From contig NZ_JAUSCH010000031.1 of assembly GCF_030651595.1 (NCBI RefSeq), positions 1-36,866 of the forward strand: a DNA stretch of 36,866 nucleotides, in the 5' to 3' direction. Shown here one piece after another: positions 1-36,866 of this stretch. The notes beneath the pieces are model-generated. The model had not been told where the DNA came from. It worked only from the letters and a program-made list of their open reading frames with translations, and ran no database searches. Position 1 is the first letter of the stretch. Each line of letters starts with the position of its first letter. This DNA is from Candidatus Oleimmundimicrobium sp. (GTDB taxonomy: Bacteria > Actinomycetota > Aquicultoria > UBA3085 > Oleimmundimicrobiaceae). Made by a program: the position numbers and the translations under genes.

Positions 1-141
1 CTGTAAATGACCATCGCTATCGGCTATTGGCTGGACAGGTGTTCCCGTTCCATCTTTAGCGGTGTTTGTCCAACCCGCCACGCTATCATTGGCTTTGTCC
101 AATAGAACTTCATAGGTAGCCGTTGCGTTTATATCAACCAA
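1..141. repeat. Terminal direct repeat, copy 1 (circular overlap)
   Basis: These 141 bases are identical to 36726-36866. The overlap lies inside a single continuous reading frame that runs through the junction without a shift. An exact, odd-numbered overlap of this size is what a de Bruijn assembler leaves at the ends of a circular or circularly permuted molecule. It is therefore best read as assembly closure, not as a packaged terminal repeat. Confidence 0.95.
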
Positions 142-258
142 TACTCTTTTGGTTGTCGGGTCAACCCTAACCATTTTAACTTCTTGTGCGTCATCATTAG
201 TAACTCCAAGAAGAACTGGGTTACGGTTGTCATCTTTTTTTGCTATTTCGTTAGCCAT
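1..258 (-). CDS. Virion structural protein, N-terminal part (gene crosses the junction)
   Basis: This is the first 86 codons of a gene that continues at 36725 and stops at 36138, giving about 281 residues in the circle. The ATG at 258 overlaps the end of the 94-residue gene upstream, as is usual in this operon. The N-terminus (MANEIAKKDDNRNPVLLGV) leads into a segment ending in the first of two related motifs of the form D-G-x-[LI]-Q-V-D-V-L-S. Such repeats occur in phage tail or decoration proteins of unknown role. Placement between the glycosyltransferases and the DUF2341 fibre-like gene supports a tail or surface role, but I cannot name the family. Confidence 0.8.
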   Translation of the reverse strand, partial: MANEIAKKDDNRNPVLLGVTNDDAQEVKMVRVDPTTKRVLVDINATATYEVLLDKANDSVAGWTNTAKDGTGTPVQPIADSDGHLQ

Positions 259-527
259 TCTCTCACCTTCCTATAAAAATAAGTTAGCCAATAAATTAAG
301 CTCGTTCTTTCTAAAAATAAAATTCTTCTGTTTAATTCAACTAATTCTTCGTTGGTTAAGTCGATTGATTTAAGTAACTTGACAATATCATTATCAACTT
401 TTAAGTTTTTTTTCCTTAAAGCAAACACCCTTTCTTCAATTTTACAGGTGTTTTGATGAATTTTAGGGACTTGTTTTCTAACTGTATCAAGCCACTGTTG
501 TTTAATTATTTTTAGTTTAAGCGACAT
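243..527 (-). CDS. Hypothetical 94-residue coiled-coil protein
   Basis: The ATG at 527 is preceded by AAAGGA six bases upstream. The gene starts inside the end of the GT4 glycosyltransferase gene and ends inside the start of the next structural gene. The protein is lysine- and leucine-rich, with heptad-like spacing over residues 25-75. It has an aromatic, amphipathic C-terminus around LIYWLTYFYRKVREWL that could lie on a membrane or pack against a partner. There is no recognised domain. Its position at the boundary between the sugar-modifying genes and tail genes suggests a late role, perhaps as a small structural or chaperone protein. Confidence 0.7.
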   Translation of the reverse strand: MSLKLKIIKQQWLDTVRKQVPKIHQNTCKIEERVFALRKKNLKVDNDIVKLLKSIDLTNEELVELNRRILFLERTSLIYWLTYFYRKVREWLTK

Positions 528-1546
528 AAAGTTTCCTTTAAATTAGAATTTGTCCAGTTAAATTTATTCTCTGCTTCTTTTCTGACTTGATGAGAGAGAT
601 TTCTGATATTTGTTTTAGAAAAAAGGTTAATCTTTTCAGTCAAATCACAAACATCAATCGAGAAAACTTCAGCGTTGAAAATTCCTTCCGCGTTTAATTT
701 AGCCCCGTCCGTTTTAATTAGAAGTTCTTTATCAGGGTAAAATGAGTTCATCGGGTCTTGATTGGTAGTTATAACAGGCATACCGCAAGCCATCGCCTCG
801 ATAATTGCCCTGCCGTAACCCTCAAATTTAGAGGGCTGAATGGCAATATCGCCTTCTTTATACAACTCATTATTGTCTTCATAATCGTTAATTCTAAAAT
901 CTATTCTCGTATCTTCCGAAAGTATCTCTCTTGCCTGAAAAGACAACTCATCGCCAATATCTCTTTGAGCATTAATGATAAGTTTTTTTGCCTTTGATTT
1001 ATGAAAAGCTCTAATAACTTCATCGGTTGATTTTCTTTTAAATATACCGCCATAACCAGCGTTATGAACAAAAACATTCGAGTTAAAAAGTCCTCCTCTT
1101 GGAGTAAATTTATACCCGCTTATATCTATTGGCACATTAATTAACAATCTTTTATCTCCAAACTTTCCCAGTTTATCGTAAGCTGTTTTGCTCGGGCAGA
1201 TAAATAAATCGCAATCTCCCCAATTATCGTTTAAATTAAACCATTCGTGGTTAACCACAACCGCTGATTTCTTGCCCATCTCTTTAGCAATTCGATAAGC
1301 GTTAAAGTTAAAAGGTATCTCTAAAGTAATTAAAAGGTCTATTTTTTCAAGCAGTTCAATTATCTGGCTGTCATTTGGTCTCATAGAAGCGTTAATTTGG
1401 GTTTCCTGCCAATCTTCCCTTCCCTTAACCGAATTGACACTTAAAATATGGTCAATACCTAAATTATCAATAAACTCTTTAGCGAATATGCCCAAACCTG
1501 ACCTTAAATTAGTGTAGCAAATTATCCCCAATTCCAAGTTTTTCAA
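512..1546 (-). CDS. GT4-type glycosyltransferase (GT-B fold)
   Basis: The 344-residue protein has the hallmarks of a family-4 retaining glycosyltransferase. The C-terminal Rossmann half carries an E-x7-E signature (E242 to E250, FEGYGRAIIE) followed by AMACGMPVITT, the donor-sugar-nucleotide site. The N-terminal half (SGLGIFAKEF) matches the acceptor domain. Length is typical. It overlaps the preceding CgeB-like gene by 38 bases, so the two are probably translated together. It lies in the late operon, near two more glycosyltransferases and a methyltransferase. I infer that it adds sugars to a virion protein or host surface polymer; donor and acceptor are unknown. Confidence 0.88.
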   Translation of the reverse strand: MKNLELGIICYTNLRSGLGIFAKEFIDNLGIDHILSVNSVKGREDWQETQINASMRPNDSQIIELLEKIDLLITLEIPFNFNAYRIAKEMGKKSAVVVNHEWFNLNDNWGDCDLFICPSKTAYDKLGKFGDKRLLINVPIDISGYKFTPRGGLFNSNVFVHNAGYGGIFKRKSTDEVIRAFHKSKAKKLIINAQRDIGDELSFQAREILSEDTRIDFRINDYEDNNELYKEGDIAIQPSKFEGYGRAIIEAMACGMPVITTNQDPMNSFYPDKELLIKTDGAKLNAEGIFNAEVFSIDVCDLTEKINLFSKTNIRNLSHQVRKEAENKFNWTNSNLKETLCRLN

Positions 1547-2537
1547 TCTCCTTTATCAGCTTTTTTGTTCTTTTTTCATATGAATAATTTTTATGGACAA
1601 ACTCATAACCATTTAAAGCAATTTGTTTCCTTTTCTTTTCATCTTTTAAAAATCTATCTATCAAGTAAAACATCTCATCTTCAGTTTTATACCAGACAAG
1701 GTGTTTGTAATTTTCAAATTCTTCTTCTAATCCCTTAACGTAAGGGGTTAAGAAAAAAGCCCCGCAACCTAAAGCTAAATAAACTCTATTAGACCAGTAT
1801 CCATCATTAACGCTTTGGCTGTTATCCCCTAACGCTATTTTACAAGAAGAATAAACCTTACACAAATCATCGTTAAAAACCCTACCCCCGTTTTCTAAAT
1901 CAGAAGAACAATTATTGCCATAAACTTTTAACTGGTATTTATTAGCAACCTTTCTTAAAAAATTAACTCTTTCTTTGTTATACACATTACCTACAAAGAC
2001 AAGGTCGTTGGCGTATCTTTTGCTAAAAGCAACTTTTTTATGTAGAGCTTTATCAACCCCTTGCCGTATGCAAGTGTGATTTAATCCATAATGTGACCAA
2101 TCAACCACATCTTCGGTTGTTACAACCAAATCCATCAACTTGCCCTGTTTTAAGAATAACGGGAGTCTCCTTTCTAAAAACATCCAATCAAAAGTCCACA
2201 TAACCTTTTTGGCTGGTGTGGCTGATAAAACATCTTTTAATCTTTTATAATCTATGTTGCCAAGAAAAGAAAACAAAATAACATCTGGATTTACCTTATC
2301 AACTACTTTTTTTAAGTCCCAAATATTGTTTTTGGATAAAATTGTTATTGTATTCCCACTTCTTTTAAGTTGTTTTTTGATAAAAAACTCATTGGGAGTG
2401 CCCCAATAACCTTCTTCACTATTGAAATAACCCAAATAAACAAACTTCGTATCACAAAATCCTTTCTGAACCAAACTCTCATCAGGGATTTGGCTATATT
2501 CATCAGGGGCAAATCGTCCTACATAAAGTAGGTTCAT
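1509..2537 (-). CDS. CgeB-like glycosyltransferase (Glyco_trans_1_2)
   Basis: The 342-residue protein resembles CgeB and related GT-B enzymes. The C-terminal third has the pattern of an asparagine/arginine site followed by a glycine-rich turn (YWSNRVYLALGCGAFFLTPY), then LVWYKTEDEMFYLIDRFL and a terminal helix with RKQIALNGYEFV, all usual for this family. Known CgeB acts in spore-coat glycosylation, and CgeB-like enzymes are found in phages. The start overlaps the methyltransferase stop by four bases (ATGA). It is probably part of a three-enzyme sugar pathway with the GT2 and GT4 genes. The acceptor cannot be read from sequence. Confidence 0.85.
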   Translation of the reverse strand: MNLLYVGRFAPDEYSQIPDESLVQKGFCDTKFVYLGYFNSEEGYWGTPNEFFIKKQLKRSGNTITILSKNNIWDLKKVVDKVNPDVILFSFLGNIDYKRLKDVLSATPAKKVMWTFDWMFLERRLPLFLKQGKLMDLVVTTEDVVDWSHYGLNHTCIRQGVDKALHKKVAFSKRYANDLVFVGNVYNKERVNFLRKVANKYQLKVYGNNCSSDLENGGRVFNDDLCKVYSSCKIALGDNSQSVNDGYWSNRVYLALGCGAFFLTPYVKGLEEEFENYKHLVWYKTEDEMFYLIDRFLKDEKKRKQIALNGYEFVHKNYSYEKRTKKLIKEIEKLGIGDNLLH

Positions 2538-2980
2538 ATTTTTCCTTCTATTCTAAGATTACCATTAATATAGCTTTTATCGACTATCTCTAAATCTAAT
2601 TCAATAAAAATAGATTCAAGAATTGGTAATGTATACCCTGCCATGTGTGTATTCTCTGGATATTCCTGCCCGCCATAAAGCCTTCTAATCAATTCTCTGG
2701 GATTATCTTTAAAAACTCTATATAATTCCAATACGTCCGGACATTGAATAAAAATAGAACCACCCTTTTTGAGCAATGATACCCAATATGCCAACACCTC
2801 GAGTGATTCTTTTTGTGGGAAATGCTCAATAATATCAATGGCTAAAATTTCATCGAGAGAACAATGAGCAAACGGCAAGTTCCTAACATCCGCAGTAATA
2901 TCAACCCTTTTTAATGCTCTAATGTCAACGTTTATGTAACCCTCTCGGTAATCTTCACCACAACCCAAATTAACCCGCAT
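2534..2980 (-). CDS. SAM-dependent methyltransferase, short class I
   Basis: Motif I is clear at the N-terminus (VNLGCGEDYREGYINVDI), with D19 as the likely ribose-binding acid. It is followed by the DVRNLPF segment (motif II/III) and DIIEHF at 49-54 (motif IV). At 148 residues it is a minimal Methyltransf_11-like fold lacking a large substrate domain. Such enzymes often methylate sugars or nucleotide-sugars when encoded among glycosyltransferases, which is the context here. It overlaps both neighbours by a few bases. The substrate is inferred only from context; it could instead act on a protein. Confidence 0.85.
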   Translation of the reverse strand: MRVNLGCGEDYREGYINVDIRALKRVDITADVRNLPFAHCSLDEILAIDIIEHFPQKESLEVLAYWVSLLKKGGSIFIQCPDVLELYRVFKDNPRELIRRLYGGQEYPENTHMAGYTLPILESIFIELDLEIVDKSYINGNLRIEGKI

Positions 2981-3197
2981 ATTTTTTTGTCCTTGCCATT
3001 TTAGGCATTTGATATTTTTTTGTCTTTGGTAGTTCAGTTATCTGGAAATGAGAACTTTCAGATAAAAGTGAATCAGCAAATTTTTTACTGATAAAAACTG
3101 GCTCATCTTTTCTAAAGACGTAAGTTTTGCCTGTTACAGGGCAAGGAGCGTTAAATACATCTTTTTTATAAATTGCGACTAACATTTTTTCGCCCAT
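2970..3197 (-). CDS. Hypothetical 75-residue late protein
   Basis: The ATG at 3197 follows a strong AGGAGG site six bases away. The protein has a compact beta-rich N-terminus with a CPVTGKTY segment around residue 19, a DEPVFISKKFADSLL stretch, and a basic tail rich in lysine and proline (KTKKYQMPKMARTKKYAG) that could bind nucleic acid or the capsid interior. I do not recognise the family. Small proteins of this kind in the head module are sometimes head-completion or cement proteins, but this remains a guess. Confidence 0.65.
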   Translation of the reverse strand: MGEKMLVAIYKKDVFNAPCPVTGKTYVFRKDEPVFISKKFADSLLSESSHFQITELPKTKKYQMPKMARTKKYAG

Positions 3198-3198
3198 T

Positions 3199-3525
3199 TC
3201 AACCTCCTATTTTCTCCGCAATATCCTTTAAGGTTATCCCCTCTTTTAACTTTACCCTTTTCTGAATAAAGTTAAACGTCAAATCGTCTATTGAGCGCGG
3301 TTTTAAAAGTAATTTGCTTTGTCTTGCTCGTCTTTTGTTATCGCCTTTCTCAGCAATCTTAGCAACTTTCTCCCTGACATACTCACGAGGATAAGGAAGT
3401 TTAATAATAGGACTTCCCGTCCTGATTAAATGTTGCATCACTGAGTCAACTACTTCATCAACCGCTTCTCTTTCCGCGATTTTATAGCCAAGAGCTTTAT
3501 TACTCGGTTGTTTTATTATCGACAT
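3199..3525 (-). CDS. Hypothetical 108-residue basic late protein
   Basis: A longer frame opens at a TTG at 3531, but the ATG at 3525 is chosen because AGAGG lies six bases upstream of it and directly abuts the TTG. The protein is strongly basic, mostly helical, with a KRRARQSKLLLKPRS segment in the middle and a C-terminal GITLKDIAEKIGG that resembles a short helix-turn-helix turn. The start lies inside the end of the preceding gene. No family recognised; possibly a DNA-contacting head protein. Confidence 0.65.
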   Translation of the reverse strand: MSIIKQPSNKALGYKIAEREAVDEVVDSVMQHLIRTGSPIIKLPYPREYVREKVAKIAEKGDNKRRARQSKLLLKPRSIDDLTFNFIQKRVKLKEGITLKDIAEKIGG

Positions 3526-3904
3526 TTTCAACCTCTTTGTGTTTTAAATAAGAAGTCTTATAAAGCGGTTCTGCTTTGTGCACTTTCTCAGCAATCGCGA
3601 AGGCTTCCTGAACCTCTTTTGGTGTTTCCGATAAAGGGATAAATCCTTTTTGTCGGTATAAATCAATCGCTGAGTATATTCCTTCGTCAGGAACAGCAAT
3701 CTGATGTTGAATACCAAAAGAAATTAAGGCGATATAAGGATATGAACTTAAACCGTTCCCATCTGCCTTTTTATACTTTTTTCTATCAGTTAACGGTATT
3801 TCCACCCAAGAATCTTTTAACCACATCTTGCATTTCTTTGAAATTGTTAGTATTTTGCCCGATTGTGTCGTAATTGTTTCTTCAACAATATCAGCTTTAT
3901 TCAT
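3500..3904 (-). CDS. Hypothetical 134-residue late protein
   Basis: The frame lies between the GT2-like gene (six-base gap) and the 108-residue gene (26-base overlap). The N-terminal half is predicted beta-rich (ITTQSGKILTISKKCKMWLKDSWVEIPL), followed by a charged helical C-terminus. There are no catalytic motifs, signal peptide or membrane segment. Residues 75-90 (VPDEGIYSAIDLYRQKGF) suggest a small alpha/beta fold. Its location just after the capsid and GT2 genes is the only functional clue: it may be a head-tail joining protein or an accessory to capsid modification. Confidence 0.65.
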   Translation of the reverse strand: MNKADIVEETITTQSGKILTISKKCKMWLKDSWVEIPLTDRKKYKKADGNGLSSYPYIALISFGIQHQIAVPDEGIYSAIDLYRQKGFIPLSETPKEVQEAFAIAEKVHKAEPLYKTSYLKHKEVENVDNKTTE

Positions 3905-3910
3905 TTTCTT

Positions 3911-4540
3911 TTACCCTTTCAGTTTGAATTCTTTAATTTTTTTATACTCTGCTTTTCTCTGTCTTTCCCTGAACGCTCTTACCTCATCTGATTTTTCTTT
4001 ACTATGATGAATAAGCGTTGCCGCGAAAGAATAATCTGGCAAGCGATAAGAATTATTAAAGGTATCTGAAACCCACGATATATCTTTAAAAAACTTGTCT
4101 TCTTTTTCTAAAACCGTATGAGTTAAAAACCTCACCCCCTTTTCATATTTAATAAATCTCGGTTGAACAACAAAATCATTATCGTCTAAATTAAGTTTCG
4201 CGCAACCCAATCCTTTTTCTTCATCTAAATTATCTAAATTTAATTTAATTAACTCCTCGTCATCGTCAACATAGAAAAACCATTCGTTATCTTCTAAGAA
4301 ATCAAGCCAGACACTTCTTTTTTCAGCCTGACTTTCCCACGCTGTCCTTGTTTCAACCAAAGTTACATTTTCAAAACCCTTTAAAAATTCTATTGTGCCG
4401 TCTGTCGAGTAAGGGACTTGATGAGGATAATCTTTAAAAGCACCATCAACAACAATAACTGAATCAAATCTCTCATAAACAGTTAAAAAATACTTTTCAA
4501 GAACTTCTTTTGAGTTATAAACAATATAGCAGGCCTTCAT
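3911..4540 (-). CDS. GT2-like glycosyltransferase (GT-A fold)
   Basis: The 209-residue protein has GT-A features: an early beta-strand ending VIVVDGAF (D32), an STDGT segment at 45-49 typical of GT2 enzymes, and an acidic DDD at 92-94 in FFYVDDDEEL, which fits the metal-binding DxD motif. Late HHSKEKS resembles the His region that closes the active site in this fold. It is the first gene after the major capsid gene, separated by a stem-loop, and starts at the ATG at 4540. Context with the GT4, CgeB-like and methyltransferase genes suggests capsid or tail glycosylation. Target unknown. Confidence 0.8.
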   Translation of the reverse strand: MKACYIVYNSKEVLEKYFLTVYERFDSVIVVDGAFKDYPHQVPYSTDGTIEFLKGFENVTLVETRTAWESQAEKRSVWLDFLEDNEWFFYVDDDEELIKLNLDNLDEEKGLGCAKLNLDDNDFVVQPRFIKYEKGVRFLTHTVLEKEDKFFKDISWVSDTFNNSYRLPDYSFAATLIHHSKEKSDEVRAFRERQRKAEYKKIKEFKLKG

Positions 4541-4556
4541 AAAACCCCTTAAACAG

Positions 4557-4577
4557 AGAGGGGGTTAAACCCCCTCT
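4557..4577 (-). terminator. Strong stem-loop after the major capsid gene
   Basis: An eight-base-pair perfect inverted repeat (AGAGGGGG / CCCCCTCT) with a five-base loop lies 18 bases beyond the capsid stop codon. The downstream T run on the minus strand is poor, so it probably acts as a partial terminator or as an RNA-stabilising end. That would lift capsid mRNA above that of the glycosyltransferase genes. Confidence 0.7.
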
Positions 4578-4594
4578 AATCTGCTATTTGCTAC

Positions 4595-5449
4595 TTACGC
4601 GTCTGTTAGGATTGTAACACCAGCCGCATCGACTAATTCGCCGACACCATACATGGCTGTACAAACCAATTCGGTAGCTCTTAGAGAAGCGTCTCTTTGA
4701 GGCTCGACTCGGGTTGCCCATTTCGTTGCCAGAGCAAGCGCATATCCTTGAGAGAACATACCACCTGTTCTTGAGGCAGAGGAAGCATTTAACGGAACGT
4801 TAGCACTTTCCCAGATAGCCACGTTGTAAAGCTCGCCCCAGAGACCGTTTAAGTTCGATACTCCGAGACTTTCGGTTGTAAGCCCTGTATGAATTACTCC
4901 TGTTGCGGTTGAGAGTGCTTTTCTGAAATCATTGATTTGGACAGGATGTAACACGCAGCTATATGGTTTAGGGGCTTTAGCAGCTGAGAGACTATAAATA
5001 GCATCTAAGAAATTAGTCTCAGTCATATCAGATCCATCAGTCCCGACCACAGTAGTAAAGCCAGCCAATAACGCACACATATCAGAATCCATCTTGTCAG
5101 CCATAGCCCGACCCAGAAGAGCTGAGTATTCGCCTAAGCCATCAAGAATGTCCGAAGACTCTAAAACATCGGTTGGGGTAACCATCACAAGAGCTTCGCC
5201 CGTAGTAACAGTCGCCTTACTTGTGGAAACAGCTGTATTCGCTCCGTCTGTCCCTTCAGCTATCGCGGCAGCGGCAATGGTCGGCCACTTCGCGAAATCT
5301 ATCGCCTTACTTGGTTTGCCTGCTAAAGATTTCTGGACACAAAGTTTAGACATAACCACAGCTGCCCGTAATTCTTGGATAACTGCTTCGTTGATAACTG
5401 CCGCGTACCGTGTATCATCAGCAGTCGTGTAGGTTGTTTCGTTTGCCAT
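4595..5449 (-). CDS. Major capsid protein, HK97 fold (N4 gp56-like)
   Basis: The 284-residue product begins MANETTYTTADDTRYAAVINEAVIQELR, followed by a long helix-like N-arm region, an IAEGTDGANT loop, a VMVTPTDVLESSD strand and spine helix, and a C-terminal DASLRATELVCTAMYGVGELVDAAGV, which fits coat proteins of the HK97 fold close to the N4 gp56 group. It is preceded by a good AAAGGAG site and an 81-base gap, and follows a scaffold-like gene, the standard order. Flanking hairpins suggest differential expression. I am confident of the role, less so of the exact family. Confidence 0.88.
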   Translation of the reverse strand: MANETTYTTADDTRYAAVINEAVIQELRAAVVMSKLCVQKSLAGKPSKAIDFAKWPTIAAAAIAEGTDGANTAVSTSKATVTTGEALVMVTPTDVLESSDILDGLGEYSALLGRAMADKMDSDMCALLAGFTTVVGTDGSDMTETNFLDAIYSLSAAKAPKPYSCVLHPVQINDFRKALSTATGVIHTGLTTESLGVSNLNGLWGELYNVAIWESANVPLNASSASRTGGMFSQGYALALATKWATRVEPQRDASLRATELVCTAMYGVGELVDAAGVTILTDA

Positions 5450-5530
5450 ATTTAATCACTCCTTTCTTTTTAAGATTAGCGAATAACATTAGAAGTAACT
5501 AAACATTAGCTTTTAAAAGCATTAATTTAA

Positions 5531-6142
5531 TTAAATTTTAGTGTTATCTGACCGTTGAACTTCGTCAGCTCGTCTAATTTGCTCATCTTTCGGGAGTCTC
5601 TTAAACTCTGCGATTGTCAACGGTTTAGCGGAGTCGCCAGTTCCGCCAGTTAGGGGTTTCCCCCAAGCACTTATAATTTCTTTTTTAGTTTCCTCTACTT
5701 TACCAATATCTTCTTTTCTTAAATCTTTTAAAACCTCATCAATCTGTGTTCTCCAATGAGCGTCTCTTTTTTGGGCAACCAGTTGCATTTTTTTAGCCAC
5801 TTCCCTGATTTGCGTTTCAGGTCGCCCCTTTCTTGCCATATCCAAAAGAGTCTCGCTATCAGCTAACGGATAATCGCTTGTTGCTTTCCCAACAGCGTCT
5901 TTTACCTTCTGTCTTTTTAGCTCTCTTTCGGCTGTTTGCGCTCTTGCCTGCCAATCTGTTTCTTCATCTTCATCTGTAATTACTTCATCATCAAAATCAT
6001 CAATTAAATCAATATCTGAAATCATCTTAGAAGACTCTTTTAAAGTCTCAAGTTTGGTAACGATGTCTTCTTTAGAAGGAGTCTCTTGAGATGTTTCTTC
6101 TTTTTGGACTCCTGAAGAAGTTTCTTGAGTTTTTTCTTCCAT
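5531..6142 (-). CDS. Scaffold-like protein
   Basis: The 203-residue protein is highly charged. Residues 1-60 are Glu/Thr/Ser-rich and disordered-looking, with an acidic run DDFDDEVITDEDEETD around 48-63, followed by long charged helices and a short C-terminal basic helix (PKDEQIRRADEVQRSDNTKI). This layout, and the place directly upstream of the major capsid gene, match phage scaffolding proteins, which assemble inside the procapsid and bind coat through a C-terminal helix. No protease gene is visible nearby, so scaffold exit rather than cleavage is likely. Start ATG at 6142 has AAGGAGG about ten bases upstream. Confidence 0.75.
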   Translation of the reverse strand: MEEKTQETSSGVQKEETSQETPSKEDIVTKLETLKESSKMISDIDLIDDFDDEVITDEDEETDWQARAQTAERELKRQKVKDAVGKATSDYPLADSETLLDMARKGRPETQIREVAKKMQLVAQKRDAHWRTQIDEVLKDLRKEDIGKVEETKKEIISAWGKPLTGGTGDSAKPLTIAEFKRLPKDEQIRRADEVQRSDNTKI

Positions 6143-6168
6143 TGGGTTTAATCCTCCTTATTAATTGT

Positions 6169-7026
6169 TTACCATTCTTGCCACTTAGCTAAAGACGGGG
6201 TTGTTATTCCCGCTTTAGTCATCTGAAATCGTGGCGTTGCTTGTTGTGATTTCCAGCGATATTCTTTTCTCACTTTGGCTTCCTCATATTTTCTTTGGAA
6301 GTCTCCTGAACCTTCACCTCCCATCAAATACTTTGTAAGTTGTTCTCTTCCCGGAGCGATTTTCCCGTATTCCGTTCTCCATAATTCGCTTATCTCAGGA
6401 GTGTATTTTTCTGCTTGCTCCCCCGCTCCTAAATAAAGTCCGTATTCACCAGGAGTCGCGAACCTTCCCTTAACATCTTCTATATCTTTAACAGCGGGTT
6501 CTCTACCGAAATATTTATGAAACTCAGGTCGCCATTGTTCATATTCGGCTAATCTTTGATATTCCTGGATTAATTCTTTATGAGCCCCTTTAGCCATTTG
6601 CATTAATTCATCGTGAGAAATTTGTTTGCCTGTCCATCGTTTGAACATTTCGCTTACATCTTGCTCGTTCTCGGTTACCCATTTTTCCCAACCAAGTTCT
6701 TTTTCATATTCAATCAATCTCATATACGGGTCATCTTCAATAGCTTCCGCAAGAGGCGGAGCGTCTATCGTTCCACCTAAAATACTCCCATATAATGTAA
6801 GACCAATCTTTTGCGCTTCATTGTAAATTTTAGTTGCTGTTTTATAAGTTGCCCCCACTCCGATAAAATAGTTCCCATCGGATAATTTGGTGGGATAAAG
6901 TGTATACCCCGCTCTTAACGCCGCCGCTTGGAGTTTATTCACATTTTGAGGTAAAGAAATAGTGTAAATCATATTTTTTAGTTTTTCGTCAGTTAATCCT
7001 ATTGCTTCAAGACGCGGGTCTGCCAT
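6169..7026 (-). CDS. Probable internal virion (ejection) protein, 285 residues
   Basis: The ATG at 7026 overlaps the previous stop (TAATG), so it is translationally coupled to the 295-residue gene. The product is hydrophilic, rich in aromatic and charged residues, with many W-x-x-x-Y-like helices (EYEKELGWEKWVTE, YEQWRPEFHKYFGREP). There is no enzyme motif. Residues 35-65 contain a small alpha/beta SPOR-like unit (LRAGYTLYPTKLSDGNYFIGVGATYKTA is the relevant region by position). With its neighbours between portal and scaffold it occupies the place of ejection proteins in podoviruses. Assignment is by position only. Confidence 0.65.
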   Translation of the reverse strand: MADPRLEAIGLTDEKLKNMIYTISLPQNVNKLQAAALRAGYTLYPTKLSDGNYFIGVGATYKTATKIYNEAQKIGLTLYGSILGGTIDAPPLAEAIEDDPYMRLIEYEKELGWEKWVTENEQDVSEMFKRWTGKQISHDELMQMAKGAHKELIQEYQRLAEYEQWRPEFHKYFGREPAVKDIEDVKGRFATPGEYGLYLGAGEQAEKYTPEISELWRTEYGKIAPGREQLTKYLMGGEGSGDFQRKYEEAKVRKEYRWKSQQATPRFQMTKAGITTPSLAKWQEW

Positions 7027-7913
7027 TATACGTTCACCTCTTGCAATGGTTCGGCTGTTTGCTGAACTATGGTTGATTTTTTCTGTAAAAGTTCTTTTAT
7101 CTTATCGGTAGTTATCGGGCCTTTCCCATAAGTTAAACTTATACTGTTTGCTTGTCTGGCAAAATTATCGTAATCATCGACACTCATTGTGTCTGGTATA
7201 TCAGGATACCTTAATCTAAAAGTAGGAGTTGACCTCAAGAAACTTTGGAACTTTTCTTGTCCCCAAAATTCTTTATCTGCTTTTTGTATTGCCCAACCAA
7301 TATTGGCTTCGGCAGGAGTCGTCCCCGTTATTGTTCTCCACATCTGCCCTAATTCATCACCAAGAACTTGCATTTTCGTCTTACTTTCTCTCGTCTTAAA
7401 TTCAGGCGTTCGGGCTAAGTAATTTTGGACACTCCCCATATCCCAACCCTCATTGATATATTTGTTCAAAAGGAATTTCTTTTCAGAAGCAGTTATTTCC
7501 CTGTCTAATGTCTTCCGATATGTCATCTCTAAATCAGCGAGAAAGGGAGCGTTAAGATAAGGGTGGGCTCTTTGTTGCTTTTCTCTGGCGATGGCTTTTC
7601 CTAATGAATAACCGCCTCCGCCTCCGCCACCTCTGCTAACTGGGCGGGTATAAGGAGATTCGGCAAATTCACGACTATATTTATATCTATCCTGGAAATA
7701 GTCCATATGGGCTTGTCTTGTGTTCTTATCATAAACTCCGGTAGTATATTTTTTTGGTTGTAAATACCCCCAACCAACCATCTCTCTTTGGAGTTGACCA
7801 ATTTGGTCAGGCGTCCACCTACCCCCGATGTCAGCCATCCAAGGGTCAGAACCAACACCTTTTAATGGTCTGCCTGCTGATGTTCCGCCGCCCCCAAAAT
7901 CATAATCACCCAT
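7026..7913 (-). CDS. Virion protein with N-terminal peptidoglycan-binding-like domain
   Basis: Residues 37-75 follow the PG_binding_1 pattern: a first helix with LQREMVGWGYL, a turn with TGVYDKNTRQA, and a final helix with MDYFQ, matching the usual L-Q-x2-L, G-x-[FY]-[DG]-x2-T and F-Q positions. The N-terminus and residues 95-101 are glycine-rich linkers. The remaining 190 residues are helical and polar. Peptidoglycan-binding modules in virion proteins help local wall penetration during DNA entry. The gene is coupled to the 285-residue gene and follows the giant protein by two bases, so I propose an ejection or wall-crossing complex. Confidence 0.72.
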   Translation of the reverse strand: MGDYDFGGGGTSAGRPLKGVGSDPWMADIGGRWTPDQIGQLQREMVGWGYLQPKKYTTGVYDKNTRQAHMDYFQDRYKYSREFAESPYTRPVSRGGGGGGGYSLGKAIAREKQQRAHPYLNAPFLADLEMTYRKTLDREITASEKKFLLNKYINEGWDMGSVQNYLARTPEFKTRESKTKMQVLGDELGQMWRTITGTTPAEANIGWAIQKADKEFWGQEKFQSFLRSTPTFRLRYPDIPDTMSVDDYDNFARQANSISLTYGKGPITTDKIKELLQKKSTIVQQTAEPLQEVNV

Positions 7914-7915
7914 AT

Positions 7916-10900
7916 TTACTCACCCCACAGTTGCGAAGGATACCTATTAAGCTCAACAGCAAAATCTCTATTCTTTAGTTGCATTTTTAATACCTCACTC
8001 TTAAAAACATCGACTATTTGTTCCCCCATATCAGCCCCGGGGGTAGTATCATATTTTAAAAACGCCTCGTTTCTCTGGCTGTATTCATCGGCAAAATCTA
8101 TCCAGCCCTGTTTCGCCTTACCTTCTGAACCCTCTACAATCTCATCTAAAAACTTTTCCGTCTTTTGGCGATAAACAAATCTCATCTGTTTTCTATATGC
8201 TCGATACCAAGGGTCGGAATAGTTACGGTCAACCGCTTCTCTAATTTCTTCGAGTTTTTCGTCATACTCTCTCTGGTTAGAAATAATCTCTTTACCAGCA
8301 GAAATACCAGATAAAAATTCTGAATATGATTTTCTGGTATAAAAAGGGACTTCTTCTTCTGATAAAGCCCCGAAATATCTTCCTTGTTCTTTTTCTAAAA
8401 GATACGTCTTTAGTTCTTTATCAGACATTTTGATCATTTTCTCTGCTTCTTTTCTCTGTGTTTCTTGAGCAGAAACATCTCCTGGCTCGAAATAAATATC
8501 GCTCTCTTTTAGTTTTGCGAGAGATTCTTCTTCGCCTTTTATGAATCTACCCTTTAGGGTTCTCTTGATTTTTGCTTGCACTTCTTCGGATTTAAGAAGC
8601 TTCCGGCCTTCTTCGCTTTGCTCTAAAACTTCTACCTTATATCTATCTTTAACATCATTAATAGTTCTCTCGATTAACTTCTTTTTTTCTTCATCGCCTA
8701 AAATCTTGTATTCTGATGTGTTTATAACACTAGCTGCGGTTTTGGCAATCTCTTTGCCAGTCTTTTCTTTCAACCATTCATATTCTTTACTATTTAACCC
8801 CAGACCAAATACTGATGTACTTGGGAACCCTAGCGTTGTTTTTAGTCTTGATAATTCTTTTTCTAGGGAGGGGTAATCTTTTGTCTCGAAGGGAACTTTT
8901 TCATCAAAATACGCTCTGCCGGCCTTAGTTTTAGCTGGCCCCAGAAGAAATGATTTTGCAGTTTCAACCGGAGCTCTATCAACCCGATATAGAGATTTTC
9001 CGGCTTCACTAAACACGCCACCCTTCATTTGCTCTTCTATTGCTCCGTATATTCTGTAAAACTGGACACCACCAGGGATTTTGGCAGCAGAAGTTCCGTA
9101 TGTAATAAGTTGTCGTCTTAGCTTTTTAGAATCTCCCGTTTCAATTAATTCCTTAAACCCTGTCCAGGTGTCTGTAATTAAACTTGCTAAAACTATTGGG
9201 TTTCTCTCTTGGAACCATTGGCCGGCAATCGGTATCGCTGATGCAATTTTCCAGGGTCTCCTGCCTGTTAATCTCTCAATCCCAGCGTTCATTACCATCG
9301 CTACGGCTATTAAAGTAAGCCCTATTTTAACTCGCTCATTTACAGTTCTAGGAGAACCAACTGCCCCTTTTACCTCTTTTACGGTGTTATATAACTCAAA
9401 AGAAAAGGTCTGCCAGGGGGCCCCTGCCTTGATTACGCTACTTCTTAAAAGCCCTGGTAAATCTTCTTTGTTATACATTGATTGGGTAAAAGCCCCACCA
9501 TCAGAAGCAAATGCCCTTAGGTCTTTGCCTTTTAACCCTCGTTTCTGCCCTTGTGAGTAAGCAGCAGACGCAGACCAACCGGTTAAATGATACTCGATAA
9601 CATCACCTAAATATGTTCCCACCGTTTCCATCGTTTCCAAAGGGGTTCGTCTGTCGAGTTTCAAAGGAATCTCTAAATCCTGATACATCAACCGACCTTG
9701 TTTCCGGCTCTTAGTAAATAAACTGTAATAGTTCTTGTGAACCTCGTTTCGCCAACCCTTAGATACAAACCATTTTATAGCTGTCGGAGAAAGGATATGT
9801 TGTTGGTATCTTGCCATAGTTAAACCGGAACTTGATGTTTGGATAGTTAGGTTCCAGGCAAAATTAAAAGGGAATACGGCTCTATGGAGAATCCTTCTCG
9901 CCGAGTCTATCGCCTTTTTTTGCTTGTGTGTGATTTTAAATGTTCTATCCCAAGTGGAACTCAACCCACCATAACTCTCAACTGCCCAGTTCTCAAAATA
10001 AGCAGCCGTGTTATCCAGCCCTTTTGTTTTCAAAACCTCGACGTGGGCTTTAGTGTTTTGGACAATAGGGGTGTTATAAATATCAGACATCATTGTATGG
10101 ACATAACTGTCATAAACTTTGTCAAAATCTTTTTCATACGTTCTTAATTTGTTCTTCCTGGCTTCTGCGTGAGGGTTGAATGGTGCATTGGGTTTTATAT
10201 AATCAGGAATATATTTATCTTTTACAATCTCATGTGGTTTGACCTTTAACCCGAACAACTGGTTCCAGGTATTTGATTCCTGCATGTGAGGCATATAATT
10301 CTCAATATAATCCATCGCTTTCTTGCCCATGGCAACTCTTTCGGTATTAACTAACTCTCTTAATCCATCTAAAACTTTTCTGGTTTCTTGGGCAAAACCG
10401 ACATATTTTTCTTCCGCTTTAAGTTTTTTGGCTAATAATGCTGTGTCTTTATTAACATCTGCACCCGATATTCTTTCTAACACTTCACCAGCTTTTATGC
10501 TGTCTTTTTTACCTTTGAGTCCATACTTCTTTTTTAGTTTTATCCGTTTGCCTACATAATCTTCCTCTGTAAAATCCCTAGCCATTTTTGTATGACGAGC
10601 CGGTTCTAAAATATTCTTATAAATCGGGCCACGATACCCTTCTTCTATCTTCACTTGGTCAGCGGTTAGGGCTGCCCTGGTGGGGTCTAGGGTATTTTGG
10701 TGGCTGAGCTTTAAATCTTTGAAATTATCATACATCGCAAATTCTTCTGATACCGCAAACCCTGATTTCGGGCGGATAGCGGGAACTATTTTACCGCCTT
10801 TTGTAACCCTGAAAGCTATGCCAGCGTCTCTGGTTTCTTGGATAATTAAATCTTTGGCTACGTTCTGTGCTTCTTTTTTGGTTTTATAAGTTTGGGGATA

Positions 10901-13045
10901 ATACCCTTCCCCTATACCTTTTTTAATTCTATAAAAACTTTCGTCTTTGACCTGTTCAGCAACAGGTTTTTGATACTGCGGTAAACTGTTAACAAATTGG
11001 TCGATGCTTTTCGACTGGTAAGCCCCTTCGCTCATTATCGCGAATTTCTCGCCTGTCATGGGTTCTTTTATCTTCTCAACAACCTCTGTTTTGGTGGCTT
11101 GGTTGTAGAAGTCGGTAAGTTGGGATTTGGCAGTAAGTTGTGCCTGTTCTGCTGTAATCATTTTCTTCCCATCAAAAAACTCAATCTTTATACCTTTAGA
11201 TTTCGCCAAATTTACAATCTCATCTAATTTTCCAGAAATCAAATCAGACGCAACTTGTGGATGTGAAGTATTCAGCCCTATGGCTTTTATTGATTTCCCC
11301 GAAACTGGTCTTGAAAAAACAGTTTCTGCCTCACCTCCTAACCTTTCGCCAGGTATTAAACTATATGGAGTTCCTTTATGTCCAATCGCTTTTTCATCTA
11401 AAATCAAGCGATAAGGCGAATCCGCATACCTACTGAAATTATCAAAATCCCTCGTAACGCTTACTACTGGTTTTTTTTGAAACATAACTTTTGAAAGTTT
11501 AATTTCTCCACTTTCTAAAATACCTTTTAATCCAGTTAAGCTCGTATCGTGATATAATGGATTACCTCCAGCACCAACTATTTCTTTTATTACAGGCGGT
11601 CTTTTTATATTTACAAACTCCTCCGCACTCTTATACTTCCTTGCTTCAATTGCCAATGGTTGTAATTCTTTAGAGATACCTTCTGGTGTTCTGGGTGCGT
11701 CTTTTAACCCTGCTGTTTCTACTCTCTCACCCATAAGCCCAAGGACAATAGGTTCCGTTAGTTTGCCGAATTCAAGCATATCTTTAATAGAGTGAAGTTT
11801 AGCCACTTCTTTGGGGTCTGTTTTGATTTTGTCAAGATTCTCTTTTAACTGTTCTCCAATATTCATTTCTAATTTAGGGATTATGTTTTTAATAATAAAG
11901 CCAGATTCCTCATCGGTTAAACCTGCTTCTTTTAATTCACCATTGGTCTTATCGTAACCAACCAAAGAGAAAGCAGAAGAAGCCCCGCCAGCTAATATCG
12001 CACCCATAAGTGCAGCTTGACCAACATTTTCAGATAATCTTTGTTGTTTGTCTATGCCTATCTTCGACCATACATTTGAGCCAAACTCCTGTAACCCTTC
12101 CTGTAACGCTTCTGATGAACTTCTAATAACAAAACCCAATGCCTTAGAAGGGTATCTAGCCATTAAAAACTCTAACCCGATTGCCTCTAACGCTCCTTCT
12201 GTTACAGCAGCGGCCCCACCTAAAGCAGCTGCCTTCCCAACCGAGACATCGGCTTCTCTAGCTTCCTGATATTTACCCGTTCCAGCCAGCCAGCCAAAGA
12301 GTAAAACAGGGGTTGTGCTACCACCCGTTAAGGCGTGTAACCCTACCGCTGCTCCTAAGCTCGCTGCCCCCGACCCTAAATTAAACAAGAAAGATTCGAG
12401 TTTATCATCACCTTTAGGTTTACCGGGTAAGTTCTCAAGATATTCTTTATTTTCCTTGATTATCTCTTTTCCGTATTCAGTTAATTTAGAAGATTTAGAA
12501 GGGTCTTTCTCGATCCAGTTCTTTTCTTTATCGCTCCACTCATACTTGTCTAAACCCAGTTTTTCCCCTATCTCCCCCATCGCCCTTAATTCTGCTCCGT
12601 AATGATGCTTCACGTTCAAGGTGGCATAAGCAAGCCCTTTAGCAGGTGCAGTTAGCCATTCTTTCCAGGGTTTTATTGATTCAGGAATATTGCTCGGCCA
12701 AATATCGTGGCTTGTCTCAATAGGAATAGAGGACATAGTAAGACCCAATGCCAACCCCGGGTCCATTTTCCTCCCGTAATAACTTTGGTGGGATAAATCA
12801 AATGCCTCTAATCTCCTATTAAAATCAGCAATAGATTTAGGCGTAGTAAGTTTCTTTACTTCCCTATCCATAGAGGGTAGGGAAAGGGGTTTTGCTTCCC
12901 TTTCCCTTTGCGGAGGATGAGAGGGTTGGGTAAATCGTTTCATTTCATCAAATTTTGTTTTACCGAGATACCCTATCTTCTTCGGGTTTGTCGATGGTAT
13001 CGCTCGGCTTAGGGCGTTCGTTATCTGCCCCTCCAGTTTCCACAT
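7916..13045 (-). CDS. Giant 1709-residue virion/ejection protein with ART-like segment
   Basis: The protein takes 14% of the genome. Residues about 220-360 are rich in Gly/Ala with hydrophobic runs (GAASLGAAVGLHAL and later AALMGAILAGGASS), typical of membrane-active ejection proteins. Around residue 498 there is YHDTSLTGLKGILESGEI, followed about 20 residues on by VVSVTRDFDNFSRY, which resembles the H-x-T/S and Y/R strands of ADP-ribosyltransferases found in phage polyvalent proteins. Residues 1060-1320 contain a helical domain with further hydrophobic stretches. The C-terminal 350 residues are coiled-coil-rich. There is no lytic motif I can identify. A start at 13045 lies inside the upstream 142-residue gene. 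Role in DNA ejection is inferred from size, position and composition. Confidence 0.8.
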   Translation of the reverse strand: MWKLEGQITNALSRAIPSTNPKKIGYLGKTKFDEMKRFTQPSHPPQREREAKPLSLPSMDREVKKLTTPKSIADFNRRLEAFDLSHQSYYGRKMDPGLALGLTMSSIPIETSHDIWPSNIPESIKPWKEWLTAPAKGLAYATLNVKHHYGAELRAMGEIGEKLGLDKYEWSDKEKNWIEKDPSKSSKLTEYGKEIIKENKEYLENLPGKPKGDDKLESFLFNLGSGAASLGAAVGLHALTGGSTTPVLLFGWLAGTGKYQEAREADVSVGKAAALGGAAAVTEGALEAIGLEFLMARYPSKALGFVIRSSSEALQEGLQEFGSNVWSKIGIDKQQRLSENVGQAALMGAILAGGASSAFSLVGYDKTNGELKEAGLTDEESGFIIKNIIPKLEMNIGEQLKENLDKIKTDPKEVAKLHSIKDMLEFGKLTEPIVLGLMGERVETAGLKDAPRTPEGISKELQPLAIEARKYKSAEEFVNIKRPPVIKEIVGAGGNPLYHDTSLTGLKGILESGEIKLSKVMFQKKPVVSVTRDFDNFSRYADSPYRLILDEKAIGHKGTPYSLIPGERLGGEAETVFSRPVSGKSIKAIGLNTSHPQVASDLISGKLDEIVNLAKSKGIKIEFFDGKKMITAEQAQLTAKSQLTDFYNQATKTEVVEKIKEPMTGEKFAIMSEGAYQSKSIDQFVNSLPQYQKPVAEQVKDESFYRIKKGIGEGYYPQTYKTKKEAQNVAKDLIIQETRDAGIAFRVTKGGKIVPAIRPKSGFAVSEEFAMYDNFKDLKLSHQNTLDPTRAALTADQVKIEEGYRGPIYKNILEPARHTKMARDFTEEDYVGKRIKLKKKYGLKGKKDSIKAGEVLERISGADVNKDTALLAKKLKAEEKYVGFAQETRKVLDGLRELVNTERVAMGKKAMDYIENYMPHMQESNTWNQLFGLKVKPHEIVKDKYIPDYIKPNAPFNPHAEARKNKLRTYEKDFDKVYDSYVHTMMSDIYNTPIVQNTKAHVEVLKTKGLDNTAAYFENWAVESYGGLSSTWDRTFKITHKQKKAIDSARRILHRAVFPFNFAWNLTIQTSSSGLTMARYQQHILSPTAIKWFVSKGWRNEVHKNYYSLFTKSRKQGRLMYQDLEIPLKLDRRTPLETMETVGTYLGDVIEYHLTGWSASAAYSQGQKRGLKGKDLRAFASDGGAFTQSMYNKEDLPGLLRSSVIKAGAPWQTFSFELYNTVKEVKGAVGSPRTVNERVKIGLTLIAVAMVMNAGIERLTGRRPWKIASAIPIAGQWFQERNPIVLASLITDTWTGFKELIETGDSKKLRRQLITYGTSAAKIPGGVQFYRIYGAIEEQMKGGVFSEAGKSLYRVDRAPVETAKSFLLGPAKTKAGRAYFDEKVPFETKDYPSLEKELSRLKTTLGFPSTSVFGLGLNSKEYEWLKEKTGKEIAKTAASVINTSEYKILGDEEKKKLIERTINDVKDRYKVEVLEQSEEGRKLLKSEEVQAKIKRTLKGRFIKGEEESLAKLKESDIYFEPGDVSAQETQRKEAEKMIKMSDKELKTYLLEKEQGRYFGALSEEEVPFYTRKSYSEFLSGISAGKEIISNQREYDEKLEEIREAVDRNYSDPWYRAYRKQMRFVYRQKTEKFLDEIVEGSEGKAKQGWIDFADEYSQRNEAFLKYDTTPGADMGEQIVDVFKSEVLKMQLKNRDFAVELNRYPSQLWGE

Positions 13046-13388
13046 TTATATCTCCTTTATATTTCCTTAAATCATTTATAGCTGCTTCAAAATATTCCAT
13101 TGCTAAATCAGATGCTCCGGGTGTTTCTGCTACCTGCCGCCACATCTCCGCTCGATATAAAGCGTTCTGTTGTTCTCTTGGTATGTCAGCCATTGGGTCT
13201 GGCTGGAACGTGTCTGCTTCGAGCTGTGGTTGCCCCTGTGTCGATTGTGGTTGAGAGGGTTGCTGTCTTAAAAGATGTTCGGGAGGCGTTTGAAACCCGC
13301 CACCGCCACCGATAGGTACTCTCGACCGCATTTCTTGTATTTTTTTACCTTGCCCGTATTCTTTTGCCTGGGATAAAGGGTCTATCAT
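12960..13388 (-). CDS. Hypothetical 142-residue Pro/Gln-rich head-module protein
   Basis: Start ATG at 13388 overlaps the stop of the 45-residue gene (ATGA) and has AGGAGG six bases upstream. Residues 25-65 are low complexity (Gly, Pro, Gln), and residues 70-115 form a likely helical hairpin ending LAMEYFEAAINDLRKYKG. The last 25 residues are charged and overlap the giant gene by 86 bases. There is no recognised family. Small proteins between portal and ejection genes may be head-completion or ejection-complex adaptors. Confidence 0.65.
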   Translation of the reverse strand: MIDPLSQAKEYGQGKKIQEMRSRVPIGGGGGFQTPPEHLLRQQPSQPQSTQGQPQLEADTFQPDPMADIPREQQNALYRAEMWRQVAETPGASDLAMEYFEAAINDLRKYKGDINVETGGADNERPKPSDTIDKPEEDRVSR

Positions 13389-13522
13389 TTTATCCTCCTG
13401 TGCGTTTCCATTTGCCTAACTCTTGCTTCGGCTTTCTTTTTTGAAGAATATACTTTGGGATACCAACCGGTTGAATTGCCTCTTTTAATCTTATACCCGG
13501 CATTAGTTTTTCTTATAGGCAT
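13385..13522 (-). CDS. Small basic 45-residue protein between portal and head genes
   Basis: This short gene starts at an ATG that overlaps the portal stop codon (TAATG) and ends by overlapping the next ATG (ATGA), so the three genes are translationally chained. The product (MPIRKTNAGYKIKRGNSTGW at its start) is very basic, with a GWYPKVYSSKKKAEARVRQME region that looks like a three-strand sheet plus helix. That size and arrangement resembles small DNA-binding arm-type domains, but I do not recognise a specific family. Perfect packing between its neighbours is the main evidence that it is real. Confidence 0.7.
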   Translation of the reverse strand: MPIRKTNAGYKIKRGNSTGWYPKVYSSKKKAEARVRQMETHRRIK

Positions 13523-15105
13523 TACATCGCCCCTTTTTCGGTTGCGTAAGCTGCCTGTTCAATCTCTTCTGGTGTTCCTTGCTGTTGCCCTTGAACTTCG
13601 CCCGCGAGGGATTGAGCCATTTGCATCATCTTTAACTCTCGCTGTCGGTCGGTGGCTAACCGTCTCAATTCTTCGGCGGCGTCTATGCCGGGTATCTTCT
13701 CCTGGACACTTTGAGTTGAAATAATCTTCTGGCCGTGAAGTTGTAAAAGATTGACTATTCTGGTCGGTATGTCTACCCCAAGAGCGTAGAACTCTAAATT
13801 ATGAATAAAATCATCGGGAATATCTTGCGGCTCATAATGGAATACGAAATCCTGTCCCGTTCCCTCTCCGCTAAAATGTTCAGGCACTTTGCCAACGGCT
13901 TTCTGTTTTGTCTTGCCGAATAATTGCTTTTCCATCTTTAAAGCGTATTCATCTATTTTTATCATATTAGCCCCAATAATTGATTGAGTGGTGGCCGCGT
14001 CTTGCGATACTCCGCCCAATGAAGCAGTCCAACCCTTGCCTGTTACCGTTCCCGATGAAATTGGGTAACCACTTGATTGGGGCGGGAAGTTAGACGCTTT
14101 TCTGAATAAGTCTTCTTGATGAGAGATATCCTGGATAGTAGAGGAGGGATTATCAACTTGAGAAACATAATAGACCCTGCCTCCTTGTTCAACCTCGATT
14201 ACCCCGGACTCCATATTCTCTATGCCTTCGGGAACTTTTCGGGGATTTTCAATAACGAGATGCGACTTAAGTTTTCTTCTTCTTTCTTCTGTCCCCATTA
14301 AAATCAGTTCATTTATATTTTCTAAGAGAGGTATCTCTTGGTAAATATCGGAAAGGCCGCCCACGCTACTTGCCCAGGGGTCGTGAATCGCGTTAGGGAT
14401 AATCCTGTTGGGATTGAACCCTAAGGAGTGGTGAACGCCTACTCCCGGTATCTTCTTGCCATTAGCAAAAACAAAGCGGTAATTATCGTCCCAGTATTCA
14501 GTTAAAGTAAATTTATCGCTGGTGCTGGTAACTTCACAAGCCGAGGCCTTCGGATACATCTTTAAGAGGTTCCTGCCCGGTATCTCGTCTATGTAAACAA
14601 CATATTCATATTCGTTTTTATTGGTGGATTTAGGGACGGCAAACCCGCTGGAAGGGTGTCTGGTAAAAATCATAATTTCTTTTTTCTCAAAATTGGGGAA
14701 TACTTGCACGGGGCATCTGCCGTAGATAGACATGCCCATCGCCATATCCCAAAGTTGTAAATCTATCGAGTTTCTTCGCCAATGAGAAAGAATAATCTTT
14801 TTAACAAATTCAGCCCAGAAAGGCCCGTCTTCGGGGGAGGGAATACCAACAGGGTCGGCTACCCGTATATCGGGCAAACTGCCTACCTGATTAATTTTAT
14901 CTCTTGCCTTAGCTTTAGCCAGATTAACAATTAACTTGCGTTGCTTAGAACTGGGGGCGTTCATAGATAAACATTGGTAAAGTTGTCCCGCAAAATTAGA
15001 CTCGAAAACAACATCGTGGACTATCTTATCGTGAGCCAAACGAGCCGTATATTCTTGACTTACCTGTATTTCCTCAATTATTCCTAACGCGTCTTTCTCG
15101 TTCAT
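13522..15105 (-). CDS. Portal protein
   Basis: A 527-residue portal is called from its place after the large terminase and from sequence features: an N-terminal helical region with VFESNFAGQLYQCLSMNAP, a wing region with beta strands (MIFTRHPSSGFAVPKS, YEYVVYIDEIPGRNLLKMYP), and a long C-terminal helical stem/clip with QLHGQKIISTQSVQEKIPGIDAAEELRRL. The frame opens at 15141, but the ATG at 15105 is preferred because AGGAGG lies seven bases upstream of it; the longer version would overlap the terminase. The portal forms the dodecameric DNA channel and packaging vertex. Confidence 0.85.
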   Translation of the reverse strand: MNEKDALGIIEEIQVSQEYTARLAHDKIVHDVVFESNFAGQLYQCLSMNAPSSKQRKLIVNLAKAKARDKINQVGSLPDIRVADPVGIPSPEDGPFWAEFVKKIILSHWRRNSIDLQLWDMAMGMSIYGRCPVQVFPNFEKKEIMIFTRHPSSGFAVPKSTNKNEYEYVVYIDEIPGRNLLKMYPKASACEVTSTSDKFTLTEYWDDNYRFVFANGKKIPGVGVHHSLGFNPNRIIPNAIHDPWASSVGGLSDIYQEIPLLENINELILMGTEERRRKLKSHLVIENPRKVPEGIENMESGVIEVEQGGRVYYVSQVDNPSSTIQDISHQEDLFRKASNFPPQSSGYPISSGTVTGKGWTASLGGVSQDAATTQSIIGANMIKIDEYALKMEKQLFGKTKQKAVGKVPEHFSGEGTGQDFVFHYEPQDIPDDFIHNLEFYALGVDIPTRIVNLLQLHGQKIISTQSVQEKIPGIDAAEELRRLATDRQRELKMMQMAQSLAGEVQGQQQGTPEEIEQAAYATEKGAM

Positions 15106-15116
15106 TTGTGTTCCTC

Positions 15117-16601
15117 CTAAATATAAGAACCCCTCAACCAACCGGGTAAAGTTCCAGGTATAATTCTCGGTGGGCTAATCGCTCTGGGAGCAACCGTTAT
15201 CGCCCCGGCGAGAGCTATAACCGAATCGGTGGTTAACTTTTTATCGTCCCGATGGTAAACCGCCAGTTCATCAATTAACTGTCGAATCTTCGGTATTCTT
15301 ACCTTGCCCCACTCTATGTGCCTGTCAATAATATTTCCTTCATCGTCTTCGATGGGTTGTCTGAAACAAAAAGCAAGCTCTAAATTGTTGATAAGTTCAT
15401 CTTTAGAAATTGTGTAACCCGAAAACTCTTTAGAACCCGAAGTAATCCGAACAGGTTTAGCCGGGACTCCCTTTTCTTCCATCGACTCCTGCAACGCTCC
15501 GCCTGTCGGGGAGGTGGCATCGTAATAGACCCAACCCATTTCGTAACGTTCACATTCCTGTTTCATCAATTTAAATATCTCGTTCCAGGAAGCCACATTC
15601 TGTTTATTGACCCTGGTATAATTAACTAAAGTATAAGGTACTTTGGTAATATCGAGAGTAACCCCGACTGTCCAATCCGTTTCAAAAGCCATATCCCAGA
15701 AAGAAACATACTTCCTGCCCCTTATTAACGGTCGTGTTCCGAACATAGTTCTGCGTCCGTTCGGCTCGGAGGGGAGTGTCTCATCGATAGCGTTCAACAG
15801 TTGGGCGGTCGAAAGAAGTTTCCCTAATCTCGGCAGAAACCTCCCGTAAAGAACCATCTCCCTTAAGTGGGGGTAATCCTCGTATTGTCTTTCCAGTTCT
15901 TTTATTTCGGCTCGGTTAAGATAAACATTGTCATAAGTCGAACCCTCGAAAAAAGTAATGTTCTCCGCGCCCGTCTTAGCTTTAGACCAAAGCTCTTCCA
16001 GCCAGGGGTCGGTCGATTCCTTAGGAGTTCCCACAAAATCAACAAAACCGCCTACACCCATTGTCCTGGGCTTAAGAACGGTGAAGTAAATATCGGGTAG
16101 GTCTTTGGCATAACCAACTTCATCAATGGTTATTAAACGGAAGGCCTCCCCTTCAACGTGCTTCCCTCTATCCTCCAAAGAAAAAAAGAAACATTTGGAA
16201 TTGTTAATAAACTCGATAGTCCTGGAATTACGGTCGATTCTTCTTACTAAAGCGTTAAAATAGGGTGATTGCCTGGTCAACCGTTCTATATTATCAAAGA
16301 CCTTCATGGCGGTAGTATATTCAAAAGAACAGTTCATCGTATTGTATTCAGCCGTAGCCCATTTAGCGTCTTTAGGTAGTCCTATTTTATGAACACAATA
16401 ATAAATATGTTTCTGGGCCAACCCTCTTGTCTTACCAAACCTATTTCCTGTGATAATCAAATTTATAGCGTTATTTCTTTTAATCATCTCCACTTGTTTC
16501 TCGTGGGGAGTTTCCAACAAAATCAGTGCGCCAAACTTCTCTATTTGCCCGCTACTCTTCTTCAATCTCTCCTTCAACTGTTTCTGAAATAGAAGGCTCA
16601 A
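15117..16601 (-). CDS. terL: Terminase large subunit
   Basis: The 494-residue packaging motor has an adenine-binding Q region (TPHEKQVEMI, 31-40), Walker A GNRFGKT (52-58), and Walker B LITIDE with D160 and E161. The C-terminal nuclease has acidic residues D303 (FWDMAFE), D361 (YYDATSP) and D459 (TTDSVIALA). All motor and nuclease residues are present. The first in-frame start codon after the frame opens is a TTG at 16601, with a weak GAGG site; other TTG codons at 16577, 16565 and nearby are possible, and the nearest ATG would remove the Q motif. So a non-AUG start, coupled to the small terminase by overlap, is likely. Confidence 0.93.
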   Translation of the reverse strand: MSLLFQKQLKERLKKSSGQIEKFGALILLETPHEKQVEMIKRNNAINLIITGNRFGKTRGLAQKHIYYCVHKIGLPKDAKWATAEYNTMNCSFEYTTAMKVFDNIERLTRQSPYFNALVRRIDRNSRTIEFINNSKCFFFSLEDRGKHVEGEAFRLITIDEVGYAKDLPDIYFTVLKPRTMGVGGFVDFVGTPKESTDPWLEELWSKAKTGAENITFFEGSTYDNVYLNRAEIKELERQYEDYPHLREMVLYGRFLPRLGKLLSTAQLLNAIDETLPSEPNGRRTMFGTRPLIRGRKYVSFWDMAFETDWTVGVTLDITKVPYTLVNYTRVNKQNVASWNEIFKLMKQECERYEMGWVYYDATSPTGGALQESMEEKGVPAKPVRITSGSKEFSGYTISKDELINNLELAFCFRQPIEDDEGNIIDRHIEWGKVRIPKIRQLIDELAVYHRDDKKLTTDSVIALAGAITVAPRAISPPRIIPGTLPGWLRGSYI

Positions 16602-17181
16602 TTACTTCACCCTCAATCGTCTTACTTCTCATCGTTTCCAACTGCACTTGTAATATCTCTTGCTCAAGCATGACTGTGGGTATCGCGCCCCTTATCTGGA
16701 TAGCCCTAAGACCTTCAGTAACAGTCGGGGTCTTAGTCCCCGCGTAGACTTTCTCAAAGGCCTTATCGGCTATCATGTCCAGTTTACCAATAACAGACAT
16801 ATCCCTTAAAGCCAGCTTGGCCCTCTGATTGTCAATCTCCATGTTTTTCAAATCCGGGAAGTTTTTGTTCATGTGTTTATGTTTATGTCTCCAAAGATTA
16901 GCCGGAGATAAAGGTTTAGCCGAAAAGAGGTTGTGGTGATTAGCCCAACGAACAATATCGGCATCTATGAAGAGCGGTTCAAAACCAGTGATAGTGATTA
17001 AATCCTCAATTAGCCCCCGATAATAAGAAGCGCACAGCTTACACTTCGGTCCGGTGTAACTAAAATCCCTTCCGTTATCAACCCAGCTTTTTGGGTCAGG
17101 TTGTTCAGGAAAGGTCTTTTTAAAAGAACTATAAGATAATCCGTTTACTTCTTTTTGTTCGCTTAATGAAGGTCTACCCAT
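16552..17181 (-). CDS. Probable terminase small subunit
   Basis: The first late gene, 209 residues, is 50 bases overlapped with the large terminase. It has a Cys pair (CKLC at 47-50), an IDADIVRWANHHNLF helix pair with a HTH-like turn, a basic WRHKHKHM segment near residue 96, helices in the middle that could oligomerise, and an acidic tail. This fits small terminases that bind pac/cos DNA and recruit the motor, although no family is obvious. The ATG at 17181 has GAGAGG nine bases upstream. The assignment rests mainly on order. Confidence 0.7.
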   Translation of the reverse strand: MGRPSLSEQKEVNGLSYSSFKKTFPEQPDPKSWVDNGRDFSYTGPKCKLCASYYRGLIEDLITITGFEPLFIDADIVRWANHHNLFSAKPLSPANLWRHKHKHMNKNFPDLKNMEIDNQRAKLALRDMSVIGKLDMIADKAFEKVYAGTKTPTVTEGLRAIQIRGAIPTVMLEQEILQVQLETMRSKTIEGEVIEPSISETVEGEIEEE

Positions 17182-17241
17182 ATAGAAATACCTCTCTGTT
17201 GTTTAACTAAAATAGTGAAAATTCATTTGGGTTTAACACCT

Positions 17242-17270
17242 ATTATAAAACTTTTCCATTTTTAAACACC
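17242..17270 (-). promoter_or_regulatory. Late operon promoter
   Basis: On the minus strand a perfect TATAAT lies at 17247-17242, about 60 bases upstream of the small terminase ATG. No good -35 hexamer is found 16-18 bases upstream (best TGTTTA-like), so an activator may be needed. It is the only consensus -10 between the control region and the late genes. Confidence 0.6.
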
Positions 17271-17297
17271 CCGGGTCTCAATACTGATTATTAGCCA

Positions 17298-17325
17298 CCC
17301 ATACCCCATACCCCTACCCCATACC
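17298..17325 (-). promoter_or_regulatory. G-quadruplex motif and C-rich iteron upstream of the late promoter
   Basis: The plus strand has C runs of 3, 4, 4, 4 and 2 separated by ATA, ATA, TA and ATA, so the minus strand reads four G runs with loops of 3, 3 and 2 bases, a canonical quadruplex motif. The 14-base core CCCTACCCCATACC (17312-17325) is repeated exactly at 22976-22989 inside the replication initiator gene. It may be an initiator- or host-protein-binding site linking replication to late transcription. Confidence 0.6.
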
Positions 17326-17439
17326 TATCATTGAGTGATTTCTCTCCTACCCCTGCCAAATAAAAATAACTCTTTATGCGATAGTACCCTCTTATTTAAA
17401 AATGGGTATAATTCTCCTGATCCTTGTTTATTACTTTCT

Positions 17440-17780
17440 TTTCTTTATTATTTCTTTTCTTTGTTATTAGTTAATTAGTTAATAGTTATATATATTTATT
17501 ATATATATATTTATATATATATATATAATAATAATAATTATATAAATAATTATTATTATATATATTAGTTATTAGTTAATAGTTACTTTAACTTATTAAA
17601 GTATTACTGAGTAATAAAGTATTACTGAGTAATAAAATAATTAAGTAATAGGTATTAACAATTCTCAATAATCAATATATATAATACCAGTTCAGTTAAA
17701 TATAATAATAATTAAAAGAATTTATAATAATTAAATAATTAAATAGTTATTAAATATAAAAGAAAAGAAAACTCAAATCC
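17440..17780. other. Very AT-rich tract with large palindrome (possible unwinding element)
   Basis: This stretch is almost entirely A and T. Around 17505-17555 a run of TA and AAT steps is followed by its near inverse, giving imperfect arms of about 20 bases able to form a cruciform. Two related blocks, built from TTAGTTATTAGTTAATAG-like sequence, occur near 17466 and 17567. No open reading frame is present. The composition suits DNA unwinding or a promoter/insulator, but no function is proven. Confidence 0.6.
17598..17633. repeat. Perfect 18-bp tandem repeat, each with a palindromic operator
   Basis: Two exact copies of AAAGTATTACTGAGTAAT are joined head to tail. Each holds the palindrome ATTACT-G-AGTAAT, and centres are 18 bp apart, so two dimers could bind cooperatively. 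It is placed between the late promoter and the leftward terminator, where it could be an operator for a ribbon-helix-helix or HTH regulator or an origin iteron. Confidence 0.8.
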
Positions 17781-17814
17781 CCCCTTTATCCCCCCTTTAG
17801 GCAAAGAAAAGAAA

Positions 17815-17842
17815 GGCAATAAAAAAGAGCCCATAAGGCTCT
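17815..17842 (-). terminator. Intrinsic terminator, leftward
   Basis: On the minus strand AGAGCC-TTATG-GGCTCT forms a six-base-pair stem followed directly by six T residues. It would stop leftward transcription coming from the structured-RNA region before it reaches the late genes and so separates the two transcription domains. Confidence 0.8.
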
Positions 17843-18177
17843 AATTATTAACCCTATTCTACCAGGTGATAAAAATAAATGTCAAGTCCTTACAAATTTA
17901 TTTACATATCCCCACTTAAACATTGTTTTACATTTATTGTTTTTTTTATCAGAACATAGAAAAATAGCAATACTAAACCATTGGCAAACAAATATAAATA
18001 GCTTAAAACGCCATTGAACCGGGCAGCTGAAGACAAGGCGGAGTTCTTACCAAGTTATTTAAACAAATTTAAAGAAATATTAAAGTTTTATTAAAATTTC
18101 TTTTGAAATCTTTAGTTCTCTCGTCTTTAACTTCCGCCTTTATGGGGTTTCCAACAACATTAACGGGGTTTATGTTA
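17843..18177. other. Non-coding stretch, possible 5' part of the structured RNA
   Basis: No gene is visible on either strand. A segment rich in G and C at 18009-18045 stands out from AT-rich surroundings. AAGGCGG at 18035-18041 can pair with CCGCCTT at 18133-18139, enclosing an AT-rich region in which AAAGAAAT and ATTTCTTT can also pair. This may be a distal arm of the RNA at 18270-18640 or an independent element. Nothing else is supported. Confidence 0.4.
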
Positions 18178-18216
18178 ACATTTATTCCTTACTTGCTTAC
18201 ATCTATTCCTTACTTG
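18178..18216. repeat. Two 18-bp direct repeats with 21-bp spacing
   Basis: ACATTTATTCCTTACTTG (18178-18195) and ACATCTATTCCTTACTTG (18199-18216) differ at one base. Start-to-start spacing of 21 bp is two helical turns, so both would face the same side of DNA. They lie just upstream of the structured RNA, where an operator or promoter would be expected. Confidence 0.75.
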
Positions 18217-18269
18217 TTGTTGTAAACTCTGTTTCCAACGAGTAACCTTTTTTTTATTCTCTCAACCTA

Positions 18270-18640
18270 TCTTTTATTAACCCTATGCGGGAGAGAAGAT
18301 TGGAGGGTAAGAGCATACCTCCCCCTGGTAAGGAGGAGATTATGCGGTTTGAGTGAGTTGTCGGGTTGTCGCATCATTGGCTTAATTACCTGTCCAGGTC
18401 TCGCTTTACCAGGTAGTAATATGATTACTTTCGCCAAGCTCCCATCGAGAACGGGTTGTATCCTGTTTAAGGATTCTGGAAAACTAAGAAAAGACTGGCT
18501 ATAACCCAGTTTATCATCGATACTTTCAAATTCGTATCGAGGCGACTTGTTGTGATTAAATTAAATCACGGTAACCTGCCGAGAGGTTACCTGGGAGCCC
18601 TCGGCAAAAGGTCTTACGACCTGACTCCCAGATATTTTTA
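18270..18640 (+). ncRNA. Large structured RNA candidate with 3' pseudoknot and terminator
   Basis: No reading frame spans this region, yet it is dense in helices on the plus strand. GCATA-CCTCC pairs GGAGG-TATGC (18313-18345). TTGGC/GCCAA (18377-81, 18433-37) closes a three-way junction holding TACCTG/CAGGTA and AGTAAT/ATTACT. ACTGG/CCAGT (18494-98, 18506-10), TCGATAC/GTATCGA (18517-23, 18534-40) and GTGATT/AATCAC (18552-69) follow. GGTAACC/GGTTACC (18570-91) has a loop TGCCGAG that pairs with CTCGGCA at 18600-18606. The last stem CTGGGAG/CTCCCAG (18591-97, 18625-31) encloses AGGTC/GACCT and is followed by TTTTT. It is not a known class I can name; large phage RNAs such as ROOL and GOLLD are worth comparing. 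The 5' end is uncertain. Confidence 0.72.
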
Positions 18641-18846
18641 TGCTTTTAGCTTAGTTTAACAGTCAAAAATCAATACGTCAAAACCTTTTTTCAGAATCTT
18701 TTAAAAGTTTTTCGATTTATATATATCTACCCACGCTTTATCACATTAAAACGTTAATAACTTAAGTTTTGATAAATTTGTTAAAGTTTTTTTACATTTT
18801 TTTTATCTTTGCAGGTAAATGACCCTAAAATAATTAAAGTTATCTC
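18641..18846. other. AT-rich leader upstream of the early promoter
   Basis: About 200 bases follow the RNA candidate with T runs and no gene. A second run of T residues near 18687 may back up termination of the RNA. No clear hairpin or operator was seen. Confidence 0.5.
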
Positions 18847-18877
18847 TTGACACTGCCGATAATAAGAGTAGTATAGT
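18847..18877 (+). promoter_or_regulatory. Early operon promoter, sigma-70-like
   Basis: TTGACA at 18847-18852 is a perfect -35. The -10 is TATAGT (18872-18877, 19-base spacer) or TAGTAT (18869-18874, 16-base spacer). The same TTGAC(A/G) and TAGTATAG arrangement recurs at 22226, which supports it. It lies 40 bases upstream of the first early gene. Confidence 0.78.
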
Positions 18878-18916
18878 AGATAGAAAGCAAGGAAACTATT
18901 AACGGAGGTGAATTAG

Positions 18917-19153
18917 ATGAAAACCAAAGAAGAAATTTTAAAGATGAGTAAAAAAGAATTAAGAGCTTATAAATGGTCAGAGGATTTAAACAGAGGCGAG
19001 GATTGTACTGATTGCTCTCGTTGCTCCGATTGTATTGATTGCCATAGCTGTTACGCCTGTCGAAATGCGTCAGGATTAAAATACGCTATTTGTAATGTTG
19101 AAGTTGGAAAAGAATCATTTGAAAAGAAGATAGAGGAATTAGAATGCGATTAA
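18917..19153 (+). CDS. Cysteine-ladder protein (CxxC repeats at period three)
   Basis: The first early gene encodes 78 residues with seven cysteines at exactly every third position: C30, C33, C36, C39, C42, C45 and C48. They are followed by NASGLKYAICNVEVGKESFEKKI, a tail shared by a phage family of unknown role as I recall it. The period-three spacing would place all cysteines on one face of an extended or polyproline-like turn and could bind metal or a cluster. GGAGGTG lies upstream of the ATG. It is the first product after the early promoter, so an immediate-early host-interaction role is possible, but the function is unknown. Confidence 0.8.
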   Translation: MKTKEEILKMSKKELRAYKWSEDLNRGEDCTDCSRCSDCIDCHSCYACRNASGLKYAICNVEVGKESFEKKIEELECD

Positions 19154-19170
19154 CTTGAGGAGGGATTGAG

Positions 19171-19386
19171 ATGAAGGAATTAGTAAAAACATATGACATT
19201 GTTGGAAATGTGAGCGAAAAGACCTACCGGGAAATGACAAGAAAGGAAGTAGTAGAAAGACTTGAAAAGAGAGCAAAAGAGTTAATTGGTGTGAAATATC
19301 ACGTCAACCCCCTGAACTCTTTTCCAGGATACAAAAATAGAAGTAAAAAGAATTTAATGGAATTGTTGAAAGGAATGGATTTATAA
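19171..19386 (+). CDS. Hypothetical 71-residue early protein
   Basis: A GGAGGGATTGAG site precedes the ATG at 19171. The protein is basic and largely helical, with a TRKEVVERLEKRAKELIGVKYH segment in the centre and a lysine-rich C-terminal helix. No family, metal site or membrane segment is recognised. A possible hairpin and T-rich tail (19397-19424) follow it, so its transcript level may differ from that of the next gene. Confidence 0.65.
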   Translation: MKELVKTYDIVGNVSEKTYREMTRKEVVERLEKRAKELIGVKYHVNPLNSFPGYKNRSKKNLMELLKGMDL

Positions 19387-19396
19387 AAAACAGACC

Positions 19397-19425
19397 TGAG
19401 CATGTCTCAAAACTGCTCAAATTTT
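19397..19425 (+). terminator. Weak hairpin, possible attenuator
   Basis: TGAGCA (19397-19402) and TGCTCA (19414-19419) form a six-base stem with an 11-base loop, then AATTTT. The stem is short and the T run poor, so only partial termination is plausible. Confidence 0.35.
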
Positions 19426-19453
19426 AACCCAAGAGGAAAGGAGGGATAAAACG

Positions 19454-19597
19454 ATGAAAGATGAAGGATATAAACAATTAAATACCCGGTTACGCTACTC
19501 TTTATATGTCAAACTTAAAGAGATGTGTAAAAAGGAAAATGTATCTGTTAATCAAAAAATAAATGAATTAGTTGAGAAGGAGGTTGAGGGGAAATAA
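19454..19597 (+). CDS. Ribbon-helix-helix (Arc/MetJ-like) regulator, 47 residues
   Basis: The short gene begins at an ATG preceded by AAGGAGGGATAAAACG and ends in TAATG, coupling it to the next gene. The protein has the classic order of the fold: a beta-strand YKQLNTRLRYSL, a helix YVKLKEMCKKENV with the turn S-V-N-Q, and a second helix KINELVEKEVEG. Ribbon-helix-helix dimers bind palindromic operators. The tandem palindromes at 17598-17633 are obvious candidate targets. It is too short for many gene callers. Confidence 0.85.
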   Translation: MKDEGYKQLNTRLRYSLYVKLKEMCKKENVSVNQKINELVEKEVEGK

Positions 19598-19622
19598 TGA
19601 AGAAAGATAATTTTATGGAAGG
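19586..19622 (+). repeat. 37-bp direct repeat, copy 1
   Basis: The sequence from 19586 to 19622 is identical to 19915-19951. It covers a ribosome-binding site, a start codon and the first seven to eight codons (MKKDNFMEG). The two copies sit 329 bp apart at the start of adjacent genes and could be a recombination-prone module or a recent duplication. Confidence 0.95.
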
Positions 19623-19908
19623 TAAATTTGACAAATTAAAGGAGGGGCAAGAAATGAAAACTATTGGGAGAAATCAAGCCAAAAAAGCAGCGTTAATTTT
19701 TGCCAATGCCAAGAACATAAAAAGTTACACCCTTGGCAATTGTTTTACTGGTGAAGATTGCGACAAAATGGATTATAAAGGGGACAACTGGTTATGGCAA
19801 GATTGGGAACGGTTTAACTTTGCAAGACTCACAAAGGGGAATCCAGGAAAATATACACTTAAATTTCATTCAAATCATTGGGTGAGTTTTGAAGCTGATA
19901 TTGGATAA
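19597..19908 (+). CDS. Hypothetical early protein with shared MKKDNFMEG leader
   Basis: The frame opens with the leader module repeated at 19926. An internal ATG at 19654 (MKTIGRNQAKKAA) has its own AAAGGAGGGG site nine bases upstream, so two starts are plausible: 103 and 84 residues. The body is a small alpha/beta protein with aromatic residues (NWLWQDWERFNF) and a predicted C-terminal strand pair (GKYTLKFHSNHWVSFEADIG). No family is recognised. The leader may be a transferable N-terminal tag or an upstream peptide. Confidence 0.7.
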   Translation: MKKDNFMEGKFDKLKEGQEMKTIGRNQAKKAALIFANAKNIKSYTLGNCFTGEDCDKMDYKGDNWLWQDWERFNFARLTKGNPGKYTLKFHSNHWVSFEADIG

Positions 19909-19914
19909 AAAAAG

Positions 19915-19951
19915 GAGGGGAAATAATGAAGAAAGATAATTTTATGGAAGG
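19915..19951 (+). repeat. 37-bp direct repeat, copy 2
   Basis: This is the second exact copy of the 19586-19622 unit. It carries the ribosome-binding site, start codon and first codons of the next early gene. Sequence diverges directly after it, so the boundary is sharp. Confidence 0.95.
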
Positions 19952-20237
19952 GATTTTTACCAAGCCCATCGGTGAACAGCTTGATGAACTGGCGGAAAAA
20001 GAGGAGAAAATGAACACGGATAAGAAAATAAAAGAATTTTTAGCCGACAAGAAAAGGAAAATCATCAGAGAGATATTAGATTATTTCTTGTATGAACTAA
20101 CATCGGGAAGTTGCGATTGCGGGTGGGGCGAGGATATTTACGAAATGATAATCGGGAAGGATAACTTTGAGGATATTATGGAGGGAACGGTAAAGAAATT
20201 GGAGGGAAATTGGAGGGAATTTAGGTGGATAAAATAG
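19926..20237 (+). CDS. Hypothetical early protein with shared MKKDNFMEG leader (second copy)
   Basis: The first nine residues match those of the preceding gene; the rest is unrelated. The body is charged and helical, with KIKEFLADKKRKIIREILDYFLYEL, followed by a GSCDCGWGEDIYEMI segment (two Cys) and an acidic helix. There is an internal start possibility at ATG 20010 (MNTDKKIKEF). The end overlaps the next gene by 13 bases. Between 20199 and 20227 are tandem TTGGAGGGAA units that serve as ribosome-binding sequence. Function unknown. Confidence 0.7.
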   Translation: MKKDNFMEGIFTKPIGEQLDELAEKEEKMNTDKKIKEFLADKKRKIIREILDYFLYELTSGSCDCGWGEDIYEMIIGKDNFEDIMEGTVKKLEGNWREFRWIK

Positions 20238-20452
20238 AGAAAGAAATAGATGAGGAACTAAAAAACAACCAAAGAAAGAGATTTGAGGCAGTTTTAGAGA
20301 GGTTTGCTTTTGCTCTTGTGGATTTCAAGGGGATTTCATCAGATGAATATAAAAATGCATTAAAAATTGCTGTTGCAAAATTAGAGCAGATAACCGAGCC
20401 AGATGATAGCTTTTTTGAAAATCCCAAAACACTTAAAGAGGAGGAGAAGTAG
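20225..20452 (+). CDS. Hypothetical 75-residue acidic coiled-coil protein
   Basis: The start is GTG at 20225, with GGAGGG seven bases upstream. The protein is helical and acidic (MDKIEKEIDEELKNNQRKRF at its start), with a central FAFALVDFKGISSDEYKNALKIAV region and a KTLKEEEK tail. It ends one base before the SSB-like gene. No function can be assigned; adjacency suggests it may partner with the SSB-like protein. Confidence 0.65.
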   Translation: MDKIEKEIDEELKNNQRKRFEAVLERFAFALVDFKGISSDEYKNALKIAVAKLEQITEPDDSFFENPKTLKEEEK

Positions 20453-20989
20453 ATGGGAGAATTAAAAGAAATTAAAACAAAAGTTTTAGAGGTAACTTAC
20501 AAAAAAGGTAAGAAAACAAGTGGGAAAGAGTGGGTTTTATATACTATTCAAGGAGAGGGCAAAACCCACGCGAATACATTTGATAAAGAAATAGCCAAAA
20601 AAGTTAAGGAAGGATTAATCGGAAAAGACGTTGTTTTTATCTATGATGTTACCGAAGACGGTTTAGGGGGGAGTAAGTGGAATTTACAGGATATCGTAGA
20701 GGATATCGTAGAGTGCACAGAAACAGCCACAGAAGCAACGATAGCCCTCGGACAAAAGAAGGAAAATGTTGACTGGGACGCTAAAGAGAAAAGGGATTTT
20801 AGGGGGCGTTGTTTGGCTTATTCCACGAGTTTAGCTTCAGCGAAACTAATTAAACTCGAAGCGATCCTTCCTCAAGCATTGGAATTCCTATCTTTTATAT
20901 ACGAGGAAGATGAAGGGGCATATACGCCCACCGATGAAGAATTAAATGAAACCTTTGATAAAGATACCAAGGTCGATTTATTTGGATAA
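20453..20989 (+). CDS. Probable single-stranded DNA-binding-like (OB-fold) protein
   Basis: Residues 5-85 have beta strands and spacing like an OB fold (KTKVLEVTYKKGKKTSGKEWVLYTI, then a short helix with EIAKKVKEGLIGKDVVF). Residues 105-150 hold DWDAKEKRDFRGRCLAYSTSL, a helix seen next to OB folds in phage proteins. The C-terminus is acidic and ends in KVDLFG, similar in character to SSB tails that recruit partners. It is adjacent to other early genes and upstream of the replication gene. An SSB role is likely but the family is not certain. Confidence 0.6.
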   Translation: MGELKEIKTKVLEVTYKKGKKTSGKEWVLYTIQGEGKTHANTFDKEIAKKVKEGLIGKDVVFIYDVTEDGLGGSKWNLQDIVEDIVECTETATEATIALGQKKENVDWDAKEKRDFRGRCLAYSTSLASAKLIKLEAILPQALEFLSFIYEEDEGAYTPTDEELNETFDKDTKVDLFG

Positions 20990-21073
20990 TTTCTCACTAA
21001 ATGCGCCCGTGAGAAAGGGGGCTGGACGCCGAAAAGAGTGAGTAACTTGTGGCATCACTTTTATTTGGCCCCC
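20990..21073 (+). ncRNA. Structured RNA element after the SSB-like gene
   Basis: TTTCTCAC (20990-20997) pairs perfectly with GTGAGAAA (21009-21016). Directly after, GGGGGC (21017-21022) pairs with GCCCCC (21068-21073) and encloses an eight-pair helix (21034-21041 with 21055-21062, one G-T pair). No reading frame is kept. The element ends 25 bases before the next gene's ATG, so it may be a cis-regulatory RNA, a processing site or a small RNA. It is not a riboswitch class I recognise. Confidence 0.6.
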
Positions 21074-21098
21074 ACCAATTTGGAAAGGAGAGGCTTAA

Positions 21099-21293
21099 AT
21101 GGTAAGTGATAAAGAAAAGGAAATTATTGGAGAAATAAATAAGATGACACAAACAGAAATGGCATCATTGTGGAGATTTGCTCCATCTGGGCATTTGTAT
21201 TTTGATAAAACAAAACCATTTTGGGAAGTGTTCGACAAAAGATTTAAAGAGCTTGGTGGCTTTACACCAGAAATTTCTAAGCACCTTGGATAG
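21099..21293 (+). CDS. Small phage protein with WRFAPSGHLYFD motif
   Basis: The 64-residue product starts at the ATG at 21099 (GGAGAGGCTTAA upstream). It is built around MTQTEMASLWRFAPSGHLYF, then FKELGGFTPEISKHLG. I know this arrangement from small phage proteins of unknown function. It has no membrane segment and no cysteines. The position after the structured RNA may place it under post-transcriptional control. Confidence 0.75.
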   Translation: MVSDKEKEIIGEINKMTQTEMASLWRFAPSGHLYFDKTKPFWEVFDKRFKELGGFTPEISKHLG

Positions 21294-21321
21294 TAAAAAC
21301 CAATTTGAAAAGGAGAAATAG

Positions 21322-21615
21322 ATGGATAACAAAACTATCGAACAAATACTCCTCAACCCCGATTTCCTCAAAGCATATTTTGGGGAGGAATTGGTTTGTT
21401 ATCGGTGTGGGGCAAAACCCATAATACCAGCTCCGCAACGATGTGTGCCAGACGGAATACCATATTGCCCAAATTGTCTTCATAATTTTGTTAGGGAACA
21501 TCTCCCCCCTAATCTTATCTCTGCCTACAAATATCACGCCCATAAAATTTTAGACCTGATTTTGGACGGGGAGAATCCGTTAATTTATTTTGACCAATTT
21601 GAGGAGGAGGAGTAA
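21322..21615 (+). CDS. Zinc-ribbon-like 97-residue protein
   Basis: Cysteine pairs CYRC (26-29) and CPNC (49-52) are about 20 residues apart, fitting a zinc ribbon that binds nucleic acid or protein. The N-terminus is a helix (TIEQILLNPDFLKAYFGEEL) and the C-terminus is acidic (FDQFEEEE). The start ATG at 21322 has an AAAGGAG upstream. Function unknown; likely an early regulator or replication accessory. Confidence 0.7.
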   Translation: MDNKTIEQILLNPDFLKAYFGEELVCYRCGAKPIIPAPQRCVPDGIPYCPNCLHNFVREHLPPNLISAYKYHAHKILDLILDGENPLIYFDQFEEEE

Positions 21616-21617
21616 AA

Positions 21618-21803
21618 ATGAAAATGAACAGGGAGCCCAGAATAATGGGGGAAATGGCACACGATATAAAACAGGCGTTAGAAGTAATAATTGATTATAG
21701 CGGTGGGGATTTAAAGTATGCAAGGTATGCTCAATTAGAAAGTTGCCTTAGAGATTTAATCGGAAAACATAGTAAAAGAAACAACTTTAAGGAGGAGGAG
21801 TAG
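21618..21803 (+). CDS. Hypothetical 61-residue helical protein
   Basis: A GGAGGAG site lies upstream of two closely spaced ATG codons (21618 and 21624). The protein is helical with RIMGEMAHDIKQALEVIIDYSGG and a cluster YARYAQLESCLRDLI, ending in an acidic EEE tail like the gene before it. No family recognised. The tail codons carry the next gene's GGAGGAGG site. Confidence 0.6.
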   Translation: MKMNREPRIMGEMAHDIKQALEVIIDYSGGDLKYARYAQLESCLRDLIGKHSKRNNFKEEE

Positions 21804-21995
21804 ATGGACTACAAACACATTTTCGTTCCCAAAGATAAAAAGGTGTGCTACAAACGAATCTTCTTCCAGAAAAGAATAAATACCCCTATTGGATACCTAA
21901 CTCGTGGACAGATAATTATATCTCTATTAGGGGCTTTGGTGTTCTTGGCGTTTAGTTGGCTATTTATTGTGGGATTATGGATGGTGATAGGATAG
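21804..21995 (+). CDS. Small membrane protein
   Basis: This 63-residue protein has a basic N-terminal half and a hydrophobic C-terminal half (IIISLLGALVFLAFSWLFIV), enough for one long or two short transmembrane helices. By the positive-inside rule the basic N-terminus should face the cytoplasm. It follows its neighbour without a gap. Small early membrane proteins in phages sometimes block superinfection or alter host envelope; there is no direct evidence here. Confidence 0.7.
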   Translation: MDYKHIFVPKDKKVCYKRIFFQKRINTPIGYLTRGQIIISLLGALVFLAFSWLFIVGLWMVIG

Positions 21996-22229
21996 ATGGG
22001 ACCCAAAGAGCTTTTACGGCGTTTAGATACTTGGATAGTGTATAACATCGACCTCGACAATATAAATCTTCCTATGTACAAAGAGTGGGCTTTTATTTAT
22101 GAAGCAATACACTCACACGCCGGAACGTGCAAAGCCAACCACGATGATTGGAAAGAAGAAACAGAGAAAATTTTAAGGACAGATTGGGAGGTCGCGGAAT
22201 TAGATGGTGCGGTAAATAAAAAGAGTTGA
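21996..22229 (+). CDS. Hypothetical 77-residue early protein
   Basis: The ATG directly follows the preceding stop codon (TAG ATG). The product is acidic and helical with many tryptophans (DTWIVYN, EWAFIYEAIHSHAG, DDWKEE). There is a His/Cys patch, HSHAGTCKANH, that could bind metal. No family recognised. It ends at the next promoter. Confidence 0.65.
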   Translation: MGPKELLRRLDTWIVYNIDLDNINLPMYKEWAFIYEAIHSHAGTCKANHDDWKEETEKILRTDWEVAELDGAVNKKS

Positions 22230-22254
22230 CGAATAGAATTGATTAAGATAGTAT
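22226..22254 (+). promoter_or_regulatory. Second rightward promoter
   Basis: TTGACG (22226-22231), a 17-base spacer, and TAGTAT (22249-22254) match the layout of the early promoter at 18847. The tRNA-like sequence starts about 30 bases downstream. It would drive the tRNA-like element, the HTH protein and the replication gene. Confidence 0.75.
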
Positions 22255-22282
22255 AGGGTTGTATCTAAAGATTATATGGTTT

Positions 22283-22408
22283 GGGAGAGAGTGGCGGAAT
22301 GGGTAGACGCTATAATAGAGTTAAGGCAAAACTGGTGGTAAACCGTTAAATGATTACTCAGTCGCGTCCAGTTAGCTATGCAGGGTTCGAGTCCCTGCCT
22401 CTCTCCCA
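22283..22408 (+). tRNA. tRNA-like element, Leu/Ser-like, with an oversized centre
   Basis: The ends form a nine-pair helix (GGGAGAGAG with CTCTCTCCC). The sequence TGGCGGAATGGGTAGACGC at 22292-22310 matches a leucine-type D-arm, and CAGGGTTCGAGTCCCTG at 22381-22397 is a perfect T-arm. A CCA follows the acceptor. The 70 bases between D-arm and T-arm, against about 35 in a class II tRNA, do not fold by eye into a normal anticodon arm. AACTGG at 22330 can pair with CCAGTT at 22368. It could be an intron-bearing tRNA, a decayed tRNA or a tRNA mimic. Confidence 0.55.
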
Positions 22409-22430
22409 ATTAGTTTAAGGAGGTAACAAA

Positions 22431-22598
22431 ATTTATACCTATAAAGAAGCGTGTAAAATCCTAAAAATCTCAATAGATACCCTTCGCAAACTGATTGAAG
22501 ATGGGGAAATCAAGGTAGTTTATATATCGGAGCGTTCCCCCCGGATTTTAAAAGCGGAACTGGATAATTTTATTGAGAGTAAAAAGAAGGGCGTTTAA
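22431..22598 (+). CDS. Short HTH_17-type DNA-binding protein with AUU start
   Basis: A 55-residue frame follows AAGGAGG with a seven-base spacer, but its first codon is ATT; an in-frame TAA lies five codons upstream and no ATG, GTG or TTG occurs. The protein (YTYKEACKILKISIDTLRKL at its start) has the excisionase/MerR-type helix-turn-helix, with a hydrophobic wing VVYIS and a basic tail. It is likely a transcription or origin-binding factor, as it precedes the replication gene. AUU starts are rare but known for infC. The frame's coding quality supports it. Confidence 0.75.
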   Translation: MYTYKEACKILKISIDTLRKLIEDGEIKVVYISERSPRILKAELDNFIESKKKGV

Positions 22599-22613
22599 CA
22601 GGCGTCTTTTTTT

Positions 22614-23402
22614 ATGGAGGTGGCAAGAATTAAAACGAGAATAATCTATACAAAGTTTTGGCAGGATAACTATATATCAGACCTAAAAGCCAAAGAAAAA
22701 CTTGCCTTTATTTATTTCATCACAAACGAGAAAGTGAATATCTGCGGAATTTATGAGTTGCCGGATAAATATATTCGGCTCGGTTTAGATCTAACGGTGA
22801 AAGAATTAGATACCATAAAAGAAAAGTTATCCACAGATAATAAGTTTCTTTTTATTGATGGTTGGATAAAAATTGTAAACTTTGAATTTTACAATAAATT
22901 TATCGGCGAAAAGAACGAAATAGCCAAAGAAAAAGAATTAGCCCTTATACCTGCAAGGATTATAGAGTATCAATACCCTACCCCATACCCTACCGATAGA
23001 GTATCGTTAAATGGAGATACTCTTAATAACCATAAACCAATAACCAATAACCATAAATTAATAACCATAAACCCTAAATCAAAACCGTTAATTCCTTTTG
23101 CTGAAATTCAAAATCTTTGGAATGAAAAAACAGAACTTGCTAAAATTGTCGCCTTGAGTAAAACGAGAAAAGAAAAAATAAAATTGCGGTGGGAAGAACA
23201 CCCGGACTTATCCGAATGGGCAACTCTTTTTATTACCATAACCGATATTAAGTTTTTGCATGGAGAAAATGAGCGTAACTGGCGAGCTGATTTTGACTGG
23301 GTAATGAGCAATGATACCAATTGGCTGAAAATAATAGAAGGAAAATATACGAAGCAAGAGCAGAAAAAAATCATAATTGACATGACAGGAGATGCGGAAT
23401 GA
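22614..23402 (+). CDS. Replication initiator / replisome organiser (DnaD-like)
   Basis: The 262-residue protein has a winged-helix N-terminal domain (RIIYTKFWQDNYISDLKA, then CGIYELPDKYIRLGLDLTV, VNFEFYNKF) typical of phage replisome organisers. A low-complexity linker covers residues 120-157. The C-terminal domain is DnaD-like (IQNLWNEKTELAKIVALS, FLHGENERNWRADFDWVM, IIEGKYT). It binds the origin and loads the host helicase. The linker DNA carries iterons and lies near a DnaA box, as in lambda O. ATG 22614 has no good ribosome site; GTG 22620 or ATT 22629, with GGAGG eight bases upstream, are alternatives. The end overlaps the next gene (ATGA). Confidence 0.87.
   Translation: MEVARIKTRIIYTKFWQDNYISDLKAKEKLAFIYFITNEKVNICGIYELPDKYIRLGLDLTVKELDTIKEKLSTDNKFLFIDGWIKIVNFEFYNKFIGEKNEIAKEKELALIPARIIEYQYPTPYPTDRVSLNGDTLNNHKPITNNHKLITINPKSKPLIPFAEIQNLWNEKTELAKIVALSKTRKEKIKLRWEEHPDLSEWATLFITITDIKFLHGENERNWRADFDWVMSNDTNWLKIIEGKYTKQEQKKIIIDMTGDAE
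22828..22836 (+). promoter_or_regulatory. DnaA box
   Basis: TTATCCACA is a perfect match to the DnaA consensus and lies in the initiator gene about 140 bases upstream of the iterons. It supports host DnaA involvement and a bacterial host. Confidence 0.75.
22973..23071. repeat. Origin-like iteron cluster in the initiator gene
   Basis: ATACCCTACC occurs twice in tandem with a linking CC (22973-22994), and CCCTACCCCATACC also occurs at 17312. GAGTATC/GATACTC (22999-23005, 23016-23022) is a perfect inverted repeat with a 10-base spacer. Then AATAACCATAAA occurs at 23025, 23046 and 23060, with a half copy at 23039, all spaced in multiples of seven. This matches a lambda-like origin embedded in the linker of the initiator. 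Confidence 0.75.
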
Positions 23403-23716
23403 TATATTTATGCCCGAATTGTTTAGACGTGAGATTAGATGGAATGGAAACACCGATAACCGAAACTTTCCCTGATAAGGATATTCATTTAAGAGACAGG
23501 ACAATCCGCGCGAACTACTCAACTAATATGAAAAAGAGAAAACAATATGCTCAAGATGAGTCGTTTGATATAAATAACAAAACGTATAGAATTAAAAAAA
23601 TCACATACAATCTCTATTGTCGCAAATGTAACAGCGTATATTCAAAAAATATGGCAATCCCGGAAGACAAACAGGAAACAGGAAGAGAGATAACCGAGGG
23701 TCGAATACCTTTTTGA
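23399..23716 (+). CDS. Zinc-ribbon protein, 105 residues
   Basis: The ATG overlaps the initiator stop (ATGA), so translation is coupled. Cysteine pairs CPNC (5-8) and CRKC (74-77) form a probable zinc ribbon across an inserted helical or beta region rich in charged residues. The sequence INNKTYRIKKITYNLYCRKC fits a recurring phage zinc-ribbon type. It may act in replication or host RNA polymerase control. Function is inferred from motif only. Confidence 0.7.
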   Translation: MIYLCPNCLDVRLDGMETPITETFPDKDIHLRDRTIRANYSTNMKKRKQYAQDESFDINNKTYRIKKITYNLYCRKCNSVYSKNMAIPEDKQETGREITEGRIPF

Positions 23717-23726
23717 GGAGGTCTAA

Positions 23727-24077
23727 ATGAAAATAACAGACGCAACCAGGAAGAAGTTAAAGAAATTAAATAAAAGGATAGAGATTTTTGGACACCTTGA
23801 TTGTTTCCTACCACAACCAAATGATTGCGAGGGGTCCACTAAGGAAATTGCACAATGTTTTGTATGTGCAAGCTACCTCCCTAATCCCACCACAGATGAA
23901 TTGATTGAGGCGATAGATGAGAAGTGTGATGTTAAGTGGGGGATTGAAAGAGAAAAAAAGAACGGTAAGTGGTTAGTGTGGTTTGAAAGAGAAAAAACAG
24001 AAGCTTATTTTACTGAAGATGACCCTGACGATTGTCTTGCATCCGCCCTCATCTGGCTATATGAACAGGAGGAATAA
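23727..24077 (+). CDS. Hypothetical 116-residue phage protein
   Basis: ATG at 23727 follows TTGAGGAGGTCTAA, a strong ribosome site. The protein has a basic N-terminal helix, then PTTDELIEAIDEKCDVKWGI, and two beta strands (GKWLVWFEREKTEAYF) followed by CLASALIWLYEQEE. The DELIEAI and ASALIWL arrangement is common in phage proteins that I cannot name. Ends in TAATG with the next small gene. Confidence 0.7.
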   Translation: MKITDATRKKLKKLNKRIEIFGHLDCFLPQPNDCEGSTKEIAQCFVCASYLPNPTTDELIEAIDEKCDVKWGIEREKKNGKWLVWFEREKTEAYFTEDDPDDCLASALIWLYEQEE

Positions 24078-24241
24078 TGTATCTTTACGAGGGACTTCTT
24101 GACCTTGCTAATAGAATAAAAAAGGTAGTGAAAAATAATCCAGACCACAGAACAGAAATAAATATGGGGTTAGTTAGCCAACTTGACATGGAGAGGTTAG
24201 AGAACTGGGTAAATAGGATTGAAAAGGAGCTGAAGAAGTGA
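24077..24241 (+). CDS. Small 54-residue helical protein
   Basis: An ATG overlaps the preceding TAA and a GGAGG lies four bases earlier. The product (MYLYEGLLDLANRIKKVVKN at its start) is helical and basic, ending LENWVNRIEKELKK. Its end overlaps the start of the methyltransferase gene by four bases. The tight packing on both sides supports it as a real gene. No function known. Confidence 0.7.
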   Translation: MYLYEGLLDLANRIKKVVKNNPDHRTEINMGLVSQLDMERLENWVNRIEKELKK

Positions 24242-24828
24242 AAAAATATAAAATTTTGCTTTGCGATCCACCTTGGAGTTATAACAACTGGTCAGTAATT
24301 AAAGACAAGAAGTTAAACAAAAAGGTTGGTCGTATGGAATACCCCACAATGACCCTTGATGATATTTGTGCGTTGGGAGTAGACGAAATAACAGACAAGG
24401 ACTGTATTCTTTTTCTGTGGGCAACAATGCCCTGTCTTGACCAAGCAATGAAGGTTATTGATTCGTGGGGATTCAAATATAAGTGCTGTGCTTTTACTTG
24501 GGTAAAGACCACATCAAAAGGTATTTATTCTGGGTTAGGTAACTGGACACTTGGAAATGCCGAACTTTGTTTGTTGGCTACTCATAAGACATTTCCCAAA
24601 AGAAAAAAACCAGTTAAACAAATAGTTATGGCACAGAGAGGAAAGCACAGTTCCAAACCACCAGAAGTAAGACAAAGAATTGTAGAGATGATGGGAGATA
24701 TTCCTCGTATAGAGTTATTTGCAAGAAAGCCAGACGCTTTATTTGAAGATGAAACTTTCAATGGTTGGGATGTCTGGGGTAACGAAGTAGAAAGTGATAT
24801 TGAATTGGAGGTTTTAAATGAAAAATAA
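24238..24828 (+). CDS. MT-A70-type DNA N6-adenine methyltransferase
   Basis: The start is GTG with AAGGAG eight bases upstream. The DPPW catalytic tetrad is at residues 10-13 (LLCDPPWSYNNW), followed by CILFLWATMPCLDQAMKVI and a late HSSKPPEVRQRIVEMMGDIPRIELFARKP, the pattern of the MT-A70 family. It is a solitary phage methyltransferase of 196 residues with no restriction partner visible, and probably methylates adenine in DNA to protect phage DNA or alter gene timing. Site specificity is unknown. Confidence 0.92.
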   Translation: MKKYKILLCDPPWSYNNWSVIKDKKLNKKVGRMEYPTMTLDDICALGVDEITDKDCILFLWATMPCLDQAMKVIDSWGFKYKCCAFTWVKTTSKGIYSGLGNWTLGNAELCLLATHKTFPKRKKPVKQIVMAQRGKHSSKPPEVRQRIVEMMGDIPRIELFARKPDALFEDETFNGWDVWGNEVESDIELEVLNEK

Positions 24829-24916
24829 ACATCAGAACTTAACCGAATTGATTTTACTAATATCCACAATATTTGTTTTATGTGTGGCTGTGGCTAAGGG
24901 GGGTGAGTTGATATGA
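24818..24916 (+). CDS. Tiny 32-residue single-span membrane protein
   Basis: ATG at 24818 is preceded by GGAGG with a six-base spacer. It encodes a polar N-terminus, then LILLISTIFVLCVAVA, one likely transmembrane helix, and ends inside the next gene's ATG (ATGA). Its role is unknown; small early membrane peptides are common in phages. The ribosome site and couplings on both sides support it. Confidence 0.6.
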   Translation: MKNKHQNLTELILLISTIFVLCVAVAKGGELI

Positions 24917-25257
24917 GAAAAATTAAGTTTAGGGCATGGAATGAGCTAACAAAAATAATGATTGATTTGAAGAAGATAACACCACTGGCATTAAGTCTTG
25001 ATACCGATGGGCTGTTTATCCCTTTTTCAGATGGGCTCCCGCTTATGCAATACACGGGGCTAATCGATAAAAACGGCAAGGAGATTTATGAATCCGATTT
25101 ACTAAAAGACAATCAGGGCGATATTAGAGAAGTCATTTTTGAAGATGGTGGATTTTGGTGTAAATATCCCAATGGTCAAAAATATATGCCATCGGAAGAA
25201 TTTAGAGAAGTAATAGGAAATGTATATGAGAACAGCGAACTCTTAAAGGAGAAGTGA
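24913..25257 (+). CDS. YopX family protein
   Basis: The 114-residue protein begins MRKIKFRAWNE and has LMQYTGLIDKNGKEIYESD and a late EVIGNVYEN, the signature of the YopX family (Pfam YopX), found in many Gram-positive phages. Function is not known for the family; it is usually small and in the early region. The ATG has a GGGGTGAG site. Confidence 0.93.
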   Translation: MRKIKFRAWNELTKIMIDLKKITPLALSLDTDGLFIPFSDGLPLMQYTGLIDKNGKEIYESDLLKDNQGDIREVIFEDGGFWCKYPNGQKYMPSEEFREVIGNVYENSELLKEK

Positions 25258-25282
25258 TGAGGAAAAACAAGGGGGTGAGTTG

Positions 25283-25471
25283 ATGGATTGGATAAGTTGT
25301 GAAGAAAGATTACCAAAAGAAGGTGATGTGGTTTTAGTGTGGATTTTAAGATATGGCGGGTCAGAAGACTATAGATTATCTTCTCTGGATAATGATTGTT
25401 GGGAAATTGAGAACGAAGTTAGTTGTGAGATTACTCATTGGATGAAAATTGAACCACCAAAGGAGAAGTGA
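25283..25471 (+). CDS. DUF551 family protein
   Basis: A 62-residue product with the DUF551 pattern: MDWISCEERLPKEGDVVLVW at the start and ITHWMKIEPP at the end. The ATG at 25283 is chosen over the TTG at 25280 because of the GGGGGTGAG site. DUF551 proteins are common in phages and have no known function. The stop overlaps the next ATG (TGATG). Confidence 0.9.
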   Translation: MDWISCEERLPKEGDVVLVWILRYGGSEDYRLSSLDNDCWEIENEVSCEITHWMKIEPPKEK

Positions 25472-26085
25472 TGAATAAACTTATTTTAAAAGTGGTGCTT
25501 ATTTTATTTATTGCAGGTGTCCCCATTATGCTTCTGGTGTCAAAATACAATATTCCAAATGAACCAGTTACCGAGTTTACCAACTACAACCCCGTCCCGG
25601 AAGTCAGTCAAGAACGATTAGATGATTGGAGAAATTTAGCTTGGAAAAATGGGAAATTAGCTCAAGAGAGAGGTGAAAAAATTGAAACATTGGAGAGACA
25701 GATTGCCGAAACAAAGGCCAACAATGCTCGATTTCACACAAACAGCCACGTTCAAACTGCGAGAGCCAAAACAAAACAGATTAAAACGAATAAGCCAGGC
25801 GTGGAGCAATGGCGTCCGCTGGTTAAAAAGTATTTCCTGGCCCAGCACGTGGATGACGCTTTAATTGTGATGAGCGGAGAAAGTGGAGGCGATCCGAACG
25901 CAAAAAATCCAAACTCATCAGCAAGTGGATTATTCCAACACTTAGCGAGATATTGGCCGAATAGAAGTGCCTCAGCCGGTTGGGCGGGAGCAAGTATTTT
26001 TGACCCTGAAGCGAATATAGCGGTTGCGGCGTGGTTAAGTAAAGGTGGGGCGAATTGGAATCACTGGCAAATAAAACCAAGATAA
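25471..26085 (+). CDS. Membrane-anchored lytic transglycosylase (SLT-like)
   Basis: The 204-residue protein starts with a hydrophobic helix ([20 protein letters not shown]) that should anchor it in the membrane, a coiled linker, then a transglycosylase-like domain with catalytic-type [21 protein letters not shown]. The E in GESGG is the likely catalytic acid, and FQH follows, as in SLT family phage enzymes. It ends in [17 protein letters not shown], a typical end. A wall-degrading enzyme in the early operon, apart from the lysis cassette, is odd; it may be a peptidoglycan-remodelling or host-takeover protein. Confidence 0.85.
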
Positions 26086-26096
26086 AGGAGATTGTT

Positions 26097-26642
26097 ATGG
26101 GAAGACGCATGGTTGGTGATGGGCCAAATCCATCGGGTTTGTGTATGTGTGGATGCGGTGAGTTGGCCCCAATAGCAAAGCAATCTGAGTCAAGGGATGG
26201 TAATATTTCAGGAAAGCCAAAGCGGTTCATACGTTGCCACCACAGCAGAAAATATCCACATGGATATACAGTAGATACTAACGGATGTTGGGTGTGGAAC
26301 GGACTCTTAAACGATAGAGGATATGCCCTAAGCGGAATGGCTGGTAGGGCAAGCAGAAAATTCTACAAAGCCAGATACGGCTCTATCCCAGATGGATTGG
26401 AATTAGACCATTTGTGCCGAAATCGTGCGTGTGTAAATCCCGAACACCTGGAAGCGGTAACACACAGAGAGAACATGATGAGAGCAGGAAGAATAAAGCT
26501 CTCCCCCGAGACAGTAAGAGATGTACGGGTAAGACATGCTCGTGGTGAGAGTGCACGGTCAATAGGCAGATTATATTCTGTCGGCCACAATACTATCTTG
26601 CTCGCAGTTAATTATCATACATGGGTAGAAGTTAAACCATAA
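26097..26642 (+). CDS. HNH homing-type endonuclease
   Basis: The ATG at 26097 has AAAGGAG six bases upstream; the frame opens earlier at 26055. The 181-residue protein has an N-terminal Cys/His module (CMCGCGE at 16-22, H48), an HNH_3 domain with CWVWNG (64-69), LELDHLC with D104-H105, N114 and H117, and a C-terminal HTH-like DNA-binding tail ([19 protein letters not shown]). This is the usual organisation of free-standing or intron HNH homing endonucleases. The following 269 bases are non-coding and structured, so an intron or mobile element link is possible. The target is unknown. Confidence 0.9.
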
Positions 26643-26911
26643 AATATGATTCATCTATGAGAGGTCCAACCGTACGAAAATATCGGACAGTTTAAATTAG
26701 GCGGGGGGCTAAATGAAGGTGAGCTCACAGAGAAGTCTTAAAATCCTCTCACGTAACACAGGAGGGCAACCGTTAAGACTTTGGGTGTAATTAATAGGAT
26801 TGTGTGGGTAGAATGTTTTGAAGGGCTTAAATCAAGAGTTGTGCCAAAAGTTCTCGTTCTGTATCGGGGTTTTTTGGCACAAAGAGGAAAGAATAAATTA
26901 AGAGGAAAAAT
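26643..26911 (+). ncRNA. Structured non-coding stretch after the HNH gene
   Basis: No gene fits. GTCC/GGAC (26664-67, 26685-88), a GTGAGCTCAC palindrome (26719-26728), AAGTCTTAA/TTAAGACTT (26733-26741, 26773-26781) enclosing CCTC/GAGG, and TTGTGCCAAAA/TTTTGGCACAA (26839-26849, 26872-26882) form several strong stems. The last is an 11-bp perfect hairpin directly upstream of the next gene's ribosome site. It may be an HNH-linked intron remnant, a terminator complex or a small RNA. I see no group I core sequences. Confidence 0.5.
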
Positions 26912-27355
26912 ATGAAAAAGGGGAAAGGAATAACAGAAAATAGGGTAAATATGGGTGCATTTGATTTTGATATAATTATTATTGTTGGTGATTACAAAAC
27001 CACTTTAGCTTATGTTAGCTGGAAGTTTGAGGATAAAAAAACTAACCTAGCTGATTCTGATATGGGAGATATTCCACGAGGTAAATGTTTTTTTAGAAGA
27101 GGGTATGTTCCCGTAGTTTGGATTCCACGCAAGCCACAAAATTCAAGAGAATACGCTACTTATGCTCACGAATGTTTACACGCAGTGTTTCATTTATTTG
27201 AGTGGGCTAACTTGCCACTAACAAGAGATACAGAAGAAGTGATGACACACGCAATGGCACATTTAATAACTAACGGATTAAAATCAAATTCTTCCACCGT
27301 ATCCATAATCTTCTGCAATTCGTTAGTTAATAAATTAGGAGGGGGGATAAAATGA
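26912..27355 (+). CDS. Putative metallopeptidase-like protein (HExxH)
   Basis: The 147-residue product carries HECLH at 86-90, an HExxH zinc-binding motif, in TYAHECLHAVFHLFEW, followed by TEEVMTHAMAHLI with E108/E109 as possible third ligand. Phage proteins of this type are annotated as putative metallopeptidases. The start may be ATG 26912 or ATG 26951 (MGAFDFD). The last 30 residues are atypical and may be a divergent tail. Catalysis is inferred. Confidence 0.75.
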   Translation: MKKGKGITENRVNMGAFDFDIIIIVGDYKTTLAYVSWKFEDKKTNLADSDMGDIPRGKCFFRRGYVPVVWIPRKPQNSREYATYAHECLHAVFHLFEWANLPLTRDTEEVMTHAMAHLITNGLKSNSSTVSIIFCNSLVNKLGGGIK

Positions 27356-27720
27356 AGTATGAAATTGTAATCGAGGGGGCTACGCCACCCTCAAAAAATC
27401 AGACAAAAAGCTGGCATTGGGCAAAACGAGCCAAGGTTAAAAAAGAGTGGGAAGAATCAATCGGTTGGTTATTAAAAGCTAAAAAGGTTCCCAAGATGCA
27501 AAAATGTTATATGCAGGTTTTAATATCTTTCGCCGATAATAAAAAAAGGGATGAACATAATTTTTTACATGATGCCTTAGCGGATTCATTAGTCAAGGCA
27601 GGTATTATCCCTGATGATTGCGGTAAATATTTAATTATAGCGATGCCGGTTTTTGTTGATGATGATAAAAAATACACGAAGCTAATTTTAGAAGAATTAA
27701 AAGTAGGCGGGACCGATTAG
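27352..27720 (+). CDS. RusA-like Holliday junction resolvase
   Basis: The 122-residue protein has the RusA layout: a beta strand with GATPPSKNQ near the N-terminus, then KKRDEHNFLHDALADSLVKAGIIPDDC, which holds the acidic cluster D67, D74, D78 and D88/D89 of the RusA fold. Classical RusA has RDxDN; here it is RDEHN, so the second acid is replaced by His. It overlaps the metallopeptidase by four bases (ATGA). It should resolve junctions before packaging. Confidence 0.85.
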   Translation: MKYEIVIEGATPPSKNQTKSWHWAKRAKVKKEWEESIGWLLKAKKVPKMQKCYMQVLISFADNKKRDEHNFLHDALADSLVKAGIIPDDCGKYLIIAMPVFVDDDKKYTKLILEELKVGGTD

Positions 27721-27729
27721 GGAGGGCTG

Positions 27730-28125
27730 ATGAAAGAAAAACATTATTGTCAATGCGGATGCGGTCAAGAAGTGGGCGTGTGGGGTTTTACCAGCAGAAC
27801 TTATGGGTTTGTCAAAGGTCAACCAAAGAAATATATTGTTGGTCATAATTCTAAAAGAAGGAAAAAGTTAAAAGAAACAAATAAATACACTTTTCAAGAC
27901 GGTTTTAATTTTGCCGAAATGGTCAAAAGGCAAGCAAAGAAAGTAGGGGAGCTTATCCCTGTTGATATTTATTGGACTGAAAATGCCACCGCAGGCAAAC
28001 AAGTAAAGACAGTTCAGGGGAAGGTTGTTGAGATATATGAGAATTTTTATCTCGTTAATATGGGGAATTATAAAACTACCCAAAGCAAGGTTGATGTGGC
28101 TTTGATGGGTCGGTGGATGGCGTGA
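27730..28125 (+). CDS. Cys/His zinc-module protein, related to the HNH N-terminus
   Basis: Residues 6-45 (CQCGCGQ, then KGQPKKYIVGHNSKRR) share the C-x-C-G-C-G, G-x-P-K and H-x-S pattern with the HNH protein at 26097. The C-terminal half (PVDIYWTENATAGKQVKTV, then VVEIYENFYLVNMGNYKTT) is predicted beta-rich and lacks the HNH nuclease. It may be a DNA- or protein-binding adaptor; no family assigned. GGAGGG precedes the ATG. Confidence 0.72.
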   Translation: MKEKHYCQCGCGQEVGVWGFTSRTYGFVKGQPKKYIVGHNSKRRKKLKETNKYTFQDGFNFAEMVKRQAKKVGELIPVDIYWTENATAGKQVKTVQGKVVEIYENFYLVNMGNYKTTQSKVDVALMGRWMA

Positions 28126-28565
28126 TAGCAAACACCAAGCAAACAAAATCGAAACGGAAATATTGTATTTTTTGCGGACAGAGATTGTTTCAACCGACTT
28201 CCGTTACCTGCGGAAGCATAGAATGTAAAGATGGTCTGAAACTTTACAAAGCTCTTCAACGAAGTAAAACAATGAATTGTGAATTTGCGAAAGTGAATAA
28301 AGACGGGCGGGTTAGGTGCTCAAAGGGTTTGTTCCACGAGCACCAGCAGAAAAAAGGGTATCCGGTACAGGCGATTTGGCGTCATCCCGTTAAAGCGTGT
28401 GTCAAGTGTTCTGTTTACGCCAACGCGGGAGAGTTTACAAAAGAGGAATTAGAACGATTAAAAAAGATAGGGGGATTGGTAAAGACCAAAATCCCAGAAC
28501 ATTGGTGGGAAAAATATGAAACTACCCGAAAAGAAAATTATAAGAAACTGATGGAGGAGATCTAA
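28113..28565 (+). CDS. Zinc-finger protein, 150 residues
   Basis: The frame carries CIFCGQRL, CGSIECK, CEFAK, CSKGLF and CVKCSVY cysteine sets, enough for two zinc sites, and a helical C-terminus with EFTKEELERLKKIGG. The start may be GTG 28113 or GTG 28122, which overlaps the preceding TGA (GTGA). Function unknown; possibly a DNA- or RNA-binding early regulator. Confidence 0.65.
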   Translation: MDGVIANTKQTKSKRKYCIFCGQRLFQPTSVTCGSIECKDGLKLYKALQRSKTMNCEFAKVNKDGRVRCSKGLFHEHQQKKGYPVQAIWRHPVKACVKCSVYANAGEFTKEELERLKKIGGLVKTKIPEHWWEKYETTRKENYKKLMEEI

Positions 28566-28928
28566 GTGGCTGATTACCATCGTCTTAAAAGGGATATTCA
28601 AAAACTCGAAGAATTATCAACTCAAGTAGAGGATTTTTTCCATATTTCTTTCCCCGTGGCAAAAGAAGACGATACAAAAGGAATGCACTATTTCAGGGAG
28701 GCCGTTGGAATATCAAATTTAGCCGATTCTATTTCAGAAGAACTTGAAAAAGCGGTTGATTTTTTAGATTTAAAAATGCGGAGGATGCTTCTCAAAATTG
28801 CTTTATGGGACATGGAGGGCGAAGACTTACCTCTCCAAATTGAGGAAATACAAAAAAGGATTAAGCATTTTAATAAACAAATTAAGCATTTAAAAGAGAA
28901 AAAAGAGGGCCACCCCGCTAAGAGATGA
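28566..28928 (+). CDS. Coiled-coil protein at the end of the early operon
   Basis: A GTG start with GGAGGAGATCTAA upstream. The 120-residue product is helical throughout with heptad-like leucines, an LKMRRMLLKIALWD segment and a strongly basic tail rich in Lys and Ile. It ends 19 bases from the convergent lysis operon. No family recognised. Confidence 0.65.
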   Translation: MADYHRLKRDIQKLEELSTQVEDFFHISFPVAKEDDTKGMHYFREAVGISNLADSISEELEKAVDFLDLKMRRMLLKIALWDMEGEDLPLQIEEIQKRIKHFNKQIKHLKEKKEGHPAKR

Positions 28929-28947
28929 CCCCAAATAAAAAGAATAT

Positions 28948-29235
28948 TTATAATCCTAATGGGTCCGCCAACACATCGTGAGCTTTTTCCGACCCAACGA
29001 TTGCTAACCCGGAAATAAGTATAATTCTGTAAATGTCGGCAAGTGAAGAATAAGTAATAGCCCCGCAATAAATACCTACTCCCGTAACAATCAACCCAAC
29101 AATAAATGCCATATTTTTAGGATTTTGCTTCACAAAGAATTTTTTAACAAAATAGCATTTGCGCAAAAGCTCAACCACCAACCAAGTGTAAGCGATGATG
29201 TATCCTAATTCCTTAATAAAAACTTCAACAGTCAT
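28948..29235 (-). CDS. Holin-like membrane protein
   Basis: The start is ATG 29235, preceded by GAGGGGGTG eight bases upstream, giving 95 residues. Three hydrophobic segments (IIAYTWLVVELL, MAFIVGLIVTGVGIYCGAI, IILISGLAIVGSE) separated by short charged loops suit a small class I-like holin. It is the last gene of the late operon, near the amidase and the XhlA-like protein. Timed pore formation would release the amidase, which has no signal peptide. Confidence 0.7.
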   Translation of the reverse strand: MTVEVFIKELGYIIAYTWLVVELLRKCYFVKKFFVKQNPKNMAFIVGLIVTGVGIYCGAITYSSLADIYRIILISGLAIVGSEKAHDVLADPLGL

Positions 29236-29372
29236 CAGATATTCACCCCCTCTCAAAATCAATTCTACTCAAATATACAGCCAGCCCCTCTAAGTTCTCC
29301 TATTTACCTATGTTCAGCTATGGGTGAGAAAATAAACGTGGCTTAAAATGGCTCTCAGTAAGTCTCCCCAGC

Positions 29373-29456
29373 TCACTTGTTTCTTTTAATCGTAGCCTCG
29401 CAAAGCAAGGCGAAAATTACTGCTCAGATAAGAAAAAATATTCCTTTCCAATCCAT
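29373..29456 (-). pseudogene. Possible small membrane peptide interrupted by UGA
   Basis: An ATG at 29456 has a good GGAGG six bases upstream. It reads MDWKGIFFLI, then TGA, then AVIFALLCEATIKRNK and a final TGA. Without the first TGA it would be a 27-residue single-span peptide. Either a 10-residue peptide, a mutated small gene or a chance frame. The rest of 29263-29468 shows no other gene. Confidence 0.35.
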
Positions 29457-29468
29457 AATAGACCTCCA

Positions 29469-29666
29469 TTACTTTTTAATATTCCTGTGCACGGCGGCGA
29501 ACAAATTTCCTTCCTCATCAGTTACTTTCAAATTCTTTCCTGTCAGCATTGATACAACATTCAAACTTTTCTGAAATTGCTCGTAAGCCAGGGCAACCAT
29601 TTTTTCCCATATAACAGCTTGTAGGTTTTTATCACAGTCAGGAATTCCAAAGTGAGGACAGTTCAC
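29469..29666 (-). CDS. Hypothetical 65-residue lysis-region protein
   Basis: The likely start is GTG at 29666, just after the XhlA-like stop (TAAAGTG), giving a 65-residue protein with Cys/His residues near its start, a helical centre (WEKMVALAYEQFQKSLNVV) and a beta-rich tail. No membrane segment. Position in the lysis cassette is the only clue. Confidence 0.6.
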   Translation of the reverse strand: MNCPHFGIPDCDKNLQAVIWEKMVALAYEQFQKSLNVVSMLTGKNLKVTDEEGNLFAAVHRNIKK

Positions 29667-29667
29667 T

Positions 29668-29922
29668 TTACCGACCCAGCGTAATAATATATATAGCCAG
29701 CCCAGTTGTCATAGACAACAACGCCCCGATTATAATAGTAACCGCCCACGTTGGCTTCTTATCTGCTTCAAGTTTATATTCGAGGAGTTGATCTCTTAAT
29801 GAGTTAATTGCTTTCCAAATATTCTCGAGCGAACCGTTTACGCTTTTTGCTAAATCTTCATGGTCTTTTTCAATAGTATCAGCCCGTTGCTTTAGGACAG
29901 CTATCTTTGAGTCTGCGTCCAT
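29668..29922 (-). CDS. XhlA-like lysis accessory protein
   Basis: The 84-residue product is a coiled coil (residues 5-55, with HEDLAKSVNGSLENIWKAINSL) followed by one transmembrane helix near the C-terminus (WAVTIIIGALLSMTTGLAIYII). This is the layout of haemolysin XhlA and phage lysis accessory proteins, which sit in the membrane beside holin and amidase. Start ATG at 29922 overlaps the amidase stop (TGATG). Confidence 0.75.
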   Translation of the reverse strand: MDADSKIAVLKQRADTIEKDHEDLAKSVNGSLENIWKAINSLRDQLLEYKLEADKKPTWAVTIIIGALLSMTTGLAIYIITLGR

Positions 29923-30677
29923 CAAATTTCACCCATAACCTTCTTAGCGGTTTCAAATCTATCTTTGCCCGAAAGCTCAACCACAACTTTAAATTTTCCC
30001 TTGCATTTTGTAACAGCGTTCAATCCGATGGCATAAACTTTGTTAGAAGTGAAAGCGGGGAGGGAATTTACAATCAGAGGTATTCCCTTTTTCTCTGATA
30101 GATAACTGCCAATCCTTGCATCGACATCGTTATCCGTATATACACAACTTTCCATATCGACCTCCTGTTTATCTACACCAAAATAATTACAAATTCCCCT
30201 ACAAATTGCTCCAGCACATCTATTTTGAAAATCGGTTTTGATAATTTCATCAAAATCATTTGAGTCCATAAAGCCCAGCTCAATTAAGGTAGCAGGCATT
30301 TTTGTTTTGGTTAAAACGGTAAACTTCTTCTGCTTAATCCCCCTGTCTTTTAATCCGCTCACTTTGACAACTTCAGAGTGAATAGCTTTAGCCAGTTTTG
30401 CCCCTTCGCTTGAGTTAGGGCAATGGAAAGTTTCCGTCCCTTCCCCTCCACCGGCGTTATGATGAACTGATACATAAATAGAACAGTTGTTCGCATTGGC
30501 TATATTGGCTTTTTGGTGAATTGAGCCAATACATTCGATATATATAATTCCTCTTTGGGCTAATTCTTGTTTTAAAAATTTAATGACAGCTCGGTTTAAA
30601 TCAACTTCTTTAATTCCCTTGCTAACGCGAACCGCTCCGCTGTCTGAATTATGGTGGCCAGCGTCTATACCTATCAT
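29922..30677 (-). CDS. Endolysin: N-acetylmuramoyl-L-alanine amidase with CWB2-like tail
   Basis: The 251-residue enzyme has an Amidase_3 catalytic domain (residues 1-175): zinc ligands H8 in DAGHH, E24 and H72 in VSVHHNA, and catalytic E133 in LIELGFMDS. Residues 185-251 resemble a partial cell-wall-binding repeat 2, with the signature VVVELSGKDRFETAKKV. CWB2 repeats bind secondary cell-wall polymers in Clostridia and relatives; normally three are present, here about one. The start overlaps the preceding stop (TAATG), and there is no signal peptide, so the holin is needed. Confidence 0.92.
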   Translation of the reverse strand: MIGIDAGHHNSDSGAVRVSKGIKEVDLNRAVIKFLKQELAQRGIIYIECIGSIHQKANIANANNCSIYVSVHHNAGGGEGTETFHCPNSSEGAKLAKAIHSEVVKVSGLKDRGIKQKKFTVLTKTKMPATLIELGFMDSNDFDEIIKTDFQNRCAGAICRGICNYFGVDKQEVDMESCVYTDNDVDARIGSYLSEKKGIPLIVNSLPAFTSNKVYAIGLNAVTKCKGKFKVVVELSGKDRFETAKKVMGEI

Positions 30678-30817
30678 TATTTAGCCCTCTTCTCCTTCTT
30701 TTCATTTTTCAGTAATTCATTTTCAGCTTTTAATCTTTCTATTTCGAGTGCCATAACTTCTAATTGAATTTCATAAGTTGCTAATTTGTTCCCGAGACGT
30801 TGTACAAGTAAATTCAC
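30677..30817 (-). CDS. 46-residue coiled-coil protein before the endolysin
   Basis: The start is GTG at 30817, with AAGGTG five bases upstream; the frame then carries a leucine-rich coiled coil (YEIQLEVMALEIERLKAENE) with a lysine-rich end. Its stop overlaps the amidase ATG (TAATG), and its ribosome site is in the end of the tail-fibre gene. It might be a fibre-tip or lysis accessory protein. No family recognised. Confidence 0.65.
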   Translation of the reverse strand: MNLLVQRLGNKLATYEIQLEVMALEIERLKAENELLKNEKKEKRAK

Positions 30818-30819
30818 AT

Positions 30820-32046
30820 CTACACCTTTTTCTTCGTGCATTTGTGTCCCCTTCCAATAGCCTTTCCGAATATTTTACCATCTATTCTCTTTTTAACCTT
30901 AACTTTTTTGCCCTTCTTATCAATTTCTTCAACTTCCTCTAAAGGACTTTCGACCAAATCGTAACTCCAAACATCTTCTTTTCCTTTTTCAATACCTACG
31001 ATAAAGCAGGTTATTCCACCTTGTCCTTCAACCTCAAAAAAATCAGGAGTTTTATTGGTGCATTTCCCGCCATTTACAAAAACGTCATATTCTCCAATAA
31101 AGGATTTAAACCGCTCACCTAATTCTATTTTTGAGGAACCATTGACTTTAACATAATCAAAAATCATCGGTCTAAACGAGCCAGGATTATTTACACCAAA
31201 GGAGTTGTCTGTTACTGCTCCATCAGGGTCAAGGCGTACTTTCGGAAGCGATGTCCAGGAGGCTTTTACCGCAGCCCCCACGGTTATATTTGCTGACCCT
31301 GCCGCAATATAAAAATAGCTTGAAGCACTATATTTAAATCGAGCAGCAGAACTATATGAATTAAAAATACCGTCGCCAAACCCGTGGATTGTACCTCCAA
31401 TAGTTGCAGCATAAAGACCTGTTATATTTCCCACATACAAATGAGACCAATGATAGGTGTTTGCTCCCAAAGTGCCAACTAAATCACTAATTGGCTCCAC
31501 GCCATTTGCGTATAATTTATTAGAACAAGATATAAAGTTGGCATAACAAACATTAGCAGTTAAATTCCCTGCAAATGTTCCTGTTGCTCCTGATAAAGCT
31601 CCCGAAAAAGTGCCCGTTGCTCCTGTTATTGACCCCGAAAAAGTCCCGCTGGTAAAATTAACAGCCCCAGCAGAGGATATTTTAATAGTAGCTGCTGCAT
31701 AAGTGGCAAAAGCTCCCCACCACATATTACCTGAACTATCAACATGCCAGGCATTTGCACCAATGGTGATTGCTCCCAATGCCCCAGAGGCGGCTGATAG
31801 GTTCCCCGAAAAGACTAAATTAGTCCCATTCCAAGTAAGTTTATCCCCAGATGAGTTCCCTATTGAAAACTTAGTTGTTCCCGCATCATCTCCCAACCAA
31901 AAACCAACCCCGGCATCGTAACCGTTTTGCCCTTGCCGAATAAACCCCTGTGAACCTATAACAAGATTTTTAAGAGAACCCGAACCGGCAATTATATCAG
32001 AAGCATAATTTTGCAGAACCTCAATCGGCCCTAAAAAATCACTCAT
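30820..32046 (-). CDS. Tail fibre / receptor-binding protein
   Basis: The 408-residue protein has low-complexity Gly/Thr/Ser/Ala repeats around residues 130-165 (GTFSGSITGATGTFSGALSG and related), an extended triple-helix-like region and a C-terminal head with an EVEEIDKKGKKVKVKKRI end. Phage fibres of this kind have repeated G-T-F-x-G units. It is the most downstream structural gene, next to lysis. Whether the tip is a receptor-binding domain or a chaperone is not clear; there is no obvious protease site. Confidence 0.75.
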   Translation of the reverse strand: MSDFLGPIEVLQNYASDIIAGSGSLKNLVIGSQGFIRQGQNGYDAGVGFWLGDDAGTTKFSIGNSSGDKLTWNGTNLVFSGNLSAASGALGAITIGANAWHVDSSGNMWWGAFATYAAATIKISSAGAVNFTSGTFSGSITGATGTFSGALSGATGTFAGNLTANVCYANFISCSNKLYANGVEPISDLVGTLGANTYHWSHLYVGNITGLYAATIGGTIHGFGDGIFNSYSSAARFKYSASSYFYIAAGSANITVGAAVKASWTSLPKVRLDPDGAVTDNSFGVNNPGSFRPMIFDYVKVNGSSKIELGERFKSFIGEYDVFVNGGKCTNKTPDFFEVEGQGGITCFIVGIEKGKEDVWSYDLVESPLEEVEEIDKKGKKVKVKKRIDGKIFGKAIGRGHKCTKKKV

Positions 32047-33824
32047 TATTTGACCTCCCTTAATATCAACTTAAAAGCGGTTTCTTCTATATCCGGTCGT
32101 CTTGTATCGGTTATAGTAGTTTCCCCGCATTGTTCAAAGACGGGTTTAATATTATAAACTGTGCCATCTGTGTCGGTAAAAGATAAAAATTCCTGTTTAG
32201 CGATTGAAGCCCAAAGATTATCGATTATAACTTCGCCTAATTCGGGACTTTTTGTCCGTCCATCTAATAAACAAGGGTGGTCGAAAGCGGCTACGAGAAG
32301 TTCAAAGTCATACGTATATTCAGGGAGCGGCTCACAGGAATAAAAAGCGGAAAGAACAGTAGGAGTAGTTGAACCATCTCCCGCGAGAGTTGTTTTTATT
32401 TGTATTTCTTTTGCCTTCACATTAGAAGATACTATCGCCCACTCTTTTGATTTATCCCCGTCTGTGGAAGATGTCCCCGCTTCGACCCAATTAGCCCCTC
32501 TGTCTATTGAATATTCTACCTTTACTGTTTCGGCAGCTGCCAGAGTTTTGTGGGTTACCCCTATCCTTTGGTATAATTTAGTAATATTTGGTATCCCGTA
32601 AGCGTCTAAAGATTGGATAACATATCCAGTAGTGTTATATGTCGTTCCTTCTTTATAAACTCCTTGTCCTTTAACAGTAAAATATTTTTTATTTTTATAA
32701 ACGGCAATATCTCTTACCTGGTTGGCTTCTGCTGATATAAGGGTGATAAAAACATCTTTAGATATGCCACCGAGAGCAAGGTTATAGCAACCCAAGCCTG
32801 TCAGATGGTTATAATTAAAATATACTTTATCTTTGCTATCAGCCATTGTTTCAATTTGGTATGGTCTATTTGCTGTTTCTTCCCCAATCTCAAAACCAAA
32901 ACCGACTGTTCCGCTATTTATAAAATATGAAACTCCTATTTTGCTGCCTGTTGCCGGGGCTGATTGGTATCCATAAACCCAAAGTAAACCCTGGCAAAAA
33001 TTGCAACCCAATCCGATAAAGCTCGATGGCAATTCTGTTACCTCGCTTGTCCCCGTGCCATCATAGACCCATACTTTTGTTACGTTCCCATTGTGCCCAC
33101 AGAAATAAATATTACCACCAAACATAGTCCCTTCGGCGGTAAGCCCTGTAAGCGTCCACCCTGTCGAAGCGTCAAATATTTCAACCGAAGCAGCAGCAGC
33201 CAATACTTGATAAAGTTTAGTCGCAGTTATACCGTAAAGGGTTTTGTTGTGATAAAGTATTTTTTGTAGTCCCGTTAGGTCAGACCAATGAGCCCAGATT
33301 GAAGTGTCGCCTCTATGCACACCTTCGGTGCTGGAAATATTCGCGTACATATATTGCCCATCACAGGCAAAGTCAATAATCTCACTTGTTGTTGCCCCGG
33401 AAGCTATCGCCGCTGACATAGTTGTTCCATCATAGTAATAGACATTTGTTCCTTGAGCTGTCCAAAGATAACTCAATCCAACGCCCAATGCGTCATAATC
33501 CGTGTTGGCGGTTGCTTGAATTTTAGAGGTAGGCGGAAGTAATTTAATTTCTCCCCGCTCTGATATATCTATTGCTGATGAGTCTTTAAACCTACTCGGT
33601 AAAGAAAATTCTTTATCGTGGTAATCCTGGTCAAAACCCAAAGACCAGTCATCATATACCCTTCTCCAAGCATTAGAAAAATCTTGTTCTCCCCTGGTAG
33701 CTTGCATAGCAATCCGTTCAGCCAGTTGTCTTGTCGGGTATTTTTTGCGGGCGGATATTTTATTAAGGAGCATATAATAATTGCCATCTAATTTAATTGA
33801 GTGGGTTTTACCTACCGTTCCCAT
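32046..33824 (-). CDS. Large tail protein, beta-propeller-like (592 residues)
   Basis: The protein has many short beta repeats over residues 110-400 (for example a repeated Y-x-Y-x-x-Gly pattern with NVYYYDGTTM, KLYQVLAAA, VWVYDGTGT), resembling a propeller-like tail hub or baseplate component. Residues 410-490 form a fibronectin-like strand set (IGVTHKTLAAAETVKVEYSI). The end is alpha/beta. No catalytic motifs seen. It may be a tail nozzle or hub protein in a podovirus, given its size and its neighbours. Confidence 0.65.
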   Translation of the reverse strand: MGTVGKTHSIKLDGNYYMLLNKISARKKYPTRQLAERIAMQATRGEQDFSNAWRRVYDDWSLGFDQDYHDKEFSLPSRFKDSSAIDISERGEIKLLPPTSKIQATANTDYDALGVGLSYLWTAQGTNVYYYDGTTMSAAIASGATTSEIIDFACDGQYMYANISSTEGVHRGDTSIWAHWSDLTGLQKILYHNKTLYGITATKLYQVLAAAASVEIFDASTGWTLTGLTAEGTMFGGNIYFCGHNGNVTKVWVYDGTGTSEVTELPSSFIGLGCNFCQGLLWVYGYQSAPATGSKIGVSYFINSGTVGFGFEIGEETANRPYQIETMADSKDKVYFNYNHLTGLGCYNLALGGISKDVFITLISAEANQVRDIAVYKNKKYFTVKGQGVYKEGTTYNTTGYVIQSLDAYGIPNITKLYQRIGVTHKTLAAAETVKVEYSIDRGANWVEAGTSSTDGDKSKEWAIVSSNVKAKEIQIKTTLAGDGSTTPTVLSAFYSCEPLPEYTYDFELLVAAFDHPCLLDGRTKSPELGEVIIDNLWASIAKQEFLSFTDTDGTVYNIKPVFEQCGETTITDTRRPDIEETAFKLILREVK

Positions 33825-35092
33825 TAAATTCTCCTTCTGTATGCATAAAGTTTATTCAAGCCGAGCATAGCCCTTTCTTCATCAAACATTAGCTTCCAGT
33901 TGTAACCCGCTTTAGCCGAAGCCCCGATGGGATTAGCTTTTTCATCTAAATTGGCAGGGGCTTTATCATATCTTGCCCTGTTGCTCTCATCAGATAAAGA
34001 GAGTTTCCAGCAAGCATAATAAACAGGTAGTTCTTGAGCGTCTGTGGGTAAGTCGGTTTCGCTGGCATCGGCGATTAGTTTAGTGAAAGTCGCGGCGTAT
34101 CTTAGACCCATTTTAACGGGTGAGCTTATGCCTCCGGTAAATCTAATCCCCTCACTTCCCGAACCATAAAAGTTTTTCATTATTCTGTAACTATCGCAAG
34201 GGGTCATTAAAGAATAACCCGTATCGGATAAAGATAAATCTAAAAACTTTTTGCAATCGGTTGGCAGGGGATAGGTGTAAACCCTGTCCGAATAAACTTG
34301 TTTTAAAGAGTCAACCGTTATAAAAGAATTTGACGAGGCGGTATAAGAAAATTCTATCTTAGTTATATTCGCCCAATTAGGGGAAAGTGTCGCGGTAAAA
34401 TCTTTCCTGTCTACTTTCAAATGAGTGTAACCGTCAGATATAGAAAACCCCGCATAGGTATAATAATTTGTGTCATCTGTATAAAGTCTTAAATGGAAAG
34501 CTGTTTTTTTGGAAGCGTCATCACAGAATAACCAGAACTTAAACTTATCGTCATCTCGCCCTGCTAAATTCTCTGCTGTCGAAGGAGTTAAAACAGAAGT
34601 AACCGCTGTGCCTGCCGAGGTAATTCTCCTGCCTTGTGTCCCTGTCTTGTAAAAAACAACATCAGCCGCGCCGCCTACCCAACTTTCCCCTGTTTCAAAA
34701 TTACAAACAACATCGGAATTCGCAGCCAAAGTATAATCATCTAATTTAGCTTGCCAAAGTTCCTGTGTTATCGCTTCATTGATAGCTTGTTCAATATCAA
34801 TGGCAAAATAGTGGGGATTAAGGATTATGCTTGAATTGATTAGATGGGTGGCGGCGGTAGCCCCCATATATCCCCTTATTACCGTTACCGTTGTGGTGGT
34901 GGGGGTAGCCGATACCCTCATCAATTCGCTATCTATTTCAATAATATCGTTTGCCGAATATTTAGTATAATCGGTAGCCGTAAAAGTGGTAGCGGCAACA
35001 TCGGTAATTGCAGTTCCCAAAATATCAATATCGTTAAAATCTTTTAAATTCCTTCTCACCTTATTTTTGTATTGTAAAAGTGTATTCGCCAT
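33824..35092 (-). CDS. Head-tail adaptor / tail tubular-like protein with inserted beta domain
   Basis: The 422-residue protein begins with a helical MANTLLQYKNKVRRNLKDF and later DIEQAINEAITQELWQAK, then an inserted domain of about 140 residues (around 130-270) that has a beta-sandwich character (CNFETGESWVGGAADVVFY), then YPLPTDCKKFLDLSL and a C-terminal YYACWKLSL, EERAMLGLNKLYAYRR. The outer parts fit connector (gatekeeper) proteins of podoviruses. The insert resembles a carbohydrate-binding fold. Assignment moderate. Confidence 0.6.
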   Translation of the reverse strand: MANTLLQYKNKVRRNLKDFNDIDILGTAITDVAATTFTATDYTKYSANDIIEIDSELMRVSATPTTTTVTVIRGYMGATAATHLINSSIILNPHYFAIDIEQAINEAITQELWQAKLDDYTLAANSDVVCNFETGESWVGGAADVVFYKTGTQGRRITSAGTAVTSVLTPSTAENLAGRDDDKFKFWLFCDDASKKTAFHLRLYTDDTNYYTYAGFSISDGYTHLKVDRKDFTATLSPNWANITKIEFSYTASSNSFITVDSLKQVYSDRVYTYPLPTDCKKFLDLSLSDTGYSLMTPCDSYRIMKNFYGSGSEGIRFTGGISSPVKMGLRYAATFTKLIADASETDLPTDAQELPVYYACWKLSLSDESNRARYDKAPANLDEKANPIGASAKAGYNWKLMFDEERAMLGLNKLYAYRRRI

Positions 35093-35116
35093 TTAAACCC
35101 TCCTAATTACCAATAT

Positions 35117-36091
35117 TTACGTTCCCATACCCATCATCATAAGTTTTGGTTGTCCTGTTGCTTCCTCGCCTCCAGCCAAACTAAATGCTGGTTCTGGAGG
35201 AACATACTTGCCTACAAATATCCAATCCAACTTTATACTTGTAGTATTGCCAGCAGTGGCGTAAGCCCTGAAGTAAAGAGGGGCAGCAACCGATGGAACA
35301 TTAGTCGTTATTTCTTGCGGCACTGAGTCATTCACCGAGAACTTTGCTGAATTTATATCTTTCCATAATCTCTCAAAAATACCCCAAGTTGTGAAAAGAC
35401 TTACATTGCTCCCAATCACAGAGGCTGCTCCTGCCCTGTGAACGCTATAATCCCAAACAGTAAGATCATATTGATAAATTCTAACTACATTTGTCCAAGC
35501 ATTGTCGGTTCTAACTCCTGCTTCGGAGTCATGGTCGACGGAAGAAGATGCCTGAGGGTGCTGTTCTTTTGAGCGGATTCTAATTGCGGGACCAAAAGTG
35601 CCAGCGGGCGTAGAAAACACAAACACGTCAGCACCTGTCTTGGTTAGAGTAACAACACTATCTGCGACAGAACAATCTGCTATAGCTCCACTCCACTTGC
35701 CTGTGTCTATACTACTCCCAAGAAAGTCGTCAAAGAAAACAAAAGTGTTTACCCCGTTAGAAACAGAACTATCAGCTGATTTACCATAGTAAATATAGGT
35801 ATCAACGTTTGCCCCCAAATCATCAGCGACCTTAACCCAAACCTTAGCAAGACGATTTGGAGTAGTGCCTGTTATTTCCTCTACCCAAAAATCAAGAAGC
35901 GTGGTTTCATCATTATCAGTAAGCCGAATATCGGTGGGAAAGTTCTGACAATGGCTTTCTAAGTCAAAATTCTCACCAACAGCACCAGAGCTTTCACCAA
36001 CTAATAATAATTGTTGATAGTTAGTTCCAGCACCAGTTCCAGCTGCTATTGTTATTTTTTTACGATAGGCATATCCTTCTAACCAAGCCAT
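35117..36091 (-). CDS. DUF2341 plus lectin-like fibre protein
   Basis: Residues 1-105 match DUF2341: W-x-x-G-Y-x-Y-R-K-x-I-T-I at the N-terminus, then DIRLTDNDETTLLDFW and KVWVKVADDL, and YIYYGK. Then FFDDFLGSSIDTGKW begins a concanavalin/LamG-like beta sandwich to about residue 305. Such two-domain proteins occur in phages and cell-surface proteins and bind sugars. The short C-terminus is Met-rich. It is a candidate receptor-binding or decorating protein. Confidence 0.8.
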   Translation of the reverse strand: MAWLEGYAYRKKITIAAGTGAGTNYQQLLLVGESSGAVGENFDLESHCQNFPTDIRLTDNDETTLLDFWVEEITGTTPNRLAKVWVKVADDLGANVDTYIYYGKSADSSVSNGVNTFVFFDDFLGSSIDTGKWSGAIADCSVADSVVTLTKTGADVFVFSTPAGTFGPAIRIRSKEQHPQASSSVDHDSEAGVRTDNAWTNVVRIYQYDLTVWDYSVHRAGAASVIGSNVSLFTTWGIFERLWKDINSAKFSVNDSVPQEITTNVPSVAAPLYFRAYATAGNTTSIKLDWIFVGKYVPPEPAFSLAGGEEATGQPKLMMMGMGT

Positions 36092-36137
36092 CTATAAACA
36101 TCCTTTATGTTTAGTATTTATACAACAAAGCCAATGC

Positions 36138-36866
36138 TTACTTGTATAAAAGGTTAATTATTATCTCATTTAACGCTACTGCTCCCACATCGCTATCTGC
36201 TGCTCCCACCGTAGTTGCATAGCCAATGCCACTCGCAAAAGGAATACCTAAAGAGAATTCAACATTAGTTCCTGCACCAGCAATAGCCCCAGGAATAGCT
36301 AAGGTCATTACAGGAGTATCTGTTCCAACAGTAGGAGCAGTCGCCTTGTTATAAAGTTTTACGTATCTAACTGCGGCATTGGTGTTAGTAATATACCAGC
36401 CATAAACTTGCCCAGCACTTGCTTTAGCTACTGTGGCGTTGGTGGTGGCAGCCGAAAGCAGACGGCTAATCAAACAACCGCCCGAAGTCCCAGGTGCAGG
36501 CGTTACCGCCCCCGATACAGGTTGCGTAGCTTGATAAAACGTCCCTGTTACAGCTGTTGTGGGGGCGGATAATACATCAACCTGAATATTCCCATCAGCA
36601 TCAACTTTAATTACTTGATAATTAGTCCCATCTGTTCCTAAAACAAGGTTCCCTTTTTTGGCTACACCAACAGCTTCGGCATCAGGATATTGCTCCCCCG
36701 CCCCTCCACCAGAAAGCACATCAACCTGTAAATGACCATCGCTATCGGCTATTGGCTGGACAGGTGTTCCCGTTCCATCTTTAGCGGTGTTTGTCCAACC
36801 CGCCACGCTATCATTGGCTTTGTCCAATAGAACTTCATAGGTAGCCGTTGCGTTTATATCAACCAA
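36138..36866 (-). CDS. Virion structural protein, C-terminal part (gene crosses the junction)
   Basis: This part runs from the window end to the stop at 36138 and joins the start at 258 through the 141-base overlap. It contains the two related motifs with Q-V-D-V-L-S, joined by a Gly-rich linker, then ATNATVAKASAGQVYGWYI and a C-terminal jelly-roll-like domain (LAIPGAIAGAGTNVEFSLG). Full length is about 281 residues. The motif is known in many phage tail proteins. It is preceded by the 94-residue gene, so order in the circle is intact. Role probably tail fibre or decoration. Confidence 0.8.
   Translation of the reverse strand: MVDINATATYEVLLDKANDSVAGWTNTAKDGTGTPVQPIADSDGHLQVDVLSGGGAGEQYPDAEAVGVAKKGNLVLGTDGTNYQVIKVDADGNIQVDVLSAPTTAVTGTFYQATQPVSGAVTPAPGTSGGCLISRLLSAATTNATVAKASAGQVYGWYITNTNAAVRYVKLYNKATAPTVGTDTPVMTLAIPGAIAGAGTNVEFSLGIPFASGIGYATTVGAADSDVGAVALNEIIINLLYK
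36726..36866. repeat. Terminal direct repeat, copy 2 (circular overlap)
   Basis: Identical to 1-141. The reading frame passes through in register, so the duplicate is not two gene copies. Remove one copy to obtain the 36,725-bp circle. Confidence 0.95.

Follow-up and report, generated by a model that had tools for sequence, protein, structure and literature searches.

The ROOL and GOLLD RNAs, which occur in phages and prophages, are large, ornate and pseudoknotted; their function is unknown, and a role as scaffold or multimer has been shown structurally for both of them and for OLE (PMC12286853). In the phage ICP1 an abundant non-coding transcript of 800 nt occupies a gap that lacks ORFs (PMC7567579). 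The RNA described here is also large, pseudoknotted and located in a phage, and like that of ICP1 it lies in an ORF-less gap. It differs from ROOL and GOLLD in being shorter (about 340 nt), in giving no Rfam match to either, and in the lack of tRNA genes in the window, by which we mean the whole stretch of 36,866 nucleotides that was analyzed. The window is a phage contig with genes for terminase, portal and a DnaD-like loader, the terminase and portal genes lying downstream of the RNA.

A scan of both strands against Rfam, which had been proposed together with the original prediction, gave just one family anywhere in the window. This is EGFOA (RF02955, Rfam type sRNA gene), on the minus strand only. 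The alignment exceeds the gathering cut-off (E = 3.4e-5 for the window) and spans all 108 positions of the covariance model. The conserved single-stranded motifs CCGU and GUAAAG-NNNN-ACCUGG are present, as are the consensus helices P3, the junction and P1. The window sequence allows both P1 and P2, some of whose pairs are non-standard in the Rfam register. ROOL, GOLLD, OLE, raiA and HEARO gave no match at the gathering cut-off in the window, and none even at E values up to 10 in 17000-19200. The phage packaging-RNA models of Rfam likewise gave no match over the whole window, or in 17000-19200 at E up to 10. It had been suggested that the region might be ROOL, GOLLD or a new class, and the match places it in a known one. 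Its identification by sequence comparison as a new copy of the already catalogued EGFOA class is strongly supported. No mention of RF02955 was found in the literature searched, and the model finds no EGFOA match in the non-coding gap of ICP1.

Much of what had been noticed in the letters of the region holds. The ORF listing of the window contains no frame of at least 60 aa between 17181 and 18917, and the GC content of 18200-18600 is 0.43-0.47 against 0.25-0.33 in both flanks, so that both the absence of an open frame and the elevated GC are borne out. The named helices TTGGC/GCCAA (18437-18433 with 18381-18377) and TGCCGAG/CTCGGCA are found, together with the run of five T residues at the plus-strand end. 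The folding energy lies below that of 100 of 100 dinucleotide shuffles on either strand, with z scores of -4.0 (plus) and -3.75 (minus), as expected of a structured RNA in the original prediction. However, the stretch is rich in palindromes, and folding energy therefore cannot discriminate between the strands. We place the RNA on the minus strand because the Rfam match is found there only, and because of G-U pairs, which are valid on the true strand alone; P3 is paired in 118 of 120 cells on the modeled strand (minus in the window) and would be in 102 on the other. The original prediction was thus right that the phage encodes a large structured RNA containing a junction and pseudoknots, but read it on the wrong strand. 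It follows that the supposed 3′ end, with its pseudoknot, final stem and five T residues, is the 5′ end.

Table 1. Coordinates of the RNA, its core and the flanking signals (positions in the window)
Feature	Position	Strand	Basis
Promoter-like TTGACG-17-TAAACT	18653..18681	-	consensus scan, 9/12; predicted start about 18645
Full structured RNA	18310..18645 (about)	-	homologous elements; ends inferred
5′ domain: CUGGGAG/CUCCCAG stem around AGGUC..GACCU	18570..18631	-	sequence
Kissing pair UGCCGAG with loop CUCGGCA of GGUAACC/GGUUACC hairpin	18606-18600 / 18583-18577	-	sequence
AGUCGCCUCG then hairpin CGAUAC..GUAUCG	18518..18547	-	by-eye counterpart of CGUCAACCUCG and hairpin in Bacillus copies
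Hairpin CUGG-GUUAUAG-CCAG	18495..18509	-	counterpart of conserved (C)CC-GUUAGAG-GG hairpin
EGFOA core, RF02955	18375..18485	-	45.3 bits, gathering cut-off 37.7
PK2 5′ side UCCAG, pairs with CUGGA 18397-18393	18476..18480	-	covariation
PK1 5′ side CUCG, in loop of hairpin CCC..GGG (18441..18455)	18449-18446	-	covariation
Three-way junction: P1 UUGGC/GCCAA	18377..18437	-	Rfam alignment
P2 AGUAA/UUACU	18429-18415	-	Rfam alignment
P3 ACCUG/CAGGU	18414-18388	-	Rfam alignment; covaries
P3 loop GUAAAG-CGAG-AC-CUGGA	18393..18409	-	homologue comparison
PK1 3′ side CGAG, in P3 loop	18403-18400	-	covariation
PK2 3′ side CUGGA, in P3 loop	18397-18393	-	covariation
3′ hairpin AUCUCCUCCU(UACC)AGGGGGAGGU, then AUGCUC	18311..18340	-	also in distant relatives
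Intrinsic terminator AGAGCC UUA UGGGCUCU UUUUU	17821..17842	-	downstream on RNA's strand

Comparison of homologues shows the core to be a three-way junction whose P3 loop, GUAAAG-NNNN-ACC-UGGG, pairs back with upstream elements in two pseudoknots, PK1 (4 bp) and PK2 (5 bp). In PK1 the loop following CCGUN pairs with the four nucleotides next to GUAAAG on its 3′ side; in PK2, CCCAG pairs with CUGGG. Both are absent from the cmscan consensus line of EGFOA, which displays nested pairs only. Covariation among homologues, the main test that had been named for the original prediction, is strong. In 22 sequences aligned regardless of pairing, 98.6% of the cells of P3, PK1 and PK2 are paired, compared with 77.2% in shuffles; both sides change in 11 of the 14 pairs, and the signal is lost when the partner strands are slid out of register. 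PK1 is complete in all 24 distinct loci with 13 different pair sets, including CUCG/CGAG, GCAG/CUGC, CCUG/CAGG, CGUG/CACG and AGCG/CGUU, against a shuffle maximum of 12 complete helices, a count to be read in the knowledge that some of the anchored patterns used on IMG/VR and GTDB contigs fixed parts of PK1, and that one set of loci was kept only if PK1 and PK2 were satisfied. Loci from the search with the Rfam model are free of such selection. In a blind check of PK2, contigs were picked by CUGAG in place of CUGGG at its 3′ side. The four new loci that keep PK1 (L149, L150, L157 and L159) all have CUCAG upstream, and the contigs that fail PK1 lack it.

The 108-nt Rfam model does not cover all of the homologous sequence, which also includes a hairpin with a GUUANAG loop and a 3′ hairpin with UAUGCUC after it, and for this reason the RNA is drawn with the limits in Table 1, to which those originally predicted come close. 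The comparison shows that the window RNA and its relatives are longer than the model, with extra 5′ and 3′ domains. The 3′ hairpin with UAUGCUC or a similar sequence is found in distant relatives (L021, L036, L102-L104, L133, L137 and L138), and a GACGU..CCCGUC 5′ hairpin is common to the Bacillus copies. Base-by-base alignment of the 5′ domain of the window RNA with its relatives was not possible, and its kissing pair was not found in the homologues compared; this domain is therefore either specific to this phage or unproven.

The promoter-like site in Table 1 immediately precedes the RNA, where the structured region begins, and promoter-like sites across the region are no more numerous than expected by chance from shuffles. 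A terminator on the opposite strand had been thought to insulate the RNA from the late genes. The terminator is there, but it lies downstream on the RNA's own strand. It is the clearest terminator of the minus strand, and no other was seen between the RNA and the late genes. There is none immediately after the 3′ hairpin; this one is about 470 nt farther on, and so the 3′ end would be either processed near 18310 or extended to 17821. A second promoter-like site on the minus strand, near-consensus (TTGACA-18-TAGAAT, extended -10, 11/12), lies at 17885-17856 and is stronger than the site upstream of the RNA. In the segment 17885-17821 an intrinsic terminator comes at once after this site, ahead of the late genes, and the arrangement looks like a late promoter of the lambda pR′/tR′ type that would need antitermination. 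The interval 17400-17700, between the RNA and the late genes, is 12% GC with runs of TA repeats.

Homologues were sought with anchored patterns in IMG/VR and GTDB contigs, and with the Rfam model over whole genomes. A first motif scan with GGTAAAGCNAGACCTGG gave mostly chance matches, 2 of 18 contigs being confirmed by Rfam, and most of the 51 genome matches of one pattern search were chance-like, the real ones being in Bacillus, Neobacillus and Paenibacillus. EGFOA is found, among others, in phage contigs (L004, L016, L021, L026, L028, L034 and L036), in Bacillus sp. BHET2, Bacillus AFS041924, Neobacillus piezotolerans and Paenibacillus doosanensis, and on two plasmids, a Priestia megaterium megaplasmid (L088) and a Brevibacillus borstelensis plasmid (L146). 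The Rfam model matches in 11 of 194 Bacillaceae and 5 of 105 Paenibacillaceae genomes, the center genome counted in each. Within the window's own class and phylum the RNA occurs in this genome only (1/36 and 1/397). Scattered distributions like this one are common among mobile elements. The contig belongs to a 1.63-Mb assembly, and phage contigs are not binned with certainty. BLASTN against annotated phages gave no match for the intergenic region or for homologues L036, L073 and L137, and only short, chance-level matches for L102. TBLASTN of TerL against annotated phages also gave none, and a scan of viral contigs for TerL found one weak relative.

An all-against-all BLASTP of the neighboring proteins found no partner gene common to all loci. 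The next gene may have either orientation, and is on the opposite strand in L113, L114, L116, L118, L120, L123, L124 and L088. The absence of a shared neighbor, together with a next gene that is often on the opposite strand, points to an RNA that stands alone and acts in trans. On this comparative evidence we consider it probable that the phage RNA is an EGFOA RNA of the minus strand, with a double-pseudoknot junction core, longer than the model, having its own promoter and acting in trans. Transcription would begin from the promoter near 18681-18653, a consensus match, and the product would work as a stable structural RNA and not as the leader of a particular gene.

A wider reading, to which we give somewhat less than even weight, is that EGFOA is the core of a double-pseudoknot RNA of about 340-450 nt serving phages, phage-like satellites and plasmids, and in Bacilli a standing part of small serine-integrase elements with defense genes; it would then have a new function, as an RNA of mobile elements in general, and be comparable to ROOL or GOLLD. 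More tentatively still, by analogy with ROOL, GOLLD and OLE, the RNA might serve as a scaffold or assembly, either an RNA-only multimer or an RNP, in the active phase of the mobile element. No result of the analysis indicates a protein partner or a biochemical activity.

We consider it unlikely that the RNA is a component of an anti-phage system or an inhibitor of one. Copies in Bacilli do lie in islands that carry integrases (serine or tyrosine) together with restriction-modification genes (Type I and IIG), and in L112-L114 the RNA is preceded by small HTH genes, excisionase-like (AlpA-like) in L112. Yet no single defense gene recurs beside it, and defense islands gather mobile elements in general. 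Less probable again is a putative packaging RNA that, like the pRNA of phi29, would act by the terminase to drive or select DNA packaging. This would fit the phage copies, which, as in the window, are often near packaging and head genes (terminase, portal, capsid): the RNA is 302 nt before the terminase gene in L021, 249 nt from that of the small terminase in L140, directly after terminase in L016, upstream of it in L130 and L025, and beside the portal gene in L135. But there are also copies on plasmids and in chromosomal defense islands, no terminase is seen near phage copies L004, L026 and L138 or on the L137 contig, which has a Zot-type ATPase, and there is no match to the phage pRNA of Rfam. 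We give equally little credence to a late-operon leader, an RNA governing in cis the read-through of the terminator into the late genes by antitermination. RNA, terminator and late genes do follow in that order on one strand of the window, but the opposite-strand neighbors in many homologues speak against it, as does the stronger promoter-like site between RNA and terminator. Finally, a plus-strand RNA of a new class, as first predicted, is largely refuted, since despite the slightly better folding of that strand the EGFOA match is restricted to the minus strand and the G-U pairs of the homologues turn into A-C on the plus.

The phage EGFOA RNA puts an RNA class of unknown function on a phage that is otherwise unmatched, and on Bacillus relatives that have names and can be cultured. 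The class gains a core with covariation-supported pseudoknots, wider limits and a mobile-element distribution; with culturable Bacillus carriers and a supported core and limits, its function becomes open to testing. It is a further case of large RNAs that travel with mobile elements and defense islands.

Several further features deserve mention. In Bacilli, L112, L113, L114 and L159 are elements with a serine integrase and an EGFOA RNA. The neighbors in L113 include a protein kinase and an HD/TGS RelA-like protein, and in L159 a protein that is caspase-like by eye; these four are possibly a family of satellites with defense cargo. The L137 contig, of 10 kb, combines the Zot-type ATPase with EGFOA, and is perhaps a filamentous-phage-like element. 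Within the window, 7916-13045 on the minus strand encodes a protein of 1709 aa with no relative in annotated phages by TBLASTN, and whose similarity to the phage profile phrog_2206 (virion RNA polymerase) is only weak and local (E = 2e-4). On the plus strand, 18917-19153 contains a small cysteine-rich ORF with repeated CxxC motifs and a weak match to phrog_15341.
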